Positions 1 to 64,000 of a DNA stretch of 64,000 nucleotides are shown here, piece after piece (position 1 is the first letter of the stretch; each line of letters opens with the position of its first letter). The position numbers and the translations under genes are program-made. The stretch spans positions 62,001-126,000 of the forward strand of contig CABYXE010000001.1 of the NCBI GenBank assembly GCA_902522825.1, read 5' to 3'. This DNA comes from an uncultured SAR86 cluster bacterium (GTDB taxonomy: Bacteria > Pseudomonadota > Gammaproteobacteria > Magnimaribacterales > AG-339-G14). The notes beneath the pieces are model-generated. The model had not been told where the DNA came from. It saw only the letters and a list, made by a program, of their open reading frames with translations, and did no database searches.

Positions 1-347
1 AGGCTTAGACAATTACTAACGCCAGATAAATCTAAGAATGCCTCATCAATACTGTAAATTTCTACACGCGGAGATAACTGCTCAAGAATATCCATAATCC
101 TAGATGAAATATCTGCATAGAGTTCATAGTTTGAAGAAAAAGCAATTCCCCCTTTTTGTTTATATTCTTTTTCTATTTTGAACCAAGGATCGCACATTTT
201 AATACCTAAACCTTTGGCTTCTTTTGATAGAGCAACTACGCAACCGTCATTATTAGATAATACAACTACAGGTTTATTTTTTAGATCGGGTCTGAATACA
301 CGCTCACAAGAAGCATAGAAACTATTGCAATCAACTAAAGCAAACAC
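1..347 (-). CDS. umuC: DNA polymerase V catalytic subunit UmuC (partial, cut by window start)
   Basis: Not in the ORF track. The minus strand from a GTG at 347 reads about 115 residues of a Y-family translesion polymerase. It opens with the palm motif FALVDCNSFYASCERVF, continues with VVVLSNNDGCVVALSKEAK, and has the catalytic YSIDEAFLDLSG near the cut. The rest lies outside the window. The frame upstream of the GTG is closed by the umuD stop, which fixes the start. Only six bases separate the umuD stop from this GTG, so the two genes are one operon behind the LexA box. Known role: error-prone bypass of DNA lesions as UmuD'2C. Confidence 0.95.
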   Translation of the reverse strand, partial: MFALVDCNSFYASCERVFRPDLKNKPVVVLSNNDGCVVALSKEAKGLGIKMCDPWFKIEKEYKQKGGIAFSSNYELYADISSRIMDILEQLSPRVEIYSIDEAFLDLSGVSNCLS

Positions 348-353
348 GCTTAA

Positions 354-782
354 TTAAAATTGATTTATTGCAGCTAATACGACTCCCATAATTTCAAGAT
401 CTTCATCTTCTTCTATTTTTATAGGTGGGTATTTAATATTTTCAGAAAGTAAGAAAGGTTCCGGAAATAATTGTAATTTTTTACATGCATAAGAGCCATT
501 GACTGAGGCAATTACTATTTTACCATGTTGAGGCTCCACGCTTCTATCTACTACCAATATAGCGCCATCATTTATACCTGCATTAATCATTGAATCACCG
601 CTAGCTCTAACTAAATAAGTAGCCGCTGCATTGCTAACCAAATATTCATTTAAATCTATTGGACGTTCTACATAATCATCTGCTGGACTTGGCCAACCAA
701 CTTTTACTTTTTCAGTGAAGATTGGAAGTTTAATTGAGCTTTTATTTACATCGGCAAGGTGGCCTAAATTTTTAACATTCAT
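354..782 (-). CDS. umuD: UmuD, SOS-induced self-cleaving polymerase V subunit
   Basis: 142 residues with the UmuD/LexA-type S24 peptidase layout. A short N-terminal arm is followed by the cleavage region VKVGWPSPADDY, the nucleophile in ASGDSM (Ser64) and the general base in ACKKLQL (Lys101). The Ser-Lys spacing of 37 equals that of E. coli UmuD (60/97). Known role: RecA-stimulated self-cleavage removes the arm and gives UmuD', which activates UmuC. The residue before the scissile glycine is Val28, where E. coli UmuD has Cys and LexA has Ala. It is the first gene of umuDC and starts 12 bases downstream of an exact LexA box. Confidence 0.96.
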   Translation of the reverse strand: MNVKNLGHLADVNKSSIKLPIFTEKVKVGWPSPADDYVERPIDLNEYLVSNAAATYLVRASGDSMINAGINDGAILVVDRSVEPQHGKIVIASVNGSYACKKLQLFPEPFLLSENIKYPPIKIEEDEDLEIMGVVLAAINQF

Positions 783-794
783 CTAAATTATTTT

Positions 795-814
795 TACTGT
801 ATATATATACAGTA
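795..814 (-). promoter_or_regulatory. LexA (SOS) box upstream of umuDC
   Basis: TACTGTATATATATACAGTA is a perfect 20-base palindrome identical to the E. coli SOS-box consensus. It lies 12 bases before the umuD ATG. On the minus strand a plausible -35 (TTGCAA, 833-838) and -10 (TATACT, 16-base spacing) place the -10 across the edge of the box, so bound LexA would block RNA polymerase. Consensus match is seen; repression is inferred. Confidence 0.93.
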
Positions 815-849
815 TATTTAAAATGTCTTAGATTGCAACTAAAAGATAA

Positions 850-1047
850 CTAAAACCCTTCATCTTCCTGCGTCGCTAAAATTGAAATGTCCTCACCAAA
901 AATTTCAGTTTTAATAAGGATAGGATGACAGCAAACTGAACAATCTTCGGTATAAGTTTGTGACTCGCTAGGATCTACTAAAACTGGAATTAATTCCCAG
1001 CAAAATGGACAGGTAATATCTTTTTCGACAAGCTCATGAAAGCTCAT
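850..1047 (-). CDS. CPXCG-motif cysteine-rich small protein
   Basis: The ORF track starts at 1113, but that puts 22 residues inside coq7. The ATG at 1047, just after the coq7 stop (1053), gives a 65-residue protein that fits the family. It has two metal-binding-like pairs: CPFC (with W where the family usually has G) and CSVC about 26 residues later. It ends in an acidic tail, ATQEDEGF. This resembles the short CPXCG-motif family of gammaproteobacteria, probably zinc-binding and of unknown function. It follows coq7 directly and is likely cotranscribed. Confidence 0.75.
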
Positions 1048-1052
1048 TGGGC

Positions 1053-1568
1053 CTATATAACTTTTGCAACTTTCACGGCAAAAGCTGATCCACCTCCAAC
1101 TATTTTGATCCAAATTTTTAAAAAGAACCCAGGAGTAAGTTGTTTTTTATGCCCAGATTCAAGTTTGTGTTCAATCTCATCGTCTTGGCAGGACTGTAAA
1201 AGATCAATTAGAGACGTGTCAGGATTAGGTTGAGCTCTTAAATACTTCAATTGATCTTCGTAATGTTCCTCGACAAAAGCTTCTACTGCTTCTATGGTTG
1301 CAAAGACAATTTTTGAACTAACTAAAGCAGGTAAAAATCCCAATAAAAATCCAGCTATTTTCCACAAGCCAACTAACTTGCTACGTTTATCTGCTGACAA
1401 TACTTCCTCTATCTTTCGAAGATGCTCTTTTTCAGTGGCTAAATGACGAGTTGAGAACTCTACTAATTCTGGATCTTTAGCAATAGTAAGAATGCCTTTA
1501 TAAATATAAACAGCGCCAACCTCTCCAGCATGGTCAGATCTTAAAAAAGATTCAAGTAACTTATTCAT
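1053..1568 (-). CDS. coq7: Demethoxyubiquinone hydroxylase (Coq7)
   Basis: 171 residues, a membrane-associated di-iron monooxygenase that hydroxylates the ring of 2-polyprenyl-3-methyl-6-methoxy-benzoquinone in ubiquinone synthesis. Diagnostic motifs are DHAGEVGAV near residue 12 (Glu16), EKEH (46-49), EEHYEDQ (about 100) and DEIEH (130-134). These supply the Glu and ExxH ligands of the two irons. A hydrophobic stretch around 68-92 fits interfacial membrane binding. Normal length for the family. The start [16 protein letters not shown] is the usual one for bacterial Coq7. Confidence 0.96.
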
Positions 1569-1613
1569 AATTAAATAATAGAGTAGAAGAAAGTTATAAG
1601 GAAATTAAAATTT

Positions 1614-1880
1614 TTAAATATTTGCTTTAACTATTCTAAATTCCCTCCAGTTGTTTACTAATCCTCGATAATTAATGTAAACCCATATTGGAGTTGCCGC
1701 TAATAACCACCATAGTTCCGTAGCAATTAAAAGATAAGAGCCAGGGATAAACCCTAATGACCCTATTACAAAACCATAAAAACGAATTTTTGCATTCAAA
1801 CTCGTAAGTAAATAGATACAAGCAAAGGCAAATATTTGATCAAATATTTGTGCTGTATTAAATATGTTTATCTCAAACAT
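1614..1880 (-). CDS. Small membrane protein of unknown function
   Basis: 88 residues with about three hydrophobic segments (roughly 12-28, 32-54, 56-70) and a basic C-terminal end, YRGLVNNWREFRIVKANI. An exceptionally good ribosome site, AGGAGGT, sits five bases before the ATG (1886-1892), so it is a real, well-translated gene. No family is recognised with confidence. The WWLLAATPIWVYINYRGL stretch loosely recalls small PnuC-like or PQ-loop-like proteins, which is only a guess. It stands between coq7 and tRNA-Val. Confidence 0.7.
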   Translation of the reverse strand: MFEINIFNTAQIFDQIFAFACIYLLTSLNAKIRFYGFVIGSLGFIPGSYLLIATELWWLLAATPIWVYINYRGLVNNWREFRIVKANI

Positions 1881-1902
1881 AAGAGACCTCCTAAATGAAA
1901 AG

Positions 1903-1979
1903 TGGTAGACGTGAGTGGATTCGAACCACCGACCCTCTCGATGTCACCGAGATACTCTAACCAACTGAGCTACACGTCT
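1903..1979 (-). tRNA. tRNA-Val (anticodon GAC)
   Basis: 77-nt cloverleaf on the minus strand with encoded CCA. The acceptor stem AGACGTG/CACGTCT is perfect, the D arm is GCTC..GAGT, and the T loop is TTCGAAT. The anticodon stem TCTCG/CGAGA encloses loop GTGACAT, so the anticodon is GAC (Val, GUC/GUU). Overall it resembles E. coli tRNA-Val(GAC). Position 32 is G, where a pyrimidine is normal (E. coli has U). Confidence 0.95.
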
Positions 1980-2023
1980 AGATTGGATGTATATTCTAAT
2001 GGAAAATCATTAAGAAGATAAAC

Positions 2024-2350
2024 TTAGCCAAATATTTTGAAGCGCCAAAATATAAGAAATGCAATTGGTCTATAACAAAATTTAGCTATTTGAAGGATTA
2101 TAGGTAGTTTTGTTATTTTTGCTAACCAGTTGTATCCTTTAGTGTTTGACCAAACATAAATAAAAGCATCGACACCCTTTAGCTCAGTTCCATCTGAAAA
2201 CTGTACATACAATGCCTTCAAATATTTATCTTCCATTTCGCTGCAATCTTTAAAGTTTAATGTAGAGCGTTTTTTATAATGCTTTATTTCAAAGTTACAG
2301 ATACTGCACTTTTCGTTAAATAAAACTTTACCTTTTTCCGTTGGAGTCAT
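2024..2350 (-). CDS. DCC-family (DUF393) thiol-disulfide oxidoreductase-like protein
   Basis: 108 residues. The N-terminal LFNEKCSICNFEI matches the (D/N)xxCxxC signature of DUF393, a thioredoxin-like family. The C-terminal half ends in the hydrophobic stretch FCYRPIAFLIFWRF typical of these proteins. Its ATG is one base after the stop of the glycosyltransferase gene, so translation is probably coupled. Substrate unknown. Confidence 0.8.
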   Translation of the reverse strand: MTPTEKGKVLFNEKCSICNFEIKHYKKRSTLNFKDCSEMEDKYLKALYVQFSDGTELKGVDAFIYVWSNTKGYNWLAKITKLPIILQIAKFCYRPIAFLIFWRFKIFG

Positions 2351-2351
2351 A

Positions 2352-3416
2352 TCAGTTTATGCTTTCTACAAATTCTATAATTTTTCTAGCTTCATCTTCG
2401 ATTGAATAATTTTCTACTATATTTTTATTAGCATTAACTCCCATTTCTTTTGTTTTGTCATTATTTGAAATTAATTCTTCTAGTTTTAGCTCTGTAAGTT
2501 CTAGATTGTCAGTTGGAACACAAAAACCATCAATATTATCTCTTATGATTTCCTTCCATGCTCCCTCTTCGCTCGTAATAACTGCCGCTCCAGAGGCCAT
2601 TCCTTCTAAAGGAGTTAAACCATAACCCTCATTTCTACTTAAAGCCGCAACAACCTTCATGCCTTGAAAAATTTTTGGTAATTCATCAAATGATTGTTTA
2701 CCAATGAATATAATTCTTTTTGTTAAATTAGCCGATTTAATCTTATCCATCATTTTTTGTTTATATAAATAATCTTTAGGAATGCATTCACCACAAATAA
2801 TGATTGTAACTTCTGGATGATTTGGTAAAAGATTTATGCCTGCATCAACTAAGATATCTATACCTTTTGAATGTCTAACTCGGCCAAAAATACCTATACC
2901 AAACTCTCCTACATAGCCTAATGCTTGCCAAGCAGCTTCTTTATTTTCGGGCATTTTAAATCTATTAATATCTATTCCATGGGGAATCACCCTATCCACT
3001 TTTCTTGATACTAAATATGAAGCAGCTTTATTTGAGGTGCTAACAAGAGCATCCATTCTTTGCATTAACCATTTGGTAAAATTAGTATGAGTTCTTTGTG
3101 CTGATGAGGAGAAAATTATTTTTAATTTCGCACCAAAGAACCACTTAGCAATTAAAGCCTGAATCATTTCATCATTCCTACGAGCATAGAAAATTCTTGG
3201 TTTCCCATTTATAGTTTTTGTTCTAGCAATCCTTAAAAAATTCAAAAATGATATGCTATTTATATTATCTGGAACAAAATGTTTTCCTACAACAACTAGC
3301 GGTTTGAGCTCCACTTGGTATTCAAGAAGTTGGAGCATGATAGATGTACCACCTGAAAATTTTCTACTAGAATTTCCAATAAGCAGCTCTATTTTAGAAA
3401 ACTCATCATTATTCAT
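2352..3416 (-). CDS. Glycosyltransferase, GT-B fold, GT4-like family
   Basis: 354 residues. The N-terminal acceptor domain begins SSRKFSGGTSIMLQLLEY. The C-terminal nucleotide-sugar domain has FGRVRHSKGIDILVDA and the EX7E-type motif EGYGLTPLEGMASGAAVI. It most resembles retaining GT4-type transferases of lipopolysaccharide core or cell-surface glycan synthesis. Donor and acceptor cannot be read from sequence. Transcribed divergently from hflX with a 22-base intergenic region and no Shine-Dalgarno sequence. Confidence 0.85.
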   Translation of the reverse strand: MNNDEFSKIELLIGNSSRKFSGGTSIMLQLLEYQVELKPLVVVGKHFVPDNINSISFLNFLRIARTKTINGKPRIFYARRNDEMIQALIAKWFFGAKLKIIFSSSAQRTHTNFTKWLMQRMDALVSTSNKAASYLVSRKVDRVIPHGIDINRFKMPENKEAAWQALGYVGEFGIGIFGRVRHSKGIDILVDAGINLLPNHPEVTIIICGECIPKDYLYKQKMMDKIKSANLTKRIIFIGKQSFDELPKIFQGMKVVAALSRNEGYGLTPLEGMASGAAVITSEEGAWKEIIRDNIDGFCVPTDNLELTELKLEELISNNDKTKEMGVNANKNIVENYSIEDEARKIIEFVESIN

Positions 3417-3424
3417 TGTTCTGC

Positions 3425-3432
3425 ATTATAAT
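3425..3432. promoter_or_regulatory. Shared symmetrical -10 element between the glycosyltransferase gene and hflX
   Basis: ATTATAAT reads TATAAT on the plus strand (3427-3432) and TATAAT on the minus strand (3430-3425). Start codons are at 3439 (hflX) and 3416 (glycosyltransferase), so an initiation site about seven bases after either -10 falls on or next to each ATG. No clear -35 and no ribosome site are present. Use as a bidirectional promoter is inference. Confidence 0.45.
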
Positions 3433-3438
3433 CTTTGC

Positions 3439-4740
3439 ATGCAAGATCGTGAAAAATTTACGCAAAATGCCATCTTAGTTCAAATAGAACTTTTCAAACT
3501 CAAAACTAAAGATTCTCAAAAAAATTCGCTTTTAGAGTTTAAAGAATTGGCTCTTTCTTCTGGTGCAAGGATTTTTGGAGAAATTACTGGAAAGCAAGAT
3601 AGGCCTTCGGCAAAATATTATTTGAAGCAGGGAAAAGCTGAAGAAGTAAAAAAAATTATCGAAAGTAAAAATGCTGAGTTAGTAATTTTTAATCATGACC
3701 TTTCTCCCTCTCAAGAACGAAATTTAGAAAAATTTCTTGGGGCAAGAGTGTTAGACAGGACTGGGTTAATTTTAGATATTTTTGCTCGAAGAGCGTCAAG
3801 TCATATAGGAAAGCTACAAGTTGAACTTGCTCAACTTAAACATCTCTCTACTAGGTTAGTAAGAGGATGGAGTCACTTAGAAAGACAAAAAGGAGGTATA
3901 GGTTTAAGAGGGCCAGGTGAGACTCAGCTAGAAACGGATAGACGTTTAATTGCTAACCGAATCAAATCAATAAATAAGAAATTAGATAGATCTCATAGCC
4001 AAAGGTCAGTAAATAGATACTCAAGAAAAAAAAGTAAAAATAAATTAGTTTCTTTAATTGGTTATACCAATGCTGGAAAAACTTCTTTATTCAACAAATT
4101 AACAGGGCAAAATCTATATGCTGCAGACATGCCCTTTGCTACTCTTGATGCAACTACGAGAAAAAATACCACTCCTGGGATAGACTCAATTTTATTTTCA
4201 GATACGGTAGGATTCATATCAGACCTACCAACACAATTAATAGAATCATTCAAAGGCACGCTAGATGAGTTAAGGTCTGCTGATCTTCTTCTTCATGTAG
4301 TAGACACCTCAGATTCCGATGCTGACTTTAAAAAAACACAAGTGAACAAATTACTTAAAGATCTCAAGGCTGACTCAATTCCTCAATTAATGGTTAATAA
4401 TAAGTGCGATCTTACGAATGTTGATGATCTAATAATTCCAAAAGTAAATGATTTTGAATCATGGGTATCTGCAAAAGAAAATACAGGCATTGAAGATCTT
4501 AAAGAAAAAATTAATAATCATTTCAATGAAGGAATTTATAAAGGCTGGATATCAATTGATTCATCAGCAGGGAAATTAAGATCACGACTTTTTGCTTTAG
4601 GCTGTGTTGACGAAGAAAAGATTTCTAACGAACAGATTTATTTATCTATAACAATGGGAATAAAACTATTAAATGAGTTCATGCAGAATGAAGATCTTCA
4701 ACTTATCGAAATAGACACAACTGCTTCAAAAGTTTCTTAA
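3439..4740 (+). CDS. hflX: Ribosome-associated GTPase HflX
   Basis: 433 residues from the ATG at 3439. The track's extra 62 residues are antisense to the glycosyltransferase and unlike HflX, while MQDREKFTQNAILVQI lines up with the E. coli HflX start. The N-terminal domain has LSPSQERNLE and RTGLILDIFARRA. The linker shows GGIGLRGPGETQLETDRR. The G domain has G1 GYTNAGKTS, G3 DTVGF and G4 NKCD. Known role: binds the 50S subunit and splits or rescues stalled ribosomes under stress. Its stop overlaps the convergent rlmN stop within TTAA. Confidence 0.96.
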   Translation: MQDREKFTQNAILVQIELFKLKTKDSQKNSLLEFKELALSSGARIFGEITGKQDRPSAKYYLKQGKAEEVKKIIESKNAELVIFNHDLSPSQERNLEKFLGARVLDRTGLILDIFARRASSHIGKLQVELAQLKHLSTRLVRGWSHLERQKGGIGLRGPGETQLETDRRLIANRIKSINKKLDRSHSQRSVNRYSRKKSKNKLVSLIGYTNAGKTSLFNKLTGQNLYAADMPFATLDATTRKNTTPGIDSILFSDTVGFISDLPTQLIESFKGTLDELRSADLLLHVVDTSDSDADFKKTQVNKLLKDLKADSIPQLMVNNKCDLTNVDDLIIPKVNDFESWVSAKENTGIEDLKEKINNHFNEGIYKGWISIDSSAGKLRSRLFALGCVDEEKISNEQIYLSITMGIKLLNEFMQNEDLQLIEIDTTASKVS

Positions 4741-5858
4741 ATACTTTGAGCTGCAATTTTTGCTTTTTGTATCCTTTCCTTTCTTCGAGTTTTATCATTG
4801 ACCTGACCAACTAATTGCCCGCAAGCTGCCATAATATCGTCTCCTCTAGTTGATCTTATGGTTGTAACATAGCCTCTTTTTACTAAATAATCTTTAAATT
4901 TTCTTACTCTGTTACCTGAGGGTTGAAGGTAGTCTGATTCGTCAAATTCGTTAAAAGGAATTAAATTAATCTTGCATTTAATCTGTGAAAGTAGATCTGC
5001 CAACTCTTTTGCTAACTCTAGTGTGTCGTTAACCCTGTCAATCAATATATATTCAAAAGTAGTTACTCTTTTATCGTTACACCCTTCTACATAATCTTTG
5101 ACAGAACTTAATAGCTCTTGGATTGGATATTTTTTGTTTACTGGAACTAAAATATTTCTTAATTCATCATTCGGCGCGTGCAAAGAAATAGTGAGAGAAA
5201 CATCTGAAACTTTTGATAGTTTGTTTATTTCAGGAACTAAACCCGAAGTACTTAATGTAACTTTCCTTTTAGACAATCCATAAGCATTTTCATTAAGCAT
5301 GATATCCATTGCGGAAACTACTGGATTAAAATTATGGAGAGGCTCTCCCATACCCATCATTACAATATTAGTAATGTTTTTATCATTTCCTATTCTTGGT
5401 ATACCGAAAGAATTTGCTGCCAACCAAACTTGACCAATTATCTCCGAAGCAGTTAGATTTCTTGAAAAACCCTGCTTGCCAGTTGCACAAAAACTACAAT
5501 TGATTGCGCAACCTACTTGAGAAGAAACACACAAGGTAGCTCTATTTCCTTCTGGAATTAAAACCATTTCAATTGAGTCATGCTCACCAACATCTAGAAC
5601 CCATTTCTTGGTTCCGTCATCAGATAATTTTTCGTAAGAAATACTTGGTGCTTTTATATAAAAACTATCATTAAGCAAAGATCTTAATTCTTTAGAAAAA
5701 TCTGTCATTTGATCAAAGTTTGATATTCCTCTTTGATGAATCCATTTAAGAGCTTGCTTAGCTCTATATGGCTTTTGATTAAGATTTAAAAAAAGCTCCT
5801 CCAATTCCGGCAAAGTTTTTCCCAAGATATTTATCTTTTTATCAATTGCAGAGTCCAT
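4737..5858 (-). CDS. rlmN: Dual-specificity RNA methyltransferase RlmN
   Basis: 373 residues. A radical-SAM enzyme that methylates C2 of A2503 in 23S rRNA and A37 of some tRNAs. The 4Fe-4S cysteines are in CAINCSFCATGKQGF (CX3CX2C). SAM-binding elements VMMGMGEPLHNF and SLHAPND follow, and the C-terminal DIMAACGQL supplies the second mechanistic cysteine. The N-terminal part LNQKPYRAKQALKWIHQRG is the RlmN accessory domain. Length normal. Confidence 0.97.
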   Translation of the reverse strand: MDSAIDKKINILGKTLPELEELFLNLNQKPYRAKQALKWIHQRGISNFDQMTDFSKELRSLLNDSFYIKAPSISYEKLSDDGTKKWVLDVGEHDSIEMVLIPEGNRATLCVSSQVGCAINCSFCATGKQGFSRNLTASEIIGQVWLAANSFGIPRIGNDKNITNIVMMGMGEPLHNFNPVVSAMDIMLNENAYGLSKRKVTLSTSGLVPEINKLSKVSDVSLTISLHAPNDELRNILVPVNKKYPIQELLSSVKDYVEGCNDKRVTTFEYILIDRVNDTLELAKELADLLSQIKCKINLIPFNEFDESDYLQPSGNRVRKFKDYLVKRGYVTTIRSTRGDDIMAACGQLVGQVNDKTRRKERIQKAKIAAQSI

Positions 5859-5927
5859 TTTAAAGTTAAATTTTGAGAATATTGGAGATAGAGGTTAAGA
5901 GGTCTCTATAGAAACTAAATTACATAA

Positions 5928-7388
5928 TTATTTATCTAATTTAGAAAATTTTAAATAGCCATCATCAAGTTTTTTAAATTTTATATCAATCCAATCTTTA
6001 AAATAATCTTGAAGATTAACCCAAGGCTTTTCTTTACCTTGTCTAGGTTGAGTTTCAGCAGCTCTTTTTAAATAACCTGAAGAAAATCCATTCAAGAAAT
6101 CATCAGATTCTTCCATATTCACTTCGAACTGAGGGCAAACTATTTCAAAATCATTTTTTTTCATATGTTTAATCAAACGACATACATACTCGCTTGTAAG
6201 ATCTGCTTTTAAAGTCCATGAAGCGTTAATATAGCCAAAACAACTTACAAGATTAGGAACTCCGCTATACATTAAACTTCTGTAAGTGTAAGTATCAGAA
6301 GCCTCAATAGGCTTATTATCAATACTCATTTTTACCCCTCCAAAAGATTCCAAAATTAAACCAGTTGCTGTAACAATTAAATCTGCAGGTAAAAATTTAC
6401 CAGATTTTAATTTAATTCCTTTTTCTTCAAATTTTTCAATGTGATCAGTTACAACCGAGGAAGTTTTAGCTTTAATGGATTCAAAGAAATCGCTATTAGG
6501 TATAAGACAAATTCTTTGATCCCATGGGTTGTACGAAGGTGTGAAATGTTCGTCAACAATTTTTTCGGGCAATTCCTCTTTAATCATATTTAAAATTCTT
6601 TCTTTTGTTTTAAGCGGATAGGCTCTTGCTCGTTTAAAAAAGAAATTTTGGAAAAAAATATTTCTAATCCTTATTAATGCGTAAGCTAATCTGTCTGGAA
6701 TGAATCTTCTTAGATTATTAGCCAAGTAATCCTCATCCGGGGCTGATACAAAATAAGTAGGCGATCTTTGTAACATCGTAGTGTGTTTGGTTTTTTTTGC
6801 TAACTCAGGAACGATAGTAGCTGCCGTTGCACCACTGCCAATAACAACAACTTCTTTATTTTCATAATTTATATTGTCGGACCATTTTTGTGGATGAACG
6901 ATCTGTCCCTCAAAATTTTCTGACCCTTCAAATTTTGGTTCATATCCATGATCGTACTTATAATAACCAGAACACATATAAAGTAATTTTGCCTTAAAAT
7001 TGATTTCTTGATTATTAGCCTTATCAGTTACTCTAACTATCCATCTGCTCTCTTCTGAAGACCAATTAGCCGTTTCAACGTGATGGTTGTACCTAATATG
7101 TTGGTGTAATTCATATTCGTCTATCGTTTCTTCTAGGTAATCCATTATTGCCGGTGCATTAGCTATAGATTTTTTATGGGTCCAAGGTTTAAAAGAATAT
7201 CCAAGGGTGTGCATATCAGAATCTGATCTGACTCCAGGGTATTTAAAGAGATCCCATGTTCCACCAAAACTTTCTCTTCCTTCTAAAATTACATACTTTT
7301 GATCAGGACACTTTAAATTCAAATGGGCTCCAGCACCGATACCAGAAATTCCAGCTCCAACTACTACTACATCATATTCATTTTCCAT
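5928..7388 (-). CDS. Flavin-containing / Baeyer-Villiger-type monooxygenase
   Basis: 486 residues. The FAD-binding GAGISG (11-16) is followed by FGGTWDLFKYPGVRSDSD. The NADPH-binding GSGATA (184-189) lies after the Baeyer-Villiger fingerprint FEGQIVHPQKW (159-169). The twelfth position is Ser where Pro or Asp is usual. The layout and the YEPKFEGSENFEGQIVHP region resemble EthA-like monooxygenases, which oxidise ketones or heteroatoms with NADPH and O2. Substrate unknown. Single-gene unit with no visible partner. Confidence 0.88.
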   Translation of the reverse strand: MENEYDVVVVGAGISGIGAGAHLNLKCPDQKYVILEGRESFGGTWDLFKYPGVRSDSDMHTLGYSFKPWTHKKSIANAPAIMDYLEETIDEYELHQHIRYNHHVETANWSSEESRWIVRVTDKANNQEINFKAKLLYMCSGYYKYDHGYEPKFEGSENFEGQIVHPQKWSDNINYENKEVVVIGSGATAATIVPELAKKTKHTTMLQRSPTYFVSAPDEDYLANNLRRFIPDRLAYALIRIRNIFFQNFFFKRARAYPLKTKERILNMIKEELPEKIVDEHFTPSYNPWDQRICLIPNSDFFESIKAKTSSVVTDHIEKFEEKGIKLKSGKFLPADLIVTATGLILESFGGVKMSIDNKPIEASDTYTYRSLMYSGVPNLVSCFGYINASWTLKADLTSEYVCRLIKHMKKNDFEIVCPQFEVNMEESDDFLNGFSSGYLKRAAETQPRQGKEKPWVNLQDYFKDWIDIKFKKLDDGYLKFSKLDK

Positions 7389-7438
7389 GAGGCTATTTTA
7401 ATACAAAAAACATTAAATTCTTCAACTTTAAATTTTAA

Positions 7439-7804
7439 TTAATCATTTGAAACAAGCGGAAAGCCGGCATTTATCCAATCTCCTATTCCACCTTTAAGTG
7501 AAAAAACTTTTGCATAACCCATTTCTTGTAATGATTTACATCCTAAAACTGATCTTACTCCGCGAGCACAATATAGAACTATCTCTTCTTCTCTATCAAA
7601 AACATGTCCTTCTATACTTTTTTCTAATACCCCTCTACCAATATGATCAGCTTTGTTAATTTTTCCATGCAGTAATTCGTTATCTTCTCTAATATCTATC
7701 AAAGTAAACTTTGAATCATCATCGAGTAGTTTTTTTAATTGAAAAATATCGATTTCTTTTACATCTTTTGCTGCATCATTAAGTATTTCAGAAAAAGTTT
7801 TCAT
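7439..7804 (-). CDS. Rhodanese-domain protein
   Basis: 121 residues from the ATG at 7804, which lies one base after the stop of the upstream membrane-protein gene. The track's longer form uses a TTG and overlaps that gene. A single rhodanese domain carries FTLIDIREDNE, the active-site loop YCARGVRS (Cys nucleophile) and the closing LKGGIGDWINAGFPL. Likely a cytoplasmic sulfurtransferase or persulfide carrier. Physiological acceptor unknown. Confidence 0.88.
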   Translation of the reverse strand: MKTFSEILNDAAKDVKEIDIFQLKKLLDDDSKFTLIDIREDNELLHGKINKADHIGRGVLEKSIEGHVFDREEEIVLYCARGVRSVLGCKSLQEMGYAKVFSLKGGIGDWINAGFPLVSND

Positions 7805-7805
7805 T

Positions 7806-8015
7806 TTACTTAGGCATATATTTCTTTTTAGCAAGCCTAACTAAAAAATAAATTGGGGAGATGACTAAAATACAAATAAATATTTCTGGCCAAAAAGGCA
7901 TATCTATTTGATTTCGAATAAAAGCTCCTAAATAAACACTTCCAATACCCATAAAGGCATAGATGATAAATAAAGTAACGTCTATTTTATCTAAAATTCT
8001 GCTTATTAAATTCAT
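7806..8015 (-). CDS. Small two-helix membrane protein, unknown function
   Basis: 69 residues with two hydrophobic segments (about 13-33 and 42-60) and a basic tail, RLAKKKYMPK, suggesting a cytoplasmic C-terminus. No family recognised. It is coupled to the rhodanese gene (stop and start one base apart). Small membrane proteins next to rhodanese genes could take part in sulfur handling, but nothing in the sequence shows it. Confidence 0.6.
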   Translation of the reverse strand: MNLISRILDKIDVTLFIIYAFMGIGSVYLGAFIRNQIDMPFWPEIFICILVISPIYFLVRLAKKKYMPK

Positions 8016-8088
8016 ATTAATGAAAAAATTTATTCTTTTGCTTTAAACAGCAATAATAGAGTATTGTATTTCATTTCAAGAATTAAAA

Positions 8089-8862
8089 ATGGATATATTT
8101 ATGGAAGATTTAGTATTATCGGTTCAAGGTCACACAGCATTTATAAAAATAAATCGGCCGCCAAATAATTATTTTGATTCAAATTTAATTTCTCAAATTG
8201 CAGATTTTCTAGAAGAGCAAGATAAAAATATTGATTGTCGTTCAATTATTCTTCATTCAGAAGGCAAACACTTTTGTGCAGGTGCCGACTTTACTAAATC
8301 AAGTTTTAAAAATGAATCAGATGCTTATGCTGCTTTATATGATCAAGCTGTAAGATTATTTAGAACAACAAAACCCATTATTGCGGTAATACAAGGCGCT
8401 GCTGTTGGCGGAGGATTAGGGGTTGCTTTAGCAGCAGATTTTAGAGTAGCCTGTCCCGAATCAAGGTTTAGTGCAAATTTCTCAAAACTTGGATTCCATC
8501 AAGGTTTTGGAACAACTATTACTCTTCCAAGAGCAGTTGGTGCTCAAAAGGCTAAGTGGATGTTACTTACTAGCGCCAGATTAAAGGGAAAAGAAGCTTT
8601 TGAAATAGGATTGGCAGATTATCTAGTGGAAAAAGACAACTTAATGGAGAAAGCTTTAGAACTTGCGTCTGAGATTAATTCTGCAGGACCTCTTGGAGTT
8701 CAAGCTATAAGGTTCACAGTAAATGAAGGAATTGCCGATGAAATTGAAAAAATAGTTAAATGGGAATTATCCGAGCAAGATAGATTAAGAGAAACTAGTG
8801 ATTTCAAGGAAGGCATCAAAGCCTCACTAGAAAGAAAAGAGCCAAATTTTAAGGGCTCTTAA
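8089..8862 (+). CDS. Enoyl-CoA hydratase/isomerase (crotonase) family protein
   Basis: 257 residues with the crotonase core. Oxyanion-hole segments are HFCAGADF and GAAVGGGLGVALAADFRVA, then FSKLGFHQGFGTT and LTSARLKGKEAFEIGLADYLV. By eye against mitochondrial enoyl-CoA hydratase, both catalytic glutamates (Glu144 and Glu164) are replaced, by Phe (in ANFSK) and Trp (in AKWML). Simple hydration is therefore doubtful, and an isomerase, thioesterase or other crotonase reaction is more likely. A second ATG at residue 5 is an alternative start. Convergent with the thioesterase gene, overlapping by 14 bases. Confidence 0.88.
   Translation: MDIFMEDLVLSVQGHTAFIKINRPPNNYFDSNLISQIADFLEEQDKNIDCRSIILHSEGKHFCAGADFTKSSFKNESDAYAALYDQAVRLFRTTKPIIAVIQGAAVGGGLGVALAADFRVACPESRFSANFSKLGFHQGFGTTITLPRAVGAQKAKWMLLTSARLKGKEAFEIGLADYLVEKDNLMEKALELASEINSAGPLGVQAIRFTVNEGIADEIEKIVKWELSEQDRLRETSDFKEGIKASLERKEPNFKGS
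8837..8860 (-). terminator. Terminator hairpin at the crotonase/thioesterase convergent ends
   Basis: AAGAGCC and GGCTCTT form a perfect 7-bp stem around a 10-base loop. On the minus strand the stem is followed by TTCTTTC, giving a U-rich tail for the thioesterase transcript. The hairpin lies within the last codons of the crotonase gene. The plus-strand tail is poor. Confidence 0.5.
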
Positions 8863-9328
8863 TCTTCAACCTAAACTCAAAATCTAAGTCACCTAATTGA
8901 TCGTGACTTTCTTTAAGATTTCTTATTTTTTCATAGGATTTTTCTGAGAATGGAGTTGATTTTCTTTTGACCATATCTATATGAATCAACAAAACTTCAG
9001 AAATGGCTGATATTTCTTCTTTTTCATTTAGAAGCACAGCTGCTTGATGAATTAGCTTTTTATTTACATTTACGATGCGATAGCAAGGAATTATTTTTTC
9101 TCCCAAAAGATTCTCTTTGAGATACCTAATATTTTCCTCAAGCGTAAAAGTAGAAAATTCCATTCTGACTGATTCGTTATCCCAAGAAAATCCTAAATCC
9201 TTATATAGCTCAAAACCGCCCTCATCAAAAACCTTTGAGTAATAGGAAACATTCATGTGCCCATTAAGATCACACATATCCTTAGTCACAGTAACTATAT
9301 TGCCTTTATATGGAAACTTATTTTTCAT
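8849..9328 (-). CDS. Hotdog-fold acyl-CoA thioesterase (4-hydroxybenzoyl-CoA type)
   Basis: 159 residues. DLNGHMNVSYYSKVFDEG is the hotdog thioesterase signature (Asp/His-containing helix start). FTLEENIRYLKENLLGEKI and the central strands fit a single-domain enzyme. It probably hydrolyses acyl-CoA thioesters. Substrate unknown. It faces the crotonase gene at its 3' end and is divergent from the photolyase gene, with only 34 bases between. Confidence 0.8.
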   Translation of the reverse strand: MKNKFPYKGNIVTVTKDMCDLNGHMNVSYYSKVFDEGGFELYKDLGFSWDNESVRMEFSTFTLEENIRYLKENLLGEKIIPCYRIVNVNKKLIHQAAVLLNEKEEISAISEVLLIHIDMVKRKSTPFSEKSYEKIRNLKESHDQLGDLDFEFRLKIKSP

Positions 9329-9362
9329 ATAGTGTATTAAGAAAATTTAATTTTAAAAAATA

Positions 9363-10856
9363 ATGGCAGATAATAGCTTACTCATAATTCTTGGCAACCA
9401 ATTATTTCCATTGTCGGAAATTAAAAAAACAAAAACAAAGAAGATCTTTATGAAAGAGGATCTAGGTCTTTGTACTAATTACAAGCATCATAAACTTAAA
9501 ATTTTATTTTTTCTTTCTGCAATGAGACAGTATAAAGATCTTCTTCAAAGCAATGGATATGAAGTCATTTACCATGCGATCGATAATGTTGTTTTTGAAG
9601 AAAATTACTTAAAGGTCCTAAAAAAAGAAATAAAAGATAGGAAAATATCAAAGCTTACTTATTTTGAAATTGAAGATAATGAGTTCCAAGCTGATTTTAA
9701 AAAGTTTATTGAAAAGGAAAAAATAGAATCAGAAGAGTTTTATTCTCCAATGTTTCTATGTAAAAAAAATGAATTTAAAGATTTTTTTGGAAATAAAAGT
9801 TTGAGGATGAGTAGTTTTTATCAAATGATGAGAAGGAAGCATAATCTACTAATGGATGGGGATAAACCTAGAGGAGATAAGTGGTCTTTTGATGCTGAAA
9901 ATAGAAAAAAATTGCCAAAAAATATTGAGATTCCTGTCTTGCCTAAATTAAAGTCATCTAAATATAATTCAAACTTGTCCAAAATTATTCACACTAAGTT
10001 TGAAGATCATCCAGGAAATATCGAGAATGTGTGGTTTCCGACTAATAGGTCAGATTCGCTAAAGTGGCTTAAAAATTTTTTAAAGGAAAGATTTAAATCT
10101 TTTGGAGATTACGAAGATGCTATTGATTCAGAACATAATTTTATTTTTCATAGCGCTTTAAGCCCCCTTCTTAATATAGGTCTTTTAACACCTGCTGAGA
10201 TAATCTCTGAAACCATCAAATATTCAGAAAAAAATAATATTCCCTTAAATTCCTTGGAAGGATTTATTAGACAGATAATAGGCTGGAGGGAATTTATAAG
10301 AGGTACTTATCATTTAAAAGGTGATGAAGAAAGACAGTCAAACTTTTTTAATCATCATGGCAAACTCCATGAATCATGGTATTTAGGTGATACTGGAATT
10401 CCGCCACTTGATGATGCAATTAAAGATTGTCTTAACTATGGATACACTCATCATATTCCTAGACTAATGATCATAAGCAATCTTATGACTCTTTCTAGAA
10501 TTCATCCTGAAGAAATATATAAATGGTTCATGGAAATGTTTATAGATTCCTCTGAGTGGGTAATGGTTCCAAACGTTTTTGGCATGGGCACTTTTGCTGA
10601 TGGTGGGATATTTGCTACTAAACCTTATTCATGTGGTTCAAATTATTTACTCAAGATGAGTAACTACAAAAAAGGACCATGGTGTGATGTTGTAGATGGT
10701 TTGTACTGGAAATTCATGAGTGACAATAAGAAATTTTTTTCTTCAAACCCACGTTTATCTATTTTGCCAAGATCCCTAGATAGAATGAAGCCTGAACGAA
10801 AAAATTTAATTTTTAATGAAGCAGACAAATTTATTAATACCTACACATCAAAATGA
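9363..10856 (+). CDS. Photolyase-related protein (iron-sulfur bacterial cryptochrome/photolyase family)
   Basis: 497 residues. The N-terminal Rossmann domain [11 protein letters not shown] continues as in 'deoxyribodipyrimidine photolyase-related' proteins. The FAD domain shows [28 protein letters not shown] and [14 protein letters not shown]. Characterised relatives such as PhrB repair (6-4) photoproducts and bind a 4Fe-4S cluster by four cysteines. Here Cys356 and Cys441 match the first and last ligand, but the loop with the middle CxxC is deleted ([16 protein letters not shown]). Cys424 is the only other nearby cysteine. The cluster may be absent. Coupled to a DUF2256 gene. Confidence 0.9.
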
Positions 10857-10984
10857 AGAGTAAAGAAAATAAAATTTGCAAAGTTTGCAATAAGCCCTTC
10901 AGTTGGAGAAAAAAATGGGAGCGAGATTGGGAAAATGTAATTTATTGCTCTGAGAGATGCAGAAGAAATAAAAAGACTAACTGA
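10853..10984 (+). CDS. DUF2256 small zinc-finger-like protein
   Basis: Too short for the ORF track. An ATG overlapping the photolyase stop (ATGA) opens a 43-residue [23 protein letters not shown], then [13 protein letters not shown]. Two CxxC-type pairs (CKVC and CSERC) and the WRKKWE core match DUF2256. The family is often found next to photolyase/cryptochrome genes; its function is unknown. The 4-base overlap implies coupled translation and a shared role. Its end overlaps the convergent oxidoreductase gene by 8 bases. Confidence 0.9.
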
Positions 10985-11984
10985 TTCTAATTACTACCTT
11001 TCCAATCAATTCCCTATTTTCTAAAAATTCTAAAGCTTTTTTGGAGTCTATGAAATCAAAGATCTTACAAATATGTGGTCTAATTTTATTGTCTTCTGCT
11101 AATGAATTAATGATGTCTATATTTTCTCTACCTAAAAGAGGATCTCTTCTGCCAAACTCTCCAGCTCTAACCCCCACAACTGAAAATCCTTTGATTAATG
11201 GATAATTAACCGGCAAAGTTGGAATTGTTCCTCCCGCAAAACCAATTATCAGTAATCTTCCGCCCCAATTGATGCATCTGATTGACTGATCAAAAACTTC
11301 CCCCCCGACTGGATCATAAATAACGTCTGCTCCTTTTCCACCAGTTAAATCTTTAACTTTATCTTTAAAAGAGACTTCGTCATTCTCATAAATATTTATT
11401 ACTTCATCTGCTCCCCAGCTTTTAACTACTTCTAATTTTTTATCTGATGTTCCAGTCGCAATAACATTTGCTCCGTATAACTTACCTAATTGTACTGCTG
11501 CCATACCTACTCCTCCCGAAGCACCATGAACTAAAAGTGTCTCGCCTCTTTGAAGTTGCCCTCTTCTAATCAATCCTACGTAGGCCGTAAGATAGGCTGT
11601 TTTAAATGCAGCAGCTTCTTCAAATGAATAAGTTTCTGGTTTGGGAGAAATCATGGACTCAGATACGACAATAGCTTTGGCTATTGCTCCATGACCCCAG
11701 CCACCAAACATTACTTCATCGCCGACTTTATAATTTTTAACTTTCGAGCCCAGATGAGATATCACACCAGAACCTTCCATGCCCAATGCGAAAGGTAAAT
11801 TTGGTTTATTTTGATATTTTCCTTGAGTCATTAGTAGATCAGGAAAGTTTAAAGACGCAGCTTTAATATCTATTTTTACAGAATTTTCTGAAACTTTTAA
11901 AATTTCAATTTCTTTTATTGATAAGCCACTAAGATCGTCTGAAAGATTTGAACAAACAAATCCTTCAGTAAGATCTTCAGACAT
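10977..11984 (-). CDS. Zinc-free NADPH:quinone oxidoreductase-like dehydrogenase
   Basis: 335 residues of the medium-chain dehydrogenase superfamily, quinone-oxidoreductase branch. The N-terminal GroES-like domain has [10 protein letters not shown] without the zinc ligands of alcohol dehydrogenases. The Rossmann domain has [20 protein letters not shown], for NADPH. Probably reduces quinones or an enoyl substrate. It lies 14 bases downstream of an acyl-CoA dehydrogenase gene and is likely cotranscribed. Confidence 0.88.
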
Positions 11985-11998
11985 TTGGGAGACTATTG

Positions 11999-13261
11999 TT
12001 AAGCTTCAGCTGCTTTAGCTTTATCCTCAATATTAGTCACTCTAGCCGCTTGATGCTTGCTAAGTTCTATCCTTGCAATAGTTCTACGATGAACTTCATC
12101 TGGACCATCTGCCAGTCTCAAGGTTCTCATTCCTGAATACATTCTAGCTAAAGGCGTATCTTGTGAAACTCCCTCTCCACCATGCATTTGAATAGCTTTA
12201 TCAATAACAGCTAAAGCCATTTTAGGAACTGCAACTTTAATTTGTGCAATGTCAGATTTAGCGATTTTGTTACCTAATTTATCCATGCGATCTGCTGCTC
12301 TATAAGTTAACAATCTGCACATTTCAATTTCAGTTCTGCAATCTGCGATGATGTCGTAATTACCACCCAATTCAGCCAAGGGTTTATTGAATGCAATTCT
12401 ATCTAATGATCTTTTGCAAAGTAAATCCAAAGCTCTTTCTGCTACACCAATTGTTCTCATACAATGATGAATACGGCCTGGGCCCAAGCGTCCTTGCGCA
12501 ATTTCAAATCCCCTTCCCTCGCCTAAAATCATATTTGATTTAGGCACTCGAACATCAGTGAATTTCATATGAGCATGTCCGTGAGGAGCGTCATCATTTC
12601 CAAATACTTTCATCATTCTTAAGACTTCAACTCCAGGAGTATCCATAGGAACTAAAACTTGTGACTGTCTTTGATGCTTAGGATTATCTGGGTTTGAAAC
12701 ACCCATAAAGATAATGATTTTGCATCTTGGATCACCGGCACCTGAAGTCCACCACTTCTCACCGTTAATAACGTATTCGTCGCCGTCTTCAACTATAGAG
12801 CTACAAATATTAGTAGCATCTGAGGAAGCGACATTAGGTTCAGTCATTCCAAAAGCAGATCTAATTTCACCTGCAAGCAATGGTTCTAGCCATTCTCTTT
12901 TTTGTTCATCAGTTCCGTATTTATCAATTACTTCCATATTCCCTGTATCAGGAGCAGAGCAATTAAAAACTTCTGAAGCAATGCCAACTGTACCCATCAA
13001 TTCTGATAAAGGTGCATATTCTAAATTTGTAAGACCATAGCCATATTCGGATTCTGGTAAAAATAAATTCCATAGACCAGCTTTTTTAGCTTTTTCTTTA
13101 AGCTCATCTAAAACTGGAGGTTGTTCCCATCTGTTTCCATTAGCGCTCATCTCTTCGTGCTGTTGGTGATAAGTAATTTCACCTTCGTAAAGGTGATCGT
13201 CCATAAACTGTTGTATTTTTCCTAAGATTTCTTTCGTTTTATCTGAATGTTCAAAATCCAT
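11999..13261 (-). CDS. Acyl-CoA dehydrogenase (ACAD10/11-like)
   Basis: 420 residues. The N-terminal helices [28 protein letters not shown] are followed by [18 protein letters not shown] and [21 protein letters not shown] in the beta domain. [34 protein letters not shown] forms the C-terminal FAD/active-site region. The ADGPDEVH motif, with Asp instead of the usual catalytic Glu region, is typical of the ACAD10/11 branch, which handles unusual (for example hydroxy- or phospho-acyl) CoA esters. GGAG ribosome site before the ATG. Confidence 0.9.
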
Positions 13262-13361
13262 TGTTTTCTCCTTTTTACCTTTTATTTATTATCAAAATTC
13301 TACATCTTTCAAGAACTTTTAGTAAGATAAATATCATATTTAAACTAATTGGAATATTTAA

Positions 13362-14123
13362 ATGATTAAGTCCTTAGACAGAATCTCTTATCTTACAAAC
13401 TCTTTAGAACAAACCGAAAAAACTTTTTCAGCTTTTTTTAATTCAAACCCATCGAAAAAAATAGTTTCAAAGGATAGAAACTATGAATCGTTGCTATATA
13501 TTTTTGAAAATATCAATTTTGAAATTATCAAAAAAAGTGAAGACTCACCCAAAGAAGATAAGTTAAGTGGTTTTTCTATGTTATCCGACGATCTAACAAG
13601 TCTAAATATCTCAACTTCATACGATAAATATGAAAATAACGAAGAATCCAACGAAAAAGTCCAATTAGTTAAGTCTATAAGCATAAATCAGTCTCCAGAC
13701 TTTCAGTTGTCTGTGAATGAATATGAGTATTCAAATGTAAGTCCTACAATCGAGAATAATTTATTCGCCTTGGATCATCTTGTTCTGACAACTAATAAAA
13801 GTGATGAATTAATAAACCTTTATGAAAAAGAGCTAGGTATTAGACTTGCTTTAGATCAATTCGTTGAAAAATGGGGAGGTCGAATGCTTTTTTTTAGAAC
13901 TGGGCAAGCAACTATTGAAGTAATTGATAATAAAGTTGAAGGCAATGATCAATTTTGGGGTCTGGCATGGAAGACAAAAGATATTAGAAAAAAAAGAGAA
14001 TACCTTATTAAAAATGGATTCAACGTCAGTGATGTTAAAGACGGTAGAAAAAAAGATACTTTGGTTGCAACAGTTAAATTTGACGAGATTAAAATACCTA
14101 CCCTTCTAGTAGAACATTTATAG
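13362..14123 (+). CDS. VOC-superfamily (glyoxalase/dioxygenase-like) protein
   Basis: 253 residues. The C-terminal 120 residues form a recognisable VOC module: FALDHLVLTTNKSDELINLYEKELGIRLA, then MLFFRTGQATIEVIDN and FWGLAWKTKDI. The N-terminal half, SLDRISYLTNSLEQTEKTFSAFF onward, looks like a second, diverged module, as in two-module glyoxalase-like proteins. Metal ligands are only partly apparent (His in LDHL, Glu in TIEVI). Reaction unknown. Divergent from the acyl-CoA dehydrogenase gene. Confidence 0.75.
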   Translation: MIKSLDRISYLTNSLEQTEKTFSAFFNSNPSKKIVSKDRNYESLLYIFENINFEIIKKSEDSPKEDKLSGFSMLSDDLTSLNISTSYDKYENNEESNEKVQLVKSISINQSPDFQLSVNEYEYSNVSPTIENNLFALDHLVLTTNKSDELINLYEKELGIRLALDQFVEKWGGRMLFFRTGQATIEVIDNKVEGNDQFWGLAWKTKDIRKKREYLIKNGFNVSDVKDGRKKDTLVATVKFDEIKIPTLLVEHL

Positions 14124-14819
14124 TAATGCTATCTCTTTGAAACTTTTCTCGATTAAATTGCCTTTTTCCGAAGTCACTTCATAAGAACCTTTATCCTTTT
14201 TAAAAATTACAGATTTAAATTGTGTATCGTTTTTGATATGCAAAGCTGCACCGCCATCAACGGCAAGAACATTTTTTAACTTCTTTGAAAGGATTAACTT
14301 TTTCACTGTTGGCTTTCTTTCAGGCTCTTCGTCGTAATGAGGACAACAAGTTCCTTTAATAAAATTCATGCAAGGCATTACTTTTAAATTTGAACCCCAT
14401 GAGTCCGTAATGCCATTTTGGAACCAGCAAATAGCTCCTGCACTGACGCCGCTCATAACTACTCCTTCTTTGTAAGCTTTTTTAAGAATCTTATCTAAAC
14501 CCCATTCTTTCCATACCGCCAACATGCTTTTAGTATTTCCTCCGCCTACAAAAATCGCGTCTTGATTAAAAATAAGTTTTTTTAGATCTGGAGTTCTTTT
14601 AAAAAAATCCAAATGCGAGGGATTGCAATTAAGTTTAGAAAAGGTTGCATAATAATTAACTTTATATGCTTCATTATCGCCAGTGGCAGTAGGTATGAAA
14701 CAAATGTCAGGGATCTTTTTTTTTGTTTGTTTGAGTATGTATTCTTCAATAACTCCTTCTCCTGGATTCCGGCCAAAGCCGCCCCCGCCAATAGCAATAA
14801 TGTTTCTGTCTTTAGACAT
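14118..14819 (-). CDS. Peptidase E-like protein (S51 family)
   Basis: 233 residues. It starts IIAIGGGGFGRNPGEG, followed by ICFIPTATGD, FVGGGNTKSMLAVW and the nucleophile elbow GVSAGAICW. These are the S51 (PepE / cyanophycinase-related) motifs with catalytic Ser in GVSAG. PepE cleaves N-terminal Asp dipeptides; the substrate here could differ. It overlaps the VOC gene by 6 bases at convergent ends and follows tRNA-Leu on the same strand. Confidence 0.85.
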   Translation of the reverse strand: MSKDRNIIAIGGGGFGRNPGEGVIEEYILKQTKKKIPDICFIPTATGDNEAYKVNYYATFSKLNCNPSHLDFFKRTPDLKKLIFNQDAIFVGGGNTKSMLAVWKEWGLDKILKKAYKEGVVMSGVSAGAICWFQNGITDSWGSNLKVMPCMNFIKGTCCPHYDEEPERKPTVKKLILSKKLKNVLAVDGGAALHIKNDTQFKSVIFKKDKGSYEVTSEKGNLIEKSFKEIALL

Positions 14820-14834
14820 TTATTAATAATATCT

Positions 14835-14919
14835 TGGTGCGCATAGAGGGAGTCGAACCCCCACACCTTGCGGCACTGGTACCTAAAACCAGCGTGTCTA
14901 CCAATTCCACCATATGCGC
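14835..14919 (-). tRNA. tRNA-Leu (anticodon TAG)
   Basis: 85-nt class II tRNA on the minus strand with encoded CCA. Acceptor GCGCATA/TATGCGC, anticodon stem CTGGT/ACCAG around TTTAGGT (anticodon TAG, reads CUN), a variable arm GTGCCGCAAGGTGT and T loop TTCGACT. Tandem with the downstream peptidase E-like gene. Confidence 0.96.
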
Positions 14920-14945
14920 ATATAAAAGATCGATAAGTTTAACCA

Positions 14946-15578
14946 TTATTCAGTCTCGATCAAGGCAGGTTTAGCACTTAACTCTTCTTGAATATCTAAA
15001 ATAGATTGATTTGTTTGTTTTCTGTAAGCATCGACAGATTGAACTGCCTCTTCTAACTCAGCCAATCTTTCAGAATAAGTTCTACTATTGAGTTCAAATG
15101 ATGACAATTTAGCCAAACGCTTTTTCATACCTTTTAAAGACTCTTCAATGTTTTCTAGCGTTTGAGTATTCGAAGTTGAGTTATTTTGTATTTCAAAAAT
15201 CTCATTACTAATAACTTTATTTTGCTCAGATAAAACTGAAATATCTTTTTTATTTCTTTTATTGCTTAAATCCCAAAGTTTTCTTATTTCGCGATTTATA
15301 ATTTTTAGATCTGCTAAGAGTGTTTCTATGTTTTCTTCGGAAGAATCTGAACTAGACTGAACATTCTCTTCTAACGAAATTAGTCTATTGTTAATCTTAA
15401 CTAAATTGTCTTGTTGTGCAGAAATACCAAAGTATGTCCAACTAAAAGTTGCCACAATTATGACTGTTACAACCAAATAAAAGATTAAATCTTTTGGCGG
15501 TACCTGGCTAGAGACAAATATTTTTCTAGTAGATAGATTTCTATCAGACTTTTTATCTTTTAATTCGTCTTGATTCAT
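14946..15578 (-). CDS. Membrane-anchored coiled-coil protein, unknown function
   Basis: 210 residues if it starts at MNQDELKDKKSDRN (15578); the track's MGHKFT extension is also possible. A basic N-terminal tail of about 30 residues precedes one transmembrane segment, DLIFYLVVTVIIVATFSWTYFG. Then comes about 150 residues of predicted coiled coil with heptad-like leucines and isoleucines (LISLEENV, LKIINREIRKLW, LEELEEAV-like repeats). No family recognised. The topology suggests a cytoplasmic tail and a periplasmic coiled coil. Confidence 0.65.
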   Translation of the reverse strand: MNQDELKDKKSDRNLSTRKIFVSSQVPPKDLIFYLVVTVIIVATFSWTYFGISAQQDNLVKINNRLISLEENVQSSSDSSEENIETLLADLKIINREIRKLWDLSNKRNKKDISVLSEQNKVISNEIFEIQNNSTSNTQTLENIEESLKGMKKRLAKLSSFELNSRTYSERLAELEEAVQSVDAYRKQTNQSILDIQEELSAKPALIETE

Positions 15579-15671
15579 TGTAAATTTATGTCCCAATTAA
15601 GACATTTTAAGTTTTCTTTGATTGGTTGTAACTACTTAAGTAAGGTGAAGGCCTTATAAAATGGAGAAGAG

Positions 15672-16781
15672 ATGAATTTTAGTTTTTCAAACGAGCAAAT
15701 ATTAATGCAAGAAGAGGTAAAAAAGCTTCTTGATAAAGAAAATTCTGTAAAAAGAAATAGAACAATTTTAGAAGGAGATGAAAAGTTTGATGAAGAACTC
15801 TGGAAATCTCTTGTCGCTATGGGCTTAACTGCCACAACCATTCCAGAAGAATATGGCGGAATTGGAATGGGTTTTCTTGAGTTATGCGTCATTGCAGAAG
15901 AATTAGGTAGAGGCATTGCACCAGTTCCCTTCTCTTCAAGCGTTTATCTTGCAACTACCGGCATTCTAAATTCATCTAATGAAGAGGTGAAAAAAGAATA
16001 TCTTCCTAAATTAGCAGGTGGAGAAATAATTGGTACGTTTGCTCATTCAGAAAAAACGTCTTTTCCAGATGAATCAGGTATATCCGTTTCTGCAAGTGGA
16101 AATGAAATTTCTGGACAAAAAATTGCAGTGCCTGATGGAGATATTGCTGATTTTGCAATCGTCTCAGCGAGTACTGGAAAAAATGTCGGCCTTTTCTTAG
16201 TAAATTTAAAAGATGATAGTGTTGCTATAGAAACTTTAGATACTTTTGACCCTTCAAGATCTCATGCCAATATTACTTTTAATAATGCAGAAGGAATTTT
16301 ATTACAAGATGATGCTTGGTCTTCTATTGAAAAATTACTTGATCAATCAGCTGTGCTTTTTGCTTTTGAACAAGTTGGTGGTGCTGAGGCCGCAATGAAT
16401 ATGGCCAAAGAATACGCTATGGGAAGATATGCATTTGGAAGAGCGATAGCTTCCTTTCAAGCCATTAAACATAAGGTTGCTGATATGTATGTTTCTCTGC
16501 AACTTGCTAGATCAAATTGCTACTACGGAGCTTGGGCTTTAAGTAATGACTCTTCAGAATTACCAACTGCGGCAGCGACTGCTCGGGTAAGTGCGACAAA
16601 GGCTTTTTACGAGTGTTCTAAAGAAAATATTCAGACTCATGGAGGTATGGGTGCTACTTGGGAATTTGATTGCCACCTTTTTTACAGGCGCGCAAGGCTA
16701 CTTTCAAGCAATATAGGCAGTCAAGGAATATGGAAAGATAAATTAATTACATCGCTGGAAAAAAGTAATTCACCAGCTTAA
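15672..16781 (+). CDS. Acyl-CoA dehydrogenase, probable non-catalytic partner subunit
   Basis: 369 residues with the full acyl-CoA dehydrogenase fold. PEEYGGIGMGFLELCVIAEELGRG is near the N-terminus. AFEQVGGAEAAMNMAKEYAMGRYAFGRAI and the FAD-domain motif QTHGGMGATWEFDCHLFYRRAR follow. Neither usual catalytic Glu position is filled: there is no Glu in DQSAVLFAF, and no GT motif near the C-terminus. With the adjacent 410-residue gene this resembles alpha2beta2 heteromeric enzymes (ChsE4/ChsE5 type), where one subunit lacks the base. First gene of the pair; GGAGAAGAG ribosome site. Confidence 0.88.
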   Translation: MNFSFSNEQILMQEEVKKLLDKENSVKRNRTILEGDEKFDEELWKSLVAMGLTATTIPEEYGGIGMGFLELCVIAEELGRGIAPVPFSSSVYLATTGILNSSNEEVKKEYLPKLAGGEIIGTFAHSEKTSFPDESGISVSASGNEISGQKIAVPDGDIADFAIVSASTGKNVGLFLVNLKDDSVAIETLDTFDPSRSHANITFNNAEGILLQDDAWSSIEKLLDQSAVLFAFEQVGGAEAAMNMAKEYAMGRYAFGRAIASFQAIKHKVADMYVSLQLARSNCYYGAWALSNDSSELPTAAATARVSATKAFYECSKENIQTHGGMGATWEFDCHLFYRRARLLSSNIGSQGIWKDKLITSLEKSNSPA

Positions 16782-16806
16782 AATAGAAAAATATTAGGAG
16801 ATTATT

Positions 16807-18035
16807 ATGGATTTTAACGATACTAAAAATGAAGCTCAATTTAGAGAAGAAGCAAGTACTTGGTTAAGTAACAATGCTGAAAAAAAACAGCATGCAAGAG
16901 ATATTTATAAAGCAGCCGGTATACCGGGCGATGGTAGTGCTTTAAATGATGCTAAAAATTGGCAAGAGAAACTCTATGAAGCAGGATGGGCTTGTCTACA
17001 TTGGCCAAAAGATTATGGTGGAAGGGACGCTTCTCCAATGGAAAGAGTCATCTGGAGTCAAGAAATGTCTAAATATAAAGTACCAGGTGGTTATTTTGAA
17101 ATAGGACAAGGTATGGCTGGACCAGTTTTAATGACCTATGCAACCGAAGAACAAAAACAAAGGTATTTGCCCCCAATGGCTAAGGGTGAAGAAGTCTGGT
17201 GTCAATTATTTAGTGAACCTGGAGCTGGATCTGACTTAGCAGGTATTAAAACAAAAGCCGAATTAGATGGAGATACATGGACTATTAATGGTCAAAAAGT
17301 TTGGACTTCTGGAGCACAGTTTAGTGACTATGGAATCCTAGTTACAAGAAGTGATTTTTCTGCTCCTAAGCATAAAGGTTTAACTTACTTTTTCCTTGAT
17401 ATGAAATCTCCAGGAATCGAAATAAGACCTATCAAACAAATTACAGGTGGTTCTGGGTTTAATGAAGTTTATTTTACTGATGTAAAAATTCCTGACTCAC
17501 AAAGATTAGGAGAAGTTGGTGACGGTTGGAAAGTTTCTCTAACAACATTAATGAATGAAAGACTTGCTGTTGGAGATGCTTCCGGAGTAGATTTTCAAGA
17601 AATTTTTGATCTAGCTAAAGAGCAAGATTTTAATGGCGACCAAGCTATTAAAAATGGCTCAGTTAGAGAAAAGCTTGCTGACTGGTATTGTGAACAGTCT
17701 GGATTGAAATATACAAAAATGAGAAATATTTCTGCCTTATCGCAAGGAAGTACTCCAGGTCCTGAAGCTTCCATAACAAAAATTGTTAGCGCAAATAAAC
17801 TTCAAGATATCGCAAACTTCGGTATGGATTTAATGGATAGTGGTTCAATTGTCAGAGATGATGACACTTCAGCGCTTTTTCAAGGCAGTCTTTTAGGCGC
17901 CCCGTTGATCCGAATAGCGGGTGGTACGGATGAAGTCTTAAAAAATATTATTGCTGAACAAGTTTTAGGCATGCCTCAAGATGTAAGGGTAGATAAGAAT
18001 GTTCCTTTTAATGAAATTCCTACTGGCACAAAGAA

Positions 18036-18039
<4 letters not shown>
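16807..18039 (+). CDS. Acyl-CoA dehydrogenase, probable catalytic subunit
   Basis: 410 residues. Motifs: WPKDYGGRDASPMERVIWSQEM, LFSEPGAGSDLAGIKTKAE, NGQKVWTSGAQ and the C-terminal RIAGGTDEVLKNIIAEQVLG. The active-site base appears at the isovaleryl/long-chain-type position, LMNERLAVG (Glu251), since the MCAD position has Gly. It follows the 369-residue paralogue by 25 bases with an AGGAG ribosome site, so the two form one operon. Likely oxidises a bulky or branched acyl-CoA. Its stop interlocks with that of the convergent lipoprotein gene. Confidence 0.9.
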
Positions 18040-21340
<3,301 letters not shown>

Positions 21341-21344
<4 letters not shown>

Positions 21345-23773
21345 ATCGCAGCTAATTTCATTGCCTCATCAACATCTACCGAAACTAGCCTGGAAACACC
21401 TGGTTCCTGCATGGTCACACCTAAAAGATGCTTGCTCTTCTCCATAGAGATTTTATTATGAGTTACAAAAATAAATTGGACTCGATCAGACATCTCCTCA
21501 ACCATCGAGATAAATCTTGCCGCATTGAAATCGTCTAAAGGCGCATCAACTTCATCTAAAATGCAAAAAGGAGCTGGATTTAGGGCAAAGAAAGAGAAAA
21601 CTAGCGCTATTGCTGAAAGTGCTTTTTCTCCTCCAGAAAGTTGAGATACGTTTACATTTTTTTTACCAGGAGGCATTGCTCTAAATAGAACTCCAGCTTC
21701 TAAAAGATCTTCGCTTGTAAGCTCCAAGTTTGCATGACCACCACCAAAAAGTTTTGGAAAAAGCTCGCCTACTTTTAAGTTTAATTGATCCAAAGTATCT
21801 TTAAATTTTGTTTTTGATTCCAAATCAATTTTTTTAATTGCATTTTGTAAAGTAGTGAGTGCTTTCTCTAATTCAGCAAACTGAGACTCTATTTCATTTT
21901 TTCTCTCTTCTTCGATTTTATATTCTTCAGCTGCTGCTAAATTTATAGGTCCAATCCTTGATATTGATGATTCTATTTTAGAAATTTCATTGATGAGATT
22001 ATCTTCGGATTCATCATTATCAAGTTGTTTTAATAATTCTTCTAAAATAAAGTCGTCTTTTTCTAATTGCTTAAAATAAATTTCTGCTTCAGATATATAG
22101 CCTTGTCTTTTTAATTTAGAGTCTTGTGAATCAGATCTAATTTTTTCAATAGAAATATCAACTTCGTGGGACTTTCTTTCGTTTTGTCTTATCTGCTCTG
22201 AAATATCAGAAAATTTTGTTCTTCTATCAGAAAGATCTCCCTCAACATTTGCTCTCGAATCTAGCAAAGGCTTCATATCTTTCTCTAATTCAGATATTGG
22301 TTGAGTTAGTTCTTCAAGCTGCTTATTGCAAGATTCAAGATTATTATTAGTTAAATGTTCTTGCTCATCAAAAGATGCTAGGTCACTTGATATAGTTGCA
22401 AGACTAACCTTAAGATTGGTAATTTCTCCACTCAAGGATAACAAGTCATTTTTTTGAGCTATAAATTTTTCTTCTTGATAGTCTTCTTGTTTTTCTAAAA
22501 TTTCATTTAATCTAGATAACTTTTCTTCAAATTTTTCTAAATCTACAATTATTGGGTTCAAGTCTTCACTAGTCTTAGAATCAAAATTAAGTTTAAAATT
22601 CTTAACACTATTCATTAAATTAGATTGTTCAATAAGAATTTGTTTCAAAATAAAAACTGGTGACATTGCTCCATCTAGTTTTGAAATTGAAGCGTCCATT
22701 TTTTCTAGTTGAGGTTCTTTTTCTGCAAGATCAAAATTTAGTTTTTCCATTTTTTCTAAAAAGGAAACTTTTTTATCGGCTATGTTTAATAGGGTTTCTT
22801 TGTGTGATTGTATTTCAAGATTTAGCTCATTTTTTTTCTCCTTTAGAAAAACTAATTGTTGCTCAGATTTTGAAAGGTTAGCTCCGCTAGAATAAAAATC
22901 TTCTTGAATGGAATCTATTTCTAATTGCAGCTCATTTTGTTTTGCTCTAAAGGTTTCAATTGAGGTTAATAAAGTTTGCTTTTCGCTTTGCAATTTCTCT
23001 ATTTCTAGTTCTGTTTGTTTTACACTTAAATCTAATTTAGATGCAGCTTCATTTCTTGCTTGCCAACTAAAAGCTTTCAATAATCCGTTTAATTTTTTTT
23101 CTTTCTCCTTTAAAAAATTGTATTTCTCAGCCGATTTAACTTGTTGGTTTAGTTTTACTAAAGTCCTTTCAATTTCTTCTCTTAAATCAGAAACTCTATT
23201 TAGGTTTTCTCTTGTTTTTTTAATTCTAGACTCTGTTTCTTTTTTTCTTTCCCTATAAATCGAAATACCTGCTACTTCCTCTATATAGGCCCTCAATTCT
23301 TCTGGCTTAGAACTTATTAGCTTAGTTGCCATTTCCTGTTCAATAACAGCATAACTTCTTGGCCCTAGCCCTGTTCCTAAAAAGATATCTGTAATATCTT
23401 TTCTTCTGCATTCAGATCCATTCAAAGAATAAGTGGATTTTCCATCTAAATCTAAGACCCTTTTTACAGAGATTTCTGAATAAGAAGAGTATTCTCCACC
23501 TAATCTTCCTTGATCATTATTAAAAAGTAGTTCTACTGAAGCTCTGCTAGATGGAGCTCTTGATGAAGAGCCATTGAAAATTACATCTGCCATTGATTCT
23601 CCTCTCAAGTTTTTAGCAGAAATTTCACCCATTACCCATCTAACCGCATCGATAATATTAGATTTACCGCACCCATTAGGGCCAACTACGCCTGACATGC
23701 TGGAGGGGAGGCTAATTTTCGTTGGATCAACGAAAGATTTAAAACCTGAAAGACTAATATTTTTTAATCGCAT
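21341..23773 (-). CDS. smc: Chromosome-condensation ATPase SMC, short form without recognisable hinge
   Basis: 810 residues, against about 1150-1190 for ordinary bacterial SMC. The N-terminal head is complete: Walker A GPNGCGKS (31-38) and the arginine-finger region SSRASV. So is the C-terminal head: signature LSGGEKA (712-718), Walker B FCILDEVDAPLD (736-747) and switch VTHNK. Two coiled-coil arms (about 175-365 and 410-650) are joined by about 45 residues (MSPVFILKQILIEQSNLMNS). No 150-residue SMC hinge domain and no CxxC zinc hook is present. No stop or frameshift is seen. No scpA or scpB in the window. Confidence 0.95.
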
Positions 23774-23810
23774 ATGTAGCTTTAAAGCTATATTTTAAAC
23801 GATTTATTAC

Positions 23811-24398
23811 CTATTTACTGTTGTTATTTTGTTTTATTTCTAATTCTTTTAACGCAGAATTCATGACTATAATTAAGGATTTTTTTTGATCTTCACTTGT
23901 TACATTTTCAAGCGCGATAGACCAGTTTTTAAGAGCTTCCTCAAACTTACTTTGACTAAACAAATAAAGCCCATTCATTGTTAAAGCTTTATGATTAGAA
24001 GGATCTAAAAATAATGACTTACTTAAAGCCTTTAAAACGTCTTTATTAAATGAAAGATTATTTAAAAGATATTGAACTTCTGCAAATGAGGCATAAAGCT
24101 CAGAATCAGCCTGACTAGGAAAATTCTGAATATAGTTTTCTAAGACTTTGTATGATTGAGCGTAATATCCATCTGCTAATAAATTCATTGCTAAAAGACT
24201 TAATTCAGAAGAGGAAATATTATTTATTTGAAGTAATTCATCAATCCTGTTGTCTAATTCAATAATATAATTTAGATCTTTTTCTGATTCATAGAATGTT
24301 TTAAATGATTGTTTGGTTAGATTGTCAAAGCCGCCGATAAATAAGTAAACAATCAAAGTAAAGATAATCAAAGAAAACAAAAGAACCTTATTTGTCAT
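23811..24398 (-). CDS. ccmI: Cytochrome c maturation protein CcmI-like (TPR)
   Basis: 195 residues from the ATG at 24398, which overlaps the ccmH stop as ATGA; the track's longer form uses a TTG. One transmembrane segment (VLLFSLIIFTLIVYLFIGGF) is followed by TPR-like helices (YYAQSYKVLENYIQNFPSQADSEL, FLDPSNHKALTMNGLYLFSQSKFEEAL). CcmI holds apocytochrome c for CcmF/CcmH. It is much shorter than the two-helix CcmI of other proteobacteria, keeping mainly one helix and the TPR part. Last ccm gene, 37 bases before smc. Confidence 0.75.
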   Translation of the reverse strand: MTNKVLLFSLIIFTLIVYLFIGGFDNLTKQSFKTFYESEKDLNYIIELDNRIDELLQINNISSSELSLLAMNLLADGYYAQSYKVLENYIQNFPSQADSELYASFAEVQYLLNNLSFNKDVLKALSKSLFLDPSNHKALTMNGLYLFSQSKFEEALKNWSIALENVTSEDQKKSLIIVMNSALKELEIKQNNNSK

Positions 24399-24778
24399 TT
24401 TTTTATCAGAACCAAACAAAGCAAATATAGTGAAAATATAATTAGAACTACCGGAAACAGGAAAAGCAAATATGAATAGTTGTTAGTGGGAGGCATATAC
24501 AAAATATCATCGCCAAATTTATTCGCCAAATAAATTTTAATCTGATCATCAGTCTTATCTTCTGAGATCATTTCAAAGACTATGTTTTTCATATCTGTGG
24601 CAATGGGAGCTGACGATCCGCTGATACTCGAGCCCTCACATAAAGGACAACTTATTTCATTAGATAATGTATAAAATCTTTTTTCATGATCTAAAGAAGA
24701 AAAAGAATATAAATCTAAAGCCTCTTGATTAAACAGCGAAAGAGAAAATAAAAGAAAAAAGTATTTAAAAAAATTCAT
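24395..24778 (-). CDS. ccmH: Cytochrome c maturation protein CcmH/CycL
   Basis: 127 residues. A signal sequence (MNFFKYFFLLFSLSLFNQEA) precedes the redox motif CPLC in NEISCPLCEGSSISGSSAPIA (usually LRCxxCQ). FGDDILYMPP and a C-terminal transmembrane helix follow. Known role: reduces the apocytochrome CXXCH disulfide before heme ligation. It overlaps ccmG and ccmI by 4 bases each. Confidence 0.92.
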   Translation of the reverse strand: MNFFKYFFLLFSLSLFNQEALDLYSFSSLDHEKRFYTLSNEISCPLCEGSSISGSSAPIATDMKNIVFEMISEDKTDDQIKIYLANKFGDDILYMPPTNNYSYLLFLFPVVLIIFSLYLLCLVLIKK

Positions 24779-25281
24779 TTTATTAATTTTATAAATTTAT
24801 TTGTCCAAATATTTTCATTAACAATGCCGATATGTTTTTGAATTATTTTATTTTCTTTATCTATTAAATAAGTTTCCGGCGCACCAGAAACTCCAATTTC
24901 CAAACCAAAATTTCCTCTGGGGTCGTATATAGTTTTCCAATATGGATTTCCAAACTGATCAAGCCATCTAATAGCTTTTTCTTTGTCATCTTTATAATTT
25001 AATCCGAATATTTTTATTCCTTTATTTTTTAAATTCATTAAGAATCCATGCTCTAATTTGCAATTAACACACCACGTAGCCCAAACATTGATTAATTTAT
25101 ATTCACCTTCAATAAATGCGTCTTGATTAATAATATCTCCAGTTAGTTCTTTCATTTTAAAAGAAGGGAAACTAGAAACTTCTATTAGTTTTTCGTTGGG
25201 ATTTAAAAGGGTTAAAGTAAATATAGAAAATAAGATTCCTATAGATATAGTCGAAAATATAAATAGCCGAAATTTATTCAT
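24775..25281 (-). CDS. ccmG: Thiol:disulfide interchange protein CcmG (DsbE)
   Basis: 168 residues. An N-terminal membrane anchor (LFIFSTISIGILFSIFTLTLL) and a periplasmic thioredoxin fold with active site WATWCVNCKLEHGFL. The GVSGAPETYLIDKENKI cis-proline region is typical of DsbE. Supplies electrons to keep apocytochrome thiols reduced. Overlaps ccmF by 8 bases. Confidence 0.94.
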   Translation of the reverse strand: MNKFRLFIFSTISIGILFSIFTLTLLNPNEKLIEVSSFPSFKMKELTGDIINQDAFIEGEYKLINVWATWCVNCKLEHGFLMNLKNKGIKIFGLNYKDDKEKAIRWLDQFGNPYWKTIYDPRGNFGLEIGVSGAPETYLIDKENKIIQKHIGIVNENIWTNKFIKLIK

Positions 25282-27166
25282 ATTTTATTCTTCTAAATAC
25301 TGCCAAGAATCCTCCGATCATCATAATCAATGCGCCAATCCAAATTAATCTGACGAAGGGTTTTATTTGTATCTTTGCAATCCACTTTCCAGACTCAAGT
25401 TTTTCACTAAGACTTATGTATAAGTCCTCTTTCGGCCTTATATAGATATCAGATTCTGTCATTACATTATTTGAAGCTGGATAAAAACTTTTTTCAGGCT
25501 TTAATAAAATTTTCTTTTGAGTTACGTTATTTTCAACTTCAAATTGCACAACTTCAGAAAAATAATTTGAGAATTCCTCTTTACCCTCTTCAATAAGCTT
25601 AACTTTATAGTTGCTTAAATTTGTGAATTCCCCTTTTCCTATTATTACTTCTTTGTTTTGTGAAAAAGATGAGACCACTCCAATTCCTAAGATCATAATT
25701 GCAATTCCAAAGTGTGCAGTAACCATTCCTAAATTATTAACTACTAAATTTTTATTATTCAGATTTTTAAAAATATAAATTACTAATCCAGAAATTATTG
25801 CGGCAAACATTAAATAACTGGCAAATGAAAAAATGTCCGGATAACTAAACAATGTATAGGTAAAAAGGAAAGTAAGTAAAAAAACTATTCCCAAGAGAAG
25901 AAGATAGTAGTTTTTTTGTTTTTTTGAATTTCCCCATGAAGTTAATATTCCATACCCTTGAAAAAAAGCTATAAAGAAAGCTATAGGAACACTTGTTAAA
26001 TTAAAATAAGGAGCGCCAACAGTTATACTTTTTCCACCTGTAAAAATATCATAAATAATTGGATATATAGTGCCAAATAAAATAACAGCAGCAAGTATCA
26101 AAAGTAAGGCGTTATTAATTAATAAGAAGAACTCTTTGGAATAAAAAGTGTAATCCGTTGTTTCTTTTGGAACTGTATCTGCCCGAAAAAAAAGATAAAA
26201 AGAGTAGATTGAAATTAAAAGCGTAATTATCAGCAAAATTAAGCCTCTTTCTGGATCAAGAGCGAAAGTATGAACAGAAGTTAAAATTCCTGATCTAACT
26301 AAGAACATACCAATAAAACTTCCAATCACAGCTAAAACTGCCAACAAGATCGTCCAATTCACAAATATATTTCTTTTATCTGTGACAATCGCAGAATGAA
26401 TTAAAGCTGTTGCAATAAGCCAAGGTATTAAGGATGAATTTTCAACGGGGTCCCAAAACCACCAGCCGCCCCAACCAAGCTCATAATAAGCCCACCAACT
26501 TCCAAGCGCTATCCCAAGTGTTAGAAAACTCCAAGATAAAGTAGTCCATTTTTTTATCCTTGAAGACCAAGCGTCTTTCACTCCAATACATCTCCCAAGT
26601 GCAATGGCGAATGGAATAACTAAACCAGCGTAACCCAAATAAAGCATTGGTGGATGAATGGTAAAAGCAAAATCTTGTAATAAAGGATTCAAATCTGTTC
26701 CATTTAAAGGAGGAACTGGCAATAATCTTTCAAATGGATTTGAGGTAAAAATTGTGAATCCTGCAAAACTCATAAAAATTAACGACGTGAATCCATAAAG
26801 ATAGTTTTTATCTCTAGCTGATTGATATTTCGAAAATAATGCAAATAAAATAATCCACAAAGAAAGAATTAAAATAAATAAGAGCATAGATCCTTCATGA
26901 CCTCCCCACAAAGCAGATATTTTGTAATAATTTGGAAGAAAAGGATTTGAGTTACTTGCTACATAAAGCACACTAAAATCATCAAATAAAAAAGATACTT
27001 CGAGCGCAAGAAAGCTAAGAAAAACAAATCCAAATTTAAAATAAATTAAAGTACTTAAATCGAGTATTTCTCTTTCAAAATAATAAGAAAAAGTAGCTAA
27101 GCAAAAAATAAAAGTGGCTACAGAAAAAGATGCAATAAGAAAGAAATTTCCAATTTCTGGAATCAT
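25274..27166 (-). CDS. ccmF: Heme lyase CcmF
   Basis: 630 residues, polytopic inner-membrane protein. The WWD domain WGGWWFWDPVENSSLIPWL binds heme on the periplasmic side. HEGSMLLF and FTIHPPMLYLGYAG contain conserved heme-ligand histidines. A C-terminal periplasmic region and the last helix (IWIGALIMMIGGFLAVFRR) are as usual. Joins heme delivered by CcmE to the apocytochrome. Length normal. Confidence 0.97.
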   Translation of the reverse strand: MIPEIGNFFLIASFSVATFIFCLATFSYYFEREILDLSTLIYFKFGFVFLSFLALEVSFLFDDFSVLYVASNSNPFLPNYYKISALWGGHEGSMLLFILILSLWIILFALFSKYQSARDKNYLYGFTSLIFMSFAGFTIFTSNPFERLLPVPPLNGTDLNPLLQDFAFTIHPPMLYLGYAGLVIPFAIALGRCIGVKDAWSSRIKKWTTLSWSFLTLGIALGSWWAYYELGWGGWWFWDPVENSSLIPWLIATALIHSAIVTDKRNIFVNWTILLAVLAVIGSFIGMFLVRSGILTSVHTFALDPERGLILLIITLLISIYSFYLFFRADTVPKETTDYTFYSKEFFLLINNALLLILAAVILFGTIYPIIYDIFTGGKSITVGAPYFNLTSVPIAFFIAFFQGYGILTSWGNSKKQKNYYLLLLGIVFLLTFLFTYTLFSYPDIFSFASYLMFAAIISGLVIYIFKNLNNKNLVVNNLGMVTAHFGIAIMILGIGVVSSFSQNKEVIIGKGEFTNLSNYKVKLIEEGKEEFSNYFSEVVQFEVENNVTQKKILLKPEKSFYPASNNVMTESDIYIRPKEDLYISLSEKLESGKWIAKIQIKPFVRLIWIGALIMMIGGFLAVFRRIKYE

Positions 27167-27588
27167 TTTCCCTCCAAGGCGTTAACTACTTCTTTTGGTT
27201 CATAATTTTCATCGTGTTTAGCTAAAATTTCAAATGCCTGAAAACTATTATTGTTTTTGTCATAGTAACCTGTTGCCACAACACCTGCGTCTTCTTTAAA
27301 TAGATCAGGCAAAATTCCAGAATATTTAACGGCTACTTTCTCTTTTAAGTCTGTAATTATAAAGTTTACTTCTAGAGAATCTGAAACTCTATTCAAAGAG
27401 CCTTTTTCAACTAGTCCTCCTATCCTGATTGATTTATTTTTAAGCGGTCCAGATTCTAATAATTCAGAGGGAGAATAAAATAAATTTATATTTTGATTTA
27501 GAGCAATCAAAACTAATCCTACCGCAACAGCAGATGAACTTACTATAAATAAGACTGCATAGAGTCTATTTCTTCTAATCTTTATCAA
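27163..27588 (-). CDS. ccmE: Heme chaperone CcmE
   Basis: 141 residues. MIKIRRNRLYAVLFI matches the N-terminus of E. coli CcmE, so translation begins at a TTG at 27588 and no ATG serves. One transmembrane anchor, an OB-fold domain (IRIGGLVEKGSL, FIITDLKEKVAVKYSGILPDLF), and the heme-binding motif HDENY with the covalent His. It overlaps ccmD by 14 bases and ccmF by 4. Confidence 0.95.
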   Translation of the reverse strand: MIKIRRNRLYAVLFIVSSSAVAVGLVLIALNQNINLFYSPSELLESGPLKNKSIRIGGLVEKGSLNRVSDSLEVNFIITDLKEKVAVKYSGILPDLFKEDAGVVATGYYDKNNNSFQAFEILAKHDENYEPKEVVNALEGK

Positions 27589-27715
27589 TTTCTTGTAATG
27601 TTTTTAATTTTTTTAGTTTAAATTTTGGAATTATCAAATTTAAGCCAATTAAAAAAAGAGTTAAAAAAAAGACAAACCAAACGTGAAAATTATAATCGTT
27701 AAAATCGTAAATCAT
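27575..27715 (-). CDS. ccmD: Heme exporter protein CcmD
   Basis: Below the track's length limit. A 46-residue ORF, MIYDFNDYNFHVWFVFF, then a hydrophobic helix and a basic tail KFKLKKLKTLQEIDKD. This is CcmD in size, topology (one helix) and position between ccmC and ccmE. Known role: helps release holo-CcmE from CcmABC. Start 3 bases after the ccmC stop; its end overlaps ccmE. Confidence 0.88.
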   Translation of the reverse strand: MIYDFNDYNFHVWFVFFLTLFLIGLNLIIPKFKLKKLKTLQEIDKD

Positions 27716-27718
27716 TTT

Positions 27719-28465
27719 TTATAAACTTTTAAACCATTCTTTATTAATTTCTCTTTTTGCAATTTCCGCCCTCATTGCCATTAAACCTGATAAAAGAACA
27801 ATTAAGTAAAACCCTATGATGGAAAGTAAAAGTGGATATAACATTTCAAGAGAAATTGTAGAACTTTCAGTTAGCTTGATGCTCGAAGGTTGATGGAGAG
27901 TATTCCACCAATCAACAGATTTTTTTATTATCGGTAAATTAACGGCGCCTACTAGAGTCAGAATTGAAACTGCTTGATCAGCTGATTTTTTTTCACTAAA
28001 AGACGAATATAAGCTGATAATGGCAATATAAAATATAAATAAAACTAAGGTTGAAGTAAGTCTTGCATCCCAAATCCACCAAGTTCCCCAAGTAGGTTGG
28101 CCCCATATAGAACCACTTATTAAAGCTAAAAATGTGAATGATGCGCCTATAGGCGCCATTGATTTTATAAAAATACCTGCCATTTTCATTCGCCAAATCA
28201 TTGAAACAATTGCGGCTATCGTCATAGTGTAATAAATAGATTGAGAGACAGAAGCAGCTGGAACATGCATATAAATTATTCTGTAAACATCGCCTTGTTT
28301 ATAGTCTGTAGGAGAGTAAAAAATTCCCCAGCCGAGTCCTATAAATAAAGGGATTAAAGATATAAACGCCACGTAAGGAATTGCAATTCCAGAAAACTTA
28401 TAAAACCAAGGGTAAGAACCTAACTTGTGATAAAAAGTTATAAATTTTTTTAAGATCTTACTCAT
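27719..28465 (-). CDS. ccmC: Heme exporter protein CcmC
   Basis: 248 residues with six hydrophobic segments. The tryptophan-rich WWD motif is QPTWGTWWIWDARLTSTLVLF, with flanking conserved His in IYMHVPAAS and in NTLHQPSSI. Presents heme to CcmE. Overlaps ccmB by 8 bases. Confidence 0.96.
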   Translation of the reverse strand: MSKILKKFITFYHKLGSYPWFYKFSGIAIPYVAFISLIPLFIGLGWGIFYSPTDYKQGDVYRIIYMHVPAASVSQSIYYTMTIAAIVSMIWRMKMAGIFIKSMAPIGASFTFLALISGSIWGQPTWGTWWIWDARLTSTLVLFIFYIAIISLYSSFSEKKSADQAVSILTLVGAVNLPIIKKSVDWWNTLHQPSSIKLTESSTISLEMLYPLLLSIIGFYLIVLLSGLMAMRAEIAKREINKEWFKSL

Positions 28466-29132
28466 AATGAAGCCTCAAAGCACCAATACATGCATAACAA
28501 ATTAACGGAAGTAAAAAAATAAATATCGCCAATAATAATAAAAAATAAAAAGTTGGGTCTTCGCCATTTAAAAAACTAGAAACTGATGCTGTGCCTAAGA
28601 TTAAAACTGGCAAGCTTAAAGGTAAAACTATTGCTGGACCGAGTATAGAACTTTTTCCCAAAGATAAGGCTCCTGCAAGGGCGCCAAATAATGATATTAC
28701 TGGAGTTCCTAATAAAAGACTTATTAACAAAATAGTTAAACTTTCTGGTGGAAGAAATAAAAGGAAAACGACAGTTGAAGATAAAATAATTATTGGCAAT
28801 GAACTAAAAATCCAATTAACTAATATTTTTATAAGAACCAAGCTTAATGTAGTACTTCTTAAAGAAAAAAATATATCTAATGAACCATCTTCGTAGTCTT
28901 CATTAAAAATGTTTTGGATTGATAAAAGTGTTGATAAAAGTACACAAATCCAAGTTATACCCGGAGCCAATAATGCTAAATCATTTGGATCATTAGATAA
29001 AGCTAGCGGGTAAAGCGAAAGAGTAATCAAAAAAAACACTATTGGACTTAAATAAGTACTTGATCTTTTTTTATATGAAACAAGCTCTTTCATGAAAACT
29101 CTTTTAGAAATATTATTCATTTTTATAGTCAT
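28458..29132 (-). CDS. ccmB: Heme exporter permease CcmB
   Basis: 224 residues with about six transmembrane helices. The N-terminal FMKELVSYKKRSSTYLSPIVFFLITLSLYPLAL and APGITWICVLLSTLLSIQNIF correspond to CcmB. Permease partner of CcmA in the ABC complex that drives release of holo-CcmE. Overlaps ccmA by 20 bases. Start may be the ATG four codons in (MNNISKR). Confidence 0.93.
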   Translation of the reverse strand: MTIKMNNISKRVFMKELVSYKKRSSTYLSPIVFFLITLSLYPLALSNDPNDLALLAPGITWICVLLSTLLSIQNIFNEDYEDGSLDIFFSLRSTTLSLVLIKILVNWIFSSLPIIILSSTVVFLLFLPPESLTILLISLLLGTPVISLFGALAGALSLGKSSILGPAIVLPLSLPVLILGTASVSSFLNGEDPTFYFLLLLAIFIFLLPLICYACIGALRLHYE

Positions 29133-29718
29133 CGATATTTATTTCTTTAAATTTTTGGCCTTGATTTTCATGAGAGGTAAAGATAATAGAACTTCCATCG
29201 TTTATTTTTTTTTCAAATACATTATTCAAGTAATCAATGCCTTTGGCATCAAGGTTTGAAAATGGCTCGTCAAGGACATAAAGATCTGCTTGAGAAGCAG
29301 CTAACAGAGATAATAGAACTTTTTTCTTCTGTCCTTCTGAATAATTGCCTAAAAGTGATGAAAATGAGATATCACAACCAAAACTAGAAAAATATTTTTT
29401 TACATTATTTAAATTTAAATCTCGGGCTCTTAGATCATTATTCAAATTTTCTTTTATAGTGAGATTATTTTTGAAACCATTTCTATGGCCTGTATAAAAA
29501 ATATTTGGAAAAGACATATCTTTTATGTTTTCATCTTTGAAATAAATATTTCCTTCGTAGTTTTTAAGAATTCCAGCTATATTTTTTAAAAAAGTACTTT
29601 TCCCTGAACCATTTGAGCCAGAAATTTTAATTATAGTTTTTATATCTAAGTGAAAGCCTAAATTTTCAAAAAGATATTTATCCGAATAGGCATATGATAA
29701 ATTATCGACTTTAAGCAT
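29113..29718 (-). CDS. ccmA: Heme exporter ATPase CcmA
   Basis: 201 residues. Walker A SGSNGSGKST, signature YSEGQKKKVLLS (a variant of the usual LSxGQ), Walker B LYVLDEPFSNLD and the switch His in FTSHE. First gene of the nine-gene ccm operon, with 77 bases to the divergent hisI. Confidence 0.94.
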   Translation of the reverse strand: MLKVDNLSYAYSDKYLFENLGFHLDIKTIIKISGSNGSGKSTFLKNIAGILKNYEGNIYFKDENIKDMSFPNIFYTGHRNGFKNNLTIKENLNNDLRARDLNLNNVKKYFSSFGCDISFSSLLGNYSEGQKKKVLLSLLAASQADLYVLDEPFSNLDAKGIDYLNNVFEKKINDGSSIIFTSHENQGQKFKEINIDDYKNE

Positions 29719-29729
29719 GGCTGAGGTGT

Positions 29730-29748
29730 GTTAAATTAATAATTTAAC
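29730..29748. promoter_or_regulatory. Inverted repeat between ccmA and hisI
   Basis: GTTAAATT-AAT-AATTTAAC is a perfect 8-3-8 palindrome 12 bases upstream of the ccmA start and 47 bases before hisI. It could be an operator, but in DNA this AT-rich such a repeat may be chance. Confidence 0.25.
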
Positions 29749-29795
29749 CATTTTAAGTTAATATTATAGCTAATTATAAAATTTAGGACTTTAGA

Positions 29796-30254
29796 ATGAG
29801 TGATGATTTTGGAAAGAGAATAAGTATAGAAGAGGTAGAAGAAGGAACATTGTTTACACCTAAATTTGATGAAAAAGGCTTAATTCCAGTAATAACAGTA
29901 GAAGACAGCACTAGTGAAATACTTATGCATGGCTACTCAAACAAAGAAGCTTTGCTTAAAACAATCGAAACCAACCAAGCTCATTATTGGAGCAGAAGTA
30001 GAAAAAAAATCTGGAAAAAAGGTGAAACTAGTGGTTTAAATCAAGCAATAAAAAAAATACTCATTGACGACGATCAGGATTGTATAATTTTTAGAGTTGA
30101 ACTCGGTGGAATGGCAGCAAGTTGTCACGTTGGTTATAAATCATGTTTTTATAGGTCATTAGAAGGTAAAAATGAGTTAGTTTTTACTGAGACGGAAAAA
30201 GTTTTTGATCCTGAAGAGGTATACGAAGGTCAAGAAAACCCAACCATTCTTTAA
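29796..30254 (+). CDS. hisI: Phosphoribosyl-AMP cyclohydrolase HisI
   Basis: 152 residues, the monofunctional enzyme of histidine biosynthesis step 3 (E. coli has a HisIE fusion). Motifs: ILMHGYSNKEALLKT, YWSRSRKKIWKKGETSGL, the metal-binding DDDQDCIIFRVE and the zinc cysteines in ASCHVGYKSCFYR. No HisE part follows and no other his gene is in the window. Confidence 0.94.
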   Translation: MSDDFGKRISIEEVEEGTLFTPKFDEKGLIPVITVEDSTSEILMHGYSNKEALLKTIETNQAHYWSRSRKKIWKKGETSGLNQAIKKILIDDDQDCIIFRVELGGMAASCHVGYKSCFYRSLEGKNELVFTETEKVFDPEEVYEGQENPTIL

Positions 30255-30259
30255 TATCT

Positions 30260-30335
30260 GCCCTTGTAGTTTAACTGGATAAAACGGCCGCCTCCTAAGT
30301 GGCAACTCTAGGTTCGAGTCCTGGCTGGGGCACCA
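30260..30335 (+). tRNA. tRNA-Arg (anticodon CCT)
   Basis: 76-nt cloverleaf with encoded CCA. D stem GTTT/AAAC, anticodon stem GCCGC/GTGGC with loop CTCCTAA (anticodon CCT, AGG codon), T stem CTAGG/CCTGG. The acceptor stem GCCCTTG/CTGGGGC has one T-T mismatch and one G-T pair. It starts five bases after the hisI stop. Confidence 0.94.
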
Positions 30336-30454
30336 AAAGGTTTTAAGACTCAATAATCATGAAGGTTTCAGACAACCAGTATATTTCTATATTTTGACCA
30401 ATAAATTTAGTTACAGTTGATAATCGTTGATTCCTGAAAACCTATAATATTTAG

Positions 30455-30781
30455 TTATCTAGTTAAAATCTCCATTGCTTTTTTGTCGTCTACTACAGGG
30501 ACTATTGCAGACTCGCACACTTCGCTCCATCCATTAGCGAATTCAATTACAAGAGTCGGATCGTCTGCCTCAACTATAACTATCCCATTGCCAGTCGTGA
30601 GGTCATGATATCTAGCAAGCTTTTTAGAGCCCTCTAAGAATTGACCATCAAGCTCATCTAACGTCAAGGTAGCAAAAACTTTATATGCCTCTTGATTGCA
30701 TTTGAAATCAATCATGTAGACAGCTGCTTGTGAGATATTACAAAACATTATCGCAACCCCTAGAACAAAGTATTTTTTCAT
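30455..30781 (-). CDS. Exported DUF3303-like protein
   Basis: 108 residues. A cleavable-looking signal sequence (MKKYFVLGVAIMFCNISQA) is followed by a ferredoxin-like small domain. The pattern GIVIVEADDPTLVIEFANGWSEVCESAIVPVVDD resembles DUF3303. Function unknown; probably periplasmic. Isolated gene flanked by about 120 bases on each side with no gene. Confidence 0.65.
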   Translation of the reverse strand: MKKYFVLGVAIMFCNISQAAVYMIDFKCNQEAYKVFATLTLDELDGQFLEGSKKLARYHDLTTGNGIVIVEADDPTLVIEFANGWSEVCESAIVPVVDDKKAMEILTR

Positions 30782-30910
30782 TTTATGTCTCCAATAGATT
30801 TAATGATTTATTATATTAAATTATTATCAAACCGCCATCACTTCTAACTCTTTTTTTCTCATCCTGATAGTTATAGAGTGCATAATTTGCCGAAGCTCCT
30901 TTCTCTGTTT

Positions 30911-31912
30911 TTAAAGAAGCTTAGAATTTAAAAAATTCATGATTTTTTTAAGTGCTGGAATAGCATCTCTTTTAAAATCATTTCCTGATAAGAAAGTTTT
31001 ACCAGAATCCAAATAAGCATGCCTTTGATCTTTGTATTCCCAATAGGTGGCATCCTGACCAGCATCTCCAAGAGCTTTAACGTATTCCTCGATAGCATGA
31101 ACCGGAGTTACCCTATCTTCACTTGCTGAAGTTATAAATTGTGGTGGCAATTTTCTTTCATCTACATTAGGAATGTTATAAATAGGAGAAATCGCTTTAT
31201 ACATTTCAGGATTTTCCCGTGCATTAAAATTATTCCCAAAGATGCCTCTCGGTTTGGATAGAGCAAGTGTCCAAAATGGATTTTTTCTTGTTTCAAAAAT
31301 TCCTTTAAGAGCTGGACTATATAAATTGTAACCCCCATAACTAAGCACTGCTGCTTGCACATCAAGAAGGTTTTTATTTTTAATGTCATCAGCTGTTATT
31401 GATTCAGGCACATAAGATGGTTTTATGCAGAGGTGATCAGAAAAATTTCCACTAGTAGCTATTTTATTTCCTGAATTAACAATCATTGCTGAGATGTATG
31501 CCCCTGCGCTATCGCCGGTAACTGCAATGGAATCTCTGTTTCCTTTGTAGTTCGTGATATTTTCTTTGATCCACAACATGGCCCCGAATGCATCGCCTAT
31601 TAATTCATCAAATGTTACGGAGTTTTTTTGATCTCTTAGTAAACGATAATCCACATTACAAACGACATAATCATAATTGCTGGCAATATATTGAGCCATA
31701 TTTTCTATGATGTATTTTCTTCTTAATAAAAAACCGCCGCCATGAAACATTACCAAGACTGGAAAAGAATCTTCGATTTTGGTTGGTGAATATATATCCA
31801 TAGCCAAATCAAAGCCTTTGGGCGAGGCCCAGATAACATTTTTTGATAAAGAATAATTCTTACTATTGTTTATGTTTTTATCTAAAGAATATAATTTTGA
31901 AATTAGATACAT
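30911..31912 (-). CDS. Alpha/beta hydrolase, hormone-sensitive-lipase-like esterase
   Basis: 333 residues. The oxyanion-hole motif FHGGGFLL and nucleophile elbow VTGDSAGAYISAM are those of HSL-family carboxylesterases. The acid is probably in SASEDRVTP and the His in KDQRHAYLD. No signal peptide, so cytoplasmic. Substrate unknown. It follows metY but is separated by a terminator. Confidence 0.85.
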   Translation of the reverse strand: MYLISKLYSLDKNINNSKNYSLSKNVIWASPKGFDLAMDIYSPTKIEDSFPVLVMFHGGGFLLRRKYIIENMAQYIASNYDYVVCNVDYRLLRDQKNSVTFDELIGDAFGAMLWIKENITNYKGNRDSIAVTGDSAGAYISAMIVNSGNKIATSGNFSDHLCIKPSYVPESITADDIKNKNLLDVQAAVLSYGGYNLYSPALKGIFETRKNPFWTLALSKPRGIFGNNFNARENPEMYKAISPIYNIPNVDERKLPPQFITSASEDRVTPVHAIEEYVKALGDAGQDATYWEYKDQRHAYLDSGKTFLSGNDFKRDAIPALKKIMNFLNSKLL

Positions 31913-31934
31913 TTTAGAATTTTAAAACTTGTAT

Positions 31935-31962
31935 AAAAAACCCAGCTAATACTGGGTTTTTT
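31935..31962 (-). terminator. Intrinsic terminator after metY
   Basis: CCCAG (31941-31945) and CTGGG (31952-31956) form a stem with a 6-base loop. Flanking A and T runs extend the stem and, on the minus strand, give a T tract (from the A run at 31935-31940). It lies 14 bases after the metY stop. The T run on the other side makes it potentially bidirectional. Confidence 0.8.
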
Positions 31963-31975
31963 TGTTTATTTGATT

Positions 31976-33280
31976 TTAACTAGCTTTATCTATTGCCTGA
32001 GCAATATCAGCAATAATGTCTTCAACGTTCTCAATTCCGATAGATAATCTGACATAGCCGGGTGTCACACCAGCAGAGAGTTGTTCTTCTGGAGCCAATT
32101 GACTATGCGTTGTAGTTGCAGGATGAATAGCTAACGATCTTGAATCTCCAATATTAGCAACGTGATAAAGGAGCTCCAAAGAATCAATAAACTTACTGCC
32201 CGCTTCTTTTCCACCAGGTAATTCAAAACCAATTAAAGCGCCGTAACCACCAGTCATATATTTGTCAGCTTTTTCTCTTTCAGCTCCTTCAAATAATCCC
32301 GGATAAGTTACCGATTGTACTTTTTCATTGGCAGCAAGAGCTTCAGCAACTGCTTGAGCATTTTTTGCATGTTCTCTCATTCTCAATGGTAAAGTTTCCA
32401 AGCCTTGAATGAACATCCAGGCATTGAAAGGACTCATAGCACCACCTAAATCTCTTAATAAAGTAGTTCTCAGTTTAAGCAAGTAAGCAAAAGGAAGTCC
32501 CATATTTTTTGTCACTTGTTCATCCCAGACTACTCCTCCGTAACAAGGATCTGGGGTATTCATAGCTGGCTGCCTATCGGCTCCTGCTTTACCCCAATCA
32601 AAATTACCGCCATCCACAATCAAACCACCAATGGTAGTTCCATGACCACCAATGTATTTTGTAGTTGAATAAGTAGTAATAGCAGCTCCATGATCAAAAG
32701 GCCTACATAGTACTGGTGCTGCAGTATTATCAACAATTAATGGAATATTATGTTTTCTTCCTATTTCTGCAACTTCTGAAATTGGAAATACATGAAGTTT
32801 TGGATTTGGAAGAGTTTCAGCAAAATAAGCTCTAGTTTTTTCATCAGTTGCCTTTGCAAAATTTTCTGGATCGGTTGGATCAACAAATCTAACTTCTATG
32901 CCCATCTCACGCATATTATTTTTAAATTGATTATAAGTTCCACCATACAAGTGAGAGGAAGACACAATATTATCTCCTGATCTAGCTAAATTTTGTATAG
33001 AGTAAGCTGATGCAGTTTGACCAGAAGCAACTGCTAGCCCAGCTACTCCCCCGTCTAATGCTGCCATTCTTTGCTCCAACACATCACATGTTGGATTCAT
33101 TATCCTGGTATAAATATTCCCAAATTCTTGCAGTCCAAAAAGACTCGCCGCATGGGCAGTATCGTTAAATTGATAACTTGTTGTTTGATGAATTGGAACG
33201 GCTACTGAACCTGTTGTTTCATCGTTTCGCCATCCAGCATGTAAAGCGATCGTTTCTAAATTTTTTCCTTCGTAAGACAT
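31976..33280 (-). CDS. metY: O-acetylhomoserine aminocarboxypropyltransferase (sulfhydrylase) MetY
   Basis: 434 residues, PLP enzyme of the Cys/Met metabolism family. It starts ETIALHAGWRNDETTGSVAVPIHQTTSYQF, with GNIYTRIMNPT, ASGQTAS, and the PLP Lys in YSTTKYIGGHGTTIGG. It makes homocysteine from O-acetylhomoserine and sulfide. Length (about 430) and the TIGGLIVDGGNFDW insertion favour MetY over cystathionine synthases. The leader carries a SAM-II-type riboswitch and terminator. GGAG ribosome site. Confidence 0.96.
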   Translation of the reverse strand: MSYEGKNLETIALHAGWRNDETTGSVAVPIHQTTSYQFNDTAHAASLFGLQEFGNIYTRIMNPTCDVLEQRMAALDGGVAGLAVASGQTASAYSIQNLARSGDNIVSSSHLYGGTYNQFKNNMREMGIEVRFVDPTDPENFAKATDEKTRAYFAETLPNPKLHVFPISEVAEIGRKHNIPLIVDNTAAPVLCRPFDHGAAITTYSTTKYIGGHGTTIGGLIVDGGNFDWGKAGADRQPAMNTPDPCYGGVVWDEQVTKNMGLPFAYLLKLRTTLLRDLGGAMSPFNAWMFIQGLETLPLRMREHAKNAQAVAEALAANEKVQSVTYPGLFEGAEREKADKYMTGGYGALIGFELPGGKEAGSKFIDSLELLYHVANIGDSRSLAIHPATTTHSQLAPEEQLSAGVTPGYVRLSIGIENVEDIIADIAQAIDKAS

Positions 33281-33300
33281 ATTTTCTCCTTCTCTTAAAT

Positions 33301-33331
33301 AAAAAAACCTGTTTGCTAGAGCTAAACAGGT
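33301..33331 (-). terminator. Riboswitch-controlled intrinsic terminator in the metY leader
   Basis: On the minus strand CCTGTTT and AAACAGG form a 7-bp stem (33330-33324 and 33314-33308) with a 9-base loop followed by seven Ts. It sits between the aptamer and the metY ribosome site. Its 5' arm plus loop contains TGTTTAGCT, the exact complement of AGCTAAACA in the aptamer 3' strand, so the two structures are mutually exclusive. Confidence 0.85.
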
Positions 33332-33341
33332 CGAAAAGGGT

Positions 33342-33392
33342 CGTGTTTAGCTAATTTTATAAAGCGTTTGCAAGTCAGATAAATCAACGCTA
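33342..33392 (-). ncRNA. SAM-II/SAM-V-type S-adenosylmethionine riboswitch aptamer
   Basis: On the minus strand, P1 AGCGT/ACGCT encloses a 19-base loop beginning TGATTTA and ending TTGCAA. It is followed by TTATAAAATTAGCTAAA. Loop length, TGATTTA, TTGCAA, TAAA and GCTAAA all agree in order and spacing with the SAM-II pseudoknot aptamer. SAM-V, described from marine bacteria, shares this core. It lies 61 bases before metY, a known target of this class. High SAM should lower metY expression through the following terminator. Confidence 0.88.
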
Positions 33393-33433
33393 GGTATATA
33401 AAACCAAATTAATTTATAATTATCAACCATTTT

Positions 33434-34294
33434 ATGAAAAAATTTGAAACACTTAGGACTGAGACTAAAGAAAACTCTTTGATTATTTATCTTTCCAGAG
33501 AAGAAAGAATGAATGCTTTTACCTTAACGATGCAACAAGAATTAGTTGCAGTATTAGATGAAGCAGAAAACATGGACGAAATAAAATCTATAATCTTTAC
33601 TGGAGATGGTAAAGCATATTGTGCAGGAGCAGACCTCTCATCGGGTGGAGATACTTTTGATAATAGAAAAGGAAGAGAAAAAACCAATAATGTAGTGAGA
33701 GATTCTGGTGGACTTTTAACTCTTAGACTTTTCAAAAGCAAAAAACCTTTGATTGCTGCGGTTAATGGAGCAGCTGTGGGCATTGGAGCTACTATGTTAT
33801 TGCCAATGGATTTTAGAATATGTTCTGAAGAAGCTCGGTTTGGATTTGTTTTTGCAAGAAGAGGTATTGTGCCTGAAGCTGCTTCAAGTTGGTTTCTTCC
33901 AAGATTAGTAGGAATTACTAAAGCGCTTGAATTATGTTACTCAGGAAAAATAATTTCAGCTAAAGAAGCTGAAGATATAAATTTAGTTTCTGAGGTTTTA
34001 CCCAAAGAACAGCTTTTAGATAGAGCTTTGGCAGTCGCTAATGAATTTACAGCTGAAAGTTCACAGATATCTATAGCTCTGACAAGGCAAATGATGTGGC
34101 GCATGCTGGGAGCAGATGACCCCATGGAAGCTCACAAGATAGACTCAAGAGGAGTTTTTGAACTTGGTCAATCTGGAGAAGCTATAGAAGGTGTTAAATC
34201 TTTTCTTGAAAAACGCCCTCCTTCGTTTCCTGGAAAAGTTTCAAAAGATATGCCAAGTTTTTATCCATGGTGGGATGAAAAAGAGTTTGAATAG
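33434..34294 (+). CDS. Enoyl-CoA hydratase/isomerase family protein
   Basis: 286 residues of the crotonase family. Oxyanion-hole segments are YCAGADLSSGG and GAAVGIGATMLLPMDFRI. FARRGIVPEAASSWFLPRLVGITKALELCYSG keeps a Glu at the second catalytic position (ALELC) and has another in VPEAA. Activity as hydratase or delta-isomerase is plausible. First gene of an operon with a carboxyltransferase (2-base gap) and an aldehyde dehydrogenase. Divergent from metY. Confidence 0.9.
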   Translation: MKKFETLRTETKENSLIIYLSREERMNAFTLTMQQELVAVLDEAENMDEIKSIIFTGDGKAYCAGADLSSGGDTFDNRKGREKTNNVVRDSGGLLTLRLFKSKKPLIAAVNGAAVGIGATMLLPMDFRICSEEARFGFVFARRGIVPEAASSWFLPRLVGITKALELCYSGKIISAKEAEDINLVSEVLPKEQLLDRALAVANEFTAESSQISIALTRQMMWRMLGADDPMEAHKIDSRGVFELGQSGEAIEGVKSFLEKRPPSFPGKVSKDMPSFYPWWDEKEFE

Positions 34295-34296
34295 AT

Positions 34297-35829
34297 ATGT
34301 CTTGGAAAAAGGAAATTAAAGAAATTGGAATAAGGAAAAAAGCCTCTAAAGCACAAGGAGGAAAAGAAGCAGTTGAGCTTCATCATAAAAAAGGAAGATT
34401 AACTTTGAGAGAAAGAATAAATATTTTTCTCGATGATAATACGTTTGAAGAAATTGGAGAATTAGCTGGTGGCGTAGAAGTAGATAATGAAGATAATTTT
34501 AAATCCATGACTCCAGCAAATTTTATATTAGGTTTTGGTAAAATTAATGGAAGACAAATAGTTGTTGGTGGAGAAGATTTTACTGTTAAGGGAGGCTCTC
34601 CTAATTCAGCGGGTTTGAGAAAAAGCGTTTATACAGAAGAGCTGGCATTGCAATATAAATTGCCTTTAGTGCGGCTTCATGAAGGTGGAGGAGGATCAGT
34701 TGCTGGGCCTAAATCAGGCTCAAGTGCAGATCCAGTATTTACTAGATCGCGATTTAAGTCGGTGGCTGATTCTTTAAAGGAAATTCCCGTTGCAAGTGCA
34801 GCTCTAGGACCTGTAGCCGGCCTTCCTGCATCAAGATTTGTTGGTTCTCACTTTAGAGTAATGACAAAGAAGAATTCTCAAATATTAGTAGCTGGTCCTC
34901 AAGTGGTCTCAAGAGCTTTTGGAAAAGAATTTACAAAAGATGAGCTTGGTGGATCTGATATACACAAAAAAAATGGAGTTACAGATAACCTTGCTAATTC
35001 TGAAGAGGATGCTCTTGCTCAAATAAAAACTTTTTTATCTTATTTTCCTCAAAATATTTACGAAATTCCGCCTGTAGAGAAATCTAATGACTCCCCAAGT
35101 CGATCAGAGGAAAAACTATCCTCAATCATTCCCAAAGAAAGAAATAAAAGTTATGAAATGAGAGAGATTTTAAAATATGTATTTGATAAAGATAGCTTTT
35201 TTGAAATGACTAACTTCTATGGACGAGGAATTATTACTGGATTTGCAAGATTAAATGGTTTTTCTTTTGGAGTTTTTGCTAATGATAGTAACTTCTATGC
35301 TGGATCAATGACTGCAGATAATGCCAAGAAAACATCAAGATTTGTTAAATTATGCGATACCTTCAACCTACCAATAATTACTTTTGTTGATGAACCTGGT
35401 TTTTTAATAGGCCCTGAAGCAGAAAAAGAAGCAACTATCTTGCATGGAACTGAAACAGTTCTTGCTGTAAATGATACTTCTGTTCCTTGGGCAACAATCC
35501 TTGTCAGAAAGTCTTTTGGTGTGGCTGCAGCAGCTCATTTTGGCAATAACCCATATGTTTTAGCTTGGCCCTCTTCTGAATCTGGTGCTTTGCCATTGGA
35601 AGGAGGAGTAGCGGTGGCATTTTCTAAAGAAATTGCTAGTGCAAAAGATCCAGAAAAAAAGAGAAAAGAAATTGAGGATGAAATGGCAAAGAAACAAAAT
35701 CCATTCTCTAAAGCGGAAACATTTTCAGTGCATGAAATTATTGACCCCAGCGAAACTAGAAAGTATCTTTGTAGCTGGATTGAAAAGGTTCAACCTCAAT
35801 TGAAGGCAAGATTAGTAAAAAATACTTAA
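34297..35829 (+). CDS. Acyl-CoA carboxylase beta subunit (carboxyltransferase)
   Basis: 510 residues with both crotonase-like halves of a biotin-dependent carboxyltransferase. GRLTLRERINIFLDDNTFEEIG is at the N-terminus, RLHEGGGGSVAG in the first half, and FVDEPGFLIGPEAEKEATILHG and KSFGVAAAAHFGNNPYVLAWPSS in the second. Resembles propionyl-, methylcrotonyl- or related acyl-CoA carboxylase beta chains. The biotin carboxylase/biotin carrier subunit is not in the window. Specificity unresolved. Confidence 0.88.
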   Translation: MSWKKEIKEIGIRKKASKAQGGKEAVELHHKKGRLTLRERINIFLDDNTFEEIGELAGGVEVDNEDNFKSMTPANFILGFGKINGRQIVVGGEDFTVKGGSPNSAGLRKSVYTEELALQYKLPLVRLHEGGGGSVAGPKSGSSADPVFTRSRFKSVADSLKEIPVASAALGPVAGLPASRFVGSHFRVMTKKNSQILVAGPQVVSRAFGKEFTKDELGGSDIHKKNGVTDNLANSEEDALAQIKTFLSYFPQNIYEIPPVEKSNDSPSRSEEKLSSIIPKERNKSYEMREILKYVFDKDSFFEMTNFYGRGIITGFARLNGFSFGVFANDSNFYAGSMTADNAKKTSRFVKLCDTFNLPIITFVDEPGFLIGPEAEKEATILHGTETVLAVNDTSVPWATILVRKSFGVAAAAHFGNNPYVLAWPSSESGALPLEGGVAVAFSKEIASAKDPEKKRKEIEDEMAKKQNPFSKAETFSVHEIIDPSETRKYLCSWIEKVQPQLKARLVKNT

Positions 35830-35839
35830 AAGGAGAAAT

Positions 35840-37282
35840 ATGAATAACTACGAAAAATTCTATATCAATGGTGAATGGGTAGATCCCATAAACGATTTAA
35901 AAACTATGGATGTTATAAACCCAGCAACGGAAGAAGTTTTAGGTACTATTGCTATGGGAGATTCAGATGATGTCAACTCTGCTGTTAAAGCGGCAAAGGA
36001 AGCTTTTGAAACATTCGGACAAACATCAACTGAAGAAAGAATAGAAATCCTTCAAAAGATTGTAGAAATCTATATGAGTAAATCTGCTGAAATTGCCGAT
36101 ATGATTTCAAAAGAGAATGGTTCTCCAATTACTTTGTCGAGAAATGCTCAAGCTGCTTCTGGTATTGGTCATTTTGCAACTGCATTAGCGACATTACAAA
36201 ATTATAATTTTGAAGAAGTAAGAGGTGAAACTGTAATCAGAAAAGAGCCCATTGGAGTTGTTGGAATGATTACTCCCTGGAATTGGCCGATAAATCAGAT
36301 TTCTTGCAAAGTTGGTCCAGCAATTGCTGCAGGTTGTACTATGGTTTTAAAACCAACTGAAATTGCACCTTTCAATGCCATTTTATTAGCTGAAGTCCTT
36401 CACGAAGCTGGCCTTCCCAAAGGAGTATTTAATTTAGTTAACGGAGATGGTCCTACAGTTGGAGAAGCTATGTCAGCTCACACCGATATAGATATGATGT
36501 CTTTCACAGGCTCCACAAGAGCAGGAATTGCCGTCGCAAAAGGTTCTGCTGATTCTGTTAAAAGAGTTCATCAAGAGTTAGGAGGAAAATCAGCAAATAT
36601 TATTTTAGATGATGCAGATTTTGTAAGTGCTGTTAGTAGAGGTACCAAGCACATGTTTAATAATACTGGTCAGTCTTGTAATGCCCCTTCAAGAATGTTG
36701 GTTCCAGAAAATAGACAAGATGAAGCTAAGGAAGCTGCTAAAAAAGTAGCCGACGAACTAATTGTTGGTGATCCTTCGTCTGAAGAAACTGTAATGGGTC
36801 CTGTCGTTAGTGATGTTCATTTCAATAAAATTCAAGGACTAATTGAGAAAGGAATCGAAGAAGGCGCCGAGGTGGTTGTTGGTGGATTAGGAAAACCTGA
36901 AGGCTTAAATCAAGGTTATTTTGTAAAGCCTACGGTTTTTGCTAATGTCTCGAACGATATGACTATAGCTAGGGAAGAAATATTTGGTCCTGTTCTATGT
37001 ATGATTCCTTACAAAGATGAGGAAGAAGCAATCAAAATAGCTAACGACACTCCTTATGGACTTTCTGGTTATATCTCGTCTGAAGATCCTGAACATGCTC
37101 TCAGTGTTGCTAGAAGAATTAGAAGTGGAAACGTTCATATAAATAATGCTCCAACTGGAATAAATGATCCCTTTGGTGGGTTCAAACAATCTGGTAATGG
37201 TAGAGAATGGGGAGTGTTTGGCTTTGAAGAATTTTTAGAAATTAAGGCTGTTCTTGGATACAAGCCCGACGAAATAGATTAA
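35840..37282 (+). CDS. NAD(P)-dependent aldehyde dehydrogenase
   Basis: 480 residues. Motifs: TPWNWP with Asn148, Lys171 in MVLKPTE, FTGSTRAG for cofactor, general base Glu246 in HQELGGKSANI, nucleophile Cys280 in NNTGQSCNAPSRM, and GPVLCMIPY. All catalytic residues intact. Third gene of the crotonase-carboxyltransferase operon, AGGAG ribosome site. Oxidises an aldehyde to an acid. Stop interlocked with the convergent hydrolase in TTAA. Confidence 0.93.
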   Translation: MNNYEKFYINGEWVDPINDLKTMDVINPATEEVLGTIAMGDSDDVNSAVKAAKEAFETFGQTSTEERIEILQKIVEIYMSKSAEIADMISKENGSPITLSRNAQAASGIGHFATALATLQNYNFEEVRGETVIRKEPIGVVGMITPWNWPINQISCKVGPAIAAGCTMVLKPTEIAPFNAILLAEVLHEAGLPKGVFNLVNGDGPTVGEAMSAHTDIDMMSFTGSTRAGIAVAKGSADSVKRVHQELGGKSANIILDDADFVSAVSRGTKHMFNNTGQSCNAPSRMLVPENRQDEAKEAAKKVADELIVGDPSSEETVMGPVVSDVHFNKIQGLIEKGIEEGAEVVVGGLGKPEGLNQGYFVKPTVFANVSNDMTIAREEIFGPVLCMIPYKDEEEAIKIANDTPYGLSGYISSEDPEHALSVARRIRSGNVHINNAPTGINDPFGGFKQSGNGREWGVFGFEEFLEIKAVLGYKPDEID

Positions 37283-38340
37283 TTTATAATAATTTCATCA
37301 GAGTTTTTAGAGACGACGATTTTGTCGTTATCTCTTGCCAACAAAAATTTATAAGGCACATCGGAAAATAAATCTTCCATATATCTAATTCCTATTGGGT
37401 TTTTTGCAGGCACAAGATGATTCACAATCAGTAATCCCAAATCTTTATTTTCTAAATTTTTCTTTATTGCTTTAACATCGGCATGGTAATCAAGAATGTC
37501 ATGAAAAGCGATTTCAGCTCGAGATATATTATTATCTTTTGCGACTTTTTCTAAAAAAGATACATGATCTTTAATCATGCCGTCGTGAATTAAAATATCA
37601 GCGCCATCTACTAAAGAAAAAACATTATCTGTAATTTCTGTATCACCAGAAATGATAATTTTTTTATTTCCAAAGAAGATTCTAAATCCAATGGCCTCTC
37701 TGACAGGAAAGTGATCTACCAAGAAAGATTCAACTCTTATGTTTTGATCTTCGAAAATAAGTTGCGGCCTATCAGTGGGCTTGTGTACCACAGGAATCAT
37801 TGGTCTATTCTCTGGAGGCACAAACTCTTCTCCATGATGAGCAACTCGGTAATCTTCATCATTTTTGTAAGCCAAATTTATACCTGAAGTTACGTTAACA
37901 ATTTCTGAACTTCCATAAACTCTTAATGGGGCTTGCGCACCACTTACCCATCTTCTTAAGTTTAATTCATCAAGATCTCCAATGTGATCAGAATGAGCAT
38001 GCGTGATAAATACTGCTTTTATATTTTGTGGCAGATAATTACTCGATATTTTTCCAAAACTATTCTCGCCAGAATCAATTACATAAATATTGGAACCAAT
38101 TATAAGCGCCATACATTGAGCTCCTTCCGGAATAAAAGAAAGAGGCGAGCCTGACCCACAAAAAAAGATTTCTAACTTATCTGAATTAACAACTTCAGAC
38201 CCACCAAAAGCACCTTGAAGGCGGGACTCGAAAATTGATTTAATAACAAATTTTTGAACAGCTGGACTACTTAAAGAAAAATAACCAACGGTACCAATAA
38301 CAATTGTTAATATGCTCAGGAAAATAAAAAATTTTTTCAT
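37279..38340 (-). CDS. Membrane-anchored MBL-fold metallo-hydrolase
   Basis: 353 residues. An N-terminal hydrophobic anchor or signal (KFFIFLSILTIVIGTVGYFSL) is followed by a metallo-beta-lactamase domain with metal site THAHSDHIGD, strand IIISGDTEITDN and the late His in LIVNHLVPA. It resembles ribonuclease Z-like or arylsulfatase-type MBL hydrolases exported to the periplasm. Substrate unknown. Confidence 0.85.
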   Translation of the reverse strand: MKKFFIFLSILTIVIGTVGYFSLSSPAVQKFVIKSIFESRLQGAFGGSEVVNSDKLEIFFCGSGSPLSFIPEGAQCMALIIGSNIYVIDSGENSFGKISSNYLPQNIKAVFITHAHSDHIGDLDELNLRRWVSGAQAPLRVYGSSEIVNVTSGINLAYKNDEDYRVAHHGEEFVPPENRPMIPVVHKPTDRPQLIFEDQNIRVESFLVDHFPVREAIGFRIFFGNKKIIISGDTEITDNVFSLVDGADILIHDGMIKDHVSFLEKVAKDNNISRAEIAFHDILDYHADVKAIKKNLENKDLGLLIVNHLVPAKNPIGIRYMEDLFSDVPYKFLLARDNDKIVVSKNSDEIIIN

Positions 38341-38393
38341 TACAATTTAATAACTCTTTTACATTATACTTTCTTCAATCAATTTTTCTTTAA

Positions 38394-39872
38394 ATGTCAC
38401 TTTGTCTTAAAATTCATTTACTTCTGACTTTATTTTTTTCAAATTATTTCTTACCCAATATTTGGATTGAGCCAAGTGATGAATTAAAAATAAAAAAAAT
38501 TGAACTTTATACTGCAGAAAACAATATAAATATAAGATCTACAACTTATCCCGTAACTTTAAATTCTTTAAAAAACTCTTCTAGTTATGGAACGTTATTA
38601 TTAACTGAAAAAGTTGGATTAAATACTGCATTAGATAAAAATTTTAAAAATGAGAAAAAATTTAATTCTAGTTTTACTGTAAGTTCTTTTTCAGACAATT
38701 CCATGATCAAGAATATTGATGATAATTGGAGAGGCCAAAATTCTTTTATTCTAAAAAATAGTTATACAAATAAAAATTTTTCAATGAATTTAAATCTACA
38801 CTTGATAGACGGCTCTTACGATGAAAAAAAAATTATCTTAAATGGATCTCATATATCTTTTACAAAATGGAATGTTGTCTTTGGGTTTGGATTTTTAAAT
38901 CGTTGGTGGGGACCTACTCATAACAATAATTTGATACTATCAAACTATGCTAACCCTTCTCCTGGAATTTTTATAAATTCTCTTCAAGGATTTGAGTTTG
39001 AAAATAGACTACTTGCAAGATTAGGGAAAATAGATTTTTCTTTATTTATTAATAGACTTGAAAAAAATAGACATGTGCCAAATCCTTTTTTAGTTGGCGC
39101 AAGAGTTACTTTTAACCCATTAAATAATCTTCATCTAGGCCTTTCAAGGACGATAATGATGGGAGGGGAAGGTAAAAGTGAAAGTTTTAAATCCTTTTAT
39201 AAAGCTTTTTTTGAAGCAGGAGGAGGATCAGGAGAAAACCCAAGGATTGGAGGAAAATATATTGGCACAAACTTGTCGAATCAGTTAGGAGGTTATGATA
39301 TTAAATACGATATAAAATTTAATGAGAATATTGCTACGATCTACTTTCAACGGATTGGAGAAGACTCTGATACCAGTAGTACAAGCTTGATATCATCCTA
39401 TATATCTACTCTAGGAGCAGAATATAAATTTTTTAAAAATGACTTGTTGAACTCAATCATTCTTGAATTTTCTAAAACTTCTACTGAAGATCATTACGCT
39501 TATCGAAAATATAATGTTACTTATGCACATGATGTTTATCAATCCGGATATAGGTATAGAGGCTTGCCAATAGGAGCTTTTATAGACAGTGATTCCAAGT
39601 ATTCTCAGTTATCTTTTTTAAAAGAAATCAGTGACAATTCTCATTTTAAAATGGATTTATTTTATGCAGAACCAAACGTGGACGAAAGTGGAGCAAGTAT
39701 TTGGGGTTCTTCTGGAGAGCCGTTTTATGGCTTAAAAACTAAATATAAAACTCAAGTTACGAAAAAATTAACGATGGAATTAGTACTTACTTTGAGTGAT
39801 AAAAAACTTTCTTTTTTAGATGAAAAATTAGACAAAAATATTTTAGGATTAATAACAGAATATAGTTTTTAA
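38394..39872 (+). CDS. Outer-membrane capsule-assembly Wzi-like protein
   Basis: 492 residues. The signal sequence LKIHLLLTLFFSNYFLP is followed by many amphipathic beta strands. The segment FGFLNRWWGPTHNNNLILSNYANPSPGI carries the W-GP-LxxSxN pattern of the Wzi family, and the protein ends in aromatic Phe (LGLITEYSF), typical of an outer-membrane barrel. Wzi helps attach capsule to the cell surface. No capsule cluster is adjacent. The GGGSGENPRIGGKY loop is a glycine-rich insert. Confidence 0.82.
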   Translation: MSLCLKIHLLLTLFFSNYFLPNIWIEPSDELKIKKIELYTAENNINIRSTTYPVTLNSLKNSSSYGTLLLTEKVGLNTALDKNFKNEKKFNSSFTVSSFSDNSMIKNIDDNWRGQNSFILKNSYTNKNFSMNLNLHLIDGSYDEKKIILNGSHISFTKWNVVFGFGFLNRWWGPTHNNNLILSNYANPSPGIFINSLQGFEFENRLLARLGKIDFSLFINRLEKNRHVPNPFLVGARVTFNPLNNLHLGLSRTIMMGGEGKSESFKSFYKAFFEAGGGSGENPRIGGKYIGTNLSNQLGGYDIKYDIKFNENIATIYFQRIGEDSDTSSTSLISSYISTLGAEYKFFKNDLLNSIILEFSKTSTEDHYAYRKYNVTYAHDVYQSGYRYRGLPIGAFIDSDSKYSQLSFLKEISDNSHFKMDLFYAEPNVDESGASIWGSSGEPFYGLKTKYKTQVTKKLTMELVLTLSDKKLSFLDEKLDKNILGLITEYSF

Positions 39873-42800
39873 CTAAGCGGTTACTTTTCCTAAATAACAA
39901 AACATTGCGGGTATTAATAATAAGGCAATTAAAGCAGATCCTAAAACACCAAAACACATAGCCCAAGCTAACGTTTCAAAAAAAGTATCAAATAATAAAG
40001 GGAATAATCCTCCAACTGTTGTAATAGAGGTAGTAACTATATGTCTCGTAGACCTTATTGTTGTAGAAACTAACTTTTCTTTGGAGATTTTTCCTTCAGC
40101 AGCATCTTCGTTGAGGTGAGACAAGACAACAATAGCATCGTTTATAGCTAATCCAGCCAAACCTACAATACCAACTAACCCTATAAAACCAAAATTCTGA
40201 AATCCTAAAAACATTCCTAGAAAACCCAAGCCAACACAAAGCAAACCAACAAATAAAATTACTCCAGCTTGATAAAAACTATTTAAAATCATTACTAAAG
40301 TAAGAATTATTAGGCCTAAAAATAAAAAGAAGGTGCTAAATAATTGACCGAAAGATTCAGCTCTTTCATTGGCATCACCAAATTGCCTCATCACATACCC
40401 AGCCGGTAAGGAATTTTCAAAATCTATTAATTCTTCTTCAACATCTTTTAAAACAGAAGAAGCCAATTGCCCAGGATAAACTGCAGCCTTGACAGAATTC
40501 AGTCTTGAGCCTTGGTATCTATTTATTTGATTAATTTCACTTTTAAAAGAGATATTTGAAAAATTCTCAACGTATTCATAGCCATTAGCATTAGGTATTG
40601 CTAAGAGAGCAGTTTGGTTTATTTCTTTAGATTCGATATTGTTGTTTTTTATTCTTATAGGTATTTCTTTATTTCCATCTAACATAGAGCCAATATACAA
40701 ACCTCTAGTTGAAGAAGAAATTTGATCTAAGATTTCTTTAGAAGATTTAGATGAAAATGCTAAATCAATTTCATCTAGGTTAATTTCCAATCCAGTTATA
40801 CTTGCAGATTGATCAGCGAAGACGTCGCTTACTTGCGGTGATTTAGAAATAATAGATTTAAGCCTTTCTCCCAAAATTTTTAAAACTTGATTGTCCTCTC
40901 CAAAAATAGCAACTTGAACTGGAAATTCTACAGGGGGACCATTTGTAAACTTGCTAACCCTAATACGAACATCGGCGTGATTACTTTCTAGGTTTTTAGC
41001 TAATTTTTCTAACCCTTTATCCATTTTTGAATATGAGTTAGTGAAATAAACACCTACGGCAATATTATCTGAACCTTCTCCTGAAGAACCACCAATGACG
41101 TTATATAAAAGTCTTGGTAACCTTCTTCCAATCCACCACATGTCAGTTTCAATATAGTCCTCTAATAAAATCTGTTCTCTTATGCTTTCAACTCTTTCCT
41201 TTGTCGCAAAAATAGAAGCATTTTTATCTAATTCAACTTCGACTTGAAACATCGTTTTACCCTGATTAGGAAAAAAATCAGTATCTAAAAAATTGAAAGA
41301 GATAAACCCTATTATTGGAAGTAAAAGAGCAAGAACTAAAGCTCTTGAAGGTTTATGAAAACTCCATTCTAAAAAATTTTTATAATGCTTATAAAGTTTT
41401 TTGTTATTAAATCCAGAGTTTGTCGAGTTATTTAAATTTAAGAAATTTTTCTCTTCCATAAATTTTAACAACACAGGAACTACAGTTAAAGCTAATAACA
41501 GCGATGAAGAAACAGCAAAAATTACTGTTATAGCCATGTCACCTACAAACTCAGGACTTGCCCCCTTTCCTGCAGCCATTGGCATAAAAGCTAGACCGGT
41601 TGTAACTGTTGCCGCAAGTAAAGGTAAAGATAAATGTCTTATAGATGCGTAGATTGCCTCTCTATTAATTAGATTTATACTTTTGCGATACTTGTAGTCT
41701 TCAACCACTATAATTGAGTTGTCTATTAAAAGTCCTAAGGAAAGAATTATTCCAGTTACTGAAGTAGTATGGAGGGGAATGCTAAAAATACTGCATAATA
41801 TTAGTACTAAAAATATGGTAAGAGGCACAACAGCACTGACTATAATTGCAGATCTAGGCCCTAAAGAAATGTAACTTAAAGCTAGAACTAAAAAAGTAGC
41901 TATAAAAATGCTTTGCAATAAGAATGAAAATTTATCCTCAACAAAATCAGCTTCGTTAAATACTAATTCTAAGGCAATTTCTTCCGGCAGATCGGCTTTA
42001 AAAGCATTTGAGATTTTAAGGACTGATTCAGAATATAAATCTGTTCTTTGAGAAAAAATTCCTCTCACTTCGACAAATACAGAAGGAATACCATTATAAG
42101 TTACGAACTCAATTGGGGGATTTACTGGTAATTTAGAGACAGTGGCAACATCTTCAAGTCTTAAAGCTTGATAATCGCCAATTATTTTTAAAGGTAATTT
42201 TTTTAAATCACCTACTAAAGAAATATTATCTTGAGCTTGAATTCTAAACTCAGATTTTTGCCCAGTAATATTTCCAACAGCTTGTTTACTATCAAATTGT
42301 TCGATTACTTTTGCAATGTCTTGAATATTCATCCCAGCATCAGCTAATGAATCTAAATCTGCGCCGATATATATTTCTTCTTTCGTATCTCCATAAATTA
42401 TAGATTTTTCAGAGTTTTCAATATTTGCTAGCTTTCTTTTAAGCTGGCTAGCTAATCTGGAGAGGATAATCATTTGAGGTTCGCCCTCTCCTACCCACTG
42501 AAGAGCAAAAAGGAGAGTAGTTGGAGGTCCACTATGATTCAAACTAATTTTAGTTCCAGGAGGAACTAATTCAGATGTTTCTTTTAATTTATTTTCTATT
42601 TTTGACCAAACTTCATCCGTCTGTGCTTTGGTCACAGTTTCTTTGAGCTCGATCCCTACTAACCCAACTCCTGTCGATGAGTTTGAACTTAAAATTTTTA
42701 TTTCATCAATTTCTCGGAGTTCTGTTTCTAGAATATCGGATATTTGAGTTTCTACTCTATCCGGCGATGCGCCTGATAATACTGCAGTTATGTCTCCCCA

Positions 42801-42932
42801 TCTTTCAGCAAGTTGTGGATTTTCTTGTCTAGGCAAAGAATCGAATGAAAGAAAGCCGCCAACCAATACGAAAAGAAGAAACAAAACAAAAATCTTCGGT
42901 CTATCCAGATAAAGATCAACAATTTTTTTCAT
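39873..42932 (-). CDS. RND-family efflux transporter, inner-membrane permease
   Basis: 1019 residues with the duplicated RND layout: two sets of helices and two large periplasmic loops. N-terminal helix PKIFVLFLLFVLVGGFLSF, proton-relay region LGLLIDNSIIVVEDYKYR (one Asp, where many pumps have two), and its C-terminal counterpart GLAINDAIVVLSHL. Proton-driven export of small hydrophobic compounds is likely. It follows the membrane-fusion gene, with one base shared. No TolC-type gene here. Confidence 0.93.
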   Translation of the reverse strand: MKKIVDLYLDRPKIFVLFLLFVLVGGFLSFDSLPRQENPQLAERWGDITAVLSGASPDRVETQISDILETELREIDEIKILSSNSSTGVGLVGIELKETVTKAQTDEVWSKIENKLKETSELVPPGTKISLNHSGPPTTLLFALQWVGEGEPQMIILSRLASQLKRKLANIENSEKSIIYGDTKEEIYIGADLDSLADAGMNIQDIAKVIEQFDSKQAVGNITGQKSEFRIQAQDNISLVGDLKKLPLKIIGDYQALRLEDVATVSKLPVNPPIEFVTYNGIPSVFVEVRGIFSQRTDLYSESVLKISNAFKADLPEEIALELVFNEADFVEDKFSFLLQSIFIATFLVLALSYISLGPRSAIIVSAVVPLTIFLVLILCSIFSIPLHTTSVTGIILSLGLLIDNSIIVVEDYKYRKSINLINREAIYASIRHLSLPLLAATVTTGLAFMPMAAGKGASPEFVGDMAITVIFAVSSSLLLALTVVPVLLKFMEEKNFLNLNNSTNSGFNNKKLYKHYKNFLEWSFHKPSRALVLALLLPIIGFISFNFLDTDFFPNQGKTMFQVEVELDKNASIFATKERVESIREQILLEDYIETDMWWIGRRLPRLLYNVIGGSSGEGSDNIAVGVYFTNSYSKMDKGLEKLAKNLESNHADVRIRVSKFTNGPPVEFPVQVAIFGEDNQVLKILGERLKSIISKSPQVSDVFADQSASITGLEINLDEIDLAFSSKSSKEILDQISSSTRGLYIGSMLDGNKEIPIRIKNNNIESKEINQTALLAIPNANGYEYVENFSNISFKSEINQINRYQGSRLNSVKAAVYPGQLASSVLKDVEEELIDFENSLPAGYVMRQFGDANERAESFGQLFSTFFLFLGLIILTLVMILNSFYQAGVILFVGLLCVGLGFLGMFLGFQNFGFIGLVGIVGLAGLAINDAIVVLSHLNEDAAEGKISKEKLVSTTIRSTRHIVTTSITTVGGLFPLLFDTFFETLAWAMCFGVLGSALIALLLIPAMFCYLGKVTA

Positions 42933-43906
42933 TAGTTAATTCTTAGATTTTGACCTTCTGCAACTTTAGCTGCCCCACCAATAATTACCAAGTCTCCATC
43001 TTGGATAGTACCTGAGACGTATGCCATATTTTTTTCAATGTGAATTAATTCTACATAATCTTTTTGGGCTTTTTTGCCATCAGATACGGTATATAAATTC
43101 CATAGCCCTTGTTCTGACTGAGCTAATGAATTTAATGGCACCCATGCCCCTCTTTTAGATTCTACTGTATTTAAAACAAGTCTTGCTGTTGCTCCAGGAT
43201 TAAAAAAATTATCAAATTCAAAGAGTCCCAATTTATTGTTTGATCCTTTCACTGACATTGGAGCAATTCTCGTCAGTTTAGCTTCAAATTCATCATTTTC
43301 GATCAAAAATTTGTATTGTTTTCCTATATTCAATTCGTTGACCAGTGACTTTGGAAGTGACACTTTAGCTTCAACAAATTTAGAATCAAGAATTTCAATT
43401 ATTGGAATACTAGCGTTAATAATAGAACCTTCATCTAAAAACCTGTTTTGAATAATCCCATCATAGGGAGCTAAAATTTTAGTTTGTTTAAATTTTATTA
43501 AAGCTTTATCGAATTGAGCTTGAGCAACTAAAAAATTAGACTCCGCTCTTTCTAATTCTTGATCAGAAATAAAATTTTCCTCATTAAGAGAAACAGACCT
43601 ATTAAAGACTTTTTCGAACATAGAAAGTTTGGCTTTTGCTTCGTTATAATTTGCAAGTGCCTCTGAATCTTCAAGCTCCGCCAAAAGGTCTCCAGTATTT
43701 ACTTCATCTCCAATATCAACAATTACCTTTCTTAATTTTCCAGATATTTCAAATCCAAGTATAGATTGACGTTTTGGAGTTATTTTTCCTGGTAGCAATT
43801 TGCTGACCTTAAATTCATTAAGTATTTTAACTTCGTATGACTCAATATTTTTTTGAGAAGCAACGCATGTCGACATGAAAATCATGACTAATAGAATTTT
43901 TTTCAT
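42932..43906 (-). CDS. RND efflux periplasmic adaptor (membrane fusion protein)
   Basis: 324 residues. A signal sequence with possible lipoprotein cleavage (LLVMIFMSTCVA) is followed by a lipoyl half-domain (GFEISGKLRKVIVDIGDEVNTGDLLAELED), an alpha-helical hairpin (about 80-140), and a second lipoyl half (ILAPYDGIIQNRFLDEGSII) with a beta-barrel. Bridges the RND permease and an outer-membrane channel. First gene of the two-gene pump operon, divergent from the tetR gene. Confidence 0.92.
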   Translation of the reverse strand: MKKILLVMIFMSTCVASQKNIESYEVKILNEFKVSKLLPGKITPKRQSILGFEISGKLRKVIVDIGDEVNTGDLLAELEDSEALANYNEAKAKLSMFEKVFNRSVSLNEENFISDQELERAESNFLVAQAQFDKALIKFKQTKILAPYDGIIQNRFLDEGSIINASIPIIEILDSKFVEAKVSLPKSLVNELNIGKQYKFLIENDEFEAKLTRIAPMSVKGSNNKLGLFEFDNFFNPGATARLVLNTVESKRGAWVPLNSLAQSEQGLWNLYTVSDGKKAQKDYVELIHIEKNMAYVSGTIQDGDLVIIGGAAKVAEGQNLRIN

Positions 43907-43922
43907 TTTTTTTTAAAATAAT

Positions 43923-43965
43923 GTTTACAGTGCACACATTAGTGTTTAAAGTTAACAGTGTCAAC
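43923..43965. promoter_or_regulatory. Putative TetR operators in the pump/regulator intergenic region
   Basis: GTTAACAGTGTCAAC (43951-43965) is an inverted repeat GTTnACAnTGTnAAC, and GTTTACAGTGCACAC (43923-43937) is an imperfect copy. Between them lies ACACATTAGTGT, another short palindrome. The region separates divergent tetR and efflux genes, as expected for autoregulated TetR control. Binding is inferred. Confidence 0.55.
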
Positions 43966-43975
43966 ATTTATTTTT

Positions 43976-44602
43976 ATGAAATATCACCATGGAAATTTAA
44001 AAGAAAAATTGATTCAGAGCGCTTATGACTGGATCTCTGAAAATGGTATTGAGGGCATAAGTCTAAGAAAAATTGCAAAGATTTCAAACGTTTCTCAAAC
44101 CGCTCCTTATAGACATTTTTCTTCGAAAGAACATCTTCTGGCAGATGTGACCAAACTAGGATTTGAAAATTTTTCATTTAAACTATCTTCTTTTAGGCAA
44201 AATTCTGACCCTATAGAAAACCTGGTTGATAGTGGGATTAAATATATTGATTTTGGTATGAAGAATCAGAATATTTTTAGCTTGATGTTTGACTACCCTC
44301 TTCCTAAAAGTGATTATCCAGAGCTTCTCTTATCGGCCAATAACGCATTTGCAATTCTTCAAAACAGAGTAAAGGTCCTCCACAAGAAAGACGCATCAAA
44401 AAATCAACTTAACAGCATGGCTTTACATGCTTTCACACATGGCTTATTAAATATTATTCAAATGAATGAAAGAATAGATCAAGGAACAAAAATTTCGACT
44501 AAAGACCTAGCTAAATCTTCAGATTTTTATAAAGCTTCAAAAAAGGTAAAAATTAATCTTCGAAAATTATTAAAGGATTTTGTTAAAAATCTAGAATTTT
44601 AA
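43976..44602 (+). CDS. TetR/AcrR-family transcriptional regulator
   Basis: 208 residues from the ATG at 43976; the track's GTG six codons earlier falls in the operator-like repeat, and KYHHGNLKEKL is the usual start of such proteins. Helix-turn-helix GISLRKIAKISNVSQTAPYRHFSSKEHLLADV near residues 27-58. The C-terminal ligand domain resembles the TetR 'WHG' type (MALHAFTHGLLNIIQ). Likely represses the adjacent RND pump. Confidence 0.92.
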   Translation: MKYHHGNLKEKLIQSAYDWISENGIEGISLRKIAKISNVSQTAPYRHFSSKEHLLADVTKLGFENFSFKLSSFRQNSDPIENLVDSGIKYIDFGMKNQNIFSLMFDYPLPKSDYPELLLSANNAFAILQNRVKVLHKKDASKNQLNSMALHAFTHGLLNIIQMNERIDQGTKISTKDLAKSSDFYKASKKVKINLRKLLKDFVKNLEF

Positions 44603-44646
44603 TAATATTGCATATGCTTTATTAATTAATGCTTTTTAAGATTTTC

Positions 44647-44913
44647 TTAAGTACTGTTCCAACTTGCAATTATATTTTTGTTTTCTTCTATCCATCTTTC
44701 TATTTGTAGGATTGCATAATCTTGACTCAATATAAGATCAAAATTTTCTTGCGGCATTGAATCTTTTTCTTTTGACATTAATTCGATTAAGACTAAAAGA
44801 TTTTTATTTTGCTCTTCGTACTCTCTCAATAATGGATGCTTTTTATCTTTAAATGTGTTTTTTATCTCCTCTAAAAGTGCACTCTTTAGTTCTTGTAATT
44901 CAAATACATCCAT
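44647..44913 (-). CDS. Hypothetical small helical protein
   Basis: 88 residues, charged and probably all helical (FELQELKSALLEEIKNTFKDKKHPLLREYEEQ), with no membrane segment or signal. No family recognised. Located 33 bases after the aminotransferase on the same strand, so likely cotranscribed. Confidence 0.5.
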   Translation of the reverse strand: MDVFELQELKSALLEEIKNTFKDKKHPLLREYEEQNKNLLVLIELMSKEKDSMPQENFDLILSQDYAILQIERWIEENKNIIASWNST

Positions 44914-44946
44914 AAATAATTATAAGTGAATATTTATTTTTTAAAT

Positions 44947-46164
44947 TTAAATGGAAATTGCTTCAAAAGCTTCAGAAGCAATTCTAACAATTTCATTGAT
45001 TTCAGCTTCACCATGGGCGACCGATAAAAAATGATTGTGATAACTAGTAAGATACAATCCTCTTGATAAACATTCATCCGTCCATTCGACATGAAAATTT
45101 TTGGTTTGATCTTCAATCCTAAAATAAGGCATTGATGGCACTCCTGAAACTTTCATCTTTAAGCCAAATGCTTTTGCGGCAGAAGAAAGATTGTCTTTTA
45201 ACTTTAATCCATTAGTGTTCATAATTTCAATGGCATTCAAATTTTGAAGTTCTTCTAAAGTAGCTTTAGAAGCTGCCATTGGAGCAGAATTAAAAAATTG
45301 TGTTCCACTGAAATAGACTTTATTAGCCGCATCCTTTAAAGATGCTTTACCTACAAGAGCTGAAATTGGATAGCCATTTGCCATTGCTTTTCCTAAACAA
45401 ACTAAATCTGGACTAAATCCAAAAGCATTGTGAGAACCTTTTAGATCAATCCTGAATCCAGTTCTAACATCATCAACTATTAAAACAATATTATTTTCAC
45501 TACATTTCTTTTCAATATGTTTCCAATAACCTTCTTTAGGGAGAGAACTATCTTTTGATGTTGGGTGATCGTATGGACTAGAAATAAAACATGCTATCTC
45601 ACCACCAAATGACGAAATCATTTCATCAAATTCATCTAAATCATTCCATGAAATTGAAAGAACCTCTTCGCTATCAGAATCGATTATTCCTGGATTATTT
45701 TTATTTTGCATCCAGCCATTAGCACCATGATAACCATCTTTAATTTTTAAAATTTTTGTTTTTCCAGTCTCTGCTCTTGCAACCATAATCGCTAATTGGG
45801 TGCTGTCCCCGCCATTTTTTCCAAAAAGAGACCAATCAGCTATATCAACCATATCAGTTAAAGTTTCAGCTAGGTCTACCATTACTGGCGAGGCAACACT
45901 AACCGTGTTACCAAGATCGTATTGTGTTCTAGCGGCTTTATCTATCTTCGAATTGTTATACCCTAAAATCATGGGGCCCCATCCACAAATCAAATCTAAA
46001 TATTTGTTACCATCTATATCCCAAAAGTACGCATTTTTTGCTTTAGAAAAGAACTTAGGACCCTCCTCTCTTACCGCAAATTTATAATGCCCAAAAATAC
46101 CTCCGGGAATTAATTCCTGAGCTTTCAAAAAAAGTTCATCTGATTTTTTTTGTTCTAACTTCAT
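44947..46164 (-). CDS. Class III aminotransferase (glutamate-1-semialdehyde aminomutase-like)
   Basis: 405 residues. ELIPGGIFGHYKFAVREEGPKFFSKAKNAYFWDIDGNKYLDLICGWGP is the usual opening. GKNGGDSTQLAIMVARAETGKTKILKIKDGYHGAN binds the PLP phosphate, IVDDVRTGFR carries the PLP Asp, and CLGKAMANGYPISALVG the PLP Lys. Most like GSA-aminomutase-type enzymes but not clearly HemL, because the catalytic surroundings differ. Substrate unknown. Confidence 0.85.
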   Translation of the reverse strand: MKLEQKKSDELFLKAQELIPGGIFGHYKFAVREEGPKFFSKAKNAYFWDIDGNKYLDLICGWGPMILGYNNSKIDKAARTQYDLGNTVSVASPVMVDLAETLTDMVDIADWSLFGKNGGDSTQLAIMVARAETGKTKILKIKDGYHGANGWMQNKNNPGIIDSDSEEVLSISWNDLDEFDEMISSFGGEIACFISSPYDHPTSKDSSLPKEGYWKHIEKKCSENNIVLIVDDVRTGFRIDLKGSHNAFGFSPDLVCLGKAMANGYPISALVGKASLKDAANKVYFSGTQFFNSAPMAASKATLEELQNLNAIEIMNTNGLKLKDNLSSAAKAFGLKMKVSGVPSMPYFRIEDQTKNFHVEWTDECLSRGLYLTSYHNHFLSVAHGEAEINEIVRIASEAFEAISI

Positions 46165-46190
46165 CTTTATAAATATCTTATCTAATAATG

Positions 46191-46281
46191 TGGCGGAGAG
46201 GGAGGGATTCGAACCCTCGATGCAGGATTACCACATACTCCCTTAGCAGGGGAGCGCTTTCAACCACTCAGCCACCTCTCC
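46191..46281 (-). tRNA. tRNA-Ser (anticodon GCT)
   Basis: 91-nt class II tRNA with encoded CCA and discriminator G. Acceptor GGAGAGG/CCTCTCC, anticodon stem CTCCC/GGGAG around CTGCTAA (anticodon GCT, AGC/AGU), a long variable arm and T loop TTCGAAT. On the minus strand, 21 bases after the GMC oxidoreductase gene. Confidence 0.97.
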
Positions 46282-46302
46282 GAAAGAGGAATTGTAGATT
46301 TT

Positions 46303-47928
46303 TTAAGCTGATTGTCTAATGATATCTGCTGCTTTTTCAGCAATCATGATTGACGGTGCGTTAGTATTACCTCCGATCAATGTTGGCATAATTGACGCAT
46401 CAACAACTCTTAAATTATCCACGCCTTTTACTTTTAGATTATCATCAACAACAGCCATGTCATCATTACCCATTTTACAAGTTCCAACAGGATGATATAA
46501 AGTTTCCCCAGTATCGCGAACCCATTGATCTACTTCATCATCATTATCGACATTTAAATCTGGACTTGGTTTAGATTGTTCGCCTCGGTATTCGTCAAAC
46601 GCAGACTGCATAAATACTCTTCTTGATTCTCTAAAAGCATTTCTTGTATCAATAACATCCTGTTCTTCAGATAGATAATTTGGATACATTAAAGGCGGCT
46701 CACTAGGATCTGAACTTTTAAGTTCTAAGTGCCCTCTACTCTGAGGCCTCAAAATACAAATAACTGCACTAAATCCATGATTTGAATCAATTCCTTCTCT
46801 TCCATGAAGATCAGGTGAATGAAAAGAAGCATAGTGAATTTGCGTATCAGGAATATCTTTTTCAGGACTAGACTTAATAAAAGCTCCCGCACTAGTAGGC
46901 GGAAAAGCTGCGTCTCCTGTTCCTAATAACAAATACTTTAATCCTGAAAGTTGAGTTTTCAAAAAGCTAGCTGATCTGTGAAGAGTGACGGGTTGTGTGC
47001 AGTTAAAAGAATTTACAACGGCATAATGATCCTGAAGATTTTTTCCTACTCCTTTCAACTCATGTACAGTACTTATACCATGCTTAGCTAATTCAGATGA
47101 GTCTCCAATACCGCTGTTCATTAAGATTTGTGGAGAATTTATTGCCCCTGCAGATAAAATTACTTCTTTATTAGCTTTTACTTGAGTAATTTTTCCTTTT
47201 TGTTGATATTCAACTCCAATAGCTTTTTTACCTTCAAACAATACTTTGTTTACTTGGACATTAGTTTCAGTACTTAAATTTTTTCTTTTTAATGCTGGGT
47301 GTAAATAAGCTCTTGCAGAACTCCATCTTCTGGGCCCTAATTTTGTATCTGACATAGTGTGTTCATATCTAGAAAAACCTTCTTGTTCTTCTCCATTAAA
47401 ATCATTAGTGAAAGGAAATCCTGCTTGCTGACCTGCTTCTACAAAAACATCTAGTAACTCATCGTCAGTTCTTTCAGACTTTTTCACATGAAGAGGACCT
47501 TCGAAACCATGAAAATCTTTATCGCCTTCGCCATTAAAAGATTCAGCTTTTTTAAAATATGGCAAAACATTTTCATAAGACCAACCTTCATTTCCCATTT
47601 GTCGCCATAGATCATAGTCGTAAGCATGTCCTCTAATGTAAACCATTGCATTAATTGATGAGGAGCCCCCCCATCCTCTTCCTCTTGGCCAGTAAAGTTT
47701 TCTGTTATTAGTTGTAGATTCAGGTTCCGTTTCAAAACCATAATTTACGTCATTCTTAGTTGGTACAATCTGGGAGTAACCTGATGGCATATGAATAAAA
47801 AAGTTTTTATCTTTGCCTCCAGCTTCCAAAACCAAAACTGAATTTTCTCCGTTTTGAGACAGCCTGTTTGCCATAACGCATCCAGCGCTTCCAGCTCCAA
47901 CTACAATGTAATCAAAATTTTTTTCCAT
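46303..47928 (-). CDS. GMC-family oxidoreductase (choline dehydrogenase-like)
   Basis: 541 residues. FAD-binding FDYIVVGAGSAGCVMANRLS, GMC signature 1 GRGWGGSSSINAMVYIRGHAYDYDLW, signature 2 LSAGAINSPQILMNSGIG, and the catalytic His/Asn in YHPVGTCKMG and GGNTNAPSIMIAEKAAD. Flavoenzyme oxidising an alcohol (choline or another primary alcohol). No betaine-aldehyde dehydrogenase is adjacent, so BetA is not assured. AGAGGA ribosome site. Confidence 0.9.
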   Translation of the reverse strand: MEKNFDYIVVGAGSAGCVMANRLSQNGENSVLVLEAGGKDKNFFIHMPSGYSQIVPTKNDVNYGFETEPESTTNNRKLYWPRGRGWGGSSSINAMVYIRGHAYDYDLWRQMGNEGWSYENVLPYFKKAESFNGEGDKDFHGFEGPLHVKKSERTDDELLDVFVEAGQQAGFPFTNDFNGEEQEGFSRYEHTMSDTKLGPRRWSSARAYLHPALKRKNLSTETNVQVNKVLFEGKKAIGVEYQQKGKITQVKANKEVILSAGAINSPQILMNSGIGDSSELAKHGISTVHELKGVGKNLQDHYAVVNSFNCTQPVTLHRSASFLKTQLSGLKYLLLGTGDAAFPPTSAGAFIKSSPEKDIPDTQIHYASFHSPDLHGREGIDSNHGFSAVICILRPQSRGHLELKSSDPSEPPLMYPNYLSEEQDVIDTRNAFRESRRVFMQSAFDEYRGEQSKPSPDLNVDNDDEVDQWVRDTGETLYHPVGTCKMGNDDMAVVDDNLKVKGVDNLRVVDASIMPTLIGGNTNAPSIMIAEKAADIIRQSA

Positions 47929-47967
47929 GAAATCCTCTTTCCTTCTATATTTAAGATTTAATATATC

Positions 47968-48525
47968 TTATTTCCAAATCGTAACAAAGTCTTCTGTTTC
48001 AAGTTCAGGGATTTTTTTTGTTTTTCCATCAATTGAACCAATATATAGATAACCTATAACTATTTCTGATTCCTTAAGACCAAGCTCGACTGAAATTTCT
48101 CTATTAAAAGAAAATTTGCCAGTTCTCCAAATTCCTCCAAATCCCATATCATGAAAAGCTAGCAACATATTTTGGCCAGCTGCAGCTGTAGATAACTGTT
48201 GTTCAATTATTGGAACCTTAGGGTGCTCTTTAGTATTGGCAACTAAAACTATTATTAAAGGCGCTCTAAAAGGAGCACTTTTGTACTTTTCTAAAATTTC
48301 TGGCTTTGTGTTTGGATCTAATTTTTTTGCTGTACTAATAAATGCATCAGATAACTTATCTAAGCCCTTTCCAGTAATTTGAATAAATTTCCATGGTCTT
48401 ATCCAAGCATGATCCGGCGCTCTTAAAGCGCACTGATAAGCAATATCGAGTTGCTCTTCTGTTGGAATTGGATTAGTTAGTTTCGGGGAAGAGTTTCTGG
48501 TTAGTAAAGCATCTATGGTCTTCAT
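47968..48525 (-). CDS. Nitroreductase family protein (YdjA-like)
   Basis: 185 residues. MKTIDALLTRNSSPKL, APDHAWIRPWKFIQITG, AAAGQNMLLAFHDMGFGGIWRTG and IGYLYIGS are the FMN-binding pattern of small YdjA-type nitroreductases. NAD(P)H-dependent reduction of an unknown acceptor. Last gene of the six-gene operon, one base after lysC. Confidence 0.88.
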   Translation of the reverse strand: MKTIDALLTRNSSPKLTNPIPTEEQLDIAYQCALRAPDHAWIRPWKFIQITGKGLDKLSDAFISTAKKLDPNTKPEILEKYKSAPFRAPLIIVLVANTKEHPKVPIIEQQLSTAAAGQNMLLAFHDMGFGGIWRTGKFSFNREISVELGLKESEIVIGYLYIGSIDGKTKKIPELETEDFVTIWK

Positions 48526-48526
48526 A

Positions 48527-49744
48527 TTAATCTAACTCGAAAACATCATGAAGAGCCTTAACCGCATCTTCCGCATTGTCCCTAGAAACTACAACTGAAA
48601 TCTTTATTTCAGAAGTTGAAATCATATCTATATTGATATTTTTTTCTGCTAATGCAGAAAACATTTTTGTCGCTACTCCTGCATGAGATTTCATTCCAAC
48701 TCCCACTACAGAAACTTTACTAATTTCTTTGGCTAGCTCTACATTCCCGCCGCCTAACTCATCAGATAAATTATTTAATATTTTCGCTGCTTTGTCTGCA
48801 TCCTCATCCTTAACTGTGAAAGTAAAATCTGTGGTTTTATCTTCTGCAACGTTTTGAACAATAACATCTACTTCTATCCCTTCTTTACTAATTGGAGATA
48901 AAATCTTTGCAGCTATTCCTGGTAAATCTGGAACTTTTCTTATTATTAATTTCGAATCATTTTTTGTATGCGTAACGCCCGAAATCAAAGCATTTTCTAA
49001 ATTTTCATCTTCGTTATCAATCAAAGTACCTCCTCCTGGTTCAAAACTAGATAGAACTCTTATTGGCATATTAAATTTACTTGCGAATTCTACTGATCTT
49101 ATTTGAAGAACTTTAGCACCTAAACCAGAAAGTTCTAACATTTCCTCAAAGCATAATTTATCTATCTTTTTTGCTTTGTCATAAACTCTTGGGTCAGTGG
49201 TATAAACACCATCAACATCGGTATAAATCTGACACTCATTAGCTTTTAAAGCTACAGCCAATGCAACCGCTGAAGTATCTGATCCACCTCTTCCAAGAGT
49301 TGTAATATCTCCAGATTCGTTTATTCCTTGAAAACCAGTGATAACTGGCACTATGCCCTTTTTTATATCTTTTTCTAAGATACTCGTATCGATAGAGTTT
49401 ATTCTTGCCTTGCCATGAATTTGATCAGTTTTTAATCCTAATTGAAATGCTGTATACGACTTTGAAAGAAAATTTCTTTCTTTTAGAGCCATAGCTAATA
49501 ATGCAACAGAAACTTGCTCACCAGATGAAATCAATGCATCGTATTCTCTAGGATCTGGTTCTGATTGAATTTTTTTAGCAAGATCAATTAATCGCTGAGT
49601 TTCCCCTGCCATCGCTGATACAACAGCTACAACTTCTTTTCCATCTTGAATAGATTTTTCTATTAGATTTGCAACAGCATGAATCCTTTCTATGTTGGCA
49701 AGTGATGTGCCGCCAAACTTTTGAACTATTAAATTGGGAGTCAT
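48527..49744 (-). CDS. lysC: Aspartate kinase LysC
   Basis: 405 residues. Kinase domain with VQKFGGTSLANIERI, TGFQGINESGDITTLGRGGSDTSAVALA and YTDVDGVYTTDPRV. Two C-terminal ACT domains (PGIAAKILSPISKEGIEVDVIVQN and SHAGVATKMFSALAEKNINIDMISTSEIKISVVV) mediate feedback by lysine and/or threonine. First step to Lys, Met and Thr. Single-function, class II type. Four bases after alaS. Confidence 0.96.
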   Translation of the reverse strand: MTPNLIVQKFGGTSLANIERIHAVANLIEKSIQDGKEVVAVVSAMAGETQRLIDLAKKIQSEPDPREYDALISSGEQVSVALLAMALKERNFLSKSYTAFQLGLKTDQIHGKARINSIDTSILEKDIKKGIVPVITGFQGINESGDITTLGRGGSDTSAVALAVALKANECQIYTDVDGVYTTDPRVYDKAKKIDKLCFEEMLELSGLGAKVLQIRSVEFASKFNMPIRVLSSFEPGGGTLIDNEDENLENALISGVTHTKNDSKLIIRKVPDLPGIAAKILSPISKEGIEVDVIVQNVAEDKTTDFTFTVKDEDADKAAKILNNLSDELGGGNVELAKEISKVSVVGVGMKSHAGVATKMFSALAEKNINIDMISTSEIKISVVVSRDNAEDAVKALHDVFELD

Positions 49745-49748
49745 TGTT

Positions 49749-52334
49749 TTACTTTAGTAAGTTTTCTACTTCTTCAAGAGCTAAATCTATTTTTTCAATA
49801 TTACCGCCGCCAGCTTGAGCAAAATCCTTTTTCCCGCCACCCTTAGCATCAATTATTTTTGAACAGGATTCTAGCAAATTTCTTGCGTCTATCGTATCTA
49901 TCAAGTCATCTGAAACAGAAATGATTGCCATAGCTTTAGATTGAAAATTTCCCAACAAAACTATCACTGCTTGTCCTACAGAGTTCTTTAATGAATCCAA
50001 GGATCCTCTAAGACTTGATAAATTAATATCATCTAGTCTTTTGATAAGAACATGCATTTGATTTATCGTTTTAAACTCTTCTTTTAAACTTAAAATTAAA
50101 CGTTCATTTTGTTTTTGTTCTACTTTTTTTAATCTTTCTTGATAGCTCTTTAATAGATTACTTGATTCTTTTATTTTATTAGGAATATTGCTTATCTCGA
50201 CTCCTAAGAAAGAAGATAACTCTAATAGTTCATTTTTAGAACTCATTATAATTTCTTCAGCAGCCTCGTTTGAAACAGCTTCAATTCTTCTAATTCCTGA
50301 AGATATGCTTGATTCAGATAGTATTTTAAACAACTTTATTTCACCCGAACTTTTGACGTGAGTTCCTCCACATAGTTCAATTGAAAAATCTCCCCCTATT
50401 TTTAATACACGAACTTTTTCGCCATACTTTTCTCCAAAAAATGCCAATGCACCAATTTTTATTGCTTGATCATAAGAAGATTCAAAAATTTCTGTTTTGA
50501 TATTGTTTTTAACAATTTCATTAACTTGATGGTCAATTTTTGTTATTTCATCTTTGCTCAAAGCCTTGTGATGAGAAAAATCAAATCTTAATTTTTCATC
50601 ATTTACCAATGAGCCCTTTTGTTCTACATGAGTTCCTAAAATATCTCTTAGCGATGCATGCATTAAATGTGTAGCCGAATGATTAGATTCAATTTTGCGT
50701 CTTTTTTTTGAGTCAATTTCCATCAATACATTTTGGTCCTTTTTAAACGAACCATTTTCTATCTTTGCAAAATGAATAAAATTACTACCTGATTTTTGAG
50801 TATCAGTAACTTGCGCAGAACCAATATCAGCTTTGATAAAACCAGAATCTCCTATTTGGCCTCCTGATTCAGCGTAAAAAGGAGTTTTATCTGTTATAAA
50901 TAAACATTCTCCTGAATCAACATTATCGACCTCTACACCGTCTTGAAAGATTAATTTAATTTGAGCCTCGGATGACTCTTGCTCATATCCTACAAATTTA
51001 GTTTCTTGATCTAAAGTAATTGAAGAAGGAATTAAAGCAGAAAAGGAACTAGATTCTTTTGCCATTTTTCTTTGATTTTCCATGCAACGTTCATAACTCT
51101 CTATGTCTACCTCAAGGTTTTTTTCTCTAGCTAAATCTATTGTCATGTCTAAAGGAAACCCATACGTATCGTAAAGCTTAAAAGCTAACTCTCCTGGAAT
51201 AGTTTCTGTTTTAAGTGAAATCAGTTCCTCTTCTAATAAGCTCATTCCAGTCATCAATGTATGACTAAATTGGTTTTCTTCATTTTCTAAAGAATCTTTT
51301 ATTAAATCTCTATTTTGAATCAACTCAGGATAAGTGCTGCCGAGACTATTAACCAGGATATCTATCGCCTTAGATAGAATATGATTTTCATTAGGGTTCA
51401 GTTTATGAGCATGTCGTAACGCTCTTCTTATAATTCTCCTCAAAACATAGCTTCGCCCTTCATTTCCTATGAGAACTCCATCAGAGAGCAGAAAAGAAGA
51501 AGATCTTAAATGATCTGCAATAACTCTTAACGAGGGATCAAATAGATTTTTTACATTTAATATTTCAGCAATATTTTTTATTAAAACCTCAAATATATCG
51601 GTCTTGTAATTATCATTTGTGTTTTGCATTACAGCAGTAATTCTTTCGAATCCCATTCCAGTATCCACAGAAGGCTTGGGCAAAGGCGACATATTTCCTT
51701 TTGCATCTCTATCGAATTGCATAAATACAAGATTATAAATTTCTATATATCTATCTCCAGACTCATTTCCTTCAGCAGGAGGATCTCCAATAAAATCATC
51801 TCCGTGATCGTAAAATATCTCAGAACAAGGACCACAGGGTCCTGTATCTCCCATTGACCAAAAATTATCTTCATCCAATCTATTAATTCTCTCTTTTGGA
51901 ACTCCTATCTTGTTGAGCCATATATTTTCTGATTCATCGTCACCTACATGAACGGTTATCCATAACTTTTCTTTCGGCAACTTATATTTTTCTGTTAGTA
52001 ATTCCCAAGCAAATTTAATGGCATCTTCTTTAAAATAGTCGCCAAAGCTAAAATTTCCTAACATTTCAAAAAAGGTATGGTGTCTTAAGGTATATCCAAC
52101 ATTTTCAAGATCATTATGTTTTCCTCCAGCTCTTATACATTTTTGCGAGGAAGTCGCTCTTTTGAGAGAAGTTTTTTCTGATCCAAGAAATACATCTTTG
52201 AATTGAATCATTCCAGCATTAGTAAATAATAAAGTCGGATCATTTTGAGGTACCAACGAAGAACTTTTTACATGCTCATGATTTTTTTCTTTAAAAAAGT
52301 CTAAAAAGGTTTGTCGAACTTCAGAGGAATGCAT
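49749..52334 (-). CDS. alaS: Alanine--tRNA ligase
   Basis: 861 residues. Class II catalytic core (LVPQNDPTLLFTNAGMIQFKDVFLG, HHTFFEMLGNFSFGDYF), the tRNA-recognition region, an editing domain with metal-binding HSATHLMH and CGGTH, a coiled coil, and a C-Ala domain ending GGGKKDFAQAGGG. Complete. The internal RRIIRRALRHAHKL is the usual basic tRNA contact. In an operon between a dienelactone hydrolase and lysC. Confidence 0.97.
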   Translation of the reverse strand: MHSSEVRQTFLDFFKEKNHEHVKSSSLVPQNDPTLLFTNAGMIQFKDVFLGSEKTSLKRATSSQKCIRAGGKHNDLENVGYTLRHHTFFEMLGNFSFGDYFKEDAIKFAWELLTEKYKLPKEKLWITVHVGDDESENIWLNKIGVPKERINRLDEDNFWSMGDTGPCGPCSEIFYDHGDDFIGDPPAEGNESGDRYIEIYNLVFMQFDRDAKGNMSPLPKPSVDTGMGFERITAVMQNTNDNYKTDIFEVLIKNIAEILNVKNLFDPSLRVIADHLRSSSFLLSDGVLIGNEGRSYVLRRIIRRALRHAHKLNPNENHILSKAIDILVNSLGSTYPELIQNRDLIKDSLENEENQFSHTLMTGMSLLEEELISLKTETIPGELAFKLYDTYGFPLDMTIDLAREKNLEVDIESYERCMENQRKMAKESSSFSALIPSSITLDQETKFVGYEQESSEAQIKLIFQDGVEVDNVDSGECLFITDKTPFYAESGGQIGDSGFIKADIGSAQVTDTQKSGSNFIHFAKIENGSFKKDQNVLMEIDSKKRRKIESNHSATHLMHASLRDILGTHVEQKGSLVNDEKLRFDFSHHKALSKDEITKIDHQVNEIVKNNIKTEIFESSYDQAIKIGALAFFGEKYGEKVRVLKIGGDFSIELCGGTHVKSSGEIKLFKILSESSISSGIRRIEAVSNEAAEEIIMSSKNELLELSSFLGVEISNIPNKIKESSNLLKSYQERLKKVEQKQNERLILSLKEEFKTINQMHVLIKRLDDINLSSLRGSLDSLKNSVGQAVIVLLGNFQSKAMAIISVSDDLIDTIDARNLLESCSKIIDAKGGGKKDFAQAGGGNIEKIDLALEEVENLLK

Positions 52335-52341
52335 TTTTTAT

Positions 52342-53043
52342 TTAAAAAAGCTCCGATAATAAATCTGTAAAAATTTTCCATGATCTTGCATCGGCGTTTT
52401 TAGAATATACAGCCCCAAAATCTGGATCATTTGCTTCAGGATTTGTGAATGAATGCATTGCATCGCCAAAAACATGCAATTGCCAATCAACTTTTTTAAT
52501 TGTCATTTCCTCCCTGAAAGATTCTATTTGGTCTTGCCCAACCATAGGATCTAATTGTCCGTGAAGAGCTAAAACTTTGGCTTTGATTTCATTTGAAGAA
52601 TTTTCAGGTCCAGCTAAAAATCCATGAAAACTAACCGCACCTTTAATATCAGCTCCCGTTCTAGCTAAGTCTAAAGCTACCAAACCTCCGAAACAGTAAC
52701 CCATTATTACTATTTTACTAGAATCTATAGTTTCAATTTTTGTAACTGCATCTAAAGCTGCAAGAACTCTTCTGCTCAATTCTTCTCTATCGTCAAGAAG
52801 CGGTTGCATCATCGACTGGTTTTCTTCTACGGAAGTTCCAATCTTTCCATCTCCATACATATCTAAAGCAAATGCTGCATATCCTAGCTGAGTTAATAGA
52901 TTTGCTTTCTCTTCAACAAATGCATCTCGGCCTGACCAAGTATGGGCAATTAAAATACATGGATGAGATTCTCCCTCAGGTTGAGCTAAATAACCTTCAA
53001 AAGAATTTTCTCCTGATTTGTATACTACGTTTTCTGTCTTCAT
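52342..53043 (-). CDS. Dienelactone hydrolase family protein
   Basis: 233 residues, alpha/beta hydrolase with a Cys nucleophile in [15 protein letters not shown], as in dienelactone hydrolases. The acid is in [11 protein letters not shown] and the His in [10 protein letters not shown]. Likely hydrolyses a small lactone or ester. Its ATG overlaps the stop of the gamma-carbonic anhydrase gene by 4 bases, and alaS follows after 7. Confidence 0.88.
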
Positions 53044-53567
53044 ATTTTCTGCTCCTTAAGTTCTTTTTTAAACCTAATATAGTTTTCTGCATAATGACTT
53101 GCACTGCCAATTAGAATATCTTTCATAGAAGGATCTAATTCTTTTTTTACTTTAGCGGGTGAACCCATTACAAGAGAATAGTCAGGTATTTCCATGCCTT
53201 CTGTAACAAGAGAATTTGCTCCTATAAGACAATTTTTTCCTATTTTAGCTCCGTTGAGAATGACGCTATTTATACCAATTAGGGAATTATCTCCAATAGA
53301 ACATCCATGAAGCATCACTTTATGTCCAACTGTTACATTTTTGCCAATTTCTAAAGGATGTCCTGGATCTGCATGCAAAACTGATAAGTCTTGAATATTT
53401 GAGTTCTCTCCTATTTTGATATCCTCTACGTCTCCTCTAATTACGGCGCCAAACCAAACACTTACATTTTTTCCTAAAAATACTCTTCCCATTACTGATG
53501 CTGATGGAGCAACAAAATAATCATCGCCATCTGTAATAACCGTATGGTCACCTAATTTATAAATCAT
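53040..53567 (-). CDS. Gamma-carbonic anhydrase-like protein (left-handed beta helix)
   Basis: 175 residues of hexapeptide repeats. [65 protein letters not shown] and [11 protein letters not shown] are typical of YrdA/PaaY/CaiE. Zinc-binding His are at VLHAD, VGHKV and MLHG. Whether it is an active carbonic anhydrase is unknown. Overlaps the Nudix gene by 11 bases. Confidence 0.9.
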
Positions 53568-54126
53568 AATCGAATTTTATATCTAATAAGTCTAAAAAGT
53601 TAATTGTAAAAGCTAATGTTAACCCCCAAATTTCAAATTTTTCAAAGTTAAACACAGGTGTTTTAAAAGTTTCCCCATTATAGTTAGTTACTTTTTCCGA
53701 GATATTAGGGTCATTTTTAAAAAAAGATAAAGGAACATGAAAAATTTCTGAAACTTCTTTTGAGTTTGCCGTGAAACATAGATTTTCCTCAATTAATCCA
53801 ATAAAGGGGGTTACACTTAATCCAAACCTTGATTTTAAGGTATCTAATTCACCTATTACTTTAATTTTACTTGCATCTAAGTCAATTTCTTCTACTGCTT
53901 CTCTAAGCGCAGTTTCGAGAAGAGAATTATCTTTTTTTTCTCTTTTGCCGCCTGGATAAGCTACTTCCCCCGGATGACTGGGTAAGTTTTTTGATCTCTC
54001 TGTCATCACAATAAATAACTCATCGTCTCTTTCGTAACAAATTATTAAAACTGCTGCTTGAGGCGAATCTTCTATGTATCCGTTAGGAGTATAATTTTTA
54101 AGTTTTGATTTTAAGGTAGATATCAT
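53557..54126 (-). CDS. Nudix hydrolase, CoA pyrophosphatase (NudL) type
   Basis: 189 residues. Nudix box with the CoA-type preface [38 protein letters not shown] supplies the metal-binding glutamates. The last conserved Gly of the box is Asp here (EEID). [14 protein letters not shown] and TPFIGLIEE fit NudL, which cleaves CoA or acyl-CoA to 4'-phosphopantetheine and ADP. First gene of the six-gene operon. Confidence 0.88.
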
Positions 54127-54185
54127 TTTTAAAGGTATTAAAGATCAATTATACTTCTGATTCTTTTTAATTAACGAAATTTATC

Positions 54186-54719
54186 TTGAATTATTGTCCT
54201 AATTGCTCTGCAAAAGTATCTCTTAAAATCCCCGAGGGAGATAATAGAGAAAGATACGTTTGCGACTCATGCAACACAATACATTACTCAAATCCAAATG
54301 TGGTTGTGGGTACATTACCGGCATTTGAAGATAAAATTCTACTTTGCAAAAGAGCCATAGAGCCAAGAGTTGGTCTTTGGACAGTGCCTGCTGGATTTTT
54401 AGAAAATGGAGAGTCCTTACTTCAAGGAGCTTGGAGAGAAACCAAAGAAGAAACTCAAGCAGAAGTGGACATGAAAGAAATATTAACGATATTTAATATA
54501 CCTCAAATAAATCAAATTTATGTAATTTATAGAGCAGATATTGAAGACAATTCATTTGGTCCAACCTCTGAAAGTCTAGATGTACAGTTATTTTCTTATG
54601 ATGAAGTTCCTTGGGAAGAATTGGCTTTTCCATTCGTTCCAAAAACAATTAATCATTACTATGAATGTTTGAAGACTAAAAAATTTAATCTTCATACTGA
54701 AGATATAATTAGAAGGTAG
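54186..54719 (+). CDS. Nudix hydrolase with N-terminal zinc ribbon
   Basis: 177 residues from a TTG start (no ATG is available upstream of the cysteines). The zinc ribbon has CPNC and CDSC (residues 4-30), as in NADH-pyrophosphatase-like and ADP-ribose-type Nudix proteins. Nudix box: GFLENGESLLQGAWRETKEETQAEV. Substrate unknown, a dinucleotide is likely. It abuts the end of purL and is divergent from the NudL gene. Confidence 0.88.
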   Translation: MNYCPNCSAKVSLKIPEGDNRERYVCDSCNTIHYSNPNVVVGTLPAFEDKILLCKRAIEPRVGLWTVPAGFLENGESLLQGAWRETKEETQAEVDMKEILTIFNIPQINQIYVIYRADIEDNSFGPTSESLDVQLFSYDEVPWEELAFPFVPKTINHYYECLKTKKFNLHTEDIIRR

Positions 54720-57700
54720 TTAATTCACGAATTTTCTAGCGTTTAAAAACATTTCAAGCCATGGGCTAGGTTTTGAAACATCGGAATCGGTCCATGATAA
54801 TTGTTTATTTAAAAATGCTCTTTCAGGGTGGGGCATGAGGATAGTTACTTTCCCGTCTTTAGAACATACAGAAGAAACTCCTTCTGCAGACCCATTAGGA
54901 TTCAAAGGATATTTTTCAGTTGTTTCGCCCTTAGAATTGACATATTGCAGCGGAACCTGACGGTTAGAAATTAGTTTTTTTATTTTAGAATTATCAGAGA
55001 ACTCCATTCTTCCTTCTCCGTGTGCTACCGGAACGATTAGTTGAGAATCATCCATATTTTGAAAAAAAATAGATTTTGAATCATTTACTTTAATTTGAAT
55101 TAACCTTGCTTCAAATTGATTTGAAATATTCTTTTTTAAACTAGGCCAGTCTTCGCAACCAGGAATAATTTCTTTTAATTCAGATAAAACTTGGCACCCA
55201 TTACAAACGCCGAGAGAAAAAGTATCTGGACGATTAAAAAACTTTTCAAAATTATCTCTTAATTCGTTATTCATCAAAATTGAATTTGCCCATCCTCGTC
55301 CAGCTCCTAATACATCTCCATATGAAAAGCCTCCTGGAAAAGCCAGACCTATAAAGTCATCAAGATCAAAAAAATTATTTTTTAAATCTGTCATATGGAG
55401 GTCTACCACGTTAAAACCTGCTCTAGTAAACGCAGCTGACATCTCTATTTGCCCATTAATTCCTTGATCTCTTATAGCAGCTAATTTAGGTTTGGTCGAA
55501 AAGGAAATTTTAGAATTAGTTTCTTTGAATGAAATTTTTTGAACTAGCTGGTTATTCTTTCTTTCTAGAGAAACTCGAGATTCTTCTAAAGCACATAAGG
55601 GATTGTCCCTTATTGCTTGCATTTTTGAAGTAACACTAGTCCAGTTAGAAATTAAAGTTTCTAAATCAATAATTTCATCAAATTCATCTGTAGAAATTAA
55701 TAGGTGATCCTCTTTATTTGTATTCCCTAGATGCATCAACATACTTTCTGAATGAATTTTTTGCATGAAAGCTTCAATATCTGCATAGGTTCTTTCAGAG
55801 ACTTGAAATACAAAACCTAATTCCTCTGCAAATAAAAGTTTAAGTAAATCTTTCCTCTGCAATTTTGTCTTCAGACAAAAACCAGTATTTCCTGCAATCA
55901 TCATTTCAATCAAACAAGATACTAAACCACCATCAGAGATATCATGATAAGCAAAAACTTTTTTTTCTTTTATCAGATTAGCGAAGAAATTAAATATTTT
56001 AGGGAACTCATCTATAGCTTCCATATCTGGTACTTCGCCTAAATCTTGGCCCAAAATTTCAGCCAGCACTGCTCCTCCTAAACGATTTTTAAAAGAGCTA
56101 AAATTTATTTGTGCAACAACCAATTTTGAATTATCAATAAAATCAGGGGTAACGCTTTTAGTAATATCTGGTACTTGAGAAAAGGCTGAGACAATCAAAG
56201 ATTGAGGTGAAGTATTAGTTTTGTTTTCCCATGCAGTCTCCATTGATAAAGAATCTTTTCCTACTGGTATAGTTATATTCCATTCATTGCATAGCCTTTC
56301 AGAAATTGACTTTACGGTCTGATATAAATCAAAATTATTTACGTCATTATTTGGGGATGCCATCCAATTTGCAGATAGCTTTACTTTAGATAACTCTTCT
56401 ACTCCAGATGAAAGAATATTAGTTAAAGCTTCTGTAATTGCCACTCTTCCTGAAGCTGGAGCATTCGAAACTGCTAAAGGGGCTCTTTCACCAAGAGACA
56501 TTGCCTCACCTTCTATTGAGTCAAAATTTGCCATGGTAATACCATTGTCTGCTACTGGGATTTGATATGGTCCAACCATTTGATCTCGATAAGTTAAACC
56601 GCCTACATTTCTATCGCCAATAGTAATTAAAAAGTTTTTACTTCCTACCGTAGGATGCCTCAAAACATCTAAAATAGATTTTTTAATATCTAGATCTAAA
56701 TCAATTTCCACAGAGTTTTTTTTAGGTGCTTCTATTAAATTTCTTTTAAGTTGTTCTTTTGCTCCAAAGATAAAATTCATGTCTAGGTCTATGACATTTT
56801 CGTTTAAACTTTTATCTATCAAGATAAATTTTTTATCGTTGGTGAATTCACCAACGATAGCTAGAGGACATTTTTCTCTAGCGCAAATTCTTTTGAAGTT
56901 TTCAAGTTCTGATTCTTCCACGGCTAAAACATATCTTTCCTGAGATTCGTTACACCAAATTTCTAATGAGCTCATAGATTGATCTACTATTGGAATTTTA
57001 TTTAAATCAATAATTGCACCTAAATTACAATCCTTAGCTAATTCTGGAATTGCATTGGATAAACCACCTGCTCCAACATCATGAATAAAAGCAATAGGGT
57101 TATCTTTATCAAGCTGCCAGCATTGGTCTATTACTTCTTGACATCTCCTTTGCATCTCAGGATTTGATCTTTGCACCGAGGCAAAATCTAATTCCTCATT
57201 CGATTTTCCAGATTCAACCGAAGAGGCAGACCCTCCGCCTAGACCTATTAAATAACCTGGCCCCCCTAATACTATTATTTTAGCCGAGCTAGAAACTTTA
57301 GATTTATTAGTATGTATTGGCTTAATATTTCCTAAACCTCCAGCTAACATAATTGGTTTATGAAAACCAAAATACCTATCCTTATCTTTATGCTCAAAAG
57401 ACCTGAAGTATCCCAATATGTTAGGTCTTCCAAATTCATTGTTGAAAGAAGCTGCCCCAATGGGACCATTGATCATAATTTCCAAAGGAGAGGCAATTCT
57501 TTTAGGCTTATCTTCTTGCCCTTCCCACTTTTCTATATTGTCTGGAATTCTTAAATAAGAGACAGAAAATCCACACAAACCGGCTTTAGGCTTGGCTCCT
57601 CTTCCTGTTGCTCCTTCATCTCTTATTTCCCCACCAGAACCTGTAGCTGCGCCTGAAAAAGGAGCTATAGCAGTAGGATGATTATGCGTTTCTACTTTAA

Positions 57701-58589
57701 TACAAAAGTTATTCTGCTCTTCTACATATTTATATTCTTTAGTTATTGGGTCTGGATAAAACCTTTTTTTCCCTAAACCAGAAATTACCGCTGCATTATC
57801 GCTATAAGCTGACAAAACGCCGTCTGAATAATTTTTATATGTACTTTTTATAAAATCGAAAAGACTATTTTTTTCATTCCCTTGGTCAGTAACCCATAAT
57901 GAGTTAAAAATTTTATGCCTACAATGCTCAGAATTAATCTGTGAAAACATCATCAACTCAGTATCGGTGGCCTCTTTAGCTGCAGCTTCATACCCTTTAG
58001 TTAAATATTCTATTTCATAGTCGTTTAAAGCTAGCCCCATTGAAGAATTTAATAACTCTAAAGTTTTTTTACCATCCTTGAATTTAATAAACTGTGTTTT
58101 CTTTTTTTCTAATTTTAAAAAAGTATTATTTAAATTATTTGCATCACTAAAAAAAGATTCTGTAAGAGGGTCATATAGAATTTTTTCTAAATGAGAAACA
58201 TTTATTACTTTATTGGAAAATTTTATAGCCGTTAATTTTTCTATATTAGTTATCTCTTCCAATCCGCAGCTTTCAAATATATTTAGTGTTTTAGAGGCCC
58301 AAGGAGATTGAACTCCTTGTCTTGGAGAAGTAAAACAGAATTTTTTTAAATCGTAATCTTTTAAATAAGTCTCAACTTGAAGTAATTTAAAAATTTGAAA
58401 CTTTTTTTCTTCAGAAATTTCTTTCCATTCAGTCGACAATTCTAATAAATAAAAATCTTTTACTGTATTTAAGGTATTACTTGAAATATTTTCTACTCTA
58501 GATGAGAGATTTAAAAATTCAAAGTTGGTCAGAGAATCTTGCCCTAACAGACCAACTAATTTTGGATTAATTTGATAAATATCTAACAT
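54720..58589 (-). CDS. purL: Phosphoribosylformylglycinamidine synthase PurL (large, single chain)
   Basis: 1289 residues, the full-length proteobacterial FGAM synthase of purine synthesis. N-terminal PurS-like domain, synthetase halves with KVETHNHPTAIAPFSGAATGSGGEIRDE and HDVGAGGLSNAIPEL, and a C-terminal glutamine amidotransferase with nucleophile Cys in SLGVCNGCQVL and the His/Glu in MPHPERAF. ATP + FGAR + Gln to FGAM. Not in an operon with other pur genes. Confidence 0.98.
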   Translation of the reverse strand: MLDIYQINPKLVGLLGQDSLTNFEFLNLSSRVENISSNTLNTVKDFYLLELSTEWKEISEEKKFQIFKLLQVETYLKDYDLKKFCFTSPRQGVQSPWASKTLNIFESCGLEEITNIEKLTAIKFSNKVINVSHLEKILYDPLTESFFSDANNLNNTFLKLEKKKTQFIKFKDGKKTLELLNSSMGLALNDYEIEYLTKGYEAAAKEATDTELMMFSQINSEHCRHKIFNSLWVTDQGNEKNSLFDFIKSTYKNYSDGVLSAYSDNAAVISGLGKKRFYPDPITKEYKYVEEQNNFCIKVETHNHPTAIAPFSGAATGSGGEIRDEGATGRGAKPKAGLCGFSVSYLRIPDNIEKWEGQEDKPKRIASPLEIMINGPIGAASFNNEFGRPNILGYFRSFEHKDKDRYFGFHKPIMLAGGLGNIKPIHTNKSKVSSSAKIIVLGGPGYLIGLGGGSASSVESGKSNEELDFASVQRSNPEMQRRCQEVIDQCWQLDKDNPIAFIHDVGAGGLSNAIPELAKDCNLGAIIDLNKIPIVDQSMSSLEIWCNESQERYVLAVEESELENFKRICAREKCPLAIVGEFTNDKKFILIDKSLNENVIDLDMNFIFGAKEQLKRNLIEAPKKNSVEIDLDLDIKKSILDVLRHPTVGSKNFLITIGDRNVGGLTYRDQMVGPYQIPVADNGITMANFDSIEGEAMSLGERAPLAVSNAPASGRVAITEALTNILSSGVEELSKVKLSANWMASPNNDVNNFDLYQTVKSISERLCNEWNITIPVGKDSLSMETAWENKTNTSPQSLIVSAFSQVPDITKSVTPDFIDNSKLVVAQINFSSFKNRLGGAVLAEILGQDLGEVPDMEAIDEFPKIFNFFANLIKEKKVFAYHDISDGGLVSCLIEMMIAGNTGFCLKTKLQRKDLLKLLFAEELGFVFQVSERTYADIEAFMQKIHSESMLMHLGNTNKEDHLLISTDEFDEIIDLETLISNWTSVTSKMQAIRDNPLCALEESRVSLERKNNQLVQKISFKETNSKISFSTKPKLAAIRDQGINGQIEMSAAFTRAGFNVVDLHMTDLKNNFFDLDDFIGLAFPGGFSYGDVLGAGRGWANSILMNNELRDNFEKFFNRPDTFSLGVCNGCQVLSELKEIIPGCEDWPSLKKNISNQFEARLIQIKVNDSKSIFFQNMDDSQLIVPVAHGEGRMEFSDNSKIKKLISNRQVPLQYVNSKGETTEKYPLNPNGSAEGVSSVCSKDGKVTILMPHPERAFLNKQLSWTDSDVSKPSPWLEMFLNARKFVN

Positions 58590-58637
58590 TTAATTAGAAA
58601 AAATAATTATAACTGAGTTAGAAACTTAATTTAAATT

Positions 58638-60635
58638 TTAGGCGGCAAATAATCTATTTTTTAATTCAGTTATTTTATCTCTTAATTTAGCAGCTTCTTC
58701 AAATTCTAGCTTATTGGCATATTCCAGCATTAATTTTTCTAAAGAATCTATTTGTTTGGCTAATTCTTTAGGAGTCAAATAATCTTCTTCAATTTTTTTA
58801 TCCATTTCAGATAAAAATTGCTTTTTGGTGAAGTTTTTTGAACCTTCCATTACATCTGAGACAGGTTTTATTATTCCAGACGGAATAATATTGTTTTTCT
58901 TGTTGAAATTTAGCTGTATTTTCCTTCTTTCTTCAGTTTTCTTAATAGCTCTAGATATCGATCCTGTTTCTTTATCTGCGTATAGGATTGCATGACCATT
59001 AATATGCCTGGCAGCCCTACCTATAGTTTGGATAATTGAAGTTTCTGATCTCAAAAAACCTTCTTTATCGGCATCCAAAATTGCAACTAAAGAAACTTCA
59101 GGAAGATCTAACCCCTCCCTTAGCAAATTAATTCCTACTAAAACATCAAAATTTCCTAATCTAAGATCTCTTAAAATTTCTATTCGTTCGACAGTATCAA
59201 TATCTGAATGCAAATATCTAACATTAATATCTCTTTCAAATAAATACTGACTCAGGTCTTCAGCCATTCTTTTTGTTAAAACAGTCGCTAAAACTCTTTC
59301 CTTTCTTTTAACTTTTTCAGTTATTTCAGACATTAGATCATCAACTTGATTTGTTGCAGGACGAATTTCAATAGTCGGGTCGACTAAACCAGTTGGTCGT
59401 ACTATCAAATCAACTTTTTGTTCCATATTATTTTCTTCGTACTCTCCTGGAGTAGCTGAAACAAAAATTTTTTGTCCCGAGGTTGATTCCCATTCGTCGA
59501 ATCTCAAAGGCCTATTATCCAATGCGCTAGGTAGTCTAAATCCATATTCGGTTAAAGTTTCTTTTCTTGATCTGTCTCCTCTATACATGCCTTTAATTTG
59601 AGGAAGTGAGACATGAGATTCATCCACAAATACTATTGCATCCTCAGGAAGATATTCATATAAAGTCGGTGGTGATTCGCCTTCTTTTCTCCCAGAAAGA
59701 TATCTTGAATAATTTTCGATACCAGAACAAAAACCAAGTTCTTTTATCATTTCAATGTCGTACTTGGTTCTTTCTTCAATTCTTTGAGCTTCTATAAACT
59801 TTTCATTTTTTTTGAAAAATCTTACTCTTTCTCTCATTTCACTTCTTATTTCTTTAGTAGCATTTAACATTATGTCTCTTGAAGTAACATAATGAGTTTT
59901 AGGGAAAATAGTTATTCTGGGAACTTCTTTAAAAATTTCTCCCGTAAGAGGATCGAACATCTTTAACGATTCTATTTCATTATCAAACATTTCTATTCTA
60001 AGAGCCTCTGCTTCAGATTCGGCGGGAAAAACATCGATTACATCCCCTTTTACTCTATAGGTTGCTCTTGTAAATTCGATATCATTTCTTTTGTACTGTA
60101 GTTCAGCTAATCTAAGCAATAAAACATTTTGATCAATTTCATCGCCTCTATCTAGATGCAGAACCATCTGAAGATAAGATTTTGGGTCGCCTAATCCATA
60201 AATAGCAGAGACGGATGCAACTATCACGACATCTCTTCTTTCCATAATTGCTTTAGTAGCTGAAAGACGCATTTGTTCAATATGTTCATTAATAGAGGCA
60301 TCTTTTTCTATGAAAGTATCAGATGTAGGCACATACGCTTCTGGCTGATAATAATCATAATAAGAAACAAAATACTCTACTGAATTATTAGGAAAAAATT
60401 CTTTAAATTCACCGTACAGTTGTGCTGCTAAAGTTTTGTTATGTGCCATAACAATTGCAGGCCTTTGTACTTCTTGAATTACATTGGCCATTGCAAAAGT
60501 TTTTCCTGAACCAGTTACTCCCTGCAAAGTTTGATTCAAAAGGCCGTCATTTAGGCCTTTGACAAGTTTTGATATCGCCTTAGGTTGATCTCCAGCAGGA
60601 CTAAAATCTGATTTTATTTCAAATGTTTTACTCAT
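58638..60635 (-). CDS. uvrB: Excinuclease ABC subunit UvrB
   Basis: 665 residues. Walker A GVTGSGKT, the beta-hairpin [21 protein letters not shown] that clamps DNA, DEAD-like [26 protein letters not shown], helicase motif [11 protein letters not shown], and the C-terminal UvrC-binding UVR domain [20 protein letters not shown]. Damage verification in nucleotide excision repair. Unlike in E. coli, no LexA box is seen upstream; the promoter must lie in or near the divergent tRNA-Asn gene. Confidence 0.98.
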
Positions 60636-60653
60636 CTTTTATACTTTTTTGCT

Positions 60654-60659
60654 TATAAT
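60654..60659 (+). promoter_or_regulatory. -10 element for tRNA-Asn
   Basis: TATAAT ends 11 bases before the tRNA 5' end, a spacing fitting a short precursor leader. No convincing -35 is seen. Confidence 0.5.
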
Positions 60660-60670
60660 ACATCTCGTTT

Positions 60671-60746
60671 TCCGCGATAGCTCAGTTGGTAGAGCAAATG
60701 ACTGTTAATCATTGGGTCGCAGGTTCGAGCCCTGCTCGCGGAGCCA
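60671..60746 (+). tRNA. tRNA-Asn (anticodon GTT)
   Basis: 76-nt cloverleaf with encoded CCA and discriminator G. Acceptor TCCGCGA/TCGCGGA, anticodon stem AATGA/TCATT around CTGTTAA (GTT), T loop TTCGAGC. Eight bases upstream of the nuclease ATG, so the two are probably cotranscribed. Confidence 0.97.
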
Positions 60747-60754
60747 GCTCAAAA

Positions 60755-61471
60755 ATGCCAATATATAGTAAAGATAACACAAACCCATACAAACTTAGCA
60801 GAACTAGGATAGAGAATTTTTGTAAATGCAAAAAGTGTTTTTATCTTGAAGAAAGACTAGGCATTTCAAGGCCTGCCTCTTTTCCTTTTAACTTGAATAA
60901 TGCCGTAGATGAATTACTCAAGGAAGAATTTGACACTTATCGTGGAACTGAAAAAAATCATCCTTATATTTTAAGCTACGGTTTAGATGCAAAGCCTTTT
61001 GTTCACCCAGATATTGAAGATTGGCGAACTAGAAATAAAGGCATAGGCTTTCTAGACGAAGAAACTAATTTGTTTTTTTATGGATTAGTTGATGACGTAT
61101 GGATAAATACAAAAACAGATCAATTAATATTAGTTGATTACAAAGCTACTTCAAAAAAAGGCGAAGTCAGTCTAAATGCTCCATGGCAAATTTCCTACAA
61201 AAGACAAATAGAAATTTATCAATGGTTATTCAGAAAAAATGGTTTTGATGTACAAAATATAGGATATTTTGTTTATTGCAATGGCATTAAAGAAAATGTT
61301 TTATTCAATAATGAATTAAAATTTAAAGTTAAAATTTTACCTTATAAAGGAGATGATTCTTGGCTTGATAATACTGTCAAAAATATATTTGAAGTTTTAA
61401 ATTCAGAAGAAATCCCTGAATCAAGCCCAAATTGCGAGTATTGTAGATATATCAAAAAAGCTAATTTATAA
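60755..61471 (+). CDS. PD-(D/E)XK nuclease, Cas4/RecB-like, with cysteine clusters
   Basis: The true start is the ATG at 60755; the track's first 23 residues read through tRNA-Asn. 238 residues. Nuclease motifs: Asp in GLVDDVW (113/114), DYK (128-130) and QIEIYQWL. Cysteines CKCKKC (23-28) and CEYC (227-230) flank the fold, as in Cas4 and AddB-type enzymes that bind 4Fe-4S. Likely a DNA nuclease. No CRISPR or cas1/cas2 is near, so a Cas4 role is not supported. The antiporter follows after 2 bases. Confidence 0.85.
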   Translation: MPIYSKDNTNPYKLSRTRIENFCKCKKCFYLEERLGISRPASFPFNLNNAVDELLKEEFDTYRGTEKNHPYILSYGLDAKPFVHPDIEDWRTRNKGIGFLDEETNLFFYGLVDDVWINTKTDQLILVDYKATSKKGEVSLNAPWQISYKRQIEIYQWLFRKNGFDVQNIGYFVYCNGIKENVLFNNELKFKVKILPYKGDDSWLDNTVKNIFEVLNSEEIPESSPNCEYCRYIKKANL

Positions 61472-61473
61472 AA

Positions 61474-62409
61474 ATGTTATTTAACTTTGCAATACTTTTA
61501 CTCGGCTTAGGTTTGTTAGTCTTAGGAGCTGAATATTTTGTTTCCAACACAGCAAAACTAGGAACTAAATTAAAATTAAATGATATGTTTCTTGGCATTA
61601 CAGTCGTTGCCTTAGGAACATCAATACCTGAAGTTTTTGTCAGTATCTCTTCCATAATTAATGAATCTCCAGAACTTGCTATAGGAAATTCAATAGGATC
61701 AAACATAGCTAATATCGGTTTAATTTTCGGAGTGAGTTGTTTTTTTCTTTCTAAATCTATTCTCGAAATTAATTTAAGAGATATATTTTTATTAATCTTA
61801 TCTGTTTTAATTTCTGGATATGTGATTTTTGATTTCTCAATTTCAAAGAGTGATTCATTTATCTTGATTTGTTTTTTAATTCTTTTTGTACTTCACTTGT
61901 TACGACAAAAAACAGAAGATTCTTTTTCAGAGGAAGAGAAAGGGATAGCAAAAAATATTTTTTTTATTTTTTTAAGTCTCGTTATTTTACTTTTAGGATC
62001 TGAGTTTACGGTAAATGGTGGGAAGAATTTAGCTCTTATGTTGGGGGTATCTAACACTGTTATAGGTTTGACTTTAATAGCTATTGGAACAAGCTTACCT
62101 GAATTAGCCGCATCGTTTTCTGCCCTAAAGAGAAAAAAAGGAAATATGGTAATTGGAAATATAATTGGCTCTAATATTTTAAATTTAGTATTAATTTTTC
62201 CTATTATTGGTTTCGCAACAAAAGTAATTCTAGATACTAAAATCTTTGAAAGAGATTTTTTATTGATGAGCCTCTTTACCGCAATATTTGTTATTTTTAT
62301 TACACTTGGAGACAATCAAGGTAAAGTAAAAAAAATCCTTTACCCTTTCTTAGGAGTTATCTTAGTAATTTGGACTTTTTATTATCAAATGGGTCTTTTT
62401 TTAAACTAA
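61474..62409 (+). CDS. Calcium/sodium:proton antiporter, YrbG-like (CaCA family)
   Basis: 311 residues with about ten transmembrane helices. The two alpha repeats are visible: GITVVALGTSIPEVFVSI and IGLTLIAIGTSLPELAASF, each with the GTSxPE ion-binding motif. Exchange of Ca2+ or Na+ for H+ or Na+ across the inner membrane; ion unproven. Convergent with cysS, overlapping by 9 bases. Confidence 0.93.
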   Translation: MLFNFAILLLGLGLLVLGAEYFVSNTAKLGTKLKLNDMFLGITVVALGTSIPEVFVSISSIINESPELAIGNSIGSNIANIGLIFGVSCFFLSKSILEINLRDIFLLILSVLISGYVIFDFSISKSDSFILICFLILFVLHLLRQKTEDSFSEEEKGIAKNIFFIFLSLVILLLGSEFTVNGGKNLALMLGVSNTVIGLTLIAIGTSLPELAASFSALKRKKGNMVIGNIIGSNILNLVLIFPIIGFATKVILDTKIFERDFLLMSLFTAIFVIFITLGDNQGKVKKILYPFLGVILVIWTFYYQMGLFLN

Positions 62410-63774
62410 CTTTTTCCAAGTAGTTTTAGAGCCTTCGTCTTCCAATACAATATCTAAAGAGAGTAGCTTTTCTCTGATTAAATCTGCTTTTTTAAAGTCT
62501 TTCTTGAGTCTTGCTTGATTTCTCTCAGCAATCATTTTATCAATATTTTCTCTTGTTATGCCTTGGTCTAAATTTGCTTGGAAATATTCTTTGAAAGAAT
62601 AATTAAAAATACCTAAAATTTTTCCTAAAGATTTTAAAGTATTGGAAAGTATTTCCTTTTCATTCTCATCTTCAGTTGAATTCAGATTTTGAGATGTTTT
62701 TTGAAGTATTTTTAATGCCTGTGATGTGTTGAAATCATCTTTTAGTGCTTCTGTAAAAAGATCAAAAATCTTCCTATCAGTGTTAGTTGAATCAAATTTT
62801 TCCGATTCCCTAATAGATTCATATAACTTGTCTAAAATATTTTTTGCTTCACTTATAGAATCTTCCGTGTAATTTATAGGCTTTCTATAATGAGAAAGTA
62901 AAAAGAAAACTTTTAATACTTCTGGATGAAATTTTTTCAGTAATTCTCTGATAGTAAAATAATTACCTAAAGACTTAGACATTTTCTTCCCATCAACATT
63001 TAAAGGAGCCACGTGTATCCAATAATTAGCAAAGTCAGAATTATTGGCACATTCCGATTGAGCTATTTCATTTTCATGATGTGGAAATTTCAAATCTAAA
63101 CCTCCCCCATGAATATCAAAATTAGCTCCTAGATATTTATTGCTCATAGCAGAACATTCAATATGCCAGCCAGGTCTTCCTTTACCCCATTTTGAAGTCC
63201 AATATGGCTCTTCATTTGATTTTTTCCAAAGAACAAAATCATTAGGATTTTTTTTATCTTTATCAATTTCTACTCTGGAACCAGAATCTTGATCGCCTGG
63301 ATTTCTTTTAGATAGTTTTCCATACTCAGGAAACTTTTCTATATCAAAATAGACATCTGAATTTTCTCTTGAGTATGCAAAGTCGTTGGATTCAAGATTT
63401 TTAATCATATTTAAAATATCCTCGATGTGTTCCGATACTTTAGGCTCCAAATTAGGAGCTTGAATATTAAGAGCTTCAAAATCTTCGTTCATAGCCTTGA
63501 TAAATTTATTTGTTATTTCTTCGAAAGATACTCCCTCTTCTTTCGCTTTTTGAATAATTTTGTCATCTATATCTGTAATATTTCTAACGTAATTAACTTC
63601 AAAATTTAAAAACCTAAAAAAATTAACCATCAAATCGAAGCTGAAAAAAGTTCTAGCATGTCCTATATGACAAAAATCATAGATAGTCATTCCACAAACA
63701 TAAATATTAATTTTTCCTTTTTCTATAGGCTTAAATTCTTCTTTGAGACCTGATTGAGAATTAAAAATTTTCAT
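62401..63774 (-). CDS. cysS: Cysteine--tRNA ligase
   Basis: 457 residues, class I synthetase. HIGH signature in YDFCHIGHARTFFSFD, KMSKS in GKKMSKSLGNYFTI, and zinc-binding residues including Cys28 (VCGMT), HIECS and the PHHENEIAQSE region. The C-terminal DALR-like domain is complete. It starts 38 bases from the divergent cyclophilin gene. Confidence 0.97.
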   Translation of the reverse strand: MKIFNSQSGLKEEFKPIEKGKINIYVCGMTIYDFCHIGHARTFFSFDLMVNFFRFLNFEVNYVRNITDIDDKIIQKAKEEGVSFEEITNKFIKAMNEDFEALNIQAPNLEPKVSEHIEDILNMIKNLESNDFAYSRENSDVYFDIEKFPEYGKLSKRNPGDQDSGSRVEIDKDKKNPNDFVLWKKSNEEPYWTSKWGKGRPGWHIECSAMSNKYLGANFDIHGGGLDLKFPHHENEIAQSECANNSDFANYWIHVAPLNVDGKKMSKSLGNYFTIRELLKKFHPEVLKVFFLLSHYRKPINYTEDSISEAKNILDKLYESIRESEKFDSTNTDRKIFDLFTEALKDDFNTSQALKILQKTSQNLNSTEDENEKEILSNTLKSLGKILGIFNYSFKEYFQANLDQGITRENIDKMIAERNQARLKKDFKKADLIREKLLSLDIVLEDEGSKTTWKKLV

Positions 63775-63795
63775 TTATCTAAATTATGTAAACCG

Positions 63796-63802
63796 TATTA
63801 TA
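63796..63802. promoter_or_regulatory. Symmetrical -10 element between cysS and the cyclophilin gene
   Basis: TATTATA gives TATTAT for the plus strand (63796-63801) and TATAAT for the minus strand (63802-63797). Start codons are at 63813 and 63774. No clear -35 on either side. Confidence 0.35.
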
Positions 63803-63812
63803 CTTCTTCATT

Positions 63813-64000
63813 ATGAATGAAATTATTATTTTAGCTTTAACTACTTCTTTAGGAAATTTCGAAATTGAACTTTATCCTGATCAAGCACCAGTAACGTCAG
63901 CAAACTTTTTAGAATATGCAGAAGAAGGTTTTTTTGAAAATGTCCTTTTTCATCGTGTCATTCCAGGTTTTGTAATTCAAGGTGGTGGTTTTGAAATTGG
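63813..64000 (+). CDS. Peptidyl-prolyl cis-trans isomerase, cyclophilin type (partial)
   Basis: The first 62 residues, cut by the window end and not in the ORF track. [54 protein letters not shown] matches PpiA/PpiB cyclophilins, with catalytic Arg in [13 protein letters not shown]. No signal peptide visible, so cytoplasmic PpiB is more likely than PpiA. Confidence 0.93.

Follow-up and report, generated by a model that had tools for sequence, protein, structure and literature searches.

Does the leader of metY in an uncultured SAR86 bacterium carry a SAM-II riboswitch, and would such a switch act on transcription or on translation? This question is raised by the window analyzed here, a stretch of 64,000 nucleotides from a host genome of 1.11 Mb in 30 contigs belonging to the SAR86 group (Gammaproteobacteria). 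When SAM-II was described, putative terminators were noted and an OFF switch was proposed (Corbino 2005; PMC1273637). In alpha-proteobacteria, metY is a core SAM-II target gene, and a 2014 survey of about 200 proteobacterial genomes recorded SAM_alpha in Rhizobiales and Rhodobacterales only (PMC4239095). Many Sargasso Sea SAM-II sequences have likewise been ascribed to alpha-Proteobacteria, in a paper that called SAM-II action on transcription not experimentally established (PMC2258182). In Sinorhizobium (S.) meliloti, the SAM-II of metZ was predicted to terminate transcription, and a terminated ~100-nt RZ RNA rises at high SAM (RNA Biol 2022; PMC9373788). In Pelagibacter, SAM-II is described as terminating transcription ahead of bhmT (PMC5069961), and tandem SAM-II arrangements with terminators have been catalogued (PMC9481103). 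A previous sequence-only reading of this locus noted that SAM-II/V switches are often thought to act on translation, a premise at odds with the literature, in which most SAM-II are known to be associated with terminators (Corbino 2005; Barrick and Breaker 2007; S. meliloti metZ; Pelagibacter bhmT). No treatment of SAM-II in SAR86 was found in the literature searched, the coverage of which excluded most subscription journals.

Results

The metY locus

The metY gene (31976-33280, minus strand) encodes an O-acetylhomoserine sulfhydrylase of 434 aa (TIGR01326, 601.1 bits; cut-off, 495) with 97% identity to close relatives named as SAR86 cluster bacteria. A 153-nt intergenic region separates it from a divergent enoyl-CoA hydratase gene (33434-34294, plus strand). 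The switch element occupies the minus strand from 33393 to 33301, and its aptamer, terminator and GGAG, as well as metY itself, all lie where the sequence-only reading had placed them. Reading from 33393, P1, a loop, the pseudoknot strands, a 9-nt stretch complementary to the terminator, an intrinsic terminator with seven U, the GGAG and the ATG follow one another. The leader from 33393 is 5'-CTAGCGTTGATTTATCTGACTTGCAAACGCTTTATAAAATTAGCTAAACACGACCCTTTTCGACCTGTTTAGCTCTAGCAAACAGGTTTTTTT-3', with the ATG 20 nt further on; the GGAG was identified as the metY Shine-Dalgarno (SD) sequence by sequence reading (33286-33289, minus strand). There is no gene between the hairpin and metY, and a search for a sigma-70 promoter of the metY leader gave no convincing candidate. 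Directly 3' of metY lies a strong ordinary terminator, AAAACCCAGTATTAGCTGGGTTTTTT (window positions 31935-31970), and metY is therefore probably transcribed alone.

The aptamer and its assignment to SAM-II

All aptamer parts are on the minus strand. The 5' strand of P1, AGCGUU (33386-33391), pairs with AACGCU (33363-33368). Loop L1, GAUUUA (33380-33385), belongs to the SAM-II core, and the 5' strand of pseudoknot P2 (33370-33379) is made up of UCU (P2b) and CUUGC (core), with GCUAAACACGA as its 3' strand (33341-33351). This is the architecture of SAM-II (SAM_alpha, RF00521; Corbino et al. 2005), namely P1 and an H-type P2 pseudoknot with the conserved AUUU, UUGC and GCUAAA, and metY, a methionine/SAM gene, is immediately downstream. 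In an alignment of 53 distinct SAR86 leaders, all chosen for having a U-run terminator, these three core motifs showed no variation. In the same leaders, P1 was paired in 99.4% of cells with three pairs changed on both sides, including an exchange of AGCGUU/AACGCU for AGCACC/GGUGCU, and P2b changed from C-G to U-A at two positions.

The Rfam scan proposed in the sequence-only reading gave a mixed outcome. A match to RF00521 over the full model length was found (E = 4.7e-4 in 1 kb; 7.2e-5 in the 153-nt intergenic region), but at 27.9 bits it falls below the gathering score of 36, and there was no match to SAM_V (RF01826) in the window at E <= 10. The match to RF01726 was weaker than that to RF00521. 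Across the 1.1-Mb genome, the window match to RF00521 is the sole credible one; the next, at 18.4 bits, apparently lies in coding sequence and was not accepted as a second SAM-II. The shortfall is one of score and not of parts, given that the orthologous leaders L012, L025 and L027 score 36.1-39.4; among metY leaders of the same order, scores reach 39.4 (L027) and 39.9 (L121 and L122). Moreover, the covariance model R1, from which the window's genus was left out, gave the window element 85.3 bits (E = 7.2e-17). Over the genome, the element was the sole strong R1 match (E = 1.2e-15; next, E = 0.11), and a second R1 match at 31935-32016 (28.9 bits) was set aside as the ordinary terminator 3' of metY. 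SAM-V shares a similar pseudoknot core and the metY target, but it is a translational switch situated near the start codon, whereas in the window about 65 nt separate the end of the aptamer core from the ATG. Judged by sequence comparison, the element belongs to SAM-II, as the sequence-only reading had proposed; orthologue scores, covariation and R1 settle the class, and it is on the orthologues and the covariation, not on the window's own Rfam score, that membership is based.

Distribution in SAR86

The RF00521 cut-off was passed in 14 of 203 SAR86 genomes. A match at E <= 0.05 was obtained in 124 of 203, which is an upper figure because 2 of 14 control genomes also match at this loose threshold, and R1 matched 82 of 203 at E <= 1e-6. 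In a separate set of 30 metY leaders from the host's family, chosen without regard to a terminator, the same element including the terminator was present in all 30. In part of another SAR86 family (L138, L126, L169, L170 and L185), the metY leader keeps the aptamer but lacks the U-run terminator, which suggests a changed expression platform; in L138, a longer hairpin can arise from the aptamer 3' strand, GCTAAACAAGATT pairing with AATCTTCTTTGGC.

The terminator

The intrinsic terminator hairpin GACCUGUUUAGCUCUAGCAAACAGGUU (33306-33332, minus strand) stands between the aptamer and the metY reading frame, as in a terminating riboswitch, and runs into seven U (33301-33307, minus strand) that are invariant in the 53 leaders. 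The folding energy of GACCUGUUUAGCUCUAGCAAACAGGUUUUUUU was -11.7 kcal/mol, which none of 200 shuffles equaled, and GACCUGUUUAGCUCUAGCAAACAGGU-U7 folded at the same energy (z = -4.0). Among the 53 leaders, 92.5% of terminator cells were paired, and four two-sided pair changes were observed, compared with 1.3 in shuffles (4 of 500 shuffles reached four). One genus has the arms CCUGCUU/AAGCAGG in place of CCUGUUU/AAACAGG, and two cystathionine-synthase-like leaders have CCUAUCU/AGAUGGG. This covariation bears out the hairpin claimed in the sequence-only reading and, along with that in P1 and P2b, supplies the covariation among homologous metY leaders whose absence, like that of any Rfam hit, that reading had named as refuting it; neither of these outcomes occurred, although the Rfam hit is below threshold. 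A simple terminator scan reported no site here, probably owing to the loop and gap limits of the scan.

The anti-terminator helix

The complement described in the sequence-only reading is exact over 9 bases: AGCUAAACA (33352-33344, minus strand), which overlaps the P2 3' strand, is complementary to UGUUUAGCU (33328-33320, minus strand), which lies within the terminator 5' arm and loop. When the downstream 60 nt were searched in 20,000 dinucleotide shuffles, a complement of 9 or more bases arose in 0.5%; in one sequence alone, such a match is suggestive only. The anti-terminator hairpin had a folding energy of -10.4 kcal/mol (0 of 200 shuffles as good) against -11.7 kcal/mol for the terminator, and this near balance is what a switch needs. 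The helix overlaps both the aptamer and the terminator, and it and the terminator are mutually exclusive folds.

Across SAR86, the helix extends to 10 pairs, GCUAAAYARG:CCUGUUUAGC, with 92.6% of cells paired compared with 20-52% when the strands were slid against each other. Several leaders contain a single A-C, A-G or G-G mismatch. No two-sided changes were found within the 53 SAR86 leaders, because GCUAAA is fixed by the aptamer. The terminator stem of the window has a bulged A; this base is invariant, and its partner in the anti-terminator is the invariant U of GCUAAA.

Two-sided variation was found in other Gammaproteobacteria. A class-wide search of 369 gammaproteobacterial genomes detected above-cut-off SAM-II in 30. 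In 42 non-SAR86 leaders with a recognizable terminator, the duplex between the aptamer 3' strand and the terminator 5' arm averaged -12.8 kcal/mol, compared with a mean of -5.5 kcal/mol for shuffled arms, and 31 of the 42 were at p <= 0.01. The helix in these bacteria is GCUAAAGC:GCUUUAGC. Position 7, which is C-G, U-G or U-A in SAR86, is G-C in 32 of 36 other gammaproteobacterial leaders; position 8, A-U in 52 of 53 SAR86 leaders, is C-G in 23 of 36. Because the pattern used to pick the arms covered only positions 1-6, it introduces no bias at positions 7 and 8; the counts, however, come from sequences that are related within lineages and do not represent independent events. The anti-terminator claimed for the window is thereby conserved in SAR86 and varies on both sides beyond it.

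Proposed mechanism and alternatives

Comparative sequence evidence supports the aptamer, the terminator, the mutually exclusive helix and the gene they precede; the leader is very probably a SAM-II riboswitch that terminates transcription and so represses metY, with SAM as the presumed ligand and ligand-dependent termination as its presumed action in vivo. When SAM is plentiful, the nascent leader would fold into the SAM-II pseudoknot. The 3' strand (GCUAAACA...) would then be held in P2, and the freed CCUGUUUAGC would pair with GCAAACAGG, forming the terminator just ahead of the metY SD and turning expression OFF. When SAM is scarce, the 3' strand would instead pair with the terminator 5' arm (AGCUAAACA:UGUUUAGCU), the terminator would be blocked, and RNA polymerase would read into metY. 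P2 and the anti-terminator exclude each other because both use the same strand; sequence comparison gives the helices only, and the order of these folding events is our inference.

If the SAM-II aptamer acted on translation, binding would mask the SD or start region, and the hairpin would be a leaky or constitutive attenuator. Sargasso Sea metagenome SAM-II and S. meliloti metA are thought to be translational (PMC9373788), and in the minimum free energy (MFE) fold of the window, CCUUUUC in the linker is paired to GAGAAGG at the SD. However, this pairing is not conserved outside the genus; the other SAR86 genera often have the SD immediately after the U-run. All 53 aligned leaders have a U-run terminator separating aptamer and SD; although having one was a condition of their selection, no such condition applied to the 30 family metY leaders, and all of those have it too. 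The complementarity of the aptamer strand to the terminator arm argues further against translational control, which we consider improbable. Nor is it likely that the hairpin is an ordinary constitutive terminator, such as the end of a small RNA, with a coincidental 9-bp complement. The shuffle frequency given above leaves some room for chance, but SAR86 leaders repeatedly show such a complement, as do gammaproteobacteria of independent lineages, in which the bases at positions 7 and 8 differ, and the hairpin leads to metY without another gene; of the explanations weighed here, this one is the least credible.

It could also be argued that the window holds a decaying or weak copy, in which a P2b mismatch lowers affinity and SAM control is weak or lost. 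The RF00521 score of the window is below the 29.5-36.1 bits obtained for the same-genus G018, G019, G020 and G022, and its P2b has one U-C mismatch where genus relatives have U-A. This mismatch could weaken binding; it is also possible that it is an error of metagenome assembly. On the other hand, the invariant core bases, P1, the terminator and the anti-terminator are all intact, and R1 scores the element highly, so that loss of control seems scarcely more probable than translational control. Termination controlled by SAM-II is the reading that we retain for the window.

A second SAM-II subtype and tandem arrangements

A second SAM-II subtype, AATCGTGATTTGATCCTATTGCCGCGATTTAAAAGAAAGAGCTAAAACGGAA-n-TTCCCAGGATTTAA, was observed in other SAR86 genomes; it is without a U-run and scores 25-34 bits to RF00521. 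Its sites are L151:1960-2039(-), L154:153-232, L164-L168, L171, L172, L175, L184 and L186. By a strict pattern, which gave no match to a reversed control, it occurs in 49 of 203 SAR86-order genomes and is absent from the window genome. As judged by protein reading, it precedes genes for AlkB-like membrane monooxygenase, BHMT, mmuM-like, metH and TonB-receptor proteins. Its 3' AGGAU is able to pair with AUCCU of the aptamer loop, and a matching change in L162 (AUCUU/AAGAU) keeps the pairing. Doublets about 110 nt apart precede the AlkB-like gene (L160:142-329 and L161:115-306). In L157, L159, L173, L179 and L188, SAM-II is followed by SAM-I/IV (RF01725, 60-69 bits) before a small outer-membrane-barrel-like gene; seven SAM-II/SAM-I-IV tandems were counted in PMC9481103, and these may or may not overlap with those in SAR86.

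Discussion

The SAM-II class, metY as its target gene and the terminator mode are already known; the increments made here are the SAR86 host group and a group-wide anti-terminator rule. Like the SAM-II of Corbino et al. (2005), the window element has a methionine gene downstream and a putative terminator between P2 and the ORF (PMC1273637), and, like the S. meliloti metZ switch, it has a predicted SAM-induced terminator before a sulfhydrylase gene (PMC9373788). It differs from the SAM-II of RF00521 in its score below the Rfam cut-off, its short P2b (2-3 bp), its AT-richness, its gammaproteobacterial SAR86 host and a terminator arm that is complementary to GCUAAA itself. In five alphaproteobacterial leaders (Mesorhizobium and the PS1 clade; the S. 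meliloti leader was not among them), too few to generalize, the complementarity was less regular and mostly involved P2b (GGCCG/GGACCG). As far as PMC5069961 and PMC9481103 relate the work of Poiata (2009), the SAM-II/SAM-V before bhmT in Ca. Pelagibacter ubique is similar in having an intrinsic terminator and a marine, streamlined genome; unlike the tandem related there, the window has a single SAM-II with no SAM-V partner.

We tentatively suggest, with rather more doubt than for the window itself, that gammaproteobacterial SAM-II may share a platform of direct competition, in which the invariant ligand-binding GCUAAA is also the anti-terminator strand, so that their terminators must carry UUUAGC in the 5' arm and loop, and that SAR86 methionine genes may be under this switch and the second SAM-II subtype.

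These comparisons would extend SAM-II control of methionine synthesis to SAR86, a marine lineage that is abundant and uncultivated and also a possible further source of Sargasso Sea SAM-II sequences. They offer, in addition, a simple rule, open to experimental testing, for the way in which SAM-II affects transcription.
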